Shown piece by piece: positions 1 through 64,000 of a DNA stretch of 64,000 nucleotides. Where the stretch lies: the NCBI GenBank assembly GCA_030065875.1, contig JASJCR010000019.1, forward strand, positions 62,001 to 126,000. Direction: 5' to 3'. The notes below the pieces were generated by a model, which saw nothing but the letters and a program-made list of their open reading frames with translations, was not told where the DNA came from and did not search any database. The stretch's first letter is position 1, and each line of letters opens with the position of its first letter. This DNA comes from Ardenticatenaceae bacterium. GTDB lineage: Bacteria > Chloroflexota > Anaerolineae > Promineifilales > Promineifilaceae. A program made the translations under genes and the position numbers.

Positions 1-1
1 C

Positions 2-37
2 GATCGCTCGATCCCGGATATGGAGAATCCAAAGTAA
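2..37 (+). CDS. C-terminal end of upstream gene (probably nuoI), partial
   Basis: Open frame ...DRSIPDMENPK followed by TAA just before nuoJ; identity inferred from operon position only. Confidence 0.35.
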   Translation, partial: DRSIPDMENPK

Positions 38-41
38 TCTT

Positions 42-545
42 ATGGGAAATGCAATTCTTTTTTTGATTCTGGCGGTCATCGCTATCGGCGCGGCCATCCT
101 CATGTTGGTTAGCAAAAACGCCGTTCACAGCGCGCTGTATTTGATTCTCAACTTTGCCGTTATCGCCGTTTATTACATCTTGCTCAACGCTCCTTTCCTG
201 GCTATGGTGCAGATCACCGTTTATGCCGGGGCGATTATGGTGCTTTTCCTGTTCGTGATCATGCTTCTGGGAGCAGAGGAGTCGTCTGGGGTGTTGGGGA
301 CCCGTCGAGGACAGTTAACGACCGCCCTTTTGCTGGGCGCGGTTTTGATTGGCTCCTTTGTGGCGGCCCTCGGTCAAATCGGAGGGTCCGCTGCCAGCTC
401 CTCTGTGGCCGATACCACGCCGCGAAATCTGGCGATTATTTTATTTGAAAGCTATGTCTTTCCATTTGAAGTCACCGGCGTTCTGCTCCTGGTGGCGGTT
501 GTCGGCCTGTACGTCATGAGCAGCCGGCTGGTTAAAAAGGATTAA
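42..545 (+). CDS. nuoJ: NADH-quinone oxidoreductase subunit J
   Basis: 167 aa multi-TM protein with NuoJ-like [17 protein letters not shown] motif; adjacent to nuoK. Confidence 0.93.
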
Positions 546-549
546 CCGC

Positions 550-855
550 ATGCAAGTAACAATCGAATGGTACATCGCCTTAAGCACCATCCTATTTACC
601 ATCGGTGCCCTTGGCGTGCTGGTGCGCCGTAACGCGATCATAATCTTTATGTCGGTCGAGCTCATGCTGAATTCGGCCAATTTACTGCTTGTCGCCTTCG
701 CCCAACAGTTGGCTGATGCGCATGGACAGGTGTTGGTCTTTTTTGTCATGACCGTCGCCGCCGCTGAGGTGGCGATCGGGCTGGCCTTGATTGTGGTCAT
801 CTTCCGCACCAAGAACACGATCGACATCGGGGAAATCAACTTACTGAAAGGGTAA
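550..855 (+). CDS. nuoK: NADH-quinone oxidoreductase subunit K
   Basis: 101 aa, 3 [34 protein letters not shown] typical of NuoK. Confidence 0.96.
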
Positions 856-897
856 AGCTGCCGCTAGCCTGGCTAGCCACAGCCCAAGTTCTCGCTT

Positions 898-3222
898 ATG
901 AATGCTTTTGGACTCGCACCTCTCTTGCTCATACTGCCGATCATCGGCGTTTTATTCAACGGCATCGTCGGCCGCTACTTTCTGGATGCCGATCGCTCCA
1001 CCGGGGAAAAATGGAGCGGCTGGTTTGGCACGGCCATGGCCGTTGGAACGTTTATTGTTTCGGTCCTGATCTTTTTCTCGCTGGGGGCAAACGACCACCA
1101 CGCGGAAATTGTGCACCTCTTTAACTGGTTTAATATCCCCTCCGGGAACTTCACCATTCCGTGGGCGATGCAGCTCGACACCCTCTCCTCGGTGATGACC
1201 CTGGTGGTAACCGGCGTCGGCTCGCTGATTCACATCTACGCCATCGGCTACATGCACGGCGATAGGGATTTCCACCGCTTTTTCACCTATCTCAACCTCT
1301 TTTTGTTCTTCATGCTTATCCTGGTGACCGGCAGCAGCTATCTAATGCTGTTTGTCGGTTGGGAAGGGGTTGGTCTCTGCTCATTCTTGCTCATCGGCTT
1401 CTGGTTTGACAAGCCAAAGGGAGAAGGGATCCTCAACGGGGATGCCGCCCGCAAGGCGTTTGTGGCCAACCGCGTTGGTGACTTTGCCATGATTCTGGGG
1501 ATGATTCTCACCTTCTGGGCGTTTGGTTCGATGGAGTACGAGGTAGTCTTTGAAAGCGCCCTCGACCTCTATACCACAACCGAAACGGTCTTTATTGCCG
1601 GCATTGAATTCACGATTCCCCAGGTTTTGACCGGCATCACGGTGCTGTTCCTGATCGGGGCCACCGGTAAGTCGGCCCAGATTCCGCTGTTTATGTGGCT
1701 GCCCGACGCCATGGCCGGCCCAACCCCGGTTTCCGCGCTGATCCACGCGGCCACGATGGTTACCTCCGGTATTTACCTGATCGTGCGCAGCAACGTATTA
1801 TTTGAAATTGTGCGCGACAGCGGTCACCAACTTTTTGGCATCGTTTCTGCACCAGATCTGGTGGCGATTGCCGGTGCGGTCACGGCCGTCTATGCCGGGC
1901 TCGTGGCCTTTACCCAGTTTGACATCAAAAAGGTGCTGGCTTATTCAACGGTCAGCCAGCTGGGCTTTATGATCGCGGCCGTGGGCATGGGCGCCTACGT
2001 GGCCGGGATGTTCCACCTGGTGACCCACGCCTTCTTTAAGGCGCTGCTTTTCATGGCCTCCGGCTCGGTTATCCACGGCATGGAGCACGGCCATCACCAT
2101 CTGCACGAACACAGCCATGGCGATGACCACGAAGAAGATGATTTTGATCCGCAGGACATGCGCTTTATGGGCGGCCTGCGCGAAAAAATGCCGGTGACGT
2201 TCTGGGTGTATATTATCGGTTCGCTGGCCCTGGCCGGGATTTTCCCCTTTGCCGGTTTCTGGTCAAAAGATGAAATTCTGGCTCACTCCGCTTACGGGCT
2301 GGGGGTGGGTGAAGCAACACCGGTTTTCACCTTTGTGCGCTGGATGCTGACGATTGGTGCGTTCTGCACCGCCTTTTACATGACCCGCCAGATCAAGATG
2401 ACCTTCTTTGGCGAAGGGCGGCACGAAGCGGTTAAGCACGTACCTGAAAGCTCGCCGCTGATGACCCGGCCGCTGGCTTTTCTGGCCTTCCTGTCGCTGA
2501 TGGGTGGGGCTTTGAATATCCCGTATCTGACCGGTGGTGGCGGAGAAGAAGCCAGCACCCCGGTGGGGATGACCGCCAGCGTCCTGGCTGCTGAAGAAGA
2601 TAAGGGGTTAAACCTGGCGTTTGAACACTGGCTGGAGCATTCAATCCAGGCGTTTACGCTGGAAGAAGATTTTGAAAACGTCGTTGGCCCCAACGGTGAA
2701 CATTTCTTCACTCACGTGCCCCATACCCCTACCAGCCTCCAGTACGACATCGCCATCTCTTCCACCCTGATCGCCGTGGCCGCCATTCTCATCGGCTGGT
2801 ATGTCGTCTTCCGGGTCTGGCCGCGCAGCAAGGAAGATCCCGACCCGATATCGCAGTGGCCGGTGGTGGGCTTCGTGTGGACCTTTTTCCAGGGGCTGCC
2901 GCTTGATACCCTGTATATGACCGGGATCGTTAAAAATATCTTTAACCCGCTGGCCCGTTTTTCAGACGTGGTGGACTGGAACTTCTGGCACAATTTTGTG
3001 CACAATAATTTAATTCGCGATTCGTTTGTGGCCCTGGCCGATTTTCTAGCGACCGTGCTTGACCCCAAGGGGGTAGACGGCATTGTCAACGGCGTGGGTC
3101 AAACCGCGCGCAATTTGGCCGAAGCGTTACGCCGGCCGCAGACCGGTAACACCGGTAACTACGCTCTAAGCTTATTCCTGGGCGTGGCGTTACTGGTGGC
3201 TTTCTTTGTCTTTGCCAGTTAA
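898..3222 (+). CDS. nuoL: NADH-quinone oxidoreductase subunit L
   Basis: 774 aa; GWEGVGLCSFLLIGFWF, TGKSAQIPLFMWLPDAMAGPTPVSALIHAATMVTSGIYL; long C-terminal extension. Confidence 0.96.
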   Translation: MNAFGLAPLLLILPIIGVLFNGIVGRYFLDADRSTGEKWSGWFGTAMAVGTFIVSVLIFFSLGANDHHAEIVHLFNWFNIPSGNFTIPWAMQLDTLSSVMTLVVTGVGSLIHIYAIGYMHGDRDFHRFFTYLNLFLFFMLILVTGSSYLMLFVGWEGVGLCSFLLIGFWFDKPKGEGILNGDAARKAFVANRVGDFAMILGMILTFWAFGSMEYEVVFESALDLYTTTETVFIAGIEFTIPQVLTGITVLFLIGATGKSAQIPLFMWLPDAMAGPTPVSALIHAATMVTSGIYLIVRSNVLFEIVRDSGHQLFGIVSAPDLVAIAGAVTAVYAGLVAFTQFDIKKVLAYSTVSQLGFMIAAVGMGAYVAGMFHLVTHAFFKALLFMASGSVIHGMEHGHHHLHEHSHGDDHEEDDFDPQDMRFMGGLREKMPVTFWVYIIGSLALAGIFPFAGFWSKDEILAHSAYGLGVGEATPVFTFVRWMLTIGAFCTAFYMTRQIKMTFFGEGRHEAVKHVPESSPLMTRPLAFLAFLSLMGGALNIPYLTGGGGEEASTPVGMTASVLAAEEDKGLNLAFEHWLEHSIQAFTLEEDFENVVGPNGEHFFTHVPHTPTSLQYDIAISSTLIAVAAILIGWYVVFRVWPRSKEDPDPISQWPVVGFVWTFFQGLPLDTLYMTGIVKNIFNPLARFSDVVDWNFWHNFVHNNLIRDSFVALADFLATVLDPKGVDGIVNGVGQTARNLAEALRRPQTGNTGNYALSLFLGVALLVAFFVFAS

Positions 3223-3230
3223 TAATTCCG

Positions 3231-3267
3231 AATTTCGCAGATTTAAAACTTCACCATCTGCGAAATT
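3231..3267. repeat. nuoL-nuoM intergenic inverted repeat (12-bp arms AATTTCGCAGAT/ATCTGCGAAATT)
   Basis: Perfect 12-bp arms around a 13-nt loop. Confidence 0.8.
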
Positions 3268-3320
3268 CTGCGGACGATTTGTCAAAATTTTTTATCTACT
3301 AACTCAATTCTGGAGTTATT

Positions 3321-4829
3321 ATGACCAATAGCATTGTTCTCACTTTATTGATGTCACTTCCCCTGGTGGGGGTCGTGGTCATCCTGTTTTTGCCGGTTTT
3401 TAACAACCAAACCGACTTTAACATTAAGTTTGTGGCCAACGCCACGGCGATCATCACCCTGCTCTTTTCGATTGCCATTTTGCCGCTGTACGACATGGGT
3501 GTTCCCACCTTACAGCTCGAAGACACCGGGTCGTGGATTGACGCTTTAGGTGTCACCTACCATGTTGGGGTAGACGGCCTGAGCATTTTGATGATTTTGT
3601 TGACCACCTTTATCAGCGCGGTGGCCATCGGCTCATCGTGGAACGGCATCGATAAGCAGGTCAAGCAGTACTATATTTTTATGCTGCTGCTGGAAACCGG
3701 CATGCTGGGGGTTTTCCTGGCCCAGGATCTTTTCCTTTTCTACATTTTCTGGGAATTTACCCTGGTGCCGATGTATTTCTTGATCGGCATCTGGGGCGGC
3801 AAGGAGCGGGTTTACGCCTCGATAAAATTCTTCTTATACACGATGGCCGGGTCGCTGCTGATGTTGATTGCCATCTTGTATGTGGGAATTCAGGCCGGTA
3901 CATTTAACTTGCCGGAGCTCATCGCCAATCGCGAACTGTATGCGGGTGCGCAGCAGTGGCTCTTCTGGGGGTTTGCCATCGCCTTTGCCATCAAGGTGCC
4001 GGTTTTCCCCTTCCATTCGTGGCTGCCCGATGCGCATACGCAAGCTCCAACGGCCGGGTCGATCGTCCTGGCCGGGGTATTGCTCAAGATGGGTACCTAC
4101 GGCTTTATGCGCTTTAATCTGCCCATGTTCCCTGAAGCGTCGACAAACGCCGCGCCGATTATGGCCACCCTGGCGATTATCGGCATTATTTACGGGGCGA
4201 TCGTTTCATTTGCCCAAACTGACGTCAAGAAGCTGGTGGCGTACTCCTCAATTTCCCACCTTGGCTTTGTCATGCTGGGTATTTTCTCTCTCAACGAGAT
4301 CGGGATCCAGGGAGCGATTTTGCAAGGGGTCAACCACGGCCTGAGCACCGGCGCTTTATTCTTCCTGGTTGGCGTCATTTACGAACAGCGCCATACCCGT
4401 GAAATCAGCGAATTTGGCGGCCTGTGGCGAGCAATGCCGGTCTTTGCCGTTACCTCACTGATCGTCACCCTGTCCTCGATGGGGCTGCCCGGCCTCAACG
4501 GCTTTGTGGGTGAGTTTAGCATTTTGCTGGCTTCAACCGGATCTGACGCCTTGGGTGACTCACCGTGGATTTATACCGCGTTTGCCACCAGCGGCGTGAT
4601 TTTGGCGGCCATCTACCTGCTCAAGATGTACCAGGGTGTATTTATGGGACCGCTGGACAATCCCAAAAACCAGGCCCTGCGCGACATGAACCGCGGCGAA
4701 CTGGCGATCATGCTTTCCTTCTTACTCTTTATCGTGTGGATCGGCATCGCCCCATCGATCTGGTTTGCCTCGATGGATGCTACAGTGGCTGATTTAATTC
4801 AAAATGTGGTGATGATGGCCGGTGGGTAG
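3321..4829 (+). CDS. nuoM: NADH-quinone oxidoreductase subunit M
   Basis: 502 aa; FPFHSWLPDAHTQAPTAGSIVLAGVLLKMGTYG. Confidence 0.96.
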   Translation: MTNSIVLTLLMSLPLVGVVVILFLPVFNNQTDFNIKFVANATAIITLLFSIAILPLYDMGVPTLQLEDTGSWIDALGVTYHVGVDGLSILMILLTTFISAVAIGSSWNGIDKQVKQYYIFMLLLETGMLGVFLAQDLFLFYIFWEFTLVPMYFLIGIWGGKERVYASIKFFLYTMAGSLLMLIAILYVGIQAGTFNLPELIANRELYAGAQQWLFWGFAIAFAIKVPVFPFHSWLPDAHTQAPTAGSIVLAGVLLKMGTYGFMRFNLPMFPEASTNAAPIMATLAIIGIIYGAIVSFAQTDVKKLVAYSSISHLGFVMLGIFSLNEIGIQGAILQGVNHGLSTGALFFLVGVIYEQRHTREISEFGGLWRAMPVFAVTSLIVTLSSMGLPGLNGFVGEFSILLASTGSDALGDSPWIYTAFATSGVILAAIYLLKMYQGVFMGPLDNPKNQALRDMNRGELAIMLSFLLFIVWIGIAPSIWFASMDATVADLIQNVVMMAGG

Positions 4830-4860
4830 CCGCTGTCCGCGAAGTGAGAATAATCTTGAG

Positions 4861-4888
4861 GAGCGTCGGAAACGGCGCTCTTTTTTTT
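4861..4888 (+). terminator. Rho-independent terminator after nuoM
   Basis: GAGCGTCG GAAA CGGCGCTC followed by T8. Confidence 0.85.
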
Positions 4889-4890
4889 GT

Positions 4891-4942
4891 TAGGTGGTGG
4901 GTGATAGGTGATGGGTGATAGGTGATGGGTGATAGGTGATGG
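4891..4942. repeat. Heptamer array (TAGGTGA/TGGGTGA alternating)
   Basis: About 7.4 tandem 7-bp units with a 14-bp higher-order alternation. Confidence 0.95.
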
Positions 4943-4947
4943 AGGGG

Positions 4948-4976
4948 TTGACATAAAGTGAGTGATGATTTATCCT
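4948..4976 (+). promoter_or_regulatory. Candidate sigma-70-type promoter for sdhCDAB, between two heptamer arrays
   Basis: TTGACA - 17 nt - TATCCT. Confidence 0.5.
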
Positions 4977-4977
4977 G

Positions 4978-5050
4978 CCAACACCCAACACCCAACACCC
5001 AACACCCAACACCCAACACCCAACACCCAACACCCAACACCCAACACCCA
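4978..5050. repeat. Heptamer array (CCAACAC)n
   Basis: 73 bp, about 10 near-perfect copies. Confidence 0.98.
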
Positions 5051-5273
5051 GAAATAGCGCATGTCACATTGTGTGGTATACTTGTAACAGATTTCACAAA
5101 TAGTACAGGGAACGCCGGTTCCCTGCTTTGTTTTATGTGTCGTCTGACCAACATTATCACTCTTACGCGTACCATTTTTCTCCCCCTTTCGGGTTGGGGC
5201 TGCCTGCCCGGTAAGCGTGTTCGTTGGCATGACACCCCGAGTAATCCGATCACCATTCATATTGGAGGAAGAT

Positions 5274-5771
5274 ATGGCTTCTATCTCAGGTCTTAAAACG
5301 ACCATTGTTGAAGGCGTTCGCTATCGTGGCAATATTGGCCATTGGAGCTGGGTTGTTCACCGCTTAACCGGCTTGGGCATATTGGGTTTTTTGACGATTC
5401 ACGTTTGGGATACGGCCAACGCCACTTATTTGCCCCATGTGTATGCGTGGTCGGTGGATATTTTCAAGCACCCGTTTTTTGGCGTGGGTGAAGTTGCCGT
5501 GCTTGGGTCGGTTTTGTATCATGCGTTCAACGGCGTGCGCATCACCATGCTAGATTTTAAGCCGGAGTGGTGGCGTCATCAGGAACGCAGTGCCTATATT
5601 ATCTGGGGATTATTTTTGATACTATTTGTACCCATCGCTATTTATATACTAATTGGGATCGGGTCACATTGTGCTGAAGCAACCACCAGCTGCTGGGCCT
5701 TGCCGAGCCTAAGCGATCCAAAATACCAGCAAATTGCAGATGATTTTGCCCGCCTGCGGGGAGGAAACTAA
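5274..5771 (+). CDS. sdhC: Succinate dehydrogenase cytochrome b subunit
   Basis: Start moved to the ATG after GGAGGA; heme-b TM protein with HWSWVVHRLTGLGILGFLTIHVWD; upstream of sdhDAB. Confidence 0.88.
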   Translation: MASISGLKTTIVEGVRYRGNIGHWSWVVHRLTGLGILGFLTIHVWDTANATYLPHVYAWSVDIFKHPFFGVGEVAVLGSVLYHAFNGVRITMLDFKPEWWRHQERSAYIIWGLFLILFVPIAIYILIGIGSHCAEATTSCWALPSLSDPKYQQIADDFARLRGGN

Positions 5772-6172
5772 TGGCTACCACAAGACCTGTTCAAATTTCT
5801 ACCAAGCAGCGCTTTGAGCGCATGGCGTATATGTTTATGCGCATGTCGGGTATCTCCCTGCTGTTTCTGGCTGTGGGGCACGTCATGATTCAGCTTGTCA
5901 TTAATGATGTGCACAATTTGGATCTAACCTTTGTGGCCAATCAGTGGAACGATTGGGGATGGAAAGCGTATGACATGCTGCTCTTGACGTTTGCTGTTGC
6001 TCATGGTTACAACGGTTTGCGCAATGTTTTAGAAGATTACATCCATAATGAAGGATTAATGCGCGCCATTAACTTCGTGCTGGCGGTTTTTGTGGTGGCC
6101 ACAATTGTTTGGTCGGCCGTGGCCATTGCCAGTTTTGATGCCGAGCTGATTCACCAGGTGATGGGTTCGTAG
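5771..6172 (+). CDS. sdhD: Succinate dehydrogenase membrane anchor subunit
   Basis: TAATG overlap with sdhC; 3 TM, VAHGYNGLRNVLEDYI. Confidence 0.85.
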   Translation: MATTRPVQISTKQRFERMAYMFMRMSGISLLFLAVGHVMIQLVINDVHNLDLTFVANQWNDWGWKAYDMLLLTFAVAHGYNGLRNVLEDYIHNEGLMRAINFVLAVFVVATIVWSAVAIASFDAELIHQVMGS

Positions 6173-6296
6173 GAATTTATTCAGGTGCCTGGCAAATTCT
6201 AATTATCAGTGACAGGAACTTCCCAAGGTGTTTCTAGCTTTTCATGCCGGGCTTGAAAGTGCCTGTCACTTCTAGAGAAAAAGAGGAATTAACAAA

Positions 6297-8081
6297 ATGA
6301 AGCCGATTGTGCATACACATGATGCCATTATTGTCGGGGCTGGAGGGGCCGGTTTGATGGCTGCTCTTTACGCCAGCCGGGGAGCCGATGTGGCGGTAGT
6401 CTCAAAATTGTATCCCACGCGCTCCCACACCGGGGCTGCTCAAGGCGGGGTTGGGGCTGCTTTAGGAAATGACGAAGAGGATCATTGGGAGTGGCACGCG
6501 TACGATACCGTCAAAGGGTCTGATTACCTGGCGGATCAGGATGCGGTCGACGTGCTGGCCAAGGAAGCCATTGATGCCGTTATTGAACTCGAGCATATGG
6601 GTCTTCCGTTTGATCGTTTTCCCAACGGCAAAATTTCTCAGCGGCGGTTTGGGGGGCACACAAATAAAGATACCGGCAAGCCGGTTCAGCGAGCGTGTCA
6701 CGCGGCCGACCGCACCGGCCACATGATCCTGCAAACGCTCTATCAGCAGTGCATCAAAAACAAAGTTAACTTCTACGATGAATTTCAGGTGGTCGATCTG
6801 ATTCGCGAGGGAGACACGGTTCGCGGTGTGATAGCGGTTGAAATGTCAACCGGGGATTTCCATATTTTCCACGGCAAAGCGGTATTATTTGCTTCTGGTG
6901 GATGGGGTCGCTGTTGGGAAGTCACTTCCAATGCCCATTCCTTGACCGGTGACGGTGCGGCGATTTGCCTGCGACGCGGAATTCCGCTCGAGGATATGGA
7001 GTTCTTCCAGTTTCATCCAACCGGCATTTTTAAGCTGGGGATTTTGATTACCGAAGGAGTCCGCGGCGAAGGCGGGGTGCTTCTCAACAGTGAGGGAGAG
7101 CGGTTTATGGATCGCTATGCCCCCACGATTAAAGACTTGGCCAGCCGCGATGTGGTTAGTCGAGCGATTTATCTGGAGGTCAAAGCCGGCCGGGGCGTCA
7201 ACGGACAAAATTACGTCCATCTGGACGTGACGCCGGAAACGGTGAACCACTACTTCAAGCAAGATGGGTACGCCGATCGCTCCATCACCAGAGAATACAT
7301 CGAAGAGAAACTGCCGGATATCGCTGATTTTACGCGCACCTATCTCGGTGTAGATCCGGTAAAAGAGCCGATGCCGGTACAGCCCACCGCCCATTACGCT
7401 ATGGGTGGCATCCCCACTAATGCGGATACAGAGGTGATTATCGATGCCAACAACACGGTCCTTACCGGCCTTTATGCGGCCGGCGAATGCGCCTGTGTGT
7501 CGGTTCACGGGGCCAACCGTCTGGGCACCAACTCGCTGGTTGACCTGATTGTATTTGGGCGGCGTGCCGGGATGAAGATGGCTGAATTTTGCAGCTCGGC
7601 CGAGCTGCTGCCGCTGCCGGAAGATTCGGCCGCCGAGGTCATGGCTGAGTTTGATCGTCTTCTCAAAAGCGATGGCGGCGTTAAACCGCATGATGTTCGC
7701 GTAGCCATGCAAAAAACGATGACGGAAAATGTCAGCGTATTCCGCCTGCAGGAGAGTATGGATCAAGCGGTCGTTGATCTGAAAGAGCTGCGGGAAAAAT
7801 TCAAGCAGGTCACCGTTGAAGATAAAGGGAAGCGCTTTAACACCGACCTGCTCGAAACGTGGGAACTCGACTGCCTACTGCAGCTTGCCCAGGTAACGGC
7901 CGTCTCGGCCGCGGCCCGCACCGAAAGTCGTGGCGCCCATGCCCGCGACGATTATCAAGAGCGGGACGATGAAAATTGGCTCAAACATACACTCTGCTTT
8001 ATGAAAGAGGATGGGTCATTTGAATTGGACTATAAACCGGTGGTGATCGGCCGATACGAGCCGAAACCACGCGTGTATTAA
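6297..8081 (+). CDS. sdhA: Succinate dehydrogenase flavoprotein subunit
   Basis: 594 aa; [50 protein letters not shown]. Confidence 0.97.
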
Positions 8082-8083
8082 AG

Positions 8084-8824
8084 GTGGCGCGATCCATGCA
8101 AGCGAATTTAAGAATCCGTCGATATAATCCTGAAAGCAACCAGAAGCCGTGGTGGGGCGAGTATTCGCTCAACGACGTCAATCCCAACGATTCCGTGCTC
8201 GATCTTCTCCATCGGGTGAAGTGGGAGCAGGATGGCACTCTGACCCTCCGTCGTTCCTGTGCTCATGGGGTATGCGGCTCAGATGCGATGCGTATCAATG
8301 GCGCCAATGCCCTGGCCTGTAAAACGCTGGTGGCCCGCCTGAAGAGAAGCGAGTCCGACCAATCGGTCAAGGTCCAGGTTGAACCCATATTGGGGCTGCC
8401 GGTCTTAAAAGATTTAATCGTCGATATGGAGCCGTTTTTTGATCATTATCGTTCGGTGATGCCGTATTTTATGAATGACTCGGCCGTGCCGAACGACGGC
8501 CGGGAACGGCTGCAGACCCAAGAAGATCGGGCGCGCTTTGATGACACCACCAAATGTATCCTGTGTGCTGCCTGTACAACTTCCTGCCCCAGCTTCTGGG
8601 CGAACGGCAAGTACGTCGGCCCGGCGGCGATTGTGCAGGCCCATCGCTTTATTTTTGACACCCGAGATGAAGCGGCCGAGGAGCGTTTAAATATTCTCAA
8701 CGAGCAGTTTGGCGTGTGGCGCTGCCGCACGGCGTTTAACTGCACCAACGCCTGCCCGCGTGAAATCGAGGTCACCAAGGCGATTGCCGAAGTGAAAATG
8801 GCCTTGACCAGCGGAACGGTATAA
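8084..8824 (+). CDS. sdhB: Succinate dehydrogenase iron-sulfur subunit
   Basis: CAHGVCGSDAMRINGANALAC and CILCAACTTSCP cluster motifs; GTG start at 8084 or ATG at 8096. Confidence 0.96.
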   Translation: MARSMQANLRIRRYNPESNQKPWWGEYSLNDVNPNDSVLDLLHRVKWEQDGTLTLRRSCAHGVCGSDAMRINGANALACKTLVARLKRSESDQSVKVQVEPILGLPVLKDLIVDMEPFFDHYRSVMPYFMNDSAVPNDGRERLQTQEDRARFDDTTKCILCAACTTSCPSFWANGKYVGPAAIVQAHRFIFDTRDEAAEERLNILNEQFGVWRCRTAFNCTNACPREIEVTKAIAEVKMALTSGTV

Positions 8825-8844
8825 ACCAAATCCCTATCCCCCAA

Positions 8845-8874
8845 CCCCCTTCCCTGGGAAGGGGGTTTTTTTTT
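8845..8874 (+). terminator. Rho-independent terminator after sdhB
   Basis: CCCCCTTCC..GGAAGGGGG followed by T9. Confidence 0.85.
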
Positions 8875-8875
8875 G

Positions 8876-9277
8876 CTATTTAATAATCGAAGGCAGGAAA
8901 TTAAAGAAGCGGGGGTTGACGGTAATTTGCCCCTCCATGCCGAGGGCGATATGGCCCGGTGTCTCACAAACGTATGAATACAACCCCGGCGTGTTGAACG
9001 TAAATTCAAATGACCAGCTGCCCGCGGCCGGATCTCCATTGCGAAAGCTTTCCGGTCCAATCGTGCTGGAAACATTGTGCGTGCCGTTTTGATTTTCCCA
9101 ACGAACCGTGTCCCCCTGATCGATTTCAATATCCAGCGGTGCGTATTCAAAATCAGTGACCACTACGGTGACATCCACAGCGTTTGAGGCCGCCCGGGCT
9201 GATAACGACTGTCCACCCCACAACACGACCCCCAAAATCACGCCTGTAAAAAAACACCTAACCATCTTTTTCATCAC
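8876..9277 (-). CDS. Secreted cupredoxin/plastocyanin-like protein
   Basis: Signal peptide; GTHNVSS...YVCETPGHIALGMEGQITV type-1 copper pattern. Confidence 0.85.
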   Translation of the reverse strand: MMKKMVRCFFTGVILGVVLWGGQSLSARAASNAVDVTVVVTDFEYAPLDIEIDQGDTVRWENQNGTHNVSSTIGPESFRNGDPAAGSWSFEFTFNTPGLYSYVCETPGHIALGMEGQITVNPRFFNFLPSIIK

Positions 9278-9414
9278 AGTTTCTCCAACAACATTTGGTA
9301 ACAGATTATTTTATCTAGGCGATTTGTAGCAAATCGAATGGAGGTCAACCGTAAATCAATCAACAGATTCATGGTAATATACGTGCGGATAGGGCAAAAG
9401 TGGAGGGGAATAGT

Positions 9415-9861
9415 ATGACCTACGTTAACGTGTCAATCGAAATTCTGGGTGATCCTGAAGAAATCTTTTTATTTATCAGCAATCCGGCCAACAATTCGCG
9501 GTGGCAGCAGGGGATGATTTCCGCGGAAGTGACTTCGCCCGGACCGCTGGGCGTGGGGAGTACCTACAAACAGATCGCCAAATTTCTCGGCCGGCAAATC
9601 GACTCAAATTTTGAAATTATCGCCTTTGAACCGGGCCGCATGATTAAAGGCACCAGCGTTAAAAGCACGTTTCCGATTACCTTCACTCGCATCGTAGAGC
9701 CGGCTGCTCGGGAGGGTTATGCTCGGGTATCGGCCGTTGTCGAAGGGGATGCCAGCGGCGTGTATCGGTTATTCACGCCGATTCTGGATCGCCTCGTTAA
9801 GCGCTCGGTTGAAGGGGATTACGCCCGTTTAAAGGTTTTGCTTGAGGGCGAGACCAGATAA
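9415..9861 (+). CDS. SRPBCC family protein
   Basis: About 148 aa polyketide cyclase/START-like pattern; start chosen at MTYVNV. Confidence 0.7.
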   Translation: MTYVNVSIEILGDPEEIFLFISNPANNSRWQQGMISAEVTSPGPLGVGSTYKQIAKFLGRQIDSNFEIIAFEPGRMIKGTSVKSTFPITFTRIVEPAAREGYARVSAVVEGDASGVYRLFTPILDRLVKRSVEGDYARLKVLLEGETR

Positions 9862-9989
9862 TATCCCGCTGATGTTTTACGAAATAAGTATCCGCAGATT
9901 ACGCAGATTCTGCCCCGAGCAGCCGAAGAATTACAGAGAGAAATCTGTGAGTGGTTTTAGATTGTGTTGACATTTGGAATATTTCTTCA

Positions 9990-10063
9990 CCCCCACATTA
10001 AAATGCGGGGCTAAAGGGCCTGCCCGTAACCAACCCTTTAGCCGTCGGTTTTAATCGACGGCT
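9990..10063. repeat. Nested intergenic hairpins
   Basis: CCCC..CGGGG, GCTAAAGGG..CCCTTTAGC and AGCCGTCG..CGACGGCT inverted repeats. Confidence 0.75.
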
Positions 10064-10185
10064 GCAGAAAATATCGCAAAATTGCGGATGGATCATCATC
10101 CTGAATCAAATGTCACCTGCCGCAGATTGCAGAGAAAAATCTGGGATAATCCGTGCCATCCGCGGCAAATTTTTTCGTTATTTAC

Positions 10186-12090
10186 TTAATCGGCCAGCGT
10201 TGACAGGTCGCCTACATCCTGACCCAGGGTTTGCGCACGCAGGACGCGGCGCATAATTTTTCCGGAGCGGGTCTTCGGCAGCGAGTCAACCAGATTAATG
10301 ACGGTTGGCTTGGCAATGGGGCCCATTTCTTCACCGACGTGATCTTTAAGATCAAGCTTTAGCTGTTCCGTTTTTTCGACACCGCTGCGGAGGATACAGT
10401 AAGCGTGAATGACGTTGCCGCGCAGCTCATCGGGGATGCCGATCACGGCCGATTCGGCCACCGTGGGGTGGCTCACCAGGGCTGATTCAATCTCGGCCGT
10501 ACCCAGGCGATAGCCGGAGACCTTGATGACGTCATCGATCCGGCCGATCACCCAAATATACCCATCCTCATCTTTTTTGGCGGAGTCGCCCGGCAAATAC
10601 CACCCCTGCTTGCTGTACCGCGACCAATAGGTTTCCACATAGCGGTCCGGATCCTTGTAAAGGGTGCGCAGCATCGCCGGCCAGGGTCCTTTGATCACCA
10701 AAAAACCCTCTTCATTGATGCCAACCGGCTGCCCTTCTTCGTCAACGACGTCGATTTGCACGCCTGGGAAGCCGCGAGTGGCCGACCCTGGTTTAAGCGG
10801 GGCGCTTGGGAGCGGGGTAATCATGAAGTTGCCGGTTTCCGTTTGCCACCACGTATCCATAATCGGGCAATTTTCTCGGCCGATCACCCGATGATACCAC
10901 CTCCACGCTTCCGGATTGATCGGTTCCCCTACAGAACCAAGCAGCCGCAGGCTGGACAGGTCATACCGATTTGGCCACGACTCCCCAAAACGCATTAAGC
11001 CACGGATGGCCGTGGGAGCGGTATAAAGAATCGTTACCCCGTATTTTTCCACCAGCTGCCACCAGCGATCTGGATAGGGAAAGGTGGGTGCACCTTCATA
11101 CATCAAAGACGTTGCCCCGTTGATGAGCGGCGAGTAGACGATGTAGGAGTGACCGGTGATCCAGCCGGGATCGGCCGCGCACCACCATACATCTTCCGGT
11201 TTTAAATCAAACACCCATTTGAGCGTTGTTGCCGTGCCCACCATGTAACCACCATGCGTGTGTAAAATCGCCTTGGGCTTGCCGGTTGTACCGGAGGTGT
11301 AAAGTATAAAAAGGGGATCTTCCGCATCCATCACTTCCGTAGCTGCAGTGGCTGAGGCGATCGGCAGGGCCATTAAGTCATGGTACCAGTGGTCCCGGCC
11401 GGCCACCATGCCCACCTCTTGATTGGTGCGCTTGACCACGATCACATTTTGAATCGAACCGGCACGCTCAACCGCCTTGTCCGCGATTTCTTTGAGATCG
11501 ACGGTCTTGCCGCGCAGCCACGCCCCATCACAGGTGATGAGCAGTTTGGAGGATGAATCTTCAATGCGGCCGAGAAGCGCCTCCGTCGAGAACCCGCCGT
11601 AAACGACTGAGTGCATGGCCCCGATTTTTGCGCTGGCCAACATGGCAATCATCAATTCCGGAATTCGCCCCATGTAAATCGTAACCCGGTCTCCCTTTTC
11701 GACACCCATCGCCCGCAGAACGGAAGCAAATTTACACACTTCGTAATTGAGCTGTTGATAGGTGTAAACTTTGGTGTCACCGGGTTCCCCTTCAAAAATC
11801 AGGGCCGCTTTATTGCGCGTGGCGGTGCGCATATGCCGGTCAAGGGCATTGTGAATGATGTTGACCTTGGCGTTGATAAACCATTTGTAGAAGGGCGCAT
11901 TTGTATCATCAAGAACTTGATTCCACGGTTTGTACCATTCAAAATTTTCGGCCGCGATTTTACCCCAGAAGCCGGGCAGATCAGCGGTTGCTTCGTCATG
12001 GACTTTATCGTAATCGGGAATATGGGCGCTTTGGACGACTTCGGGGGTGGGAAAATAGACATCACCTGTCATCTCTTTTTTGTCGGACAT
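10186..12090 (-). CDS. acsA: Acetyl-CoA synthetase
   Basis: 634 aa; YTSGTTGKPKAILHTHGGYMVG, DTWWQTETG, PKTRSGKIMRR. Confidence 0.95.
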   Translation of the reverse strand: MSDKKEMTGDVYFPTPEVVQSAHIPDYDKVHDEATADLPGFWGKIAAENFEWYKPWNQVLDDTNAPFYKWFINAKVNIIHNALDRHMRTATRNKAALIFEGEPGDTKVYTYQQLNYEVCKFASVLRAMGVEKGDRVTIYMGRIPELMIAMLASAKIGAMHSVVYGGFSTEALLGRIEDSSSKLLITCDGAWLRGKTVDLKEIADKAVERAGSIQNVIVVKRTNQEVGMVAGRDHWYHDLMALPIASATAATEVMDAEDPLFILYTSGTTGKPKAILHTHGGYMVGTATTLKWVFDLKPEDVWWCAADPGWITGHSYIVYSPLINGATSLMYEGAPTFPYPDRWWQLVEKYGVTILYTAPTAIRGLMRFGESWPNRYDLSSLRLLGSVGEPINPEAWRWYHRVIGRENCPIMDTWWQTETGNFMITPLPSAPLKPGSATRGFPGVQIDVVDEEGQPVGINEEGFLVIKGPWPAMLRTLYKDPDRYVETYWSRYSKQGWYLPGDSAKKDEDGYIWVIGRIDDVIKVSGYRLGTAEIESALVSHPTVAESAVIGIPDELRGNVIHAYCILRSGVEKTEQLKLDLKDHVGEEMGPIAKPTVINLVDSLPKTRSGKIMRRVLRAQTLGQDVGDLSTLAD

Positions 12091-12287
12091 CGTTACCTCC
12101 TACCTTTGGTTTGTTTGGCGGTTTTGTGGCTGAAATCGTTCCTTGCGAAATACGGGCCACTGAACTTAACTAATGCATTAACGATGGCTTGGTTTGCCAT
12201 CAGGATCGTGATGGGTGCCTGCGATTATTATAGATCAATGTTTCTTTGTGCAAAAGTGTTAGGAAGAAACGAGGAAAATAGGATAGA

Positions 12288-12392
12288 ATTAGCTATCAGT
12301 ACGGCCCCCCGGGCCTGTCAGCCAGCTGATAGCCTTTGGCTGCGAGGTGCGCAGCGCCGTGCTAAAATGCTGACAGGCGCGCTATTATGCTG
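12288..12392. repeat. Variable mini-hairpin array (locus M1)
   Basis: GGCCCCCCGGGCC, GGTGCGCAGCGCC modules with GCTATCAG/CTGTCAGC/CGTGCTAAAATGCTGACAGG linkers. Confidence 0.75.
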
Positions 12393-12405
12393 GAGAGGAT
12401 CCCCA

Positions 12406-13812
12406 ATGAGCAACTTATCTGTCGTCGACATGGCCTGGTATCAAATGGAAGAGCCCACCAACCTGATGATGGTCACAGGGCTGGTTTTATTTAAGGAAAA
12501 GGTTGAGCTAAATACCCTTCGGGAAGTGCTCAATCGGCGCATGGTTCAGCCTTTTGCCCCATTCCACAGCGTCGTTGTGACTTCTACCATTCCCGGGGTG
12601 CCTTATCAATGGGAAAAAGACAAACATTTTGATTTGAGTTATCACATTCGCCACATTTCCCTGCCTGATCCAGGTGGAAAAGAAGAACTGCAGACGCTGA
12701 CCAGCAATATGATGAGTACCGCTCTTGATTTAAACCGCTCTCCGTGGCAAATTCATTTGATCGATAATTACCGCGGGGGATCGGCCGTGATGACCCGCAT
12801 TCATCACTGTATGGGAGACGGTATTTCACTGATTCGGGTCCTGCTGTCGATGACCGGGACAACGGCCCGAGACTCACTGCGAGTCCCGGGGGCCAAACGC
12901 AAAAAGAAAAAGAAAGGGCCGATGGATGTGGCCTTAAAAATGGCCGTCAACGCCATAGAAACGACCCAAAAAGTGGCTCAGTCGGTGATGCACGAAAGTC
13001 AGCAAGTGTTTGAGGACCCGGCTCACCTGTTTGAGTTAGGGACTTCGGCGGCCGAGATGGCCTTAAAAGGGGCCACCGCGACCGGTAAACTGCTGCTCAT
13101 GCCCCCCGATCCACACACGCCGCTAAAAGGTGATTTGGGTTTGATAAAGCTAGCGCAGTGGTCAAAACCGATCGATCTAATCGACATCAAGCGCATCGGT
13201 AAGGTCACCGATAGCAAAGTAAATGACGTGCTGCTGGCCGCGATGAGTGGGGCCCTACGCCGCTATCTCGCAAGCCGCCATTTTGAGGTCGAAGATTTAA
13301 ATATTCGGGCGGCCGTACCGGTCAACCTGCGGCCGCTTGATGGACCAATCAAGCTCGGCAACGAATTTGGTCTTGTTTTCTTATCCCTTCCGTTGGGAGT
13401 CAGAGATCCATACGATCGGCTGATGGAGCTTAAGAGGCGCATGGATCAGATCAAAGGATCGGTTGAAGCGGTGGTCGCCTTTGGCATCCTGGGGATGCTC
13501 GGCGTCACCCCCGGCCAGGTTGCGGATCAAATTGTCAACATTTTTGGCACCAAGGCGACGGCCGTGGCGACCAATGTGCCTGGCCCGCGCGAGCCGATTT
13601 ATATGGCGGGGAAAGAGATCGATAATATGATGTTCTGGGTGCCTCAATCCGGTAAATTGGGAATCGGTATTAGCATTTTTAGCTATGCCGGCAGAGTAAC
13701 CCTGGGCGTGGCCGTCGACCGTGGTCTGATTCCCGATCCGGAGAAAATCATTTCCGGATTCCATGAGGAGTTTGAGGCGCTCAAGGTACTGGCCGATCAG
13801 GTTGAATCGTAG
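12406..13812 (+). CDS. Wax ester synthase/diacylglycerol acyltransferase (WS/DGAT) family
   Basis: MSNLSVVDMAWYQMEEPTNLM, HHCMGDG (HHxxxDG) and VPGPREPIYMAG; ATG in frame inside the longer ORF. Confidence 0.9.
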   Translation: MSNLSVVDMAWYQMEEPTNLMMVTGLVLFKEKVELNTLREVLNRRMVQPFAPFHSVVVTSTIPGVPYQWEKDKHFDLSYHIRHISLPDPGGKEELQTLTSNMMSTALDLNRSPWQIHLIDNYRGGSAVMTRIHHCMGDGISLIRVLLSMTGTTARDSLRVPGAKRKKKKKGPMDVALKMAVNAIETTQKVAQSVMHESQQVFEDPAHLFELGTSAAEMALKGATATGKLLLMPPDPHTPLKGDLGLIKLAQWSKPIDLIDIKRIGKVTDSKVNDVLLAAMSGALRRYLASRHFEVEDLNIRAAVPVNLRPLDGPIKLGNEFGLVFLSLPLGVRDPYDRLMELKRRMDQIKGSVEAVVAFGILGMLGVTPGQVADQIVNIFGTKATAVATNVPGPREPIYMAGKEIDNMMFWVPQSGKLGIGISIFSYAGRVTLGVAVDRGLIPDPEKIISGFHEEFEALKVLADQVES

Positions 13813-14005
13813 CGGGTAGGCCTACACGTCTACTCTTCTAAAAAAATCACCGCAAATACTGTTTGGCGTTTCCTCAGCGCTCACCGGATGATTTTTGACA
13901 AAATCATGAGATATCGCCGTGGGTCAATGTCTTGGTCTTCTCAAAATTGAAATATCGTGTATAATGGGTAGATCTTACTTTTGTCTTACCTGAATTGGGA
14001 CTCTG

Positions 14006-14284
14006 ATGGAAACAACAAAATTATCAAGCAAAGGACAAATCATAATCCCCAAAGCAATTAGGGATAGTCACAACTGGCAGCCTGGTCAGGAATTTGCAGT
14101 GATTGATTTGGAAGATGGCATTATGCTCCAGGTGAAGAAGCCTTTTCCTCCTACTACCCTCCATGAGGTCGCCGGCTCTCTGAAATATGATGGTGCCTCT
14201 AAAACGCTGGATGATATGGAGAAGGCCATCGAGAAGGGGATAAAAGAAATGTGGGCAGAAGGTACAGAAGATGATTGCGATTGA
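14006..14284 (+). CDS. AbrB/MazE-like antitoxin
   Basis: METTKLSSKGQIIIPKAIRDSHNWQPGQEF swapped-hairpin fold signature. Confidence 0.88.
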   Translation: METTKLSSKGQIIIPKAIRDSHNWQPGQEFAVIDLEDGIMLQVKKPFPPTTLHEVAGSLKYDGASKTLDDMEKAIEKGIKEMWAEGTEDDCD

Positions 14285-14684
14285 CACCAATATTATCATT
14301 CGCTTCCTCACCCAAGATGATCCAAACCAATCTCAGCTGGCTGAAGCGGTTTTTTCACCTTATAACAAGATTTTTCTCCCTCTGACAGTATTTCTAGAGA
14401 CAGAATGGGTGTTGAGATATGCTTATAGGTTTGAATCCCCCCAGATTGTCAATGCGCTGCGCGGCGTATGTGGTCTGCCGAATGTGACGGTTGAAAAAGC
14501 GAATGTTGTAGAGCGGGCTTTGCGATGGCATGAAAACGGGGTTGATTTAGCGGACGCCATTCATATGGCGAGCAGCCTGGAAGAAAATCGTAATAATATG
14601 TTTGTGACGTTTGACAAAAAACTCATTAAAAAAGGCTCAACGCTAAAGATTGACGTTAAACATCCAGAATCTATATTCAAATAA
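14271..14684 (+). CDS. PIN-domain toxin (VapC-like)
   Basis: MIAIDTNIIIRFLTQDDP, overlaps antitoxin by 14 bp; C-terminal FVTFDKK. Confidence 0.88.
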   Translation: MIAIDTNIIIRFLTQDDPNQSQLAEAVFSPYNKIFLPLTVFLETEWVLRYAYRFESPQIVNALRGVCGLPNVTVEKANVVERALRWHENGVDLADAIHMASSLEENRNNMFVTFDKKLIKKGSTLKIDVKHPESIFK

Positions 14685-14740
14685 AATTTTATTCTTTAGC
14701 CGTCGATTTTTGAGTTTTGACAAATAAATACCGATATCTC

Positions 14741-14813
14741 GTCGTCATTCCCGCGAAAGCGGGAATCCATTGGATTGTCACCGATGGATCCCCGCCTACG
14801 CGGGGATGACAGG
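14741..14813. repeat. Intergenic palindromic element (dRS3/REP-like)
   Basis: CATTCCCGCGAAAGCGGGAATCC plus GGATCCCCGCCTACGCGGGGATGAC. Confidence 0.75.
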
Positions 14814-15151
14814 CTGGTTTGGGATGACGGTTCTTATCCGCATTTATTTGGAAATCTTCAATAATCGATGGATGTAGAAAATTCACAATTTTCATGTTGA
14901 ATCATCAAAATGAATCAAATGTCGACAGAACCTGGCAGATTGATCAACCTGCCTTAAAAACCGCGCCTTTTATTTGTACAAAGTTACTAGGTTATTATAT
15001 AATTCCTACCGTCTGGTGATATCCCAACCCCAACTTTAAATTGAGCATCGGTTTTTATGGTGATAACCTCTCGTATCCAATATATTCATCAAACCTGTTC
15101 GCAGGATGCCATGACCGGTGCATGTCTAATCGACACATCCCCACATAAACA

Positions 15152-15186
15152 GAAGACCCTCAGCGTTTTGCCGCGGGTCTTTTTTG
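15152..15186 (+). terminator. Rho-independent terminator in the coxSLM leader region
   Basis: AGACCC..GGGTCT followed by T6. Confidence 0.7.
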
Positions 15187-15392
15187 TTTCAAATCATTTT
15201 GATTGAAGACAAGTCGACCTAAAACCAGCGTCCCTTTGACGCCTTTGGTCATCAAGGCAGAGAGAAGCAATCAAGGAGGTGCCAAGGAAGTGATCTGCAA
15301 TTAACCGGTGTATTCGTGTTGTCAACAGTCAATCAATTTTTCAACGTTCATACTTTTTGTTTACCGATCAACAACAATAGAGGAAGGTTCCA

Positions 15393-15857
15393 ATGCAGAT
15401 AACCATAACTGTGAATGGCACAACTCACACGCGTGATGTTGAGCCAAGAACGCTGCTGGTCGACTTTTTACGCGACCACCTGGGATTAACCGGGACCAAC
15501 ATCGGCTGTGATACCAGTCAATGCGGGGCCTGTACCATTCACATGGATAGCCAGTCCGTTAAATCATGTACCGTCTTGGCCGTTCAGGCTGACGGCGCTG
15601 ATCTGACCACAATCGAGGGGCTGGCCAATGGCTCGCTTCACCCCATGCAGCAGGCGTTTTGGGATAATCACGGTTTGCAGTGTGGGTACTGCACACCGGG
15701 CATGATCATGTCGGCCACCAAGCTGGTTGAAGGAAATCCCGGTATTAGTGAAGCGGAAATACGTCATGGATTAGAAGGCAATATTTGTCGCTGCACCGGG
15801 TATCAAAATATTGTCAAGGCGGTTCAGCAGGCGGCCGGCGAGATGGGAGGTGACTAA
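15393..15857 (+). CDS. coxS: [2Fe-2S] subunit of xanthine dehydrogenase/CODH family
   Basis: [46 protein letters not shown]. Confidence 0.92.
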
Positions 15858-18217
15858 TGTCAAAATATATGGGTAAAGCTGTCAAACGCGTTGAAGACCC
15901 TCGCTTCATTCAGGGGCGTGGGAAGTACGTCGCTAACTTGAAATTGGCAAACATGGGTCATGCAGCCATCAAGCGCAGCCCGTTTGCGCACGCCAAAATC
16001 AATGGGGTTGATGCCTCAGCCGCCAAGGCCCTCGATGGGGTCATTGCCGTGTATACCGGTCAAGATCTGCAGGCGGCCGGGGTTGGCTCCCTGCCCTGCG
16101 GGTTTAATCCTCCGGGCATCGTTACCGCGCCGCACATGCCGCTGGCCGTCGACAAGGTTCGACATGTCGGTGATGGCGTGGCCGTAGTAATCGCCAATGA
16201 CATTTACACCGCCTATGATGCTTTGGATTTGATCGAAGTGGATTATGAGCCGCTGCCGGCCGTGGTTGACGCCAAAAAAGCAACCGCTGCCGATGCGCCG
16301 CAGGTTCACGATGAAATTCCAAACAACACCAGCTTCCACTGGCCGCTGGGTGAATCCGATACCGTCATGGGGGCAATGAATGAGTCAGACCACGTTGTGG
16401 AGCTCGACTTTATCAATCAGCGCCTGATTCCCAACGCCATGGAACCACGCGCCTGCGTGGCTGAGTGGAACGCCTTTACAGAGGAGATGACCGTCTGGAC
16501 CTCAAGCCAGAACCCTCATTTGATTCGCCTGCTCATGAGCATGGCGACATTGGGTATCCCGGAAAATCGGCTGCGAGTGATTTCGCCAGACGTCGGTGGT
16601 GGCTTTGGCTCAAAAATTTTCCATTATCCGGAAGAAGTGATCGTGCCCTGGTGCTCCAAACAGCTTGGTCAACCGGTCAAATGGGTGTCAACCCGGTCTG
16701 AGGCGTTTGTGACCGACGCCCACGGCCGTGATCACGTCACCACCGCCAAGCTGGGGGTCAACAACGACGGCACATTTACCGCCCTGCACGTGCAAACCTG
16801 GGCCAACATGGGGGCATATCTTTCGACGTTTGCGCCGATGATCCCGACAGCTTTGTACATCACGCTGTTCTCCGGTCTTTACAAAATCCCTCATATTTTT
16901 GGTGAATCCTGGGGCACAATGACCAACACCGTCCCGGTTGACGCTTATCGCGGGGCCGGCCGGCCGGAAGCAAGCTATCTCCTTGAACGTCTGATTGACA
17001 TCGCCGCTCGCGATCTCAATATGGATCCAATTGAGCTGCGCCGCAAGAATTTCATCCAGCCGGATGAATTCCCGTATCAAACCCCGGTAGCCATGGTTTA
17101 CGACAGCGGAGATTACGATCAGCTGTTTGACAAGGCGATGGAAGTCTCCGGCTATAACGAGATGATCGAAGAACGGGACAGAGCCCGCCAAGAGGGACGT
17201 TTGGTCGGTATCGGGGTCAGCGGCTGTATCGAGGCCTCTGGCGCCGGACCGTCAAAAGTGGTTACCAGTTTGGGGGCCGGTGTCGGTTTGTGGGAACACG
17301 GCCTGGTGCGCGTTCACCCCACCGGCAAGATTTCGGTGTTGACCGGAACCCACGCACACGGGCAGGGTCATGAAACAACGTTTGCCCAGCTGGTTGCAGA
17401 TGAACTGGGTGTGCCGATGGACGATATCGAGATTGTTCATGGTGACACCAGCAAAACCCCGTTTGGTTTGGGCACGTACGCCTCCCGCTCCGCCGCCGTT
17501 GGCGGCACCGCCATCATGAAATCGTGTGAAAAGATCCGCGAAAAAATGAAGGCGATCGCTGCCTATCAGCTCGAAGCGGCCGTAGAGGATATGGTTTACG
17601 ATCAAGAGAACGGCACCATTCACGTGCAGGGGTCTCCGGATCGCTCCAAGACGTTTGTCGATATCTCGGTGGCCGCCCTGATGGGCCATATCCCCGATGA
17701 TATGGAGCCCAGCCTGGAAGAAGCAACCTTCTTTGATCCACCAAACTTCACCTTCCCCAACAGCGCCCACATCGCCATGGTTGAAGTAGACAAGGAGTCT
17801 GGAGAAATCTCGCTGCTCAAATACGCGGCCGTTGACGACGTTGGCAACGTCATCAACCCGATGATTGTTGAAGGACAGCTGCAGGGCGGTATCGTTCAGG
17901 GTGTGGGGCAAGCGCTCCTTGAGCACGGCATTTATGATGAGGATGGCCAGCTGTTAACCGGCACTTTTCTCGATTATGCCATGCCGCGAGCCGATGACGT
18001 GCCGATGTCCGCCCTCGGCCGGATCGAAATCCCGTCTCCTTCCAACCCGCTGGGTGTGAAGGGCGCTGGAGAAATGGGCACAATTGCCGGCACGCCGACG
18101 GTGGCCAACGCCGTCATGGATGCCCTGCATCCGCTGGGCGTGCGCCATGTTGATATCCCCCACACGGCCGCGGCTATTCACGGCGCCATTCAGAGCGCTT
18201 CAGTCTCTGCTGATTAA
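15857..18217 (+). CDS. Molybdopterin large subunit, form II CoxL-like
   Basis: 786 aa; active-site loop AYRGAGR; GGGFGSKIF; G(V)KGAGEMGTI. Confidence 0.92.
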   Translation: MSKYMGKAVKRVEDPRFIQGRGKYVANLKLANMGHAAIKRSPFAHAKINGVDASAAKALDGVIAVYTGQDLQAAGVGSLPCGFNPPGIVTAPHMPLAVDKVRHVGDGVAVVIANDIYTAYDALDLIEVDYEPLPAVVDAKKATAADAPQVHDEIPNNTSFHWPLGESDTVMGAMNESDHVVELDFINQRLIPNAMEPRACVAEWNAFTEEMTVWTSSQNPHLIRLLMSMATLGIPENRLRVISPDVGGGFGSKIFHYPEEVIVPWCSKQLGQPVKWVSTRSEAFVTDAHGRDHVTTAKLGVNNDGTFTALHVQTWANMGAYLSTFAPMIPTALYITLFSGLYKIPHIFGESWGTMTNTVPVDAYRGAGRPEASYLLERLIDIAARDLNMDPIELRRKNFIQPDEFPYQTPVAMVYDSGDYDQLFDKAMEVSGYNEMIEERDRARQEGRLVGIGVSGCIEASGAGPSKVVTSLGAGVGLWEHGLVRVHPTGKISVLTGTHAHGQGHETTFAQLVADELGVPMDDIEIVHGDTSKTPFGLGTYASRSAAVGGTAIMKSCEKIREKMKAIAAYQLEAAVEDMVYDQENGTIHVQGSPDRSKTFVDISVAALMGHIPDDMEPSLEEATFFDPPNFTFPNSAHIAMVEVDKESGEISLLKYAAVDDVGNVINPMIVEGQLQGGIVQGVGQALLEHGIYDEDGQLLTGTFLDYAMPRADDVPMSALGRIEIPSPSNPLGVKGAGEMGTIAGTPTVANAVMDALHPLGVRHVDIPHTAAAIHGAIQSASVSAD

Positions 18218-18235
18218 CCAGGATGAGGAAAACAA

Positions 18236-19090
18236 ATGTATCCACCAAAATTTGATTACTATCGCGCCGGCTCCGTTGAAGAAGCACTGGCGCTGCGCAA
18301 ACAACACGATGGAAAGTTCTTGGCCGGTGGGCACAGCCTGATTCCGGTCATGAAGCTGCGCCTGTCCGATCCGGGGGTGCTGGTTGACATCGGCCGTATC
18401 GACGGTTTGAAAGGGATCTCAGCCGCTAACGGCTCGGCCAAAATCGGCGCGCTCACGACCCATGCTATGGTCGAAGCGGCCGACAATCTGCCGGATATAT
18501 TGCCCGAGGCGGCCGGCTGGATCGGTGATCCAATGGTGCGCAACCGCGGCACCGTGGGTGGGAATATCGCTCACGCCGATCCGGCTTCCGATCTGCCCAC
18601 CGTTTTTACCGCCCTGCAGGCCAAAATACACGTTGCCGGTGAAGGTGGCAGCCGCGTAGTTGAAGCCAGTAACTTTTTCACCGGCCTCTTTGAAACGGCG
18701 ATGAGCGATGATGAGATGGTCACCGCCGTTGAAGTGCCGTCCAAAGACAATCATACCGGCACCGCTTACGCCAAGCTGTTTAATCCCGCTTCGCGGTATG
18801 CCATTGTTGGCGCTGGCGCCATGCTCACCATGCAGGGGAATCAGTGTACGGCGGCCAGCGTGTCTATCGGCGGGCTGCTGCCCAACGCCATTCGCTGCCC
18901 TTCAGTTGAGGCGGCCCTCTTTGGCCAGACCCTCAATGAGGAGACAATTGCGGCTGCGGCAGCGGCCGTGGCCAACGATATTGTGGCCGATGACGTGATG
19001 GGTGATATCCACGCCAGCGCTGAATATCGTCAGCGGATGGCTCCCGTGTTTGTCAAACGCGCGATCGCGGCTGCGGCCGCCCGGGCGTAG
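18236..19090 (+). CDS. coxM: FAD-binding subunit, CoxM-like
   Basis: AGGHSLIPVMKLRL and RNRGTVGGNIAHADPASDLP. Confidence 0.92.
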   Translation: MYPPKFDYYRAGSVEEALALRKQHDGKFLAGGHSLIPVMKLRLSDPGVLVDIGRIDGLKGISAANGSAKIGALTTHAMVEAADNLPDILPEAAGWIGDPMVRNRGTVGGNIAHADPASDLPTVFTALQAKIHVAGEGGSRVVEASNFFTGLFETAMSDDEMVTAVEVPSKDNHTGTAYAKLFNPASRYAIVGAGAMLTMQGNQCTAASVSIGGLLPNAIRCPSVEAALFGQTLNEETIAAAAAAVANDIVADDVMGDIHASAEYRQRMAPVFVKRAIAAAAARA

Positions 19091-19109
19091 TTTGTATTTT
19101 GATTCTCCC

Positions 19110-19165
19110 AATTCCCCGGAAAATACTTAAGGGTTAGCGCTCTTTAAATAATTTTCCGGGGAATT
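19110..19165. repeat. Inverted repeat AATTCCCCGGAAAAT/ATTTTCCGGGGAATT
   Basis: 15-bp perfect arms downstream of coxM. Confidence 0.85.
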
Positions 19166-19300
19166 TTTGCTGCGATAAGTACCAAGGTCCCCTGTCAATT
19201 TCTATCACGATAGGTTTTGCCAGTTGAGTGAGATCATTTGGCATGTTTGCCTCTTTAAACTTCTATCCGACACGGAAACGCGTGGTTTAGGAGATTTGAG

Positions 19301-20473
19301 ATGCAAAATGTTTACATGATCGGAATCGGCCAGCTCCCGGTGAGCAAATACACAGACTGCCTGGAGTACGAGCTGGCCGCTAGAGCGATCGAGCTGGCTT
19401 TGGATGAAGCCCAGCTCGATCGAGAACAAGTCACCATGCTGGTTGCCGGGACGATGCTCTCCGGCATTTTGGGCCATCAGCAGCAGCTGGCCACGCACGT
19501 CGCCGACGTGGTTGGCCTGCGGGGGATCGAAGCCGCCAGTGTGGATGCGGCCTGTGGATCCGGAGCGGCCGCAGCCCGCGTGGGTTACATGGCTGTTGCC
19601 GGAGGCTTTCATGACTGCGTGGCGGTCTGCGGTGTGGAGCGTATGACTCACGTTTCTACCTGCGAGGCCACTTCCGGTCTGGCCACCGCTTCAGATTGGG
19701 AGCATGAGGGGAGCTGTGGCGAGACGTTTATATCGCTCAACGCCCAGCTGATGAGCAGCTATGCAGAGGCGTACGGAGTTGGCCCCCGAGATTTTGCGCA
19801 TTTTAGCATCAATGCCCATGAAAACGGGCTAAAAAACGCCAACGCCTACCTTAAAAAGCCTGTCGACGAAGAAATTTATCTAAACTCGCGGATTTTGGTC
19901 GAGCCGATTCGGTTGATGGATGCGCCGCCCATTTGCGATGGGGCTGCGGCCGTCGTTCTTGCCTCTGAGCCGCTGGCTCGGGCTGCGCTGGCTCGCGGTG
20001 TCCCGGTCGTGCAAATAACCGCCTCGGCCGTGGGCACTGATTCACTTTCTCTGGCCCGGCGGCGCGATGTGCTGCGGCTGGAAGGGGCGTATCTGTCAGC
20101 CCACAAGGCGTATGAGCAGGCGGACATTACCCCAGAAGAGGTTGATCTGTTTGAGCTCCACGATGCTTATACGATTATTACCGCTCTGAGTCTGGAGGCG
20201 GCTGGGTTTGCCGCGCCGGGGCAGGGAGTTCATTTTGGCAAAGATGGGGAGATTACGCTGACCGGCCGTTTGCCGATCGCCTCGATGGGTGGGCTTAAAG
20301 CACGCGGTCATCCGGTAGGAGCCACAGGAGTATATCAGCTGGTGGAGAGCGCTTTGCAGCTGACCGGCCGGGCGGGAGACAACCAGATCGACGAGCCGCA
20401 GGTCGCGCTAGTGCAGAGCATTGGCGGTACCGGGGCCACGGTGGTGACGCATATTCTGTCGAATGCGGTGTAG
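19301..20473 (+). CDS. Thiolase family protein (acetyl-CoA acetyltransferase-like)
   Basis: VDAACGSGAAA, NDAYT-like ELHDAYTIITALSLEAAG, GGLKARGHPVGATGVYQLVE. Confidence 0.85.
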   Translation: MQNVYMIGIGQLPVSKYTDCLEYELAARAIELALDEAQLDREQVTMLVAGTMLSGILGHQQQLATHVADVVGLRGIEAASVDAACGSGAAAARVGYMAVAGGFHDCVAVCGVERMTHVSTCEATSGLATASDWEHEGSCGETFISLNAQLMSSYAEAYGVGPRDFAHFSINAHENGLKNANAYLKKPVDEEIYLNSRILVEPIRLMDAPPICDGAAAVVLASEPLARAALARGVPVVQITASAVGTDSLSLARRRDVLRLEGAYLSAHKAYEQADITPEEVDLFELHDAYTIITALSLEAAGFAAPGQGVHFGKDGEITLTGRLPIASMGGLKARGHPVGATGVYQLVESALQLTGRAGDNQIDEPQVALVQSIGGTGATVVTHILSNAV

Positions 20474-20530
20474 ACAATTTCCCCGGAAAATTTCTTTAAG
20501 AATGCTCGCACTAAGCATTTTCCGGCAGTA

Positions 20531-20587
20531 TTGACACCCCCACATTTTGGTAGTATCTTAAATACTATCTTAGAGGTAGTATTTAAG
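20531..20587 (+). promoter_or_regulatory. Promoter with overlapping operator for RHH-PIN pair
   Basis: TTGACA - 17 nt - TATCTT; perfect 11-bp inverted repeat CTTAAATACTA N9 TAGTATTTAAG overlapping the -10. Confidence 0.75.
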
Positions 20588-20597
20588 AGAGATTGTC

Positions 20598-20849
20598 ATG
20601 GCGGTTTATACAAAGCGAGTGCAAACAGTTTTAACCAAAGAGCAATATGAGCGGTTAATTGCGCTGGCGGAGGAAGCTCAAAAACCGGTAAGCGTTTTAA
20701 TCCGAGAAGCGGTAGAAGAGCGTTATTTCGTCAAGATTGACCAGCAGAAGCGGCAGCAGGCGTTGGCTAATTTGCTGGCTCTAAATGCACCAGTGGCCGA
20801 CTGGCCGCAAATGGAAGAAGAAATCGAACGGGGCGCTCTCGATGAGTGA
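20598..20849 (+). CDS. Ribbon-helix-helix (CopG-like) antitoxin
   Basis: VYTKRVQTVLTKEQYERLIALAEEAQKPVSVLIREAVEERY. Confidence 0.8.
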   Translation: MAVYTKRVQTVLTKEQYERLIALAEEAQKPVSVLIREAVEERYFVKIDQQKRQQALANLLALNAPVADWPQMEEEIERGALDE

Positions 20850-21279
20850 GAAGAGGTATTTTTTGGATGTGAACGTGCCGATGTACGCGGCTGGGAAATC
20901 ACATCCGTATAAAGATGCCTGTGCCTGGGTGTTAACCGAAGTGGCTCAAGGCCGGATGGAAGCGGTCATCGATACCGAAATTATTCAGGAAATCCTGTAC
21001 CGGTATAGCGCCATCAATCAATGGCGAGTAGGGGCCCAAATGGCCCAAAATCTAATCGATTTGATCCCGGTGGTGCTGCCGGTCACCATACAAGATATGC
21101 AAGGGGCTATTTCGCTTTTCACGACCTATGCGCCTCAGGGTGTCAAGGCCCGGGATGTCATTCATGCGGCCGTGATGCAAAGTTATGAATTGACACACAT
21201 TATCTCGAGTGATAAACATTTTGACCGGATTGGCGGCATCGTTCGCGTAGATCCTCAGGAACTGTTTGCCGGGCGCTGA
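20842..21279 (+). CDS. PIN-domain toxin
   Basis: MSEKRYFLDVNVPMYAAGK; overlaps the antitoxin stop; conserved acidic residues. Confidence 0.85.
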   Translation: MSEKRYFLDVNVPMYAAGKSHPYKDACAWVLTEVAQGRMEAVIDTEIIQEILYRYSAINQWRVGAQMAQNLIDLIPVVLPVTIQDMQGAISLFTTYAPQGVKARDVIHAAVMQSYELTHIISSDKHFDRIGGIVRVDPQELFAGR

Positions 21280-22307
21280 TGCAAATTCCCCGGAAAATTT
21301 ACAGTCATCTCCCCCCGCAAATCTTGCCCCATCATCTGCTTCACAACCTCTGAGTCAAACCCCTTGCCAAACAGATAAAACAGCTTGGTCAGGGCCGCTT
21401 CCGGGGTGAGATCGTGACCGGAAATTACACCGGCCTGGGCCAGCGCTTTACCGGTGGCATAGCTGCCCAGCTTGACCGTGCCGGACCAGCACTGCGTACA
21501 GTCGACCATCACCACGCCGCGCTGGTTGGCTTCGGCGAGGGCGCCTAGAAATTCCCGATCGTGGGACGGCCCGTTGCCCACCCCAAAGGCCAGAATTACC
21601 ACCCCCTTAAGCGGCGGCCTTAGAAAATTGCGGGCGATGGTACCGGTAATGCCGGGGAAGAGCCACAGCACCCCTACATCGGGATCCATGGGATGCTGCA
21701 CAGTGAGCGATTCATCGTTCTCTGGCAATGGCCGGATCAGCCGCCGGTTGAGCTTGATGTCAATACCGGCCGTGGCCAGCGGCGGAAAATTGGGTGAGGC
21801 AAAGGCTTCAAACCCCTCGCTGTTGGCCTTAACCGCCCGGCAGCCGCGCAGCAGCTCATCGTTAAAAAACAGGGTAACCTCCGGCAGCGTTTCGTTTGCG
21901 GCGATTTGCATCGAGGTAACCAGATTGCGCACCCCGTCTGACCGCGGCTCGACAAGCGGGATTTGGGAGCCGGTTAGAATGACCGGTTTAGCTAAATTTT
22001 CGAGCATAAACGATAGCGCGGAGGCGGTATAAGCCATCGTATCGGTCCCGTGCAATATCACAAAGCCGTCAAATGCCTCATAATGATCGCGGATGTCGTA
22101 AGCGATCCGCCGCCAATCTTCAGGGCACATGTTGGCCGAGTCCAGCAGAGGATCAAATTCCCGGATGAAAAATTTGGGCATGGACGGCTGATGAAAAACC
22201 GGGTTGTGATTCATCAACTCTTGCAGGTGACCGGCCGCAGGAACGTACCCGTGGTTGGACCGTTTCATGCTGATGGTGCCGCCGGTGTTGGCGATGTAAA
22301 TGGACAT
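21255..22307 (-). CDS. L-asparaginase (type I-like)
   Basis: IANTGGTISMKRSNHGY, VILHGTDTMAYTASALSFML. Confidence 0.92.
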   Translation of the reverse strand: MSIYIANTGGTISMKRSNHGYVPAAGHLQELMNHNPVFHQPSMPKFFIREFDPLLDSANMCPEDWRRIAYDIRDHYEAFDGFVILHGTDTMAYTASALSFMLENLAKPVILTGSQIPLVEPRSDGVRNLVTSMQIAANETLPEVTLFFNDELLRGCRAVKANSEGFEAFASPNFPPLATAGIDIKLNRRLIRPLPENDESLTVQHPMDPDVGVLWLFPGITGTIARNFLRPPLKGVVILAFGVGNGPSHDREFLGALAEANQRGVVMVDCTQCWSGTVKLGSYATGKALAQAGVISGHDLTPEAALTKLFYLFGKGFDSEVVKQMMGQDLRGEMTVNFPGNLHQRPANSS

Positions 22308-22308
22308 G

Positions 22309-22455
22309 GATTGATTTGATTAGTTCGATTAGTTCGATTGGTTCGATTAGCTCGATTGGAAATGTAGGGGAATTTACCATTGATTTATCAGATAATCGAA
22401 TTAATCGTATAATCGAAACAATCGAACCAATCATATGATTGAACCAATCAATAAT
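22309..22455. repeat. Facing complementary arrays with 9-bp period (GATTAGTTC / AATCGAACC)
   Basis: Left GATTRGYTC units; right AATCGAAMC units; complementary and separated by about 30 nt. Confidence 0.9.
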
Positions 22456-22467
22456 TAGGAGTGAGAG

Positions 22468-23589
22468 ATGGCAAAAGTAATCGGAGTATTGACTGCTGGG
22501 GGAGATACGCCAGGTTTGAATGCCGCCATTCGGGCGATTGGCAAAGCGGCACTGCAGGATGGGATTGACGTGATCGGGTTTCGCCGCGGATTTCGCGGCA
22601 TGATGGAAAACCGAACTGTTCGCCTCGACAGTCAGGCTTTGTCCGGCATTTTGACTTTAGGTGGCACAATTTTAGGTACCAGCCGAGACAAGCCACACAA
22701 AATGCCGATCGGTAACCGAAAGATGGACATGACCGATGTGATTGTTGAAAATTATCACCGGCACGAGCTCGACTGCCTGATTTGTTTGGGAGGCGGCGGC
22801 ACGGCTAAAAATGCGTTTCGCCTGGCAAAAGCCGGTTTAAACGTGATTACATTGCCCAAAACAATCGACAATGATGTTGCCAAAACCGACATTACTTTTG
22901 GTTTTGACACCGCCCTGGGGATTGCCGCCGAGGCGATCGACCGGCTGCACAGCACGGCGCACAGCCATCATCGGATCATCATCGTGGAAATAATGGGGCA
23001 TCGCGCGGGCTGGCTGGCCTTAGGAGCGGGCACGGCCGGGGGGGCAGACGTCGTGCTGCTGCCGGAAATTCCGTACGATATTTCTATTGTGGCTGATGCC
23101 ATTAGCTATCGCAAGCGGCGCGGCAAGCCGTTTAGCATCGTGGCTGTGGCCGAAGGGGCGATGTCTCGGCGTGAAGGTGAAACGCTCAAGGCGCTGCTTG
23201 ATCGCGAAGCAAACGAAGAAGATAAGGAGACGCGCAAACAAATCAAGGCTGAAATTACCGCTTTTAACAAGGCTCATCAGGGTTCAACGGTGCGGCTGGC
23301 TCAGGAACTGGAAAATCAAACCCAGCTGGAAGCGCGTATGACGATCCTGGGCCACGTGCAGCGCGGTGGAACCCCATCAGCTCGCGATCGGCTGCTGGCG
23401 ACCCGCCTGGGCACGGAAGCGATAGACCTGGCCCAAAAAGGGCGGTTTAACGTGATGGTAGCCGTTCGGGGGGAGGGGTGTGAGGCGGTGCCGCTGGAAG
23501 AAGTGGCGGGCAAGGTCAAAATGGTTCCGCTCGATCATCCGCGACTGCGCAGCGCCCGCCGGGTGGGCACGTGTATGGGGGATGAATGA
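22468..23589 (+). CDS. 6-phosphofructokinase
   Basis: [65 protein letters not shown]. Confidence 0.93.
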
Positions 23590-23632
23590 TCAATTATCAA
23601 TAATCAATGGTCAATGGTCAATTAATAAATAA
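23587..23632. repeat. Heptamer array TGATCAA TTATCAA TAATCAA TGGTCAA TGGTCAA TTAATAA
   Basis: 7-bp period starting exactly at the PFK TGA stop and running into the XdhC 3' end. Confidence 0.9.
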
Positions 23633-24645
23633 TCGTCGGGTTCGTTGGCAAAAAGCCGCCGGCAGGCCGGGCAGCAGAAGTAATACGTTTCCCCTTCGTG
23701 TTCGTGGCTGAATTTGGCGGTGGCGATTTCTAGCTCCATGCCGCAAGGGAGACAGATGGTCGTGCCGGTTGACTGAACGGCCGATTCAGCCGCCGTGATT
23801 TCTGGGAGGGCCGGCTCATTTTTTAAGAGGGCCAGATCGAGGAGTTCCGCATTGCGCCGCACCTGGACGATCTCGGCCATGATGCTCAGGGCGATTTCAT
23901 CCCCGCGGCGAGCCTGGATATCGAGTCCGGCCGGAGCTTTAAACGCCAGCAGATCCGCTTCTCCTAACCCTACAAATTTTAAATACTCACGCACCGCCTC
24001 AGCCCGCTTTTTGCTGGCCACCAAGCCCACATATGCCGCTTGCCGCTTGAGCGCTTTTTCGAGGGCCGGTTCGTCGTAGTGGCCATGAGTAGCCACAACG
24101 ACGTAGGTGAGGGGCGTGATTTTATCCTCGAGCTGATCGAGGGAGGTGATAATCTCATCGGCCGCGCTCATTTCCGCCCCGTGGGTATCCGGATCCACGG
24201 CTAAAACGTGATAATTCATCGCTTTGCCTAAATGAACGATGGCCCGGGCGGTGGGCAGGTTGCCAATCACCATTAAGCGCGGCTTCGGCCGCTGGGGTTC
24301 GATATAGATTTCCAGGGTGCCGCCGCTAAAACAGGTCATCGGCATATCGATCAGACCGTCTCGCGGGGTCTGGCTTTCCGGATCGTTTGACAGGCGTATC
24401 AGCCGGCAGGTGTCGTCAGCCAGCGCTCGCAGCGCTTCTTTGATGACCGTCGGTTGGGCACAGCTGCCCCCGATCCAGCCGTGCATTACCCCATTGACGG
24501 TAATAATCGCCTTATCTCCCGGCTTGCCGGACGTCGGTTTTTCCGCCCGCACCACCGTGGCGGTGACAAATGGCTCTCCTTTTTGCATTAGCTCGTTTGC
24601 TTTGAAAAAATAATCATCATACATTTCTCGTCTCTCGTCTCTCAC
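23611..24645 (-). CDS. XdhC/CoxF-family molybdoenzyme maturation protein
   Basis: IGGSCAQPTVIKEALRAL, VVATHGHYDEPALEKAL, YVGLVASKKRAEAV; true start may be 24624 (MYDDYFF). Confidence 0.88.
   Translation of the reverse strand: MRDERREMYDDYFFKANELMQKGEPFVTATVVRAEKPTSGKPGDKAIITVNGVMHGWIGGSCAQPTVIKEALRALADDTCRLIRLSNDPESQTPRDGLIDMPMTCFSGGTLEIYIEPQRPKPRLMVIGNLPTARAIVHLGKAMNYHVLAVDPDTHGAEMSAADEIITSLDQLEDKITPLTYVVVATHGHYDEPALEKALKRQAAYVGLVASKKRAEAVREYLKFVGLGEADLLAFKAPAGLDIQARRGDEIALSIMAEIVQVRRNAELLDLALLKNEPALPEITAAESAVQSTGTTICLPCGMELEIATAKFSHEHEGETYYFCCPACRRLFANEPDDYLLIDH
24624..24644. repeat. Short heptamer array (TCTCTCG)n
   Basis: TTTCTCG TCTCTCG TCTCTCA; encodes MRDERRE at the annotated N-terminus. 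Confidence 0.75.
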
Positions 24646-26849
24646 TGCTGAACCAGCACATCTCGAAAAGCAATTTCCTCGGCCGCCAGAACGTAAATAA
24701 TCGAAGGTAAATTGTCCGTGCGATTGTGGAGATCGGTAAAATAGCTGACAAACTGGTCGTCCGGCTGGGCCAAACCGAGGAGAATCAGGTCCGCATCCTG
24801 TGATGCTTCCTGAAGCACGTCAAAAAATGAGTGATCCTGAGCAACCACCGCGTCAAATGTGGCCTGGATGCGAATTTGTTCCAAAATTTCTTCAAGATTG
24901 GCCTTGGTTGTTTCGGCCGCTTCCGGAGAAGGCACAACCATGCGCAGCCGCACAATGGCGCCCGGCCAGTCGAGCCCGGTTTGGAGCAGGTGCGCCAGAA
25001 TCAGCATCAGGGCACCGTTGTCCTGCAGCCCACCCCACCAGACGTCGATAGTTTGCCGCCGGCCAAATCCCAGCAAATCGTTGTGGCGCAAGATAATCAC
25101 GTTTCGCCGATGGTTATAAAAATGGGTAACCATCTGGCAGTAGCGGGCTTTGAGTTCGGGTGTTTCGGTATCTCCCAACAAGACCGTGTTGGGCATCAAG
25201 GCCCCCAATCCATAAAAATCAACGAGTTGTTCCGCCCCCTTAAACGGGGTATCGGCCCGGATGACGCGCACCATGGCATCAACGCTGCGGGCTTGTAGAT
25301 ACTCGCGAATTTGCTGGGTAAAAAGCGCCTGTCGCTCGGCCGTCACCTGACCATCAGTCAGAACGGTGGACACGGTGATGAGCGAGCGGTTGTGGGTCAG
25401 CGCCCGTGCCAGATCGATTAAATGCCACCGTTTGGCCGGTGCGCCGGAGAGAACCAGGAGGTGCGGCCGCCAATTTTTGGGGTCTGGGGCCCCGTGTAGT
25501 CGCAGAAGCCCGATACGGGTAATGGCCATCCAGACCCCTTGCCGCACATCACCCCAGGCGGTTTCCAGCGTGCGGCTTTCCAACCACGCATACAGCCCCA
25601 ACACAAACACAAAAGCGATAGCGGTGGCTACGGCATTGATCAAAAACATCACGGCGATACAGCCAATCGCCCCTAAAAATGACCAAATCCAGTGGATTTT
25701 AAAGGTCGGCCGAAAAGATGGGCTGCCGATCAACCTTTCAACCGCGGCCGACACATTCAAAACGCCATAAGTTGTCAGGAAAAACATCGTCAAAACCGGG
25801 GCGATGACGTTTAAATCACCCAGACCAACCGCCAGCAAGGTGACGCCGGCCGTTAGCAGGGTGCCGGAGCGGGGAATATCCTCTTTTCCGCTGCCCTTGC
25901 CCAACCAGCGCAGCCGGCTGGGCAAGACCCCGTCGCGCGCCAGCGCCTGCAGGACGCGTGGGGCACCCAGCATGCTGCCCACCGCGCTTGACAAGGTGGC
26001 TCCCCACACCCCCAGCAGAATGGCATCCCCCCAATACGAGATTTTGCGCATGACCAGCGGATCGGTGATCAGGGATTCGGTGCCGACCCGCAAAACTAAA
26101 ATGATCGGCAGGATCATATAGATCAGATAGCCCAACCCCACCGCGGCAAACGTTCCGGTGGGAATCGATTTGCTGGGATCCTCGAGGTCGCCGGACATAT
26201 TGACCCCGGCCATAATGCCGGTCACGGCCGGGAAAAATACCGCAAATACCACCCAAAACCCGTCTGAACCCTGCTCGACCGTTCGCCACAGAGGGACATC
26301 AGCGGTCTCGATCGGCTGTCCAAAGGCGATGGAAAGCAGAGATAGAGCGATGGCGGCCATAATAAAGTATTGGGCCCGAATGGCGGCCTGGGTTGAAAAA
26401 AGGGTCAAAATCGTCACCAGGATCGTGGTGACAATCCCGACCACGCGCATATTCACCGTCGGAAAAGCCTGGGTGACGCTTTCGGCAAAGCCGATAATGT
26501 AAAGGGCAATCGAAAGCCCCTGGGCCAAATAAAGGGGGACGCCGATCGCTCCACCTAATTCGATGCCCAGCGAGCGGCTGATCATGTAGTACGCCCCGCC
26601 GACCCGCACTACCTGATCGGTGGCAATTTGAGCGACTGAAAGGGCGGTTAAAAATGTAATCGCGGTTGACAGGGTGACGATAAGCAGGGTGGCGACCAAC
26701 CCGACCTGGCCAACGACCCAACCGAAACGCAAATACATGATCACCCCCAGGATCGTTAAAATCGAGGGGGTGAACACACCGGCAAAGGTACCTAGACCAC
26801 CTTTTTTCCCGGCAATTACTTCTTCACGTTTGATCGTCGATGAACTCAT
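24642..26849 (-). CDS. APC-superfamily transporter of SLC12 (cation-chloride cotransporter)-like type
   Basis: GVFTPSILTILGVIMYLRFGWVVGQ and FFPAVTGIMAGVNMSGDLEDPSKSIPTGT; long cytoplasmic C-terminal domain. Confidence 0.85.
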   Translation of the reverse strand: MSSSTIKREEVIAGKKGGLGTFAGVFTPSILTILGVIMYLRFGWVVGQVGLVATLLIVTLSTAITFLTALSVAQIATDQVVRVGGAYYMISRSLGIELGGAIGVPLYLAQGLSIALYIIGFAESVTQAFPTVNMRVVGIVTTILVTILTLFSTQAAIRAQYFIMAAIALSLLSIAFGQPIETADVPLWRTVEQGSDGFWVVFAVFFPAVTGIMAGVNMSGDLEDPSKSIPTGTFAAVGLGYLIYMILPIILVLRVGTESLITDPLVMRKISYWGDAILLGVWGATLSSAVGSMLGAPRVLQALARDGVLPSRLRWLGKGSGKEDIPRSGTLLTAGVTLLAVGLGDLNVIAPVLTMFFLTTYGVLNVSAAVERLIGSPSFRPTFKIHWIWSFLGAIGCIAVMFLINAVATAIAFVFVLGLYAWLESRTLETAWGDVRQGVWMAITRIGLLRLHGAPDPKNWRPHLLVLSGAPAKRWHLIDLARALTHNRSLITVSTVLTDGQVTAERQALFTQQIREYLQARSVDAMVRVIRADTPFKGAEQLVDFYGLGALMPNTVLLGDTETPELKARYCQMVTHFYNHRRNVIILRHNDLLGFGRRQTIDVWWGGLQDNGALMLILAHLLQTGLDWPGAIVRLRMVVPSPEAAETTKANLEEILEQIRIQATFDAVVAQDHSFFDVLQEASQDADLILLGLAQPDDQFVSYFTDLHNRTDNLPSIIYVLAAEEIAFRDVLVQQ

Positions 26850-27074
26850 ATTTTACGGCCGCACAGCGTTTAAATGGATCCGGCTGGGTAAGCGCTGGCG
26901 GTATTTGTTGACGCAACCGGGATTCTTGGCGGCCCTATTGTACGCATTATCTGAAGAATGCCATGGGAAGTCCTAAATTGTTCAGGATTGTCGGCCGACA
27001 AGAGGCGGTGCCTTATCTCATTTGAAGCCCCCCATCCCCCCAACTTGGGGTTGAAGGGTGGACAGGTTTGTTTT

Positions 27075-27107
27075 AGATTGGACCAATCTCCAAGATTGGT
27101 CCAATCC
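27075..27107. repeat. Perfect hairpin GATTGGACCAATC tccaa GATTGGTCCAATC
   Basis: 13-bp perfect arms, 5-nt loop; each arm is itself a near palindrome. Confidence 0.9.
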
Positions 27108-27129
27108 TGCCCAGGGGAGCGGATAATAC

Positions 27130-27966
27130 TCAACCAAGAAACTCGCGTACGTGGCGGTTAAACTTCTCCGGATTTTCGATAAACATAAAATGCTGCCCCC
27201 CTTCCTCCTCTTCAAAGAAAACGACCTGTGAGCCGCCTATTTGCTCGTGGATCCACTGCTGGGATTTCCAGGGCATCAGGCTCACCCGGCCGCTGACGAT
27301 CAGCGTCGGCACGGTAATGGTGGGAATCGTGGCCCGCCAATCCTGATGGCAGTGATTGTAAAGGAGGTCGGCCGCCTGCTGGCGGGGCAGCTTCAGGTTG
27401 ACGTCGATCACCCACTGCTTCATCTCTTCAGATGCGCCACCGGTAAACATCCCCCCGACCAGCCCGGCGCTGGTTGCTTCTCCATCGGGGCCGGCCAGGC
27501 CGTCACACAGCCCCATCACCCCCGGCGCATCAAAGATGGCCCCAGATGCGGTCAGGGTTTCTTCTGACCAGGAGGGATTGGAGGTTAGAAAGGGGGCCTG
27601 ATCGATCAGGATGAGCTTGTCGAGCCGTTCGCTGCCAAACAGCTCCCAATAAGCCCAAATAATCGAACAGCCCATCGAATGACCCATCAGCACCGCATTG
27701 TCGAGATCGAGGGCCAGGATGACGTCGTGGACGTCTTTGGCCAGGCGGTGAATGGAATACCCGCTCTTTACGTTCTCGCTGTCTCCGTGCCCGCGCATGT
27801 CGATGGCCAGGCAATGATACCGATCGCTCAACCCGTCGATCTGATATTTGTACTGCTCGGCCGTTTGCGACCAGCCGGGAATCATGACCAGCGGCTGGCC
27901 GGAACCCGCTTCCAAAATATTCAGGACGGCCCCATCACTGGTTTGGACCTGTATTGCTTCGTACAT
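27130..27966 (-). CDS. Alpha/beta hydrolase
   Basis: MIPGWSQTAEQY, DMRGHGDSE, LMGHSMGCSIIWAY; start at MYEAIQ preferred over 27984. Confidence 0.88.
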   Translation of the reverse strand: MYEAIQVQTSDGAVLNILEAGSGQPLVMIPGWSQTAEQYKYQIDGLSDRYHCLAIDMRGHGDSENVKSGYSIHRLAKDVHDVILALDLDNAVLMGHSMGCSIIWAYWELFGSERLDKLILIDQAPFLTSNPSWSEETLTASGAIFDAPGVMGLCDGLAGPDGEATSAGLVGGMFTGGASEEMKQWVIDVNLKLPRQQAADLLYNHCHQDWRATIPTITVPTLIVSGRVSLMPWKSQQWIHEQIGGSQVVFFEEEEGGQHFMFIENPEKFNRHVREFLG

Positions 27967-28075
27967 GAATCTGCTTCCTTTCATTGTGTCTGATCGACAA
28001 TCTTATCGATGAGGGTTTCCGATAAATTTATTTATCAGCCAAAAGATCAAAACACGATAAATCGCGTTAAAACCT

Positions 28076-28212
28076 GTCATTCCGAGCGATAGCGAGGAAT
28101 CTCGCCAAGTTGGGCAAAGATCTAGACAGACTACTAAAGCGGATGGTATCAATTCTAGCGAGGGCTAATTTCAATGATAGCTGGCGAGATTCTTCGCTTC
28201 GCTCAGAATGAC
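28076..28212. mobile_element. MITE-like inverted-repeat element
   Basis: About 32-bp termini TGTCATTCCGAGCGATAGCGAGGAATCTCGCCA and inverted TGGCGAGATTCTTCGCTTCGCTCAGAATGACA. Confidence 0.65.
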
Positions 28213-28230
28213 AAGTAGTCCACAGCATCA

Positions 28231-28313
28231 AGTGAAAGTAAAAAGTGCAATGATGGGTGGTTTTGCAACGCACTTTTCTCTTTACACTTTTTACTTTTAA
28301 CTATTTAATCACT
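28231..28313. repeat. Facing complementary heptamer arrays (AGTGAAA GTAAAAA GTGC / inverse)
   Basis: Reverse strand from the coxL stop reads TTAAATA GTTAAAA GTAAAAA GTGTAAA GAGAAAA GTGC. Confidence 0.85.
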
Positions 28314-30764
28314 CACACCCGCATCGCGCAGCGCCTGCCACACCTTCTGAGGGGTGATCGGTATATCGATATGCCGCACGCCGAGATGCCACAGCGCGTC
28401 TACGACGGCGTTGGCGATCGCCGGAGGTGCACCAACGGTTGGCGATTCTCCCACACCCTTGGCCCCAATCGGATGATGGGGAGAGGGGGTGATGGTGTGC
28501 CCGGTTTCCCACTTGGGCGATTCAACGGCCGTGGGCAGCAGATAGTCGGCAAAGGTGCCGGTCAAACAGGTGCCGTATTCATCATAGACAATTTCTTCAA
28601 ACATGGCCGGCGCCAAACCCATGGTCAGGCCGCCGTGGACCTGCCCTTCAACAACCAGCGGATTGATGATGTTGCCGCAGTCGTCGATGGCCACAAAGCG
28701 GCGAATGTGTACCTCACCGGTTCCTTTGTCAACGTCCACCACGCAAATATAGCTGCCGAAAGGAAAAGTCAGGTTTGGTGGATTGTAGTAGTCGGTCGCT
28801 TCCAGACCGGCTTCCAAATCATCCGGATGATTGGTATACGCCGCAAAAGCGATATCCTGGATTGTTTTGGCCTGATCGGGAGATCCTTTGACCTGCCACT
28901 GGTTGACGTTCCATTCGAGATCTTCTTCACTGGCTTCGAGCAGATGGGCGGCGATTTTTTTCGCTTTGGCCCGGATTTTACGGGCGGCCATGGCCGCGGC
29001 CGCGCCGGCGGTTGGCGTGGAACGGCTGGCGTAGGTGCCCAGACCGTAGGGGGCGGTATCGGTGTCCCCCTCTTCCACTTCGATATCGTTGGCGGGAATG
29101 CCCAGCTCCTGGGCGATAATTTGAGCGTACGTTGTCTCGTGCCCCTGCCCCTGGGATTTAGTGCCAAAGCGGGCGATCGCTTTTCCGGTGGGGTGGATGC
29201 GAATTTCGGCCGAATCAAACATTTTGATGCCCAAAATATCGTAATCCTTGGCCGGACCGGCTCCAACCACCTCGGTAAAGCTGGAAATGCCGATCCCCAT
29301 TAGCTCGCCACGCTCCCGTTTTTCAGCCTGTTCCCGGCGCAGCTCATCATAGCCGATCATGTCCATCGCCTTTTTGAGCGCGGCCGGATAGTTGCCGCTA
29401 TCATACTCCCAGCCGGTGGCTGATTTATAGGGGAACTGCTCCGGCTGGATAAAGTTTTGCATGCGGTATTCGGCCGGATCGATTCCCAAATCATGGGCCA
29501 TCATGTCGGTCAGCCGCTCGATCATGTGCACCGCTTCGGTCACCCGGAAAGAGCAGCGGTAAGCCACCCCACCGGGTGGTTTGGTGGTGTATACGGCGTC
29601 GAAATTCACGTGGGTGGCCTCAATATCATACGAGCCGGAGCAAATGCTAAACAGGCCGGCCGGAAATTTGCTAGGATTGGCGGCCGCATCTGCCGCGCCG
29701 TGATCGGCCAATCCATTGACCCGCAGCCCGACAAGTTTTCCGTTTTCATCGGCCGCGAGTTCCGCCTCGAGGTGATAATCCCGGGCAAAACTATCCGCCT
29801 GGAGATTTTCGCTCCGATCTTCGATCCATTTGACCGGTTTACCGAGCAGCAGACTGGCCACTGCGCCAATGACATACCCTGGATAAACCGGCACCTTGCC
29901 GCCAAACCCGCCGCCGATATCCGGTGAAATAATTTGAATTTTATGCTCTGGTAACCCGGTCACCAGGGCAAAAACGGTGCGAATGGCGTGTGGAGCCTGA
30001 GTCGTCATGTAGATCTGCATTTTTTCGGTGGCCGGGTTGTAGTTGGCCACCATGCCGCATGTCTCAATGGAAGCGACATGAATGCGCGGGATGTGCATAT
30101 ACTGTTTGACAACGTGTTTGGCATTGGCAAATACTTCATCAGTGGCCGCCTGATCGCCAACTTCCCAATGCCAAATGCGGTTGGTTTGCACTTCTTTGTC
30201 GGTGCGCACAATCGTTTCATCTTCAAGGGCCTTAAAGGGATCAACAACCGCATCGAGGGGATCATAATCGACAAAAATATTTTCGACGGCATCAGCCGCG
30301 ATATAGCGATCGGTAGCGATAACCGCACACACCTCCTGGGCGTAGTAAACCACTTTTTCAGTTGGCAGAACCATTTGTGTATCTGACATCAGGGTAGGCA
30401 TCCAGTGCAGACCATGAGCTTCCAGATCTTTACCGGTGATCACCGCCAGAACCCCATCCATTTCCAGGGCTGCGCTGGCATCGATATCGAGAATTTTGGC
30501 GTGGGCATATGGACTGCGCACGATATCCATATACAGCATACCGGGCAGCTTGACGTCATCTACGTACTGCCCTCTTCCCTGAATAAAACGCGGGTCTTCT
30601 TTGCGCTTCATGCGGTGACCCATACCGCATACTTCCGGCGGCGTGGTCACGGCGATCTGTTCTGTGGTTTCCACCTTGGCCGAGGCTCCTTCGGGGACCG
30701 GATGTTTTACTTCAACGCGATCATCTACGTGACGGGGTTTGTTTGGATCGTGATAAACGGTCAT
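28305..30764 (-). CDS. coxL: Aerobic carbon monoxide dehydrogenase large subunit, form I
   Basis: 819 aa; active-site loop [13 protein letters not shown] diagnostic of form I CoxL. Confidence 0.95.
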
Positions 30765-31249
30765 GCCGCTACCTCCTCTTGCTGCAGCTTTTCGGCCGCA
30801 TACTGGATCGCTTCGACGATTTTGTTATAGCCGGTGCAGCGACACAAATTCCCCGATATGCCCCAGCGAATTTCATCCTCCGTGGGGTTGGGGTTTTTAC
30901 TCAGCAGATGTTTGGCGCTCATTAACATCCCTGGGGTGCAGTAACCGCACTGCAGCCCGTGTTTTTCCCAGAATCCCTCCTGCAGCGGATGAAGCTGGCC
31001 TCCTTCGGCCATTCCTTCAACCGTATCGACTTCCGCCCCGTTGGCCTGCACGGCGAACATGGTACAGCTTTTAACCGCCCGGCCGTTGATCAGCACCGTA
31101 CACGCCCCACAGCTAGTGGTGTCGCAGCCGATATGGGTGCCGGTTAAGTCAAGATTTTCGCGAATAAAGTGCACCAGCAGCAGGCGCGAGTCGACCTCTG
31201 CGCTGTGATCGGTGCCGTTGACGCTGATTGTGATTGAATGTTTGCTCAT
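30761..31249 (-). CDS. coxS: CO dehydrogenase [2Fe-2S] small subunit
   Basis: [59 protein letters not shown]. Confidence 0.95.
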
Positions 31250-31263
31250 GATATCTCCGGATA

Positions 31264-31436
31264 GATACGAAATACGAGATACGAAATACGAGATACGAAA
31301 TACGAAATACGAGATGCGAGATACGAGATGCGAAATACGGTAGGCTAATTTTTTAATCGCGATGTTCTATTTAAAATATTTCAACACAGATCACCTAATT
31401 TCGTATTTCCAATTTCGTCATTCGTGTTTCAATTTG
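31264..31436. repeat. Facing complementary heptamer arrays (ATACGAR)n / (ATTTCGT)n
   Basis: 11 consecutive ATACGAA/ATACGAG-type units, then inverted ATTTCGT ATTTCCA ATTTCGT CATTCGT GTTTCAA. Confidence 0.95.
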
Positions 31437-32292
31437 CTCTTTCCATCGCCTTGCGAATTGTCCTTTTTACCATCACGCGGGTCAGGTCCCGTTTGTATGC
31501 CACTGAACCGCGCAGATCCTGAGAGGGATCACACTCAGCGGCCGCGGCTTGACCGGCCGCTTCAATGACATCATCGGTCAATGTTTGACCGACCAGGGCC
31601 TGTTCGGCATTTTTGGCGCGCATGGGCACCGGGCTGACGTTGGTCAGGCCGATGCGGGCGGCCGTGCAGGTGCCGCCGCTCATGGTCAGCTGTACGGCCG
31701 CGGCCGAGATAGCATAATCACCGACTTTGCGCTCGAGTTTGAGATACGCGCCACCGGTTCCTGCAGCCGGGGTGGGAATGCGAATCTCAGTCAGGATTTC
31801 GTTTTCCTCAAGTGAATTTTCAAATAGATCGGTGAAAAAATCGTCTATGGCGATACGCCTGGTGCCGTTGGGGCCGGCCGCCATCACGGTCGCCCCATAG
31901 GCCAACATCACGGCCGGGTGATCGTTGGCCGGATCAGAATGAGCGATATTGCCACCCACGGTGGCCAGATTGCGCACCAGTGGATCAGCGATCACGGCGG
32001 CCGCGTCAGCCAGCAAATGATATTTGCTCTGGACGATATCCGACTCTTCCAGAGCGCTTTCACGGGTCATGGCTCCAATGAGCAAATGGCCGTTTTCTTC
32101 GCGCAAATAAGAGAGCCCATCGATGCGATTGATATCGATCAGCGTGCCGGGCAGGGCAAGACGAAAACGCATGGCAGGGATTAAACTTTGCCCACCGGCC
32201 AGGATCTTAGCCTCGTCACCATGCTCAACGAGAAGGGAGATTGCTTCGGCAAGGGTTTGGGGAGAATGATAATCGAACTCTCCGGGAATCAT
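31429..32292 (-). CDS. coxM: CO dehydrogenase FAD-binding medium subunit
   Basis: AGGQSLIPAMRFRLALP, RNLATVGGNIAHSDPANDHP. Confidence 0.95.
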   Translation of the reverse strand: MIPGEFDYHSPQTLAEAISLLVEHGDEAKILAGGQSLIPAMRFRLALPGTLIDINRIDGLSYLREENGHLLIGAMTRESALEESDIVQSKYHLLADAAAVIADPLVRNLATVGGNIAHSDPANDHPAVMLAYGATVMAAGPNGTRRIAIDDFFTDLFENSLEENEILTEIRIPTPAAGTGGAYLKLERKVGDYAISAAAVQLTMSGGTCTAARIGLTNVSPVPMRAKNAEQALVGQTLTDDVIEAAGQAAAAECDPSQDLRGSVAYKRDLTRVMVKRTIRKAMERAN

Positions 32293-32305
32293 GGGGTTGA
32301 ACTCC

Positions 32306-32494
32306 TTTTTAGCACGGTGCTGCGCACCTGTCAGCCCGGCCCTGCGGGCCTTTTAGCTGATAGCTGAAAGGGGCGGAGCCCCGAGCTAAAAGCCGCGCAG
32401 CGGCGTGCTAAAAGAGGCGCAGCCTCGAGCTATCAGGTGCGCAGCACCGTGCTAGTACGCTAACAGGCGCTTTAGCGCCGCGCTCCTCTAAAAG
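32306..32494. repeat. Variable mini-hairpin array, 22-bp period (locus M2)
   Basis: GGGCggaGCCC at 32371, CCGCgcaGCGG at 32393, AGGCgcaGCCT at 32415, GTGCgcaGCAC at 32437, with 11-nt linkers; inverted modules on the left. Confidence 0.95.
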
Positions 32495-33153
32495 AAAATA
32501 AAATAAAAAATCACCAGCACCAGGATGATGCCACCGATGATGAGGGGCAGGCGATATTGGGCCGGTATGAGCTCGCCGGCCACATCTTTGGCTACGTTTA
32601 CGGCCAATTCTGTTTGTGTAGGGGGAACGTATTCAGGGGTTTTGGTTTCAGCAACAGCTTCCGCCACTTCCTCCGCCGCAGCTTCACCGCCGGCCGCGGC
32701 CTTTTCTTTGGCAACCTGAACCTGAAGATAGGCATTGAGCGCTTCCAGACTTTGCTTAATGATAGATTTGGCTGAGGCATCGAGCAGTCGCTGGCCGACG
32801 CTGGCGATTCGGCCGCCGACTTTGGCTTCACCTTGATAAGTCAGGAGGGTGGCATCGCTTTGACCGGTTAAGGATAGAGAGCCGTTGGCTTTTACAAAGC
32901 CGGGAGCTCCTTTGCCATCCACCTCAATATCATAGCTGTTGGGTGGGCTGATATTTGACAGCTTGATGTTGCCGGTAAATTTTCCCTGAACCGGCCCCAC
33001 CTTGATTTTTAATTTGCTTTCGTATTCATTTTCACCGGTTTGGGTGACCCCTTCACCCCCCGGTAAAACAGAGCCCAGCACGTCGGGATCCTGGACCGCT
33101 TCCCAAACCAGGTGTTGGGGGGCATCAAATGTATATTCGCCTTGTAATTTCAT
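32488..33153 (-). CDS. coxG: CoxG/SRPBCC carbon monoxide dehydrogenase subunit G
   Basis: MKLQGEYTFDAPQHLVWEAVQDPDVLGSVLPG; C-terminal TM LPLIIGGIILVLVIFYFIFF. Confidence 0.92.
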   Translation of the reverse strand: MKLQGEYTFDAPQHLVWEAVQDPDVLGSVLPGGEGVTQTGENEYESKLKIKVGPVQGKFTGNIKLSNISPPNSYDIEVDGKGAPGFVKANGSLSLTGQSDATLLTYQGEAKVGGRIASVGQRLLDASAKSIIKQSLEALNAYLQVQVAKEKAAAGGEAAAEEVAEAVAETKTPEYVPPTQTELAVNVAKDVAGELIPAQYRLPLIIGGIILVLVIFYFIFF

Positions 33154-33169
33154 AGATATTCTCCTTCTC

Positions 33170-33240
33170 AGACGACAGACTTCAGACCACAGACTACAGC
33201 AACTTTCTCTGAGGTCTGAGGTCTGCAGTCTGTGGTCTCG
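33170..33240. repeat. Facing complementary heptamer arrays (AGACNAC)n / (GAGGTCT)n
   Basis: AGACGAC AGACTTC AGACCAC AGACTAC then GAGGTCT GAGGTCT GCAGTCT GTGGTCT. Confidence 0.93.
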
Positions 33241-34381
33241 TATTCCCTAACTTCGACAAATGCTCGGCCAGGGTTGAAAGTGTTTGCAAATTATGGATCG
33301 GTAAAAAATCGTCGATGTAGGGCAGGGCGGCTGCCATCCCTTCGACGAGCGGTTGGTATCCTACCCGGCCGGAAAGCGGGTTCAGCCAGATTAAGCGGTG
33401 ACAGCGATGGTGTAAATAGCGCATTTCGCGGCCTAATTCAGAAACATCACCTCGTTCCCAGCCGTCACTCATAATTACCACAATTGCCCCGCGCCGCAAA
33501 ACCCGGCGGCTCCATTCCCGGTTAAACTGCTTAATTGAATCCCCGATTCGGGTGCCGCCCGACCAGTCAACGACATCACGAGCCGCCAAATTGATCGCCT
33601 GATCGATATTTTTGAGTTTGAGCTGCGGGGTGATACGGGTTAGGCGAGTGCCAAAAACAAAAGCTTCCACCGTTTTTAAGCTGTGGGTGACGCTGTAAAA
33701 AAATTGCAGCGTCAGGCGGGCGTACTTTTCCATCGAGCCGCTAATATCGGCCAGCAAGATGAGCGGCCGCTCTTTGATTTTTTTGCTTTGGTAGGCGAGT
33801 TGAAGGGGAGTGCCGTTAAATTTAGCGGCCGCGCGCAGGCAGCGTCGTAAATGCAGCCGCTGTCCCGAATCATCGGCTGTAAAGCGGCGGGTCGTACGCA
33901 GGCTAACTTGCCAGCGCATCTCCTGAATCAGTTTTTTGACGGTTTCCAGTTCTTCAATTGTCAAATGTCCAAAATCTTTGCTTTGCAGCAGTTCACTGCT
34001 GCTAAAGGAGCCTGCCTTGTCGGCAATTTCTAGCGCCTGATCGTTGCGCTTTGCCTTGCTGGCCATGAGCATCGCCAAACTGTATGGATGATTGCGCGGC
34101 CGGTTGTGGCGGGGCGCGACCGGCATTTTTTGACCACGCCCGTTTTTTGTGATGGCCGGCCGCCAGAAGAGGTTAAACAACACCTCAAACAAACGCAAAT
34201 GCTCCTGCCGCATGACCAGGGTGCCTCTGGCAACATAAAAAAACTGTTCTTTCTGGCCCATGTCAACCAGGGTCAACGCCTGGCAAAAATCTTGAGCCTG
34301 GCTCGAGGAGATGGGCAAACCGGCCGCTTTTAGCACCCGGGTAAACTGCAGTGCGTTTGCCAAAAAAAACGAATTGCTCAT
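33194..34381 (-). CDS. coxE: VWA-containing CoxE-like protein
   Basis: LILLADISGSMEKYARL, SDGWERGDVSELGREMRYLH; next to MoxR ATPase. Confidence 0.9.
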   Translation of the reverse strand: MSNSFFLANALQFTRVLKAAGLPISSSQAQDFCQALTLVDMGQKEQFFYVARGTLVMRQEHLRLFEVLFNLFWRPAITKNGRGQKMPVAPRHNRPRNHPYSLAMLMASKAKRNDQALEIADKAGSFSSSELLQSKDFGHLTIEELETVKKLIQEMRWQVSLRTTRRFTADDSGQRLHLRRCLRAAAKFNGTPLQLAYQSKKIKERPLILLADISGSMEKYARLTLQFFYSVTHSLKTVEAFVFGTRLTRITPQLKLKNIDQAINLAARDVVDWSGGTRIGDSIKQFNREWSRRVLRRGAIVVIMSDGWERGDVSELGREMRYLHHRCHRLIWLNPLSGRVGYQPLVEGMAAALPYIDDFLPIHNLQTLSTLAEHLSKLGNTRPQTADLRPQRKLL

Positions 34382-34387
34382 AAAAAA

Positions 34388-34448
34388 TCTTCGTAAATCG
34401 TCAATCCAAAATCGTAAATTAGATTTGGGATTGACGATCTTCGACTAG
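34388..34448. repeat. Facing complementary heptamer arrays (ATCTTCG TAAATCG TCAATCC AAAATCG / GATTTGG GATTGAC GATCTTC)
   Basis: 7-bp period on both sides; arms reverse-complementary. Confidence 0.92.
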
Positions 34449-35300
34449 CGGACTCTCCAGAAGCCGCTTGATATCGCTTTTGCGGAGCTTGTCGACATCA
34501 TCCTGGTATTTCAGCACGATGCCCAGCGTCGCTTCAACAACCGCCTGATCAATTTCCTGGGTATTCAAATGGTGAAGCGCCTCAGCCCAATCGAGCGTTT
34601 CCGCGACCCCCGGCAGCTTATACAGCTCTTCATGACGGATCGCCTGAATAAAATGAACGACCTGATCGGCCAAGGCTGAGCTCAGATAAGGGACCTTGCG
34701 ATTGACAATTTCTATCTCTTTTTCGCGTGATGGGTAATCGATCCATTGATAAACACAGCGGCGTTTGAGGGCGTCGTGGATCTCACGAGTGCGGTTGGAA
34801 GTAATTACGACAATGGGCTTGTGGCGAGCGCGCAAGGTACCAATTTCCGGAATTGTAATTTGAAAATCCGACAGCAGTTCAAGTAAAAAACTTTCAAATT
34901 CCTCATCGGCCCGGTCAAGTTCATCAATGAGGAGCACCGGTGGTTTTTGATGGGCTGAATCGATGGCCTGCAGCAGCGGCCGTTTGAGCAAAAACTCTTC
35001 AGAAAAGATATCCGGTTTTTGCTCGTGAGCCTGAATTTCGAGCAGCTGGCGCGGGTAATTCCACTCGTAAACCGCCTGATTAATATCTAAACCTTCGTAA
35101 CATTGTAGACGAATGAGGGGGGTATCAAAAATGCGGGCCAACACTTTGGCAATTTCTGTTTTTCCGACGCCTGGCTCCCCTTCCAAAAAAAGCGCCTTGC
35201 CCATTTTGAGCGCTAAAAACAAGGTGGTACTCAACCCAACATCGGCCAAATAGTCGTGATCATTCAGGATTGCTGTCGTTTCTTCAACCGTGTTAAACAT
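34419..35300 (-). CDS. coxD: MoxR-type AAA+ ATPase (CoxD-like)
   Basis: FLEGEPGVGKTEIAKVLA, LLIDELDRADEEFESFLLELL. Confidence 0.92.
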   Translation of the reverse strand: MFNTVEETTAILNDHDYLADVGLSTTLFLALKMGKALFLEGEPGVGKTEIAKVLARIFDTPLIRLQCYEGLDINQAVYEWNYPRQLLEIQAHEQKPDIFSEEFLLKRPLLQAIDSAHQKPPVLLIDELDRADEEFESFLLELLSDFQITIPEIGTLRARHKPIVVITSNRTREIHDALKRRCVYQWIDYPSREKEIEIVNRKVPYLSSALADQVVHFIQAIRHEELYKLPGVAETLDWAEALHHLNTQEIDQAVVEATLGIVLKYQDDVDKLRKSDIKRLLESPLVEDRQSQI

Positions 35301-35478
35301 TGTATATCTGGCAGAGGACGGTTTTTTTAAGTGAGCACCCTAAATAATGTTTCAAAAGCGCACCGCTAGAATTGGTAAATTGTACAAAACCTGCACGAAA
35401 AATTATACCACACCTTTGGTAAAAGTATCCAATCAAAATAATATATAGACAATATATGGACTGACCGTTTGATTTTAA

Positions 35479-36345
35479 TTAACCAAGGGAAATTGCTTTT
35501 ATCCGGTCCAGCCGCTCCACTTCGTTTTTCTGCAGCCACGGATCTTTTGAAAGGATTTCATAAGCTTTTTCAAAGTAAGATGCCGCTTTTTGCCGATTAC
35601 CGGTGATGAGATACAGCTCACCCAATTCTTCAAACACATACCCCCCGGGGTTGTTTTTTGCGGCATAATGCGCTTCAAGCTGGTGCTGGATGGTGAGCGC
35701 CTCATCGATGCGGCCGAGAGAGCGCAGCGCTCGGCCAACCGTCCAGCGGGCTATGTATTCCATTTCCTGGCCGGGCTTGTGTTTTTCCTGCCAGCGGAGC
35801 CCTTTTTGAAAGGTGTTCAACGCCTGTTTAAACGAGCCGGCCTCATGATAAGACCAGCCCAAGTTGTTGTACAGGGACCCCAGCCAGCCGTTGGCCTCTT
35901 CATCGGCTGACTGTTCGGCCGCAGAAATTGCCAGCTCATTCCACCGGAATTGCTCGGCCGGAGGCTCAATGATGCCCATCATGTGAGCGGCATCCACCGC
36001 GTAAAAATCGGCCTTGCAGGCCACGGCTCTTTCATAGGCCAGCAGGAAGAGCGGCCGGGCCAATTTTTTCTCACCGGATGAATTATAGGTTCGGCCGCGC
36101 TCAAGCCATAAACGCACCCAAACGAGATCAAAATCGGGGTCGAGAGACAGGTTGTGGGCCACTTCATCTAAAATTTCGTGTGCTTCAGCAAAGCGCTGGC
36201 GCAGGCCATAGGTGCGGGCGATTTGAGTCATGAGCTGAAGGGTGAGGTTTAAGTCATCCTCAATTTCGTTCTTAAATGCTTCAAATCTGGCGGCCGTTCC
36301 GGCCGGGTCATTGTAATTCCACAAATGATCAAAAGGGGTACGCAT
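35479..36345 (-). CDS. TPR-repeat protein
   Basis: Multiple TPR-like helices (LYNNLGWSYHEAGSFKQALNTFQKGL, ELYLITGNRQKAASYFEKAYEIL). Confidence 0.75.
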   Translation of the reverse strand: MRTPFDHLWNYNDPAGTAARFEAFKNEIEDDLNLTLQLMTQIARTYGLRQRFAEAHEILDEVAHNLSLDPDFDLVWVRLWLERGRTYNSSGEKKLARPLFLLAYERAVACKADFYAVDAAHMMGIIEPPAEQFRWNELAISAAEQSADEEANGWLGSLYNNLGWSYHEAGSFKQALNTFQKGLRWQEKHKPGQEMEYIARWTVGRALRSLGRIDEALTIQHQLEAHYAAKNNPGGYVFEELGELYLITGNRQKAASYFEKAYEILSKDPWLQKNEVERLDRIKAISLG

Positions 36346-36354
36346 GTTGAGTGT

Positions 36355-36499
36355 CTCTTTTAGCTCGGCCCTGTGGGCCTTTTAGCATTTAGCGCGCCGC
36401 TGCGCGGCTTTTAGCTAATAGCTTATGGCTAAGAGGGGCGGAGCCCCGCCCTAAAAGGTCCACAGGACCGTGCAGCGAGGGGCTTCAGCCCCGAGCTAA
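36355..36499. repeat. Variable mini-hairpin array (locus M3)
   Basis: GGCCCtgtGGGCC, CCGCtgcGCGG, GGGCggaGCCC (36436), GTCCacaGGAC (36458), GGGGCTTCAGCCCC; 22-bp period on the right half. Confidence 0.93.
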
Positions 36500-37416
36500 T
36501 CCACTATCCGCCCAAACCGCTGCAGTTTGCGCATCATGTTAACCGTTATTTCCCCTTCCCAATCCTTTTGGGCTTCCGGCCACGTTTCGGGAAAGTTTCC
36601 ATACCAGCTCCAGGTCGGTTCCCAGGAGCCTCTTGAGGTCTGCCGGCCGATTTCAAAATCGAGATGGGCGTGAATAAGCACTTCAAAGGTTGAATAGAAA
36701 GGTCCTTCCGGCCCTGAAACCAGATCGAGGGGCTTCAGGCAGTAAGTATGCCATTCATTTGGGTCTGTTTGCAGCGAAAGGTGAGCCAGCTGCAGCAGAT
36801 GATCGGTGGCCTTGGCTTTCTCTTCAGTGGGTAAATGATCGATCAAATTGAGATAGCAGAAGACGGTATTGTTGTCGATCGCCTTGTCGGTTTCATAAAA
36901 GCGGGTCATCACGTCTAAATAAATGGCGCGGACAATCGGCTCTGCTTGCGGGAGGTCGGCCCACAACAGGTAGCCGAGAATATTGGCTCGAGGATTGATG
37001 AGAAAGCCACCAAATGTTTCGGACAGGCGAGTTTGGTCCCACCAGGGTGCATGGGGGAAATCACCGGCCGAGGGAGGAATAAAGCGCCAGACGTTGGTTT
37101 GAGGATCAAACGTATCGATTAAAAAGCGAAACGCCCCTTGCACAAGGGGATGATCAACAGGGGTATGCACGCTGTGCAAGATGTGCAGTGCGGTTTGGGT
37201 AGCCAGGGCTGAGCTGGCCGGCGCCCTCAAATCCGGTTCCAGGGCGTGGCCAAAGCCACCATCGTCATTTTGAAATTTGGTGAGCGCCTGCCAGACCCCA
37301 GCAGCAGGCTCCTCTTCAAAATAAAACCGCCACAGCGCTTGTTCCAACGGCCGGCCCTGGGTCAAAACAAACTCTTGAGCTTTGTTGAACTGTGATTGAG
37401 ATAATTGGACCATCAT
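36496..37416 (-). CDS. Prenyltransferase/squalene-cyclase-like toroid protein of unknown function
   Basis: QNDDGGFGHALEPDLRAP QW-like repeat. Confidence 0.55.
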   Translation of the reverse strand: MMVQLSQSQFNKAQEFVLTQGRPLEQALWRFYFEEEPAAGVWQALTKFQNDDGGFGHALEPDLRAPASSALATQTALHILHSVHTPVDHPLVQGAFRFLIDTFDPQTNVWRFIPPSAGDFPHAPWWDQTRLSETFGGFLINPRANILGYLLWADLPQAEPIVRAIYLDVMTRFYETDKAIDNNTVFCYLNLIDHLPTEEKAKATDHLLQLAHLSLQTDPNEWHTYCLKPLDLVSGPEGPFYSTFEVLIHAHLDFEIGRQTSRGSWEPTWSWYGNFPETWPEAQKDWEGEITVNMMRKLQRFGRIVD

Positions 37417-37563
37417 TCACCTCCTGTGGATGTAGGTGAATTGTAGTATAAGAACATATGTTCTGCAATCCCGTTTTTACGTTCATAGCATAAGAAAGCC
37501 GCGGATGGCACAGATTTAGGGGGCAAAGCTCGATCTATTGAATCAAGATTTCACGAATTCTCA

Positions 37564-38328
37564 TTATGACTCCGCTTCTTTGAGCAGGGTGCGAATTTCG
37601 CGGGCAATCACCTCGTTGACCGGAAAATGTTTTTCGAGGAAGCGTAAGATTTCGGCCGCGGAATCCGGCGTTTTCTCATAACCCTGAGCCATGCGCGGCA
37701 GTTGGGAGGCCAGATCCGGCAGTCGAGCCTCGATGCGCCGATCGTTCATAAATAAATCCTGGCTGATCGGCTGCTCGGCAAGCACCAGTTGGGCCAGCTC
37801 TAAAACCCGGTCGAGGGCGAAACCCTGCACAAAGCGCATAGCGCTCAATTTCTCGCCGCGAAGATAGCGGCCAAGCCCTACATATAAATTGGTCAATGCT
37901 TCTCCCAGAAGGAAGCTCGCCTCTCTATTTTTTGACGGCTCCCCAATCGGTCGGGCCAATTGCGGATCAAAAGAAGCAACCGCCCAAATAACTCTGGCGG
38001 CCGGTTTGGGTATGCGGGTCAATTCGTCAACTTCGAAGACGGCCATCTCGCAAAAAATGCCGTCCGCATATAAAAGTTTGTACCCATTTTCTGTATTTTT
38101 GAAGCGATAGCCAACCGAGTGAACGCTCTCGAGCCAGGCGACATTGTCAACAAAGCGTTTCTTATAACCTGGAGAGACAACCGCAAAAAAGTCAAGATCG
38201 GAGTATTGATCGAGCCGGTCACGGTCGACGCCGGATGAACCCAAGGCCAGGAGGGCCAGTGCCCCCGTGGTTTGGGAGAAAGATTGGGCAATTGCGTCGA
38301 GACGCTGGAGAAGTTTTTGAGGATCCAT
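37564..38328 (-). CDS. Nucleotidyltransferase-fold protein
   Basis: LALGSSGVDRDRLDQYSDLDFFAVV (GSxxx..DxD). Confidence 0.7.
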   Translation of the reverse strand: MDPQKLLQRLDAIAQSFSQTTGALALLALGSSGVDRDRLDQYSDLDFFAVVSPGYKKRFVDNVAWLESVHSVGYRFKNTENGYKLLYADGIFCEMAVFEVDELTRIPKPAARVIWAVASFDPQLARPIGEPSKNREASFLLGEALTNLYVGLGRYLRGEKLSAMRFVQGFALDRVLELAQLVLAEQPISQDLFMNDRRIEARLPDLASQLPRMAQGYEKTPDSAAEILRFLEKHFPVNEVIAREIRTLLKEAES

Positions 38329-38334
38329 AAAAAA

Positions 38335-38403
38335 AGACCGGAGACTGGAGACAGTTGATTTTAGGCTATCCTCTCCTGTCTCTTGTCTCTCGTCTCTCGT
38401 CTA
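38335..38403. repeat. Facing complementary heptamer arrays (AGACYGG)n / (TCTCTCG)n
   Basis: AGACCGG AGACTGG AGACAGT then TCTCCTG TCTCTTG TCTCTCG TCTCTCG. Confidence 0.92.
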
Positions 38404-39538
38404 TAATTTCCGCGCCATCTGTGGCCCGGCAAATATAAACATTTGCCTTTCGGCCGGTTTGAGTTTTGTATTTCTGGGCCACGCTGTTGGCAAATGTGGT
38501 TGCCTGATCGGCGGCGACCAGCGCCACTGCACAGCCGCCAAAACCGGCACCGGTCATCCTTGCGCCAAAACAGCCGGGTTCAGCCAACGCAAGGTTTACC
38601 ATGATATTCAGGGCCTCGCTAGATACTTCAAAATCATCGCGCAGGCTGGTGTGACTGGCCTCCATGAGACGGCCGGTCTCGGTGGCGTCGCCGGCGTTCA
38701 TGGCCGTCACGGCCGCCAGCACGCGCTCGTTCTCACTGATGACGTGACGCGCACGCCGCCGGGTAAGGTCGTCCAGTTCGTGTTCTCGCTGAATAAAATC
38801 AGCCAGGGAAACATCCCGCAGGTGAGCCACCCCAAAAAATTCTGCGGCCGCTTCACACTGCGACCGGCGTTCGTTGTAAGCGGAATCAACCAGCCCGCGG
38901 CGAGTGGCGGTGTCGAGGATGATCACGGCTGTCCCGGCCGGCAGCGCCACGAGCTGGGTGGAAAGATCGCGACAGTCGATCAATAGGGCGTGATCGGCTT
39001 TGCCGGAGGCGGAAATCATTTGATCCATGATGCCGCTGTTCACGCCAACCCACTGATTTTCAGCTTTTTGACTGAGCAGGGCCATTTCTGCCGGCCGCCA
39101 TGGAATTTCTCCCAGGGCGGCAAAGGTGCGGCCGATTGCCAGCTCCAGCGCCGCTGATGAGGAAAGTCCAGCTCCTACCGGGACATCGCTGGTCAAAATC
39201 CCTTCCCAGCCGCAGAGGGTATGACCGGCCTCCTGCAGGACCCAGGCCATGCCGCGGACGTATTCTCCCCAACGATCAGGCTCATGCCCCACATCATCGA
39301 GATCAAATACGGTGGGCTGTTCAAAGTTAAGGGAATGCACGACCACCTGGCGGTCCGGCCGCGGTCGTAGCGCCAGCCATACCGCCCGGTCGATCGCCAT
39401 CGGCAGGACAAAACCATCATTGTAATCGGTGTGCTCACCGATGAGGTTGACGCGGCCGGGTGCGCGGATGACAAGCTCCGGCTTAGAGCCAAATTTGGTC
39501 TCAAAAGCAGCAGTAATGGTTGTTTGCAGGTTGTTCAT
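38366..39538 (-). CDS. galK: Galactokinase
   Basis: APGRVNLIGEHTDYNDGFVLPMAI, VPVGAGLSSSAALELA, RMTGAGFGGCAVALV. Confidence 0.96.
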   Translation of the reverse strand: MNNLQTTITAAFETKFGSKPELVIRAPGRVNLIGEHTDYNDGFVLPMAIDRAVWLALRPRPDRQVVVHSLNFEQPTVFDLDDVGHEPDRWGEYVRGMAWVLQEAGHTLCGWEGILTSDVPVGAGLSSSAALELAIGRTFAALGEIPWRPAEMALLSQKAENQWVGVNSGIMDQMISASGKADHALLIDCRDLSTQLVALPAGTAVIILDTATRRGLVDSAYNERRSQCEAAAEFFGVAHLRDVSLADFIQREHELDDLTRRRARHVISENERVLAAVTAMNAGDATETGRLMEASHTSLRDDFEVSSEALNIMVNLALAEPGCFGARMTGAGFGGCAVALVAADQATTFANSVAQKYKTQTGRKANVYICRATDGAEIIDERRETRDRRG

Positions 39539-39715
39539 TTGGTTATTGGTTATTGATTATTAGTTATTGGTTATTTGGTGTATTCGTGAATTAGGTGATT
39601 AGTGTATTGGTTTATTGGTATATTCCTTTACTGGTGACTGGGCAAAATCAATATACCAATACACCAATATACTAATAACCAATACACCAATAACCACTCA
39701 ATCTCTTAACTCTCA
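39539..39715. repeat. Facing complementary heptamer arrays (TTGGTTA)n / (CCAATAC)n
   Basis: TTGGTTA TTGGTTA TTGATTA TTAGTTA TTGGTTA ... ATATACC AATACAC CAATATA CTAATAA CCAATAC ACCAATA. Confidence 0.95.
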
Positions 39716-41697
39716 ACCACTTTTACATCTCGTGGACCAACGGCAACCGTTTGTCCGGCCGCAACAACTTCGTAGGGTTGGTCCGTGAAGTTGAGCAAAA
39801 TTGTGTGATTTCCTCTCTTGGCGGCCAAGACACCATCCGGCAAATTTGCCAATCGCTCAATCGACAGCTGATCGGCCAGCGTTTCAAGTAATCCTTTGGC
39901 CTGCTCAATCGTAGGATACCACCCTAAATAAATGGTTTGCCCCGATCCATGAGGGTTGGCAACCAGGGCCGCCTCTCCATTTTCGTATGAAACCAAAACG
40001 CGGGCCCTGTCGCTTGCCGGCTGAAGAAACTCGGTCCAGTAGCCGGCCGCCCCCGATATTTTTGGCCAGATGGATCGAAGGGGCAGGGCCGCTTCCGCAG
40101 GCAGTGATTGCCAATGGGTGACGGTTGCTCCGGTTAAATTGTGAAGCAAACCGGGCAATGGTTGATCGGTGACCACGCTGCTGTCGTTTTTAAAACCGCT
40201 GCGGATGCCCAACAGCAAATTGCCGCCCATTTCCACATAATGGTGCAGCGTCTCCGCTTCTTGTTCATTCACAATGTGAAGCGGACCGCCCAGCACGAGC
40301 TTATAGCGCGTCAGATCAGATTTTAGCGACACCAGATCAACCGGAATACCAAGCCGCTGCAGCGCATGATAAAAAGCGAACTGTAAACGCAAATAGCTAA
40401 AATCCCGGCGATGGGGGTTGATGGTTAACGCCCACAGGCTGTCGTAATCAAAAACCATGGCCACTTCCGGTTGAGGCGGTTTCTCCGTCAGCTTTGCCAG
40501 CAGATCGCGTTCTTCGGCCAGTTGCTTGACGTCCTCAAAACCCACATCCGGTGTGCCATCATGGCGCAGCAGCCCGCTGTGATATTGTTCATGCGACAGT
40601 AAAGTGGCCCGCCAGCGGAAATAGACCACCGTGTCGGCCCCGGCCGCCATCGACAGCCACGTCCATAAACGGGGTGTACCCGGCCGCACTCCCGGATTAA
40701 CATCCGCCCAGTTGATGTGGCCGCACTGCTGCTCCATGATCCAGAACGGCTGCTGTTTCAGGCCGCGTATCAGGTCGTTAGCCATCTGAATGATCTCCGG
40801 CTCACCAACATCATAAGCGTAAACCGGCCGATTCCGTTGGGCGTCCCAGTTAAGCGGGTAGAGCATCGCCCGCTGCCGGTCGGGAAAACCGGTGGGGTAC
40901 GCGTCCCAGGTGGCAAAATCAAGCGTGCGGGCCAGATCAAACTGCTCCACGTCAAGAAACAGCCCCATAAAGTTATGGGTGATAAAGCGATCGGGTGATT
41001 TGACGCGCAGCAGGTCGATCTGCTCCTGCTGGTAGCTGACCAGGCTGTCTGATGAGAAGCGGTAAAAGTCGAGCAGGTGGCTTGGGTTTTTGTAATTGAT
41101 GCCGTCGTGGGGCGGCGTAATTTCATCCCAGGCGGTATAGGTTTGAGACCAAAAGGCGGTGCCCCAAGCTTGGTTGAGGGCCTCCAGGCTGTGATAGCGA
41201 ATTTCCAGCCACGTTTGGAATGCGGTTTGACAGAAGGGGCAGTAGCAGCGGCCGGTTTTCCCTCCGCCAAACTCATTGTCAATTTGCCAACCCACAATGC
41301 GTGGATCATCTCCATATCGTTCTGCCATGGCGGTCACAATTTGCCGGCTAAATTTTTGATAAACCGGGCTGTTGGGGCAGACGTGCCTTCGGGTGCCGTG
41401 ATCCCGATATTGACGATTGCTGTCCATTCGCAAAATATCCGGATGAGATCGGGTTAACCATGCCGGGGGGGTGGCGGTGGGTGTACACAGAATGACCGGT
41501 AATCCTTCAGCGGCCAGGGTATCAATCGCCCGATCAAGCCATCCCCAATCGTATTCACCCGCGGCCGGCTCCATCAAGCTCCAGGCAAATTCAGCGACGC
41601 GCACGTAATCGAGCTGCAGCTCGCGCATCATTCGGGCATCGATGGCCCACCTCTCCTCGGGCCAATGTTCGGGATAGTAACAAACGCCAAGTTTCAT
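39706..41697 (-). CDS. Beta-galactosidase, GH42 family
   Basis: [47 protein letters not shown]. Confidence 0.95.
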
Positions 41698-41816
41698 AAT
41701 CTAAATCCTCTTCTCGAACGGTTCCAAAAAATTGAATTGGTCTGCAGATTACGCAGATGCGCGCAGATTAAGAAAGAAAAAGCTGCAATCAGAACGGGTC
41801 CTGCAGACCTTTGAGC

Positions 41817-41896
41817 ATTTTAGCACGGCCCTACGGGCCTTTTAGCAACTTAGCTCCACAGCCATTCTGCTGACAGGTGCGCAGCACCGTGCTTCT
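41817..41896. repeat. Variable mini-hairpin array (locus M4)
   Basis: TTTTAGCACGGCCCTACGGGCCTTTTAGC ... GCTGACAGGTGCGCAGCACCGTGCT. Confidence 0.9.
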
Positions 41897-43380
41897 CACC
41901 ACTTGCGCGTCAGCTGGATGGCCCTTTGCCAACGGCCAAAGCGGTCATCTCGCTGCCCGGCCGTCATTTGCGGCTCAAAAACATCTTTAGCCCCGGGCAG
42001 AAGAGGCAAATCGGTTGGGGTTGTCCAATGCTTGCTGCCTATTCCGGCCAGGGCTGCTGCTGCCCACGCTGTAGTTTCGCGAAACGCCGGCCGTTCAACC
42101 GGAATACCTAGTAAATCGGCCTGAATTTGGCACGCGGCATTGCTGACCGAAACCCCACCACCGACTCGCAAAACATCAACCTGTATGCCGGTATCCTGGC
42201 CGATCATTTGTAAAATATCGCGCAGCTGAAAGCCGATTGCCTCCAAAAATGCTCTTACCAGGTGAGCCCGCTCCGTGCCTAGGGTTAAGCCAAACATCGT
42301 TCCTCGGGCATTGGGGGTCAAATAAGGAAGTTCCAGACCGGTAAACGCGGGAACAAACACCACACCGCCAGAGTCAGGTACGCTGTGAGCCAGCTGATCA
42401 ACTTCTTCATAAACATTAAACAGCCGTATTTGCTCCCGCATCCAGCGCAAAGCCGCGCCGGTGACGGTGGTGGCCGCTTCCAAACAGTAAGTGTCTTGCT
42501 GGTTGAGGTGCCAGGCGTAATATATGTTGACGGGGGTTTTCTGAGGAGCTTTTCCCCCAATGTTCACCTCGACGTAAGAGGCGGTGCCGTGGGTGCATTC
42601 CGCCTGCCCCGGTGTCCAGCAGCGGTGGCCAAACAGGGCGGACTGCTGGTCACCGATCATCGCCCGAACCGGAACATCGGCCGTGCGGCCGTCCGGAGCG
42701 GTGATTGAGAGCGTGCCGAATTCGTAATTGGTTGGCACCGGCTTTGGCAAACTAGCCACCGGAATCGCCAGCTGATCAACCCAATCGTGCCAATATGACT
42801 TTTCTCGAAAATCAAACAGGCCGGTCGCCTGGATGAGAGAAAAATCCATGATGTGATCGCTTGGTTGACCCAGCGCCTGCACCAGCCAGGCGGCGGATAA
42901 CCCCACCTGCAATCGATTGTGGCGGGCTGCGGTTTGGATGACGGTATCGTTGGCCAGGCGCCACGCCAGGTGAAGAGCGCCCATGTAGGTGCCCGGTGGA
43001 TATCCCAACCGAAAGCGCAGCTGCTCAAATTTTGGCCAGCGAGACATGGCATGGAGCAGCGGTTCCGTGCGCAAATCTTGCCAGACAATGGCGTTGCCTA
43101 GCGGCTTTCCACTAAGGCGATCCCACAAAAACATCGTATTTCGCTGGCAGGTAATTCCGCAGGAGGTTACCTCGGCCGGGTCGATTTCCGCTTTGCCCAA
43201 AGCTTCGGTGATGACCTGGGAGACGGTGCTGGCTACGGTTAACGGGTCGTGTTCAACCCAATCCGGCCGGGGGTAAAGCCTTTCGAGCGGCCGGTAAGCG
43301 TAGCCACAAACGGACCCGTCTGCCCCTAAAATTAAGGCGCGACTACCGCTGGTGCCCTGATCGATACCGAGGAAGTACAT
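41896..43380 (-). CDS. FGGY-family carbohydrate kinase (glycerol/xylulose kinase-like)
   Basis: YFLGIDQGTSGSRALILG, GTASYVEVNIGG, RVGGGVSVSNAACQIQADLLGIPVERP. Confidence 0.92.
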   Translation of the reverse strand: MYFLGIDQGTSGSRALILGADGSVCGYAYRPLERLYPRPDWVEHDPLTVASTVSQVITEALGKAEIDPAEVTSCGITCQRNTMFLWDRLSGKPLGNAIVWQDLRTEPLLHAMSRWPKFEQLRFRLGYPPGTYMGALHLAWRLANDTVIQTAARHNRLQVGLSAAWLVQALGQPSDHIMDFSLIQATGLFDFREKSYWHDWVDQLAIPVASLPKPVPTNYEFGTLSITAPDGRTADVPVRAMIGDQQSALFGHRCWTPGQAECTHGTASYVEVNIGGKAPQKTPVNIYYAWHLNQQDTYCLEAATTVTGAALRWMREQIRLFNVYEEVDQLAHSVPDSGGVVFVPAFTGLELPYLTPNARGTMFGLTLGTERAHLVRAFLEAIGFQLRDILQMIGQDTGIQVDVLRVGGGVSVSNAACQIQADLLGIPVERPAFRETTAWAAAALAGIGSKHWTTPTDLPLLPGAKDVFEPQMTAGQRDDRFGRWQRAIQLTRKW

Positions 43381-43386
43381 GAGGTT

Positions 43387-43445
43387 TAGCAATTAGCAAT
43401 TGGCAATTAGCTATTAGCAATTGATTATTGGTTATTGGTTATTAA
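43387..43445. repeat. Heptamer array TTAGCAA/TTGGTTA
   Basis: TTAGCAA TTAGCAA TTGGCAA TTAGCTA TTAGCAA TTGATTA TTGGTTA TTGGTTA. Confidence 0.95.
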
Positions 43446-44219
43446 CAGGTCATTGAGCTCGTGGATCTGAAACGTTGGCTTAATTTCTGATTGGGCGGCC
43501 GCTTCGGCCGTCGTGGCCCCTGTTAAGGTCAAGGCGGCGGCCATGCCGGCATTTAAACCCATCAGCACATCTGTTTCCAGCCGATCCCCAATCATGATAC
43601 ATCGCTCCGGCGGCAGCTGCAGAACATTCAAAATCGCCTCAGCCATAAAAGAGGACGGCTTGCCGACAATTGCCTCAACCTCGGTGGCCGTACACGCTTC
43701 GATGGCGGCGATGATCGACGCAGCATCCGGTTCGCCACCACCCGGTACAGGACAGTAGCGATCGCCGTTGGTGGCGAAGAACCGTGCGCCGGCGCGGATG
43801 GCGTCAAATGCGACCTGCAGCTTGTGATAAACAAAGGTGCGGTCAAAACTGGCGATAACCGCATCAACTTCATCCGCCTGATCGGTGATTGTAAACCCGG
43901 CCCGCTCCAGCTCATTGATGAGCGATTGTTCACCGCAAACGTGGAGTTTTGCCCCGGGCAGATGCTGCTGTAAGAAGTGTACCATCACCAGTGATGAGTT
44001 GATGACGTCGCTCTCGGCCGTGGGCAGCCCGAGCCGGTTGAGTTTGGCCGTATATTCCTCGCGGGTTTTGGTCGGATTGTTCGACAGGAAAACGGTCCGT
44101 TTACCGAGCTCGCGCAGTTGAGTGATCGTTTCGCCGGCGGTGGGCAGGAGCGCTTCACCGAGGTATACGGTGCCGTCGAGGTCAAAAATGTATGCGTCGT
44201 AAAGGGTATTTGGGGTCAT
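43425..44219 (-). CDS. HAD-IIA family hydrolase (NagD-like)
   Basis: YIFDLDGTVYLGEALLP, FLSNNPTKTREEY, MIGDRLETDVLMGLNAGM. Confidence 0.92.
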   Translation of the reverse strand: MTPNTLYDAYIFDLDGTVYLGEALLPTAGETITQLRELGKRTVFLSNNPTKTREEYTAKLNRLGLPTAESDVINSSLVMVHFLQQHLPGAKLHVCGEQSLINELERAGFTITDQADEVDAVIASFDRTFVYHKLQVAFDAIRAGARFFATNGDRYCPVPGGGEPDAASIIAAIEACTATEVEAIVGKPSSFMAEAILNVLQLPPERCIMIGDRLETDVLMGLNAGMAAALTLTGATTAEAAAQSEIKPTFQIHELNDLLITNNQ

Positions 44220-44244
44220 TGGTTTGTCTAAAATCCGGGATATT

Positions 44245-45294
44245 TTAAATATCCCGGATACTGCTGTAGTGGGTCTCCGGCAGCTCCCGCAGACGGGCTG
44301 CGGCCTGCTCGGCCGTTAAATCGCGCTGGACCTCGCCCAACATCTCAAACCCAACGATAAACTTGCGCACGGTGGCCGAGCGCAGCAGCGGCGGATAGTA
44401 GTGAGCGTGCAGCTGCCAATGGGTTTGATCTTCGTTTAAGCCGGGTCCGGTGGGAGCGTTGTGCCATCCCATCGAGTAGGGAAAGGAGGTTTCAAAGAGA
44501 TTGTCGTATTTGACGAGCAGGTGTTTGAGGGCGTCACTCAGCAGGTTGCGCTGATGGTCATCGAGATCTGTTAGACGTAAAACGTGGGTTTTGGGCAGCA
44601 GGAGGGTTTCAAACGGCCAAACCGCCCAATAAGGGACGACGACCGCCCATCCTTCATTTTGATAGACAATGCGCTCCTGCCGCTCGCATTCTTGATTGAC
44701 ATAATCCAAGAGCATCGGGCGGCCGTGCTTCTGGAAATACGCGCGCTGAGTGACGTCTTCAGCGGCCGGCTCGTTTGGCAGGGCATCCATCGCCCAGATT
44801 TGGCCGTGAGGGTGGGGGTTGGACGAGCCCATCATCGCCCCTCGATTTTCAAACATCTGCACCCAGCGGTAGGTCTGCCCCAGATCATGGAGCTGATCCG
44901 CCCAGAGGTCGATGACGGTGCGAATTTCGGTGGGGGTCATCTCCGCCAGGGTTAAATCATGGCGGGGCGAGAAACAAACCACGCGACACGTCCCGCGCAC
45001 CCCGGCATCTTTAAAGAGGTCGTCTCCGGAAGGTGGATCGGGCACGTCGGGCAGCAGGGCAGCAAAATCGTTGGTAAAGACAAAGGTTTCGTCGTAATTG
45101 GGATTGACCGCGCCCCCGGCCCGCTCGTTGCCGGGGCACAGGTAGCATTTCGGATCGTAGCTTGGCCTTTTGTCCGGCGGCAGCTTTTCAACCTGGCCCT
45201 GCCACGGCCGCTTGGTGCGGTGTGGAGAGACCAGGACCCACTGGTTGGTCAGCGGGTTAAAACGTCTGTGGGGGTGTTCTGTGGGGATAAACAT
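44245..45294 (-). CDS. galT: Galactose-1-phosphate uridylyltransferase
   Basis: [37 protein letters not shown]. Confidence 0.96.
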
Positions 45295-45295
45295 A

Positions 45296-45340
45296 ATGAA
45301 TTGCTAAGGATTAATTACTATTTGCTAATTGCTAAAGGGT
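45296..45340. repeat. Heptamer array TTGCTAA-type
   Basis: TTGCTAA GGATTAA TTACTAT TTGCTAA TTGCTAA. Confidence 0.88.
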
Positions 45341-45633
45341 TGGGTGGCGTTCAAGATGCTCATAATCGCGAAAATCAAACCGATGCAGGAGACGATCAAA
45401 ACAAAAACCAGCACGAGTTGTGCGAGTCGTTGCAATATCTCGTTCCCATCTTTGTTGTTTTCCATTTTTTGATAAAAAGCCTTATACCATGGCCAGTATG
45501 AGTAATTTTTTGCCCATCTTGCTATCCAGGTGTGATCGCGATTCACAGACTTCAACATTTTGAACGTTGCGAATCCCAATACTCCAAAAAATAGTGCGTT
45601 GAACAAACTATTTACGAATAATTCTCTATCCAT
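45325..45633 (-). CDS. Small membrane protein of unknown function
   Basis: 102 aa with two hydrophobic segments; between galT and GH4 genes in the same orientation. Confidence 0.5.
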   Translation of the reverse strand: MDRELFVNSLFNALFFGVLGFATFKMLKSVNRDHTWIARWAKNYSYWPWYKAFYQKMENNKDGNEILQRLAQLVLVFVLIVSCIGLIFAIMSILNATQPFSN

Positions 45634-45651
45634 GTGTGATGGTCGACCCTT

Positions 45652-45700
45652 TTAGCTACTGGCAAATAGCCATTAACAATTAGCTATTGGTAAACTGGGA
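45652..45700. repeat. Heptamer array TAGCTAC/TAGCCAT-type
   Basis: TAGCTAC TGGCAAA TAGCCAT TAACAAT TAGCTAT TGGTAAA. Confidence 0.88.
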
Positions 45701-47012
45701 GCCAATCTCCATGTGCCTCAATTAAATCATCCACCAGGTGGTGAATTTGATCAAGATCGAGTTCGGCCGCGGTATGCGGATCGAGCATCGCGGCGTGATA
45801 AATATGTTCCCGTTTGCCGGTTAAAGCGGCCTCAACCGTTAACTCCTGCACGTTGATATTGGTGCGCATCAGCGCCGCCAGCTGCGGCGGGAGCTGGCCG
45901 ATATGAGTGGGCTGCAGCCCGTTTGCATCAACCAGGCAAGGGAGTTCAACCGTGCATCCCTGAGGTAAATTGGGTATGAGGTTGTGGTTGGGCACATTGC
46001 CATAAACGGTGCGGGGTTGACCGGTTTCCAGGCTGTGGATGATGAGCGAGCCATACTCCACACTGCGTGAAATTTGGATCGGATCGGTAGAGGTTTCAAA
46101 ATACTCGCGCAGCTCATCCCACAAGGCAATTTGTTCTTCGCAGCGGCCGATATATTCATCGAGGGGGATCTCAAATTGATCGATTAAATCCGGCCGATCC
46201 CGCTTGATAAAGTACGGTAGATACTCGCTGAGGTGCTCGCTCGATTCGGTTACAAAATAACCGAGTCGCTTGAACAATTCATAGCGAACGCGATCGGTCA
46301 TCTGCCGATGACCGCGCTGGGGAAAGCGGCCGGTTTGTTCAAAATGGGCCATCTTCTCGCGCAGCTGAGGGTACAGCGTTTGACCCTGATGCTCAAATTT
46401 AAGGAAAAAAGCCATGTGATTGATGCCGGCCACGACATAGTTTACCTCTGCCGCTTTAAGCCCCAGGTCGCTGCACAGCTCCGCGGCCGTGTGGGGCACG
46501 CTGTGACACAACCCCACGGTTTTGATGCCCGTTGCCCGGCTGAGCGCCCACTGGTTGATGGCCATTGGGTTAACATAATTAATAAAAAGGGCGTTCGGAC
46601 ACACCTCTTCCATGTCGCGACAAATATCGAGCAAAACCGGAATCGTCCGCAAACCGCGCATGATCCCCCCGATACCGAGCGTATCGGCGATCGTTTGTCT
46701 TAAACCATACTTCTGCGGGATATCAAAATCGATGACCGTGCTCGGCCGATACCCGCCAACCTGGATCATGCAGAGTACGTAATCGGCCCCTTGTAGCGCG
46801 GCTCGTCGGTCGGTCGTTGCTTCAATTTTGGGTGTCGAACCGGTTGCTTCCGCGACCTTGCAGGCCACGATTTCTGACGTGCGCAGCCGCTGGGGATCGA
46901 TATCCATCAAAGAAAGAGTGACGTCTTTCAATTCGGGGAAACTCAAAATGTCTCCCATCAAATTCTTGGCGAAAACGGTGCTGCCGGCACCGATAAACGT
47001 AATTTTGGTCAT
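45684..47012 (-). CDS. melA: GH4 family alpha-galactosidase-like glycosidase
   Basis: ITFIGAGSTVFAKNLMGDIL, NPMAINQWALSRATGIKTVGLCHSVPHTAAEL. Confidence 0.92.
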   Translation of the reverse strand: MTKITFIGAGSTVFAKNLMGDILSFPELKDVTLSLMDIDPQRLRTSEIVACKVAEATGSTPKIEATTDRRAALQGADYVLCMIQVGGYRPSTVIDFDIPQKYGLRQTIADTLGIGGIMRGLRTIPVLLDICRDMEEVCPNALFINYVNPMAINQWALSRATGIKTVGLCHSVPHTAAELCSDLGLKAAEVNYVVAGINHMAFFLKFEHQGQTLYPQLREKMAHFEQTGRFPQRGHRQMTDRVRYELFKRLGYFVTESSEHLSEYLPYFIKRDRPDLIDQFEIPLDEYIGRCEEQIALWDELREYFETSTDPIQISRSVEYGSLIIHSLETGQPRTVYGNVPNHNLIPNLPQGCTVELPCLVDANGLQPTHIGQLPPQLAALMRTNINVQELTVEAALTGKREHIYHAAMLDPHTAAELDLDQIHHLVDDLIEAHGDWLPVYQ

Positions 47013-47040
47013 GGTTTCCTTGCTGGGTACAGACCTGCGG

Positions 47041-47160
47041 CCTTTTTAGCGTTCTAGCACGCCGCTACGCGGCTGTCAGCATTTTAGCCATAAAGCTATT
47101 TAGCTATAAGGTGCAAAGCACCGTGCTTAACTGCTATTAGGCCCACAGGCCCGAGCTAAT
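47041..47160. repeat. Variable mini-hairpin array (locus M5)
   Basis: CCGCtacGCGG, GTGCaaaGCAC, GGCCcacaGGCC modules with GCTAWWAG-type linkers. Confidence 0.9.
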
Positions 47161-48118
47161 ACGCTTTGACAAAATCCAACCAGGCCGGAGCCGGCTGGAA
47201 CCCCAACTTTAAATTGAGGTCATACATCGGGTTATTTTCTTCGTTATCGGTTTCAATTGTTTTGGCCCCCAACGCTTTGGTGGCCGCAATTGATTTAACT
47301 TTGAGAGCTAGGGCGATACCGCGTCTGCGGTATCCCTGCAGGGTGCCGGTTAGACCGGTCATCCAAAGGCCAGTAGCCCGATTTTCGGGAAATGCGCCGC
47401 TCATACCCACGTAGCGGTCACCATCCAGGGCGATAAAAACCGATTCCGGTGTAAAAATTTTGCTTTCAACAAACGATTTTTGAAATTCCTCAAAGGTGTT
47501 GGGGTTGTACTCCCCGGGCATTGGCACGTCTTTCATGAGGTGATGCTCGACGAGGTCGTAAAATTTGTAAATCGCCTGATCATCTTTATCCTGCAAATCT
47601 TTTAGCGACGCCAGCCGAATTTTTTCCGCTTCCATTCGACTGACAGCTGCTTCAAAATCGGTGGGGTCAAACGTTTCCAGGTCAAGCAGAGAGCGAGGGA
47701 AGCGCATGTTTCGCTCAAAGCCCATTTTTGCCAGCCACGCCAGCGCCCCAAGCTGGTCTTCTCGGGTCTCGGTCTCCAGCAGCTTGGGCTGGAGATCGTT
47801 TGCGGCAATTCTGTTTAAAACAAGATCGTAAAAAGCGGTGGCGATCCCCTGACGGCGCGCTTCCGGAAGAACGTTTAAGTTAAAATTAATCCGATCTCGC
47901 TCTTTTAAGTAGCGCGGTTCTCGCAGGTACCCAACGGCCGCCGGCTTTCCTTTTAAAGTGACCATGTATCTCTCAAAAAGGAGCGATTTTTGCCGATTTT
48001 TGTCGTTGCGCTTAATTTCCGAAACCTCTACTAAGTATTCCGGCCAACAGGCGTTGTAAATCTCGGCCATCGTTTCATATGACTGTTGGGAATAATCAAA
48101 TGGTTGAATATCAATCAT
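47156..48118 (-). CDS. Tandem GNAT-like acetyltransferase
   Basis: LPEARRQGIATAFYDLVL and GTLQGYRRRGIALALKVKSI...NEENNPMYDLNLKLGF. Confidence 0.85.
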   Translation of the reverse strand: MIDIQPFDYSQQSYETMAEIYNACWPEYLVEVSEIKRNDKNRQKSLLFERYMVTLKGKPAAVGYLREPRYLKERDRINFNLNVLPEARRQGIATAFYDLVLNRIAANDLQPKLLETETREDQLGALAWLAKMGFERNMRFPRSLLDLETFDPTDFEAAVSRMEAEKIRLASLKDLQDKDDQAIYKFYDLVEHHLMKDVPMPGEYNPNTFEEFQKSFVESKIFTPESVFIALDGDRYVGMSGAFPENRATGLWMTGLTGTLQGYRRRGIALALKVKSIAATKALGAKTIETDNEENNPMYDLNLKLGFQPAPAWLDFVKAY

Positions 48119-48281
48119 GGTTTACCTGCCTCATTTTTCAAGCGGGATAAATTACAGAGGATTAATCGCCTGTGATATTACCATTTTTTAATCGACGTGA
48201 CCGTCTTGTCGGCGCGCCAAGAGCGCCTGGCGAGCATGGGCAATTTTCACAAATTAACCGTGCGTCGTTTGTGCAAATTGC

Positions 48282-48325
48282 TTGACAGTCTCCGTTAACC
48301 GTGATACGATGTGACCGGTCACATC
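48282..48325 (+). promoter_or_regulatory. Promoter with LacI-type operator
   Basis: TTGACA - 17 nt - TACGAT; 18-bp perfect palindrome GATGTGACCGGTCACATC with central CG at 48308-48325. Confidence 0.85.
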
Positions 48326-48415
48326 ACTCGTGTTAACTCTATCACTTTTTTAAAGACAGGCAACAAATTCAGGCTTTTTGGGTAAGAATTACCCCATTTT
48401 AGAAAATTCCCTGCT

Positions 48416-49459
48416 ATGCCCCGATCCAAAGTTACGATCCGCGACGTTGCATCCTATGCTGGTGTTTCACGCCAGACCGTCTCCCGGGTCATAAACGCCA
48501 GTGAGAAAGTAACGTCGGAAACGCGAGCACGGGTCCTGGCCGCCATCGAACAGCTCGGCTATCAGCCCAATGCCGTGGCCCGCTCGATGGCCCGCGGCCG
48601 GACAGGGATGCTGGCCTGTATCGCTCCTAATGTGACCGACTATACCTTTGCTACAATTATTGAAGGAGCTCAAGCCGTTGCTCGCAGCCAGGGGTATTTT
48701 CTTCTTTCCACCACCGCTCCCGATGGAGAAACTTTTGATTACCTGATGGACCAGCTGGTTAAAAGCGGCCGGGTTGACGGCCTGATCGTGATTCAGCCCT
48801 ATATCGAAGATCCCTCCCACGGGGTTCCGGCCGGCTGCCCTACTATTTTTGCCGGCGGCGGCGCTCACGCCAATCAACAGGTCGGCGGCAGCGTGGTGCT
48901 GGACGACATGGCGGCCGGCTACACCGCAACCAAACACCTGATCCAGCTGGGGCATCAATCAATCGGGATGATTACCGGCCCCCTGGGTGAAGTGTGCGTG
49001 CAGAATCGAATGACCGGTTTTGAAAACGCGCTGGAAGACAGCGGATTGGAGTCAAACCCGGAATTGATTGTGGAAGGCGACTGGACAGCTTCCTCTGGAT
49101 ATCATATCTTTCGCGAACTGTGGTTAAATCGCGAAAATCGCCCCACCGCCCTGTTTGTCCAAAATGATTCGATGGCCGTTGGCGTGCTGCATGCCGCTGA
49201 AGAACTGGCCCTCCACATTCCCGAACAACTCTCAATTATCGGGATAGACGATATTCCCCTGGCACCCTATTTCCACCCACCGTTGACGACCCTGCGCCAG
49301 GATTTTGCTGAAATTGGACGCTCTGCCGCCCGCATGTTAATTAGCGCCATCGAACAAAAACAAACCCTTCAGCGGCACGAGCAGATTGAGGCGGCCCTGA
49401 TCCAACGACAATCAACCGGACGCTATCACAAAAAAGTCGCCTTAAATCAGGCATTTTGA
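48416..49459 (+). CDS. LacI-family transcriptional regulator
   Basis: VTIRDVASYAGVSRQTVSRVINASEKVTSETRARVLAAIEQLGYQPNAVARSM. Confidence 0.96.
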   Translation: MPRSKVTIRDVASYAGVSRQTVSRVINASEKVTSETRARVLAAIEQLGYQPNAVARSMARGRTGMLACIAPNVTDYTFATIIEGAQAVARSQGYFLLSTTAPDGETFDYLMDQLVKSGRVDGLIVIQPYIEDPSHGVPAGCPTIFAGGGAHANQQVGGSVVLDDMAAGYTATKHLIQLGHQSIGMITGPLGEVCVQNRMTGFENALEDSGLESNPELIVEGDWTASSGYHIFRELWLNRENRPTALFVQNDSMAVGVLHAAEELALHIPEQLSIIGIDDIPLAPYFHPPLTTLRQDFAEIGRSAARMLISAIEQKQTLQRHEQIEAALIQRQSTGRYHKKVALNQAF

Positions 49460-49597
49460 GATAGCCTTCGAGCAGCAAGAAATCCACGATAAAAGGAGGT
49501 GATGCAGAAAACCCAAAATTATAAAAAGCCCTTTATGACCATTTCTGTTTTAGGACAGGAAGAATAAAAAATATATTTTGAAAGGAGAATGTCCAAG

Positions 49598-51007
49598 ATG
49601 AACTTAAAGAAATTGAACATTTTTGCCTGGCTGATTATCCTGGCGATGATCGTCGTGGCTTGTGGTGGGGGAGATGCCCCTCCTCCGGCTGAAGAAGCAG
49701 CCGAAGAAACCACCGAAGAAGTGGTTGAAGAGGAAGCACCGGAAGAAGAAGAAATGCCAGAAGAAGAAGCCGAAGAAGCCATGGAAGAGGAGATGGCTGA
49801 CGGCATTACCTTACGCTGGCGGACCCGTCCGGATAACCAGGCTGAAATCGATGTGTATCAGGCCGTGTCCGACGGCATCGCCATCGAGGGCGTAACGCTT
49901 GATTACGAGCCGGGTGGTTCAGAAGGAACGAGCTATCAGGACGTGCTGCGCACCGAGCTAGCGGCCGGCACCGCACCGGACGTCTTCTGGATTCCGGGAA
50001 CCGACGTGGCTGACTTCGCCAATCGCGGTCTGATTCTGGACATGCGGTCTCTGGCCGACGCCACCGATGGGTACAGCGACAGCGACTTTTATCCGGGGCC
50101 GATGTTCCACCTGACCTTTAATCCGGAAACCGGCAACACTGGCGAGACGCTGTGGGGCCTGCCGCGTGACGTGTCGACGTTTGCCCTGTATCTGAACCTC
50201 GACCTGCTGGCCGAGTCCGGCGCGGCGGATCCGCGCGAACTGGCGGCCAACGGCGAGTGGAATTGGGATACCTTCCTGGAAGTGGCCATCGCCATCAACG
50301 CCCTGGGTGACGATATCGACGGTTACGGGCAGAACGCCTGGTGGGGTCCGTATGGTTACTGGCTGAATGCGGCCGGGGGCGGGTTCTTCAACGAAGATCG
50401 CACCTCCTGCGCCCTGAATACGCCTGAATCGCTGGCCGGTCTGGAGTTTGAAAGCCGGATCTACAACGAGTTTGACGTGGCCGTGCCCTACGGTGAGGAC
50501 AGCGAGCCGCCGTTCCTGGCCGGCAAGGTGGGCATGTTCCAGAACGGCCGCTGGGCCACCCCTGGTGCCCGCGCCAGCGCCGACTTCAACTGGGACGTGG
50601 TCAAGCTGCCTGACGGCCCGGCCGGTCCGAGCAACTGGCTCTTCTGGGGTGCTTACGTCGTCAACGCCAACACCGAAAATCCGGAAGCTGCCTGGGCGCT
50701 GGTCCAGGAACTGACCTCGGCCGACGTACAGGCCACGATTTCCGAGCTGGGCGCCAACGTCCCCAGCCGGGTGAGCCAGGATGCGCTGGATGCATTCCTG
50801 ACCTTCACTCCTCCGGACAACAACCAGGCGTTCCTGGACGGTCTGGCCGAGAATCCAGCCACTGAAGGTCCGCTGTGGGCCGGCAGCTGGCCGGAGTACG
50901 ATGCGATCATGGGACCGGCCGTCACGGCCGTGCTCAACGGCGAGCAGTCGATTGATGACTTTGCCGCCAGCATTTGTGACGAAGCAAACAAGGCGTTTAA
51001 CAATTAA
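49598..51007 (+). CDS. ABC sugar transporter substrate-binding lipoprotein
   Basis: Lipobox IVVACGGG, acidic linker, ELAAGTAPDVFWIPG; start chosen for RBS spacing. Confidence 0.93.
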   Translation: MNLKKLNIFAWLIILAMIVVACGGGDAPPPAEEAAEETTEEVVEEEAPEEEEMPEEEAEEAMEEEMADGITLRWRTRPDNQAEIDVYQAVSDGIAIEGVTLDYEPGGSEGTSYQDVLRTELAAGTAPDVFWIPGTDVADFANRGLILDMRSLADATDGYSDSDFYPGPMFHLTFNPETGNTGETLWGLPRDVSTFALYLNLDLLAESGAADPRELAANGEWNWDTFLEVAIAINALGDDIDGYGQNAWWGPYGYWLNAAGGGFFNEDRTSCALNTPESLAGLEFESRIYNEFDVAVPYGEDSEPPFLAGKVGMFQNGRWATPGARASADFNWDVVKLPDGPAGPSNWLFWGAYVVNANTENPEAAWALVQELTSADVQATISELGANVPSRVSQDALDAFLTFTPPDNNQAFLDGLAENPATEGPLWAGSWPEYDAIMGPAVTAVLNGEQSIDDFAASICDEANKAFNN

Positions 51008-51062
51008 TAACGCCGATCAATATTTTCGGGGTTGGGAGAAATCTCAACGCCGAATTTAAACT

Positions 51063-51098
51063 GGTTGTAGGGCTGGGATTGATCTCAGCCCTACAACC
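51063..51098 (+). repeat. Hairpin GGTTGTAGGGCTG / CAGCCCTACAACC downstream of the SBP gene
   Basis: 13-bp perfect arms, 10-nt loop. Confidence 0.85.
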
Positions 51099-51190
51099 AA
51101 TCAAAACAATTAAAAAAGCGACCATTTTGAGCCAGGCAGATCCGCATTCAGGTGCTGAACTGCCTGACCCAAAATATTAAGTAATGCAAA

Positions 51191-51283
51191 GTCACAAGTT
51201 AAAAGTGCAAAGAGCCTTGCCATAGAGAGAATAATCCTTCTTTTACCTTTAAACTTTTTACTGTGGCCTGCAAAACTTGTGTC
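51191..51283. repeat. Facing complementary heptamer arrays (GTTAAAA GTGCAAA / CTTTTAC CTTTAAA CTTTTTA)
   Basis: 7-bp period on both sides, mutually complementary. Confidence 0.82.
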
Positions 51284-51315
51284 TTTATTGGCGAATGGAA
51301 AAAGTGGGAGGATAG

Positions 51316-52995
51316 ATGAGTTCATCAACCATAGCGACGAAAAAACCGCCATCCGATCAAACGGACATGTTTGTCCAGTTGACCCTTGGATGGCACGTGA
51401 TTACGACGTTGGCCGGATTGGGTGGATTGGCGTATATATGGGTCACGCCAGGATTTTCCATCTGGATTCAGTTAGCCACAACCGTGGCCCTGCTAATTTT
51501 AAGCGGCGGCAGCGTTGCGGCCGTGATGTGGATTGCACGCCGGGAGCATCGCGGCCGGATGGCCTCGCTCCTGGTCAATTATTTGGGATTCATCCTTTCG
51601 GTCATTGGCAGCCTACACGTGTTGGGCATCTTTTTGGGGATTGACCAGTTGGCCAACACGTTTAGCCGAGGTGTTATATGGTTGTTCATCATGTTCCTCG
51701 GGTATGTGGTGGGTACAATCGGCGATCGATTTGAAGGCACAGCTACGCAGCGCCAGTTCCATACGGCCGGCCGTTGGATTGCGATCATCTCGTTTGTGAT
51801 TTTCCTGTTTCGCGTGGGTTTGCTGGAGGGTCTCCAGGGAATTTTCAACAATTTAGTTGATCCGATTGCCATGACGCTGGTCGCCGGCATTTTAATTTTT
51901 GGCTTTTTCTGCTGGGTGATGTGGCGGCGGCCAACCGCTGATTTATTTGGGGTCACCAATACACAAACAGAGATGTTAAATGGCTATCTTTTTCTGACCC
52001 CCAATCTGATCGGTTTTCTGATTTTCTTTGCCGGCCCACTGGTATTCTCTCTCTATGTCAGCTTCACCAATTGGGATGCGTTTGGCACACAGGACTGGGT
52101 TGGTCTGGATAACTATACCAAGCTGCTCAACATCGATTTTGCCGTTCTGGATGCCCCGGATCAGCGGGCCAATGAAATTCTCGACGTGACCATTTACGAT
52201 GAACTCGGCCGCTTCAACCTGTTCGGCCGCAGCTACATCGTGGGCGCCGCGGATAAGCTGTTTTGGATTTCTATCTGGAATACGCTGAAGTTCGCCGTCA
52301 TGGCCGTGCCGCTGAGCGTCATTCCGGCCCTGCTGCTGGCAAATTTACTCAACTCCAAGCTGCCGGGCATGAAATTTTTCCGGGCGGTTTATTTTTTGCC
52401 CAGCGTGGCGGCCGTGGTCGGCATCGCCCTGGTGTGGCAGTGGCTGTACAACTCAACCGTCGGGTACATCAATTACGGCATAACATCGCTGGTCAATTTG
52501 ATCAACATGTTTGGGGCCAGCGTTACCGATCCTGAAATTCGCTGGTTGTCCAATACCGATACGGCACTGCTGTCGGTGGCGATCATGACCGCCTGGCGGC
52601 TGATCGGATTTAACACCGTGCTGTTTTTGGCCGGTCTGCAAAACATTCCCAAGGTCCTTTATGAAGCAGCCACCGTAGACGGGGCCAACGAATATCAGCA
52701 GTTTCGCAACGTGACCGTTCCGCTGCTGGCGCCGACAACCTTTTTTGTCATGATTACCACGGTTGTCACCGCTATGCAGGTCTTTGAGGACATCTTTATC
52801 GTGATGCCGGGGCAGAACCCGGCCGGGCCGGGCAACTCGACCTTAACGATGGTGCTTTACCTGTATCAGAAAGGATTCCAGCGTTTTGAGCAGGGGTACG
52901 CCTCGGCCATCGCCTGGGTGCTTTTCCTGGTGATTTTTGCGGCAACTTTGCTGCAGTTCCAGCGTCAGCGTCGCGGCAGCGGTGCCTATGATTAG
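51316..52995 (+). CDS. ABC sugar transporter permease (MalF-type) with N-terminal TM extension
   Basis: Canonical start-like FLTPNLIGFLIFFAGPLVFSLYVSFTNWD only at about residue 220; EAATVDGANEYQQFRNVTVPLL. Confidence 0.93.
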   Translation: MSSSTIATKKPPSDQTDMFVQLTLGWHVITTLAGLGGLAYIWVTPGFSIWIQLATTVALLILSGGSVAAVMWIARREHRGRMASLLVNYLGFILSVIGSLHVLGIFLGIDQLANTFSRGVIWLFIMFLGYVVGTIGDRFEGTATQRQFHTAGRWIAIISFVIFLFRVGLLEGLQGIFNNLVDPIAMTLVAGILIFGFFCWVMWRRPTADLFGVTNTQTEMLNGYLFLTPNLIGFLIFFAGPLVFSLYVSFTNWDAFGTQDWVGLDNYTKLLNIDFAVLDAPDQRANEILDVTIYDELGRFNLFGRSYIVGAADKLFWISIWNTLKFAVMAVPLSVIPALLLANLLNSKLPGMKFFRAVYFLPSVAAVVGIALVWQWLYNSTVGYINYGITSLVNLINMFGASVTDPEIRWLSNTDTALLSVAIMTAWRLIGFNTVLFLAGLQNIPKVLYEAATVDGANEYQQFRNVTVPLLAPTTFFVMITTVVTAMQVFEDIFIVMPGQNPAGPGNSTLTMVLYLYQKGFQRFEQGYASAIAWVLFLVIFAATLLQFQRQRRGSGAYD

Positions 52996-53009
52996 TAGAG
53001 AAGAATCGC

Positions 53010-54227
53010 ATGATTAAATCATATAGTTTTTCCCAGTTTCTCAAAAATTCGGCAGTGTATCTCATCCTGTCGGTGTTTGCCTTTTTCATGCTCTTTCCGT
53101 TTCTGTTTATGCTGGCAACGTCGTTCAAGACCCCCAAGGACACATTCAACTATCCTCCCCGTCTGCTGCCGCGTGATGCCGTAACGATAGAACTCGAAGG
53201 GCAAGAAGAGCCGGTTCCGCTCTATTTTGTCGATTATGAAGGGCAGCAGGAAGAGTTTGCACTGGTCCAGGAAGGGGTGCGGATTGGCGTATTTGCCAGT
53301 CCGGACAATCTGGACGAAACCTTTGATCGGCCGATCACCGAGGCCACGGCAGTAGGTGGATTTGTCAACCAGGAAAAAATCGAGATCAACGGGGAAGAGC
53401 TCCCGGTGTGGGAAATTGAGGTCGATGGCGAACCGGTTGAGGTCGTTCAGGTGGGGCAAACCGCCTTTGGTCGCTTTATTGATCCTGAAAATCCGGAACG
53501 GGAGGTCTTGCAAAATGCGCGCCTGAGCACGCCGGTGGAAACGTTCGGATTTCATCCCTCAAATTATGAGGACGTTATCGATTTGCAAAACATGGATCGC
53601 AGCCTGACCAACACCATTTTGGTGACCCTGGGCGTGGTGTTCGGGGTTCTGTTTACCTCGGTGTTGGGTGGGTATGCGTTTGCCCGCCTGAAGTTCCCCG
53701 GCCGGGATCAGCTCTTTGTCGTCTATTTGGGAACGATTATGATTCCTTTTGTCGTGCTGATCACCCCGATGTATCAGCTGATGGTGTGGATTGGCTGGGT
53801 CGACAAAATCGCCTCACTTATTTTCCCGTGGATTTTTAGCGCGTACGGGACGTTTTTGATGCGTCAGTTCTTTATCACCATTCCCAAAGAGGTCGAGGAA
53901 GCGGCGTTGATTGACGGGGCTTCCCGGCTGCAGATTTTGACCCGCATTTTCCTGCCGGCCAGCACACCAGCCCTGGCGACGCTGACGACGTTTATGTTTT
54001 TGTACGCCTGGAACAGCTTCTTCTGGCCGCTGGTGGTGATCAATACCGGCAACTATCAGAACCATGTGCTAACGCTGTCGCTAAACGTGCTGCGCGGCCG
54101 GGCGTCGGACAGTCCCAACCTGATTTTGGCCGGTGCGGCGATTGCCATCCTGCCCCCGATGATTATCTTTATTTTGGGGCAGCGATTCTTTGTCGAAAGC
54201 GCCACGAGCAGCGCTGTGAAAGGCTGA
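53010..54227 (+). CDS. ABC sugar transporter permease (MalG-type) with extracytoplasmic insertion
   Basis: EEAALIDGASRLQILTRIFLPASTPALATL; about 130-aa insertion after TM1. Confidence 0.93.
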   Translation: MIKSYSFSQFLKNSAVYLILSVFAFFMLFPFLFMLATSFKTPKDTFNYPPRLLPRDAVTIELEGQEEPVPLYFVDYEGQQEEFALVQEGVRIGVFASPDNLDETFDRPITEATAVGGFVNQEKIEINGEELPVWEIEVDGEPVEVVQVGQTAFGRFIDPENPEREVLQNARLSTPVETFGFHPSNYEDVIDLQNMDRSLTNTILVTLGVVFGVLFTSVLGGYAFARLKFPGRDQLFVVYLGTIMIPFVVLITPMYQLMVWIGWVDKIASLIFPWIFSAYGTFLMRQFFITIPKEVEEAALIDGASRLQILTRIFLPASTPALATLTTFMFLYAWNSFFWPLVVINTGNYQNHVLTLSLNVLRGRASDSPNLILAGAAIAILPPMIIFILGQRFFVESATSSAVKG

Positions 54228-54228
54228 T

Positions 54229-54297
54229 TAATTTCTAACTGCCAATCGCCATTAGCTAATAGCTATTTACCGTTAGCAAGTAGCTATTAGCAATTTT
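54229..54297. repeat. Heptamer array CTAACTG CCAATCG CCATTAG CTAATAG CTATTTA CCGTTAG CAAGTAG CTATTAG CAATTTT
   Basis: Nine consecutive 7-bp units. Confidence 0.95.
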
Positions 54298-54890
54298 CTT
54301 AGGCCATTGACAAACGCCTTTTTGCCCCCTCTCGACGGGTGGCGGATATAGGTGTGGGGTAGATCGAGCTGCTGCAGCTGTTTTTCCGCCTTGCGGCCGA
54401 CGGCCGCGATTGTGCGCGGTTGAAAAATTTGAATTAGGTCATAAATAAACGGCCGTCCAAACGCCAGTTCATCGGCTTTGGGCGGCCGATTGCTTTGGGT
54501 ATTTCCCGGCAGGTGGGGATGAAAGGGAAAGGCGTTCCAGCAAAGCGGCACGACGTCAAGGGTGGCGAATGTTTCCCAAACGATGGTGGCTGACTGTTCA
54601 CTTTGATTGGAATCGATTAAAAAGCGCCGGGACCTCCGGGCAAAGTAGGGGTGGGTTTTGACAATTCGAGGGCTGGTAAAGGGGATTCCCGTCAGGCGGC
54701 CGCCGAGGTAGCCTGGCGCTTCACCAACAAGCAGAAGTGATGGGGATTGAGTTTGCATGATCGAGAGGTAGCCACTCAAATTTTTCCGAAGAGATGATTC
54801 GCCATAAAAATTGACATAATCTTTTGACGAAAGCTCTGATGTTGTCAGTTTGTCGACAAACCGATCGATCATAAGATGAATTTGGCTCAT
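54273..54890 (-). CDS. Uracil-DNA glycosylase superfamily protein
   Basis: LLLVGEAPGYLGGRLTGIPFTS and RHPSRGGKKAFVNGL. Confidence 0.8.
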   Translation of the reverse strand: MSQIHLMIDRFVDKLTTSELSSKDYVNFYGESSLRKNLSGYLSIMQTQSPSLLLVGEAPGYLGGRLTGIPFTSPRIVKTHPYFARRSRRFLIDSNQSEQSATIVWETFATLDVVPLCWNAFPFHPHLPGNTQSNRPPKADELAFGRPFIYDLIQIFQPRTIAAVGRKAEKQLQQLDLPHTYIRHPSRGGKKAFVNGLRKLLIATC

Positions 54891-54923
54891 TCACCGCCTT
54901 GATGCGCTGATGGGGGCTGACAC

Positions 54924-54975
54924 AAAAACCCCCTTCCTTACTTTCACAGCTCTCGCGGCTCTAGTCGGAAGGGGG
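54924..54975 (-). terminator. Rho-independent terminator for the eRF1-like gene
   Basis: Minus strand CCCCCTTCC..GGAAGGGGG followed by TTTTTG. Confidence 0.7.
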
Positions 54976-54996
54976 AAGAGGGATAGATAAGAAAGT

Positions 54997-56103
54997 TTAA
55001 TATCTGAGGATCGCGCCGATTTTTCCGGACTCCTCAAGCTCTTCATTTTCACTGATGAGTTCGACATGTCCTCCTTGAGACAGGGTGCGTTCCACGGCCG
55101 CTTCCACCACATCTTCGACTCGCTGTGGCTGTCCGGCCGCTTCCGGTTGATCGATCACCAATTCTGACGATAAGAAGCCGGTATCCTGATAGCTGTATCC
55201 TTTTTGGCGAAATCCATCACTAATAATCAGGGTCTTCACGCGCCCTTCAAAAACCGCTTTCAAAGTTGGATCGAGGGTTAACACACCGTTCCCTCCACTT
55301 TTGGCGCGATCAATCATCTCGCGCACCAGAGAAGCTTCGCGGCGGGCGTTGGTTTCCCCCAGCAGGGCAATCGATTTTTGCTGTACCTCGAGTTCTGGGG
55401 CATCCATATCGATATTAAACTGCCCGGCAATGCACGCCTGGAGCTGGCGGGGCAGCTGCAGCTGAAAATAGCTAATCGTTTCCGCAGCGCCGCCTAAAAA
55501 CAGCCGTCGAATGGGGTGACCTTCAAAAAACCCGGCCGCGGCCGAAGCCGCTTCACGGGAGTTGCGCTGCCAGGTTTCGAGTACGTGGCGGCTGCCGTCG
55601 CTGCCTCCCTTGAGCCCGACCGCTGAAGACCCGGCCCCAGCTTTTAATTTGCGATTTTCTTCGCCCATATATCCATCGCTGTCTACGCAGTGGCCTAAAT
55701 GGTAAGCGTAAAAACGGGCTCCCAGGCGGTCGATGAGGATAACCCCATAGTGCCCATAATGATCAAGCAAATGGGCCAGCGGTTTGACGTGCGGTTTGCT
55801 GCTGGTGCGGATGCGATTGCGAAATGAGACGTAAGTGGGAATGACGCGCCATAAACCCTCGGCCGCACATGAAAAAATCGCTAAACCTGAGGGCTTCCAA
55901 TCAAACTCCCGATCGAGATAAGTTTCAATTTTTTCAACATCCTCCTCAAATATATCCGGAAGCGTTTTGAGTAAATTTTTGGCTTTTAGGCGAATCACTT
56001 CCTGTGGCTCCTGCCCAATATCTGTGTTGAGATAGAGAGTAATCACCTGGGATTGTGCAGCTGTAAAGTTGAGCAGCTCCTGAAATTCCTGGTTTGAGAA
56101 CAT
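54997..56103 (-). CDS. Bacterial eRF1/Vms1-like (baeRF-type) protein
   Basis: N-terminal ITLYLNTD, C-terminal eRF1 domain 3-like VELISENEELEESGKIGAILRY. Confidence 0.75.
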   Translation of the reverse strand: MFSNQEFQELLNFTAAQSQVITLYLNTDIGQEPQEVIRLKAKNLLKTLPDIFEEDVEKIETYLDREFDWKPSGLAIFSCAAEGLWRVIPTYVSFRNRIRTSSKPHVKPLAHLLDHYGHYGVILIDRLGARFYAYHLGHCVDSDGYMGEENRKLKAGAGSSAVGLKGGSDGSRHVLETWQRNSREAASAAAGFFEGHPIRRLFLGGAAETISYFQLQLPRQLQACIAGQFNIDMDAPELEVQQKSIALLGETNARREASLVREMIDRAKSGGNGVLTLDPTLKAVFEGRVKTLIISDGFRQKGYSYQDTGFLSSELVIDQPEAAGQPQRVEDVVEAAVERTLSQGGHVELISENEELEESGKIGAILRY

Positions 56104-56325
56104 TAGTAACCTCCTGGTGATTTCATTGTCAGTGCGGCTTGAAGCAGCTTCTGGTGTGTTTAGGCCGCAGTGTGTATGGCGCTCTCCTTCTATTTTATGA
56201 CAAAACTACCGCTTGAGTAAAGAAAAGATGGTCTCATCCTAGTTTTTACCGATTGCGAACGAAATTTGGATGATAACACAGCAGATGAGCTGAGGGGTCA
56301 TCTGCTGTGCACATTGATGGGTTCT

Positions 56326-57618
56326 TTAAGGCCGGGCACCCAAAGTAATATTCACATCAACCTGACTGCCGTCACGAAGGACTGTCAAGGTGACGTCCTG
56401 GCCGACTTCGGTTTCAAAAACCAAATAAGAGATGAGATCCTCAAAAGAGTTCACCGTTAATCCGTCCACCCCAATAATGAGGTCACCACCAAGCTGAGTT
56501 TCCGGGCTGGAGGCGACGAGGCCGCCGTCATCGGCCGGGCCACCCGGCGTAATGCCGGTTACGTAAGCGCCGTTGGGCTGCGGCAGGTCGAGCAGCCGCT
56601 GCGTGGCCAGATCAATCGGGGGCGCGATTTGAACCCCCAAAAACGGATAGACGTAATTCCCTTCGGCAATCAAAGCGGGAACCACGCGGCGGACGATATT
56701 GACCGGTATCGAGAAGCCCACGCCGGTATTGCTGCCGGTTTCCGAGCGGATCGCCGCATTGACGCCGATTACTTCACCTTGAATATTAAGCAGGGGTCCG
56801 CCTGAGTTGCCGGGATTAATGGGGGCATCCGTTTGGATGACCTGCGGGAGAGAGTAACGGCCGCCTCCATCGGCGATGCGCTGGGAAGGCAGGCTGCGGC
56901 CGAGACCGCTGATGATTCCCAGCGACATCGAGCTTTGCTGCCCAAAAGGATTGCCAATGGCCACGGCAAATTGACCAATTTCTATATCTGTCGAGTTACC
57001 CAGCGGGATTGGGTTGATGCCGGAAGGCAGCACATCAACTTTGATCACGGCCAGGTCGCTGTCCACATCGGTGCCGACGAGTGAAGCGGCCACTCGCTCA
57101 CCGGTGGGGAACAGCACTTCATAGCGGTCCGCATCAGCCACAACGTGATTGTTGGTAATGATGTTGCCTTCGCCATCATAAACAAATCCGGTGCCGGTTG
57201 CGGCTCCAAAATCATCGATATAGGTAAAAATGAAGACGACTGACGGATTTACCGTGTCATAAAGGGCGATCAGGGTCTCTTCCAGTTGAAAAGTGGCCTG
57301 GGCCGCTGAAAGCTCGGGTGCTGGAGGGGCGCTTTCTACAATCGGTTCATCTTGAATTTCAACCCCGACAGCCTCTTCAATTGATTCTTCCAGAACCGTT
57401 TCTGACTGCTGAGATGTTTGTTCGAGAGGAGCGCTTAACCCGGTGCGTGATTCAGTCAGGGCAGCTTCTTCGGTTGCCAGAAGCGTTTCGGCAGATTGGA
57501 CGCCGGTATTAAACCCCAGGCCGTTCAAAACCGGCAAAAAAGCAGCGCCGGCAATGACTCCTAACAATAAAAATAAAACTGCGCCCATAAGAAAGGCGGA
57601 AAATTTGTCGCGAAACAT
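56326..57618 (-). CDS. HtrA/DegP-like trypsin-PDZ protease, membrane anchored
   Basis: NIITNNHVVADADRYEV, DSDLAVIKVD, INPGNSGGPLLNIQGEVIGVN, C-terminal PDZ. Confidence 0.95.
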   Translation of the reverse strand: MFRDKFSAFLMGAVLFLLLGVIAGAAFLPVLNGLGFNTGVQSAETLLATEEAALTESRTGLSAPLEQTSQQSETVLEESIEEAVGVEIQDEPIVESAPPAPELSAAQATFQLEETLIALYDTVNPSVVFIFTYIDDFGAATGTGFVYDGEGNIITNNHVVADADRYEVLFPTGERVAASLVGTDVDSDLAVIKVDVLPSGINPIPLGNSTDIEIGQFAVAIGNPFGQQSSMSLGIISGLGRSLPSQRIADGGGRYSLPQVIQTDAPINPGNSGGPLLNIQGEVIGVNAAIRSETGSNTGVGFSIPVNIVRRVVPALIAEGNYVYPFLGVQIAPPIDLATQRLLDLPQPNGAYVTGITPGGPADDGGLVASSPETQLGGDLIIGVDGLTVNSFEDLISYLVFETEVGQDVTLTVLRDGSQVDVNITLGARP

Positions 57619-58132
57619 ACTGAATTATTCCTTTTTTTCTGGTGGTTGAAATTTGCGCGTACGTGCGCATCCATCCATTGTTGCCCGTGTGATCCTTTCG
57701 TATAGATTTAACAAAAGGATTTTATTGTAATTTATATTCGCCCAAAGCGAATGATATTCCATTCATATGGTGTAGACGTGCTGACCTGTTGAAATATTAG
57801 TCAGGAGAGGGAAAGTGTGTCAAGCGACCCCATCTATTTTTACCCAACGCTAACCGCACCCTCACGCAACACTAAGGGTAGCTCAGATTTGGCCCTTATC
57901 TCGGAGCTGTCGAGGTAAATTTAACGTTGCCCTATTCTTAGAACTCCTGTCATTGCTCAGAATGAGATTCGTGTGAAAAGTCAAGCGATTTCCGCCGCTT
58001 GGCACCGGTTCACTCTTCAAGACGCCGCAGCAAAGAGGCCACAGCTTACGTATCCCCACAATGCCGACCATCATTTTCTTCTTGCCGCGTTCAAGCTGTG
58101 GACGGGTAGCCAGGATGAAACCGAAGGCTTTG

Positions 58133-58162
58133 TGTAGGGGCTTGGCTAGCCAAGCCCTTACA
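58133..58162. repeat. 30-bp near-perfect palindrome
   Basis: TGTAGGGGCTTGGCTAGCCAAGCCCTTACA, one mismatched pair. Confidence 0.9.
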
Positions 58163-58165
58163 AAT

Positions 58166-60406
58166 TTAAGCTGTTGTTGATTTTGAGCGAAACGATGGAT
58201 TGGGCTGGGCCAAAATTCGGGCGATCGGCCGCAGGGCCAGCCACCATTGATGTTTGGGACGCTGGTTGTGCGTATCAATTTGTCGGGGAACATCTTCCAG
58301 GGGGGTGAAGCGGTAGCGGCCGTTAATCATCCCCACGCAGGCGCTGGCCGGCTCTTTTTTGCCCACCTGTTCTTCGATGTAGCCGATTGATTTTGCGGCA
58401 AAACGGGTGGCGTAAATGCGATCAAATGGAGAGGGATTTCCCCCCTGCTGAATATGCCCTAAAATTGATTGGCGGACGTCAAAGGCATCCCCGCCGGCTT
58501 CTTCAAATAAGGCAGAAATGAAGCTGGTGGTATAGGTTGCGTTGGCTTTTTCGCTGCGCAGAACAACACCCAATTTTTTACCTTGCCTGAAGCCGTCCAC
58601 CAGCAGATTGACGTCATTTTGTAAATCTTTGAGGCTGATGCCTTCTTCCGGTAGATACACACGCTCCGCCCCGGATGCGAGGGAACTCATCAAGCCCAGA
58701 TAGCCGCAGTGATTGCCCATGACCTCAACCACAAAAACCCGCCTGCTGGCGACGGCCGACTGTTTGATGTTATCCACGGCGTTGACGATGCTGTTTAAGG
58801 CGGTATCCGCGCCGATGCACAACTCCGCACCGGGGAGATCATTGTCGATTGTGGCCGGGATGAGCACGATGGGGATGTCGAAGGCGGCAAAGCTGTTGCG
58901 CTGTTTGAATAACTCCAGCGCATTTTGGTATCCGGATAAACCGCCAATGATAATCAGGGCGTCGAGCTGTTTCTCCTCAATCGTGCGCGCGATGGCGTAA
59001 AAATCCCTTCCCTGGATGTGCTGGCGGGCGGTGCCCAGATACGCTCCACCGACCGGAGCCCACCCGTTGACATCCATCCAGTCGAGAGGGCGGCTTTTCC
59101 CTTCTATCAACCCTCGGAACCCGTTTTGGAATCCCATCATTTTGTGGCCCCGGTCAACGCCCAACCGCACGGCCGCGCGGATAGCGGTGTTCATGCCGGG
59201 AGAGGGGGCACCGGAGTGAAGAATGCCGATATTCAGGTGCCGTTTGTCGGGTGAGGCGGCATGGGGCAGAGCCCGAACCAGGGTGCGCAGCGTTTGAAAG
59301 GCTTCGATATACCCCGGTCCTCGAAGATCCATTGCCGTTTTGTAATCTTTTTCTTCAATCGCTTTACGCACCGCCCACGTTTTTTCCAACGCCTCTTTGA
59401 GATCGGTGCAGATTATTTTATTGCGCTGCAAGCCTACCAGAACGGAGAGCGGCTTCCCGTTTGCCTCCATTATCGCTTCCACCGCTTTGGAGCCCTGGAG
59501 GGTGCCGAGGTTGCGGTCAAACGCGCTGGGGGAACCCCCGCGCTGCACATGGCCCAAGATCGTCACGCGCACATCTTCATCCATGCGTTCTTTGAGGGTT
59601 TGCTTAACATAATCTACAGAAATGTGGTTGCCGTGTAAATCCTGGGCCCCTTCAGCCACGATGACGATGCTATCGCGCCGGCCGATTTTGCGACCCTGAT
59701 TTAGGACGTCGCACATTTTGGCTTCCCATTCTTCGAGATTGGGCGGGGATTCAGGGATCAATACCCAATCAGCCGCGGTAGCCAGGCCGCTCATCAGCGC
59801 CAGATAGCCGCATTTGCGCCCCATGACCTCGATGACAAAGGTGCGCTGATGGGAGGCCGCGGTGTCGGTAATTGCGTCTACGGCGTTGGTGATCCGGTGG
59901 AGGGCGGTATCAGCCCCAATGGTGATATCGGTATTACAGACGTCATTATCAATGGAGCCTACCAATCCGGCCACGGAAAGTGCCGGATGAGCCTCCGCTG
60001 TTTCGAGCAAAATTTGATTATCCGCTACCAGCTCGGCCAAAAGGTCAGGCCACTCTTGCTGAAACAGAATCGCTCCAGTTAAGCTGCCGTCTCCCCCGAT
60101 AACCACCAGGGAATCAATCCCATGAGCCAGCAAATTCCGGGCCGCCTGTCGGCGCCCTTCACGAGTTCGGAACTCGGCACAGCGGGCCGTCCCAATAATC
60201 GTGCCCCCTTTGTGCAAAATGCCCCCGACATTTCCCCAGGAAAACGGCCGGATTAAATTTCCCCCTTTCACCATGCCGCGATATCCTTCAAAAATCGCAT
60301 AGACGGGCACGTCATTATGTAAAGCTGTGCGGACAACCGCTCGTACGGCCGCATTCATGCCAGGGGCGTCCCCACCGCTGGTTAAAACACCAATTCGCTT
60401 CATCAC
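58166..60406 (-). CDS. Tandem double-domain 6-phosphofructokinase
   Basis: N half GVLTSGGDAPGMNAAVRA, VIGGDGSLTGA, GSIDNDVCNTDITIGADTAL; C half GILHSGAPSPGMNTAIRA, IIGGLSGYQNAL, ATIDNDLPGAELCIGADTALNSI. Confidence 0.93.
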   Translation of the reverse strand: MMKRIGVLTSGGDAPGMNAAVRAVVRTALHNDVPVYAIFEGYRGMVKGGNLIRPFSWGNVGGILHKGGTIIGTARCAEFRTREGRRQAARNLLAHGIDSLVVIGGDGSLTGAILFQQEWPDLLAELVADNQILLETAEAHPALSVAGLVGSIDNDVCNTDITIGADTALHRITNAVDAITDTAASHQRTFVIEVMGRKCGYLALMSGLATAADWVLIPESPPNLEEWEAKMCDVLNQGRKIGRRDSIVIVAEGAQDLHGNHISVDYVKQTLKERMDEDVRVTILGHVQRGGSPSAFDRNLGTLQGSKAVEAIMEANGKPLSVLVGLQRNKIICTDLKEALEKTWAVRKAIEEKDYKTAMDLRGPGYIEAFQTLRTLVRALPHAASPDKRHLNIGILHSGAPSPGMNTAIRAAVRLGVDRGHKMMGFQNGFRGLIEGKSRPLDWMDVNGWAPVGGAYLGTARQHIQGRDFYAIARTIEEKQLDALIIIGGLSGYQNALELFKQRNSFAAFDIPIVLIPATIDNDLPGAELCIGADTALNSIVNAVDNIKQSAVASRRVFVVEVMGNHCGYLGLMSSLASGAERVYLPEEGISLKDLQNDVNLLVDGFRQGKKLGVVLRSEKANATYTTSFISALFEEAGGDAFDVRQSILGHIQQGGNPSPFDRIYATRFAAKSIGYIEEQVGKKEPASACVGMINGRYRFTPLEDVPRQIDTHNQRPKHQWWLALRPIARILAQPNPSFRSKSTTA

Positions 60407-60517
60407 ACATTACCTCTCTGTACCTAAACCTTTGACCGGCCAATTGCTTGTTGGCTATGCTGATTGGCAGCAGCATTTATTAAAGAAGCGTATCTTTTAG
60501 TTGATGGTTAAACCATA

Positions 60518-61015
60518 TTATGAATCGGAGTAGGGATTTTTGCCAGATATTAAGTTAAATCCGTTTTCCTGCCACCAGGAAGTAAACGGGTTTTTTCCGT
60601 TAAATGAACGCCAATCCCCATTGGGAACGGGGGATAAACCGGTTACCTGTCCGGGCCGACCCAGATAAACCCACGCCAGCCGGGTTGAACCACACGGGGT
60701 TTCTACCGAGCGCTGCCGTCGCAAATAAAAGCTCCTGTGTTCATTTATCGGATTGTAAGCTTCCAAGTTGTCGATCCTCGGCAAAATCTCTTGATATCGC
60801 TGGGGCTCAATTTCCACCAGTACCCCTCTGACCGGGGCCGCGCTGTTTGGATCTTCAATCAGCATGGGGAAACGATTAAAATTGTACAATGTTCCGTGGG
60901 GAAATAGCGCCTCTTGTTGGTGGATGATAGAATTTTGCCAAAAATAATCGTTTTCCTGTCCTGGGATGAGTGTCCCATACACAAAAAAAGGGAGGAACGG
61001 GTTGTTTTTAGCCAT
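60518..61015 (-). CDS. Gamma-glutamylcyclotransferase (AIG2)-like protein
   Basis: FVYGTLIPGQENDYFW, VRGVLVEIEPQRYQEILPRIDNLEAYNP. Confidence 0.88.
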   Translation of the reverse strand: MAKNNPFLPFFVYGTLIPGQENDYFWQNSIIHQQEALFPHGTLYNFNRFPMLIEDPNSAAPVRGVLVEIEPQRYQEILPRIDNLEAYNPINEHRSFYLRRQRSVETPCGSTRLAWVYLGRPGQVTGLSPVPNGDWRSFNGKNPFTSWWQENGFNLISGKNPYSDS

Positions 61016-61070
61016 ATTTGATCTGCAAAAAGATTGATTTTGTCAAAAGTATCGAATTTGAGAACAAATT

Positions 61071-61079
61071 TGCTATAAT
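61071..61079 (+). promoter_or_regulatory. Extended -10 promoter for tRNA-Arg
   Basis: TGCTATAAT 15 nt upstream of the tRNA. Confidence 0.55.
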
Positions 61080-61093
61080 CTTAACACAAACAC

Positions 61094-61166
61094 GCTCTTG
61101 TAGCTCAGCGGACAGAGCAATGCTCTCCTAAAGCATAGGTCGGCCGTTCGAATCGGCCCAAGAGCG
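61094..61166 (+). tRNA. tRNA-Arg (anticodon CCT)
   Basis: GCTCTTG/CAAGAGC acceptor stem, GCTC/GAGC D stem, ATGCT-CTCCTAA-AGCAT anticodon arm, GGCCGTTCGAATCGGCC T arm. Confidence 0.97.
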
Positions 61167-61173
61167 CAAAAAA

Positions 61174-61206
61174 AAGGCTTCTCAAATTATCTGAGAAGCC
61201 TTTTTC
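61174..61206 (+). terminator. Rho-independent terminator after tRNA-Arg
   Basis: AAGGCTTCTCA aattatc TGAGAAGCCTT then T-run. Confidence 0.93.
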
Positions 61207-61232
61207 TATTTTATCGCGATTGCGGTTACTGT

Positions 61233-62183
61233 TTAATCAATGACCGGCCGTTTCCACCAAATGTAGATGGAGGCGATTGCCAGCAGAACCGTGGCGGCAA
61301 TCAAACCGGGGCGATTGTTTTGCTCAGTAGACGATGTGGCACTGCTGAGAGAGACATCCAGCGTACCCGGATCGGTGAAGCAAAACGCCTCAATGGTTGT
61401 GGAAATCGGCGCCAGATCAACGGAGGATTGTGCGGTATCCGCGTCGTCATCGGTGCTGCCAAAGATGACCAACTCAATCTCTTCGATAGGGGTTGATGTA
61501 TACTCCAGGGTCACGCGATCATAACCGGGCAGGAAGCCTGGGGGTTGATCGGAAGTGCCGCGCAAACGGTACACGTCGGCCAATGGGTCAACAACCGCCC
61601 GGCCGGGAACTAGGATCGACTGCAAGACACCGGATTCGACCACGTAGGTGCTGGTGCTTACACCGTCAGCGGGCTGGATGTTGCTGCCGTCGTCAAAGGC
61701 GCTCAAGAAGACGTACTCGTAGCGGGTGTCGCTGAGAATGCTCAAACTGCCAACGGTAAATTGATTGAGATAAACCGGCGGGTCAAAGGTAATGGTAAAG
61801 GTGGCAAAGCTCCCGGCCGCATCATGATTGGGGATGCGCACATCCTCAGACATTTCGGCGATAGGGGCATCGGAATCGTAGAGATACGGCTGCTGGTAGG
61901 TGTTGACCCAGGAAAAGGTGATGTCCACATCACTGCCGCCGACGTTGGTAAACGCCTGGGGAGAAGTGAGAGGCCCATCCCCACCGACCAGCGGCCACGG
62001 CAGGGCGCGCCAGTCCATCAGAACTTCCCCGGTTTGACAGGTAGTTTGCGTTTGCTGAGCCTGCGCCGCGGTTTCTTTATGAGGTTGAGCGGCAAACACC
62101 GATGAAGAGCCGATTAAAATTAGGGCCGCGATGACCAAAGTCATCAGCCGCATAAGCATTGAACGAGATTGAGGGTGCATCAT
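61233..62183 (-). CDS. Secreted/membrane-anchored protein of unknown function
   Basis: N-terminal signal peptide and C-terminal TM (LIAATVLLAIASIYIWWKRP). Confidence 0.6.
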   Translation of the reverse strand: MMHPQSRSMLMRLMTLVIAALILIGSSSVFAAQPHKETAAQAQQTQTTCQTGEVLMDWRALPWPLVGGDGPLTSPQAFTNVGGSDVDITFSWVNTYQQPYLYDSDAPIAEMSEDVRIPNHDAAGSFATFTITFDPPVYLNQFTVGSLSILSDTRYEYVFLSAFDDGSNIQPADGVSTSTYVVESGVLQSILVPGRAVVDPLADVYRLRGTSDQPPGFLPGYDRVTLEYTSTPIEEIELVIFGSTDDDADTAQSSVDLAPISTTIEAFCFTDPGTLDVSLSSATSSTEQNNRPGLIAATVLLAIASIYIWWKRPVID

Positions 62184-62424
62184 TTTTCGCTCCTGTACAA
62201 GATCGAATTTTCTGTATTGCTTGTAAAATCAATTTAGAGTTGGGTTTGTCAGGCTGCTGCCCACAATGTTCCAACTTCCTGTTTTTTGCTGATCAAAGTA
62301 AGGTATTTATACCATAGTCCTATAGTACTCGAATACTATTTCGGTTAGAAAATGGTTATAGATAGTTTACATAAAACGAGCGATGTGTGGTTGTCCCGTC
62401 CCCGATCACCTATAATTGCGCGCC

Positions 62425-64000
62425 ATGCGCAAATTTGGTCAACATCCAATTCTCTATATTCTTACGATTTTGTTTGTCTTTGCTGCGGCTGTTATTTGGT
62501 GGTCCGGGCAAGCCCGGCCGGCCAGCGGCGTGCAAGCCGCAGCCAAGGTAATCCCTCTCGAAATCGAAGTTTTTGCGGCCCCCTACAGCGAAGAAATGGC
62601 TCAAGCTGTTTTTGAGCAAGATCCGGCCGTCGAAAATTTTTTGCAGCAGCGTGAACATGCCTTTATCCAGGCGGTGCCTCTTTCTGAAGGTGAATCCCGT
62701 CGCTGGGCGGCGTGTGCGGTTGACAGCTGTGCTCATATTCTGTACTACAATTTTGAAGATAAAGGCACCATTGAAGGCGTGGTTAATTTAAGAAGCGGGC
62801 AGGCGATTGATTTGTGGCAAGATCGAGGAGCTCGCCCTCTAGCCAGCACCAACAATTTGCGCGCAGCCCTGGAAATTGCCGCTGCTGATCAACGCGTAAC
62901 TGACGTCCTGGGTGAGATTTCAGCCGATGATTTAATGATGGTACCCATGAATATCTGGCTGCTCGATGATGATTGTCTGAATGATTGGTGTGTCGACCTC
63001 ACGTTTCACGACCCGGTGGGGAGCGGCAAAATATTTCACGTGACGGTTAACATGGAGCAGCAGGCGGTGGCCCGGACATTTTATACCCGCGGCCGGCCGG
63101 CACGACCGTATCGGGATATTACGCCGCAGCGCAACGCGTTCTCCGACGGGTGTCATGAAGGCGAGGGATGGGCGGTTTGTTGGCAAATGACCGCGCATGA
63201 TGGGGTCGAATTTTATGATGCCCAATACGATGAAAAAACCGTCTTCTCCACGGCTAAAATTGGGCAGGTTGAAGTTTGGTACCCCAGCTGGCCCGGCGGC
63301 TATCGCGACGAAATCGGTTTTTCCGCTTCGGTTCCGCCATATTTTGATACGGAGCTCGAAGAATTTGACGGCGGGTTTACAATCAGCCAGCTTTTTACCG
63401 AGTTTGCCCGCTGGCCCAACTGCATCTGCTGCTATCGTTATGAACAAATCATGTCTTTTTATGAGGATGGAACGTTTGAAGCCCGTTTTGTCTCTCACGG
63501 CCCAGGCTGTGACGATTTGTCAATTTATCAGCCGATGTGGCGATTTGACCTCGACCTGGATGATCCAAATGGGGATGAAGTTTGGGTGTGGGAAACAGAT
63601 CAATGGCGCGAAGCGGAAGCTGAAGAAGAATTGGAGCTAATTTTAGACCGCAATCTTTCACCGGAAGGGCAAAAAGTAGCCACTTTTGATGGTGATTTGC
63701 ATTATCGGTGGAGCTATATTCCCAGCGACCCCCTTGGACTGGATGAAGCCAAAATGTTTTTGCTGCGCTGGCAGGAGCTTGAAGGAGAAAATCCCATTCT
63801 CACCGGTCCGGCCAACACTTTTCAACCCCCCCGGCAGTGGATCGATGGGGACGCGGTTTCCGGTGAGAATGTGGTTTTGTGGTACGTGCCTCTTCTGAAG
63901 ACAAAAAAGGGAGGCCCCTGGTTTTGCATGCCGGAGCCTGGAGAAGAAGGCACTCCCTGCGAAGCGGTTTTGAGGGTGAATCCGGCCGAGGAACTGCCCA
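62425..64000 (+). CDS. Secreted protein of unknown function, partial (open to window edge)
   Basis: 525 uninterrupted codons from MRKFGQHPILYILTILFVFAAAVIWW; absent from the ORF track because there is no stop in the window. Confidence 0.8.
   Translation, partial: MRKFGQHPILYILTILFVFAAAVIWWSGQARPASGVQAAAKVIPLEIEVFAAPYSEEMAQAVFEQDPAVENFLQQREHAFIQAVPLSEGESRRWAACAVDSCAHILYYNFEDKGTIEGVVNLRSGQAIDLWQDRGARPLASTNNLRAALEIAAADQRVTDVLGEISADDLMMVPMNIWLLDDDCLNDWCVDLTFHDPVGSGKIFHVTVNMEQQAVARTFYTRGRPARPYRDITPQRNAFSDGCHEGEGWAVCWQMTAHDGVEFYDAQYDEKTVFSTAKIGQVEVWYPSWPGGYRDEIGFSASVPPYFDTELEEFDGGFTISQLFTEFARWPNCICCYRYEQIMSFYEDGTFEARFVSHGPGCDDLSIYQPMWRFDLDLDDPNGDEVWVWETDQWREAEAEEELELILDRNLSPEGQKVATFDGDLHYRWSYIPSDPLGLDEAKMFLLRWQELEGENPILTGPANTFQPPRQWIDGDAVSGENVVLWYVPLLKTKKGGPWFCMPEPGEEGTPCEAVLRVNPAEELP

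Follow-up and report, generated by a model that had tools for sequence, protein, structure and literature searches.

The genome of the Ardenticatenaceae bacterium (assembly GCA_030065875.1) carries roughly a hundred copies of a short non-coding element. The element is built from rows of very small DNA hairpins whose sequence changes while the folded shape is kept. The same unusual element occurs in a distant group, the Rubrobacteraceae, which suggests a previously undescribed family of mobile DNA, resembling REP and REPIN elements, that is maintained as folded single strands. The mobility and the single-stranded stage are inferred from sequence. The copy examined in most detail lies in a 64,000-nucleotide stretch of contig JASJCR010000019.1 (positions 62,001 to 126,000, here called the window), where it fills the gap between a coxG-like and a coxM-like gene, both on the minus strand. 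The components of this array and its surroundings, in window coordinates, are as follows.

32312-32335, minus strand: outer left module in inverse orientation, with linker GCTGACAG, stem GGTGC, loop GCA and tail CGTGC
32334-32357, minus strand: inner left module in inverse orientation, with linker GCTAAAAG, stem GGCCC, loop GCA and tail CGGGC
32350-32370, no strand assigned: centre of the array, a linker palindrome CTTTTAGCT-GAT-AGCTGAAAG; similar centres are found in other arrays
32363-32386, plus strand: first right module, GCTGAAAG, hairpin GGGC-GGA-GCCC at 32371-32381, then CGAGC
32385-32408, plus strand: second right module, GCTAAAAG, hairpin CCGC-GCA-GCGG at 32393-32403, then CGTGC
32407-32430, plus strand: third right module, GCTAAAAG, hairpin AGGC-GCA-GCCT at 32415-32425, then CGAGC
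32429-32452, plus strand: fourth right module, GCTATCAG, hairpin GTGC-GCA-GCAC at 32437-32447, then CGTGC
32459-32483, plus strand: fifth right module, GCTAACAG, stem GGCGC, loop TTTA, tail GCGC, predicted in both the DNA and the RNA folds
32484-32494, plus strand: terminal partial linker TCCTCTAAAAG, which contains the TAG stop codon of coxG (32488-32490, read on the minus strand)
31429-32292, minus strand: open reading frame downstream of the array, called coxM-like after the sequence-only reading
32488-33153, minus strand: coxG-like gene upstream of the array, with homologues in 44 of 51 genomes of the family
36363-36473, no strand assigned: second array in the window, with two minus and two plus modules
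41823-41892, no strand assigned: third array, with one minus and one plus module
47057-47156, no strand assigned: fourth array, with one minus and two plus modules
12299-12362, no strand assigned: fifth, degenerate array, with one minus and one plus module

The sequence-only reading had described four 11-nt hairpins spaced exactly 22 bp apart, separated by an 11-nt linker and preceded by similar modules in inverse orientation, and this observation is confirmed. The hairpins start at 32371, 32393, 32415 and 32437, and the linkers between them are CGAGCTAAAAG, CGTGCTAAAAG and CGAGCTATCAG. A fifth plus-strand module, whose stem and loop lie at 32459-32479, had not been listed. One correction is necessary, because the insert is not always a 4-3-4 hairpin. 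Counting the fixed outer G-C pair, stems of 4-6 bp and loops of 3-6 nt occur, and 50 of 270 modules are 5-bp stems with tetraloops.

The array is neither a chance occurrence nor confined to one locus. The pattern GCTAWMAGN6AN4CRWGCTA has 79 hits in the 7.42-Mb genome compared to 1 for the reversed pattern, and a looser form has 315 compared to 5. In 779 kb of sequence around hits, 256 modules were found in 69 clusters, whereas a first-order Markov sequence gave 3. The commonest same-strand spacing is 22 bp (62 cases), followed by 29 bp (24) and 30 bp (22). Scaling the clusters by the share of loose hits that were read (187 of 315) gives an estimate of about 115 arrays in the genome. That the arms might not vary, or that no further modules might exist beyond the window, had been named in advance as refuting results, and neither was the case.

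The arrays are strictly polarized. In all 69 clusters minus-strand modules precede plus-strand modules: 51 clusters have both arms, 18 have only one, and none is mixed. In a wider scan, 47 of 58 multi-module clusters have this order and the rest are one-armed. Each strand thus reads hairpins with TNC loops in its 5' half and hairpins with GNA loops in its 3' half. Arrays usually contain more than two units, and up to 13. When the window array is folded as DNA or as RNA, a long stem is predicted between the arms, carrying the mini-hairpins (z -6.5 to -7.1). Some arrays have expanded in tandem. In locus L048 (on contig C136 of the window's genome), a 110-bp block of modules is repeated about four times (positions 6008-6471), and in L035 (10146-10487) a 53-bp unit is expanded on one arm only, as is a 31-bp unit in the Rubrobacteraceae locus L139 (2470-2650).

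The variation within the modules is compensated. Of 210 modules selected by their linker alone, 183 have fully paired 4-bp arms, whereas redistributing the 3' arms at random gave a mean of 27 and a maximum of 42 in 2000 shuffles. Eighteen fully paired arm sequences occur among the 4-3-4 modules, although five of them (GCCC, GTGC, GCGC, CCGC and GGGC) account for 143 of the 183. Non-Watson-Crick pairs are few and show no G.U excess (T.G/G.T 12, C.A/A.C 10). The loop and its closing pair are, on the contrary, constrained. Of 208 C-closed triloops, 166 are GNA, compared to 5.8% in background hairpins of the same genome, and 272 of 291 modules close with C-G. Of 60 tetraloops, 45 are G..A, of which 37 are GNYA and 8 GNRA. 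GNA triloops give extraordinarily stable DNA mini-hairpins (Yoshizawa et al. 1997, as cited in PMC6479982). The d(cGNNAg) tetraloop is likewise stable in DNA. An RNA constraint would have been expected to favor GNRA, and the loops are therefore taken as evidence that the folded single DNA strand is what matters, although this is an inference from sequence.

The innermost left and right hairpins share the same arm sequence in only 2 of the 51 two-armed arrays, whereas 8 are expected. This would fit avoidance of long perfect palindromes, but it was one of three such comparisons and is only suggestive. Outer arms are no more alike than chance, and neither are neighboring hairpins. Two perfect palindromes of 31 and 25 bp with 3-nt loops in the window, at 27076-27106 (GATTGGACCAATCTCCAAGATTGGTCCAATC) and 8843-8867 (AACCCCCTTCCCTGGGAAGGGGGTT), are not part of the family.

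The arrays are intergenic. Only 1 of 61 arrays is centered inside an ORF of at least 120 amino acids, although such ORFs cover 85% of the DNA. The array at 12.3 kb of the window overlaps a long ORF but is positioned before a plausible later start codon. The orientation of the genes flanking arrays (40 same, 11 divergent, 7 convergent) does not differ from that around gaps without arrays (187, 54 and 48, respectively; chi-square P 0.68), which does not favor a terminator role. REPs elsewhere are reported to prefer same-direction and convergent gaps (PMC3733652).

The distribution of the element is discontinuous. None of the other 55 genomes of the order, four congeners among the genomes compared, has the strict pattern, and a pattern of two linkers found nothing module-like in the other 399 genomes sampled across the phylum. 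A scan of GTDB genomes for two linkers 22 bp apart gave 12 stretches, of which five are in Rubrobacteraceae and contain genuine hairpins, whereas the rest look like chance or other tandem repeats. A pattern scan of IMG/VR gave two chance-like hits, and plasmid and phage collections contained no similar DNA. In the Rubrobacteraceae, 11 of 39 genomes have hits, although the single hits of two of them look like chance. The genome designated G080, a single-contig assembly of 4.38 Mb as far as read, has 64 hits and none for the control. The linker (CGNGCTGANAG), the GNA loops (57 of 71, background 9.5%), the C-G closure (81 of 87) and the polarity (13 two-armed clusters, none reversed) are the same there, but stems are often longer and less uniform than in the window's genome. 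Within a sample of 396 genomes of that phylum, only Rubrobacteraceae carry genuine modules.

The best indication of mobility comes from G080. Many arrays there flank a directional core of about 75-90 bp (near AGTCGTCYGT..GCGTTACGCC..CGACACCCGAACCG..GCGC..GCCCGGTCNGGCC..GGCAAGAAGCTGAC), seen between the arms at loci L137, L138, L140, L142-L148, L150 and L152-L154, and occurring in both orientations. Copies that are 90% identical over 322 bp and 96% identical over 237 bp lie at distant positions, and the identity stops abruptly at unrelated flanks, which suggests that the element is mobile. Between close copies some hairpins differ as units, for example GGC-GAA-GCC against GGCC-GCAA-GGCC, or loop GACA against GAA. 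In the window's genome the identity of whole copies is lower. The best pair, two neighboring arrays in L027, is 94% identical over 105 bp and differs by one inserted module and a changed hairpin, so that spread by something other than insertion, or long ago, is possible there. Some imperfect hairpins carry two different known arms on a shared loop, as expected if halves are exchanged, though with so few arm types single mutations can look the same. The coxG-coxM gap of a relative with 66% identical CoxG (L061) has no array, another relative (L054) has a different repeat there, and a congener (G048) has two long, nearly perfect hairpins just downstream of coxG (L066, 1208-1335) that are unrelated to this family. 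This genus may hold other hairpin elements. No precise empty site from a close relative was found. A MITE of a DDE transposon would have terminal inverted repeats and a target-site duplication. Mirror-image arms exist here, but no target-site duplication was detected, as direct repeats in the flanks are no longer than in shuffled pairs, and the exact ends of the element are not defined by an empty site.

A linked processing or recombinase gene, which the sequence-only reading had proposed to look for, was not found: in the arrays read, no gene between the arms looks like an enzyme of the element. Two short-gap candidates (a 124-residue, four-helix-bundle-like ORF in L014 and a 105-residue ORF in L029) and a sulfatase-like ORF in L139 of G080 look, by eye only, like ordinary neighbors. 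The window's genome has three Y1 genes, but each is flanked by its own, different hairpins, which are not dispersed in the sequence read. One, an IS200-like gene of 134 residues at L048 (4106-4510), is flanked by AACCGCAGGCTAAAACCTG and GCTGAAGCGCCCTAAA and lies about 1.5 kb from the longest array of the family, yet the two repeat types appear unrelated. The other two, RAYT-like genes at L049 (9860-10650) and L050 (10213-10880), are each flanked by a private palindrome (AAGTTCGACTTCTTCAAGAAGTCGAACTT and GGTGGGTYTCATCTAAGAG..., respectively). Ten Rubrobacteraceae genomes, seven of them with arrays and one of these the single-contig G080, have no Y1_Tnp at all. No integron integrase passed the cut-off of TIGR02249 in the 8 genomes searched, which showed only general tyrosine-recombinase background and, on contig C7 of the window's genome (4662-4838), a 60-residue fragment matching the C-terminal end of integron integrases (92 bits, one internal stop). 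A search for the Y2 (IS91) transposase PF04986 found nothing, but the control genomes were also silent and the search was uninformative.

Taken together, the array is best explained, with moderate confidence, as one copy of a dispersed, non-coding, REP/REPIN-like mobile DNA element. Its unit is a constant linker (CGNGCTRANAG) followed by a mini-hairpin that, by its loop type, would fold in single-stranded DNA into the extra-stable d(cGNAg) or d(cGNNAg) form, and the units are stacked head to tail in two mirror-image arms around a center. The analysis itself establishes the dispersal over intergenic sites, the polarity, the compensated arms, the DNA-type loops, the near-identical copies in unrelated flanks in Rubrobacteraceae and the occurrence in two distant groups. 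The mechanism, in contrast, is inferred, and the single-stranded stage rests on loop chemistry only. In this view, a strand exposed during replication (the lagging-strand template) or an excised strand folds into a chain of mini-hairpins, and the fold and linker, not the arm sequence, are recognized or copied, so that arms may drift as long as they pair. One arm would be re-copied from the other by hairpin-templated repair or template switching, and identical linkers would let whole hairpins be gained, lost or swapped in steps of one unit. The limited arm repertoire could, however, reflect module exchange rather than continuing mutation. Insertion at new sites would require an enzyme, which could not be identified; in Rubrobacteraceae, judging by the ten genomes searched, it is not a Y1 (RAYT) transposase encoded in the same genome.

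Other explanations appear less likely. Ordinary REP/BIME elements with an unusual tag, mobilized by a RAYT (Y1, IS200-like) transposase of this genome, are suggested by the three Y1 genes and by the fact that REPs elsewhere are intergenic, palindromic, dimeric and may supply TAG stop codons (PMC3733652), as here for coxG. This is unlikely in view of the private hairpins of the Y1 genes, the Rubrobacteraceae without Y1_Tnp, the lack of a GTAG or CGTC tag, and the head-to-tail arrangement, which is reported as absent or rare in REP dimers. About equally unlikely is enzyme-free growth, in which modules arise, multiply and jump by replication slippage and template switching at single-stranded hairpins, including ectopic switching between arrays. 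The 11-bp linkers are natural slippage sites, the spacing is in steps of about one unit, some imperfect hairpins join two known arm types, and the tandem expansions in L048 and L139 exist, but this does not by itself explain about a hundred separate intergenic sites or the ~300-bp copies with a directional core at distant places in G080.

That the arrays act as RNA, as terminators, mRNA stabilizers or processed small RNAs, is doubtful. The predicted RNA folds are very stable on both strands (z -7.1 and -6.5) and many arrays lie between co-directional genes. However, there is no convergent bias, the tetraloops are GNYA rather than GNRA, and mismatches show no G.U excess. No Rfam family reaches its gathering score in window positions 31000-33500 or in loci L048, L144, L148 and L152, where tRNAs elsewhere were the only such matches and two weak microRNA-precursor matches are below threshold. 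Least likely are host structural sites, i.e. binding sites or cruciforms for a nucleoid, supercoiling or repair protein. Although 22 bp is about two helical turns and the arrays are symmetric, a double-strand-specific binder of the arms would not tolerate their free variation, and the absence of the form from four congeners and the sampled phylum shows that it is not a conserved essential system. Regulatory or nucleoid roles are nevertheless not excluded.

It is possible, but less likely than not, that the element represents a third, RAYT-independent class of bacterial palindromic mobile DNA, which spreads as a folded single-stranded chain of d(cGNAg) mini-hairpins with fold and linker rather than sequence as the inherited signal, and which has crossed between phyla. 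Its mobilizer would be an undescribed enzyme or the replication machinery itself. If the interpretation is correct, the arrays are a natural, genome-wide record of selection or copying acting on folded single-stranded DNA, in which many hairpins in each of two unrelated genomes keep a loop and closing pair that are extraordinarily stable in DNA, while stems vary by paired changes. The element would then be a system for asking how palindromic repeats spread without a RAYT transposase, and how compensatory changes arise in non-coding DNA, in one event or in two. No description of this linker or of mini-hairpin arrays was found in the open papers searched, although the coverage was partial and this is not proof of absence.

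Among known systems, the element most resembles REP, BIME and REPIN elements (PMC3733652, PMC3116915). It shares with them short intergenic palindromes of 20-40 bp in high copy, a conserved unpaired tag next to a hairpin with complementary stem changes, the inverted pairing of units with a spacer, and the possible supply of TAG stop codons. Its tag is GCTRANAG before and CGNGC after the stem, rather than GTAG or CGTC, its units are stacked head to tail in two polarized arms, and its loops are constrained to GNA or GNNA. A cognate RAYT flanked by the same repeats, as reported for GTAG REPs (CGTC REPs are said to lack one), was found neither here nor in the Rubrobacteraceae tested. It is thus not a member of the described REP super-families. 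Recognition of a folded single-stranded hairpin next to a short tag, as in IS200/IS605-type transposition and TnpA-REP (PMC8266576), is the mode proposed here, but no Y1 enzyme is linked to the arrays. Integron attC sites are also sequence-variable, structure-conserved single-strand hairpins recognized by their fold, but no gene cassettes were seen at the arrays. Mitochondrial double-hairpin elements and repetitive hairpin-forming elements are dispersed, non-coding and treated as invading elements (PMC2800124). They are organellar and are not known to form tandem arrays with a fixed linker.

The interpretation given in the sequence-only reading is therefore partly supported. Its conserved linker, variable self-complementary insert and inverse half are correct, but its analogy with CRISPR is not supported. 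CRISPR arrays share the alternation of a constant and a variable part at a fixed period, but here the variable part is nearly always self-complementary and is drawn from a few recurring types rather than from unique spacers, each two-armed array consists of mirror-image halves, and about a hundred copies are dispersed over intergenic sites.
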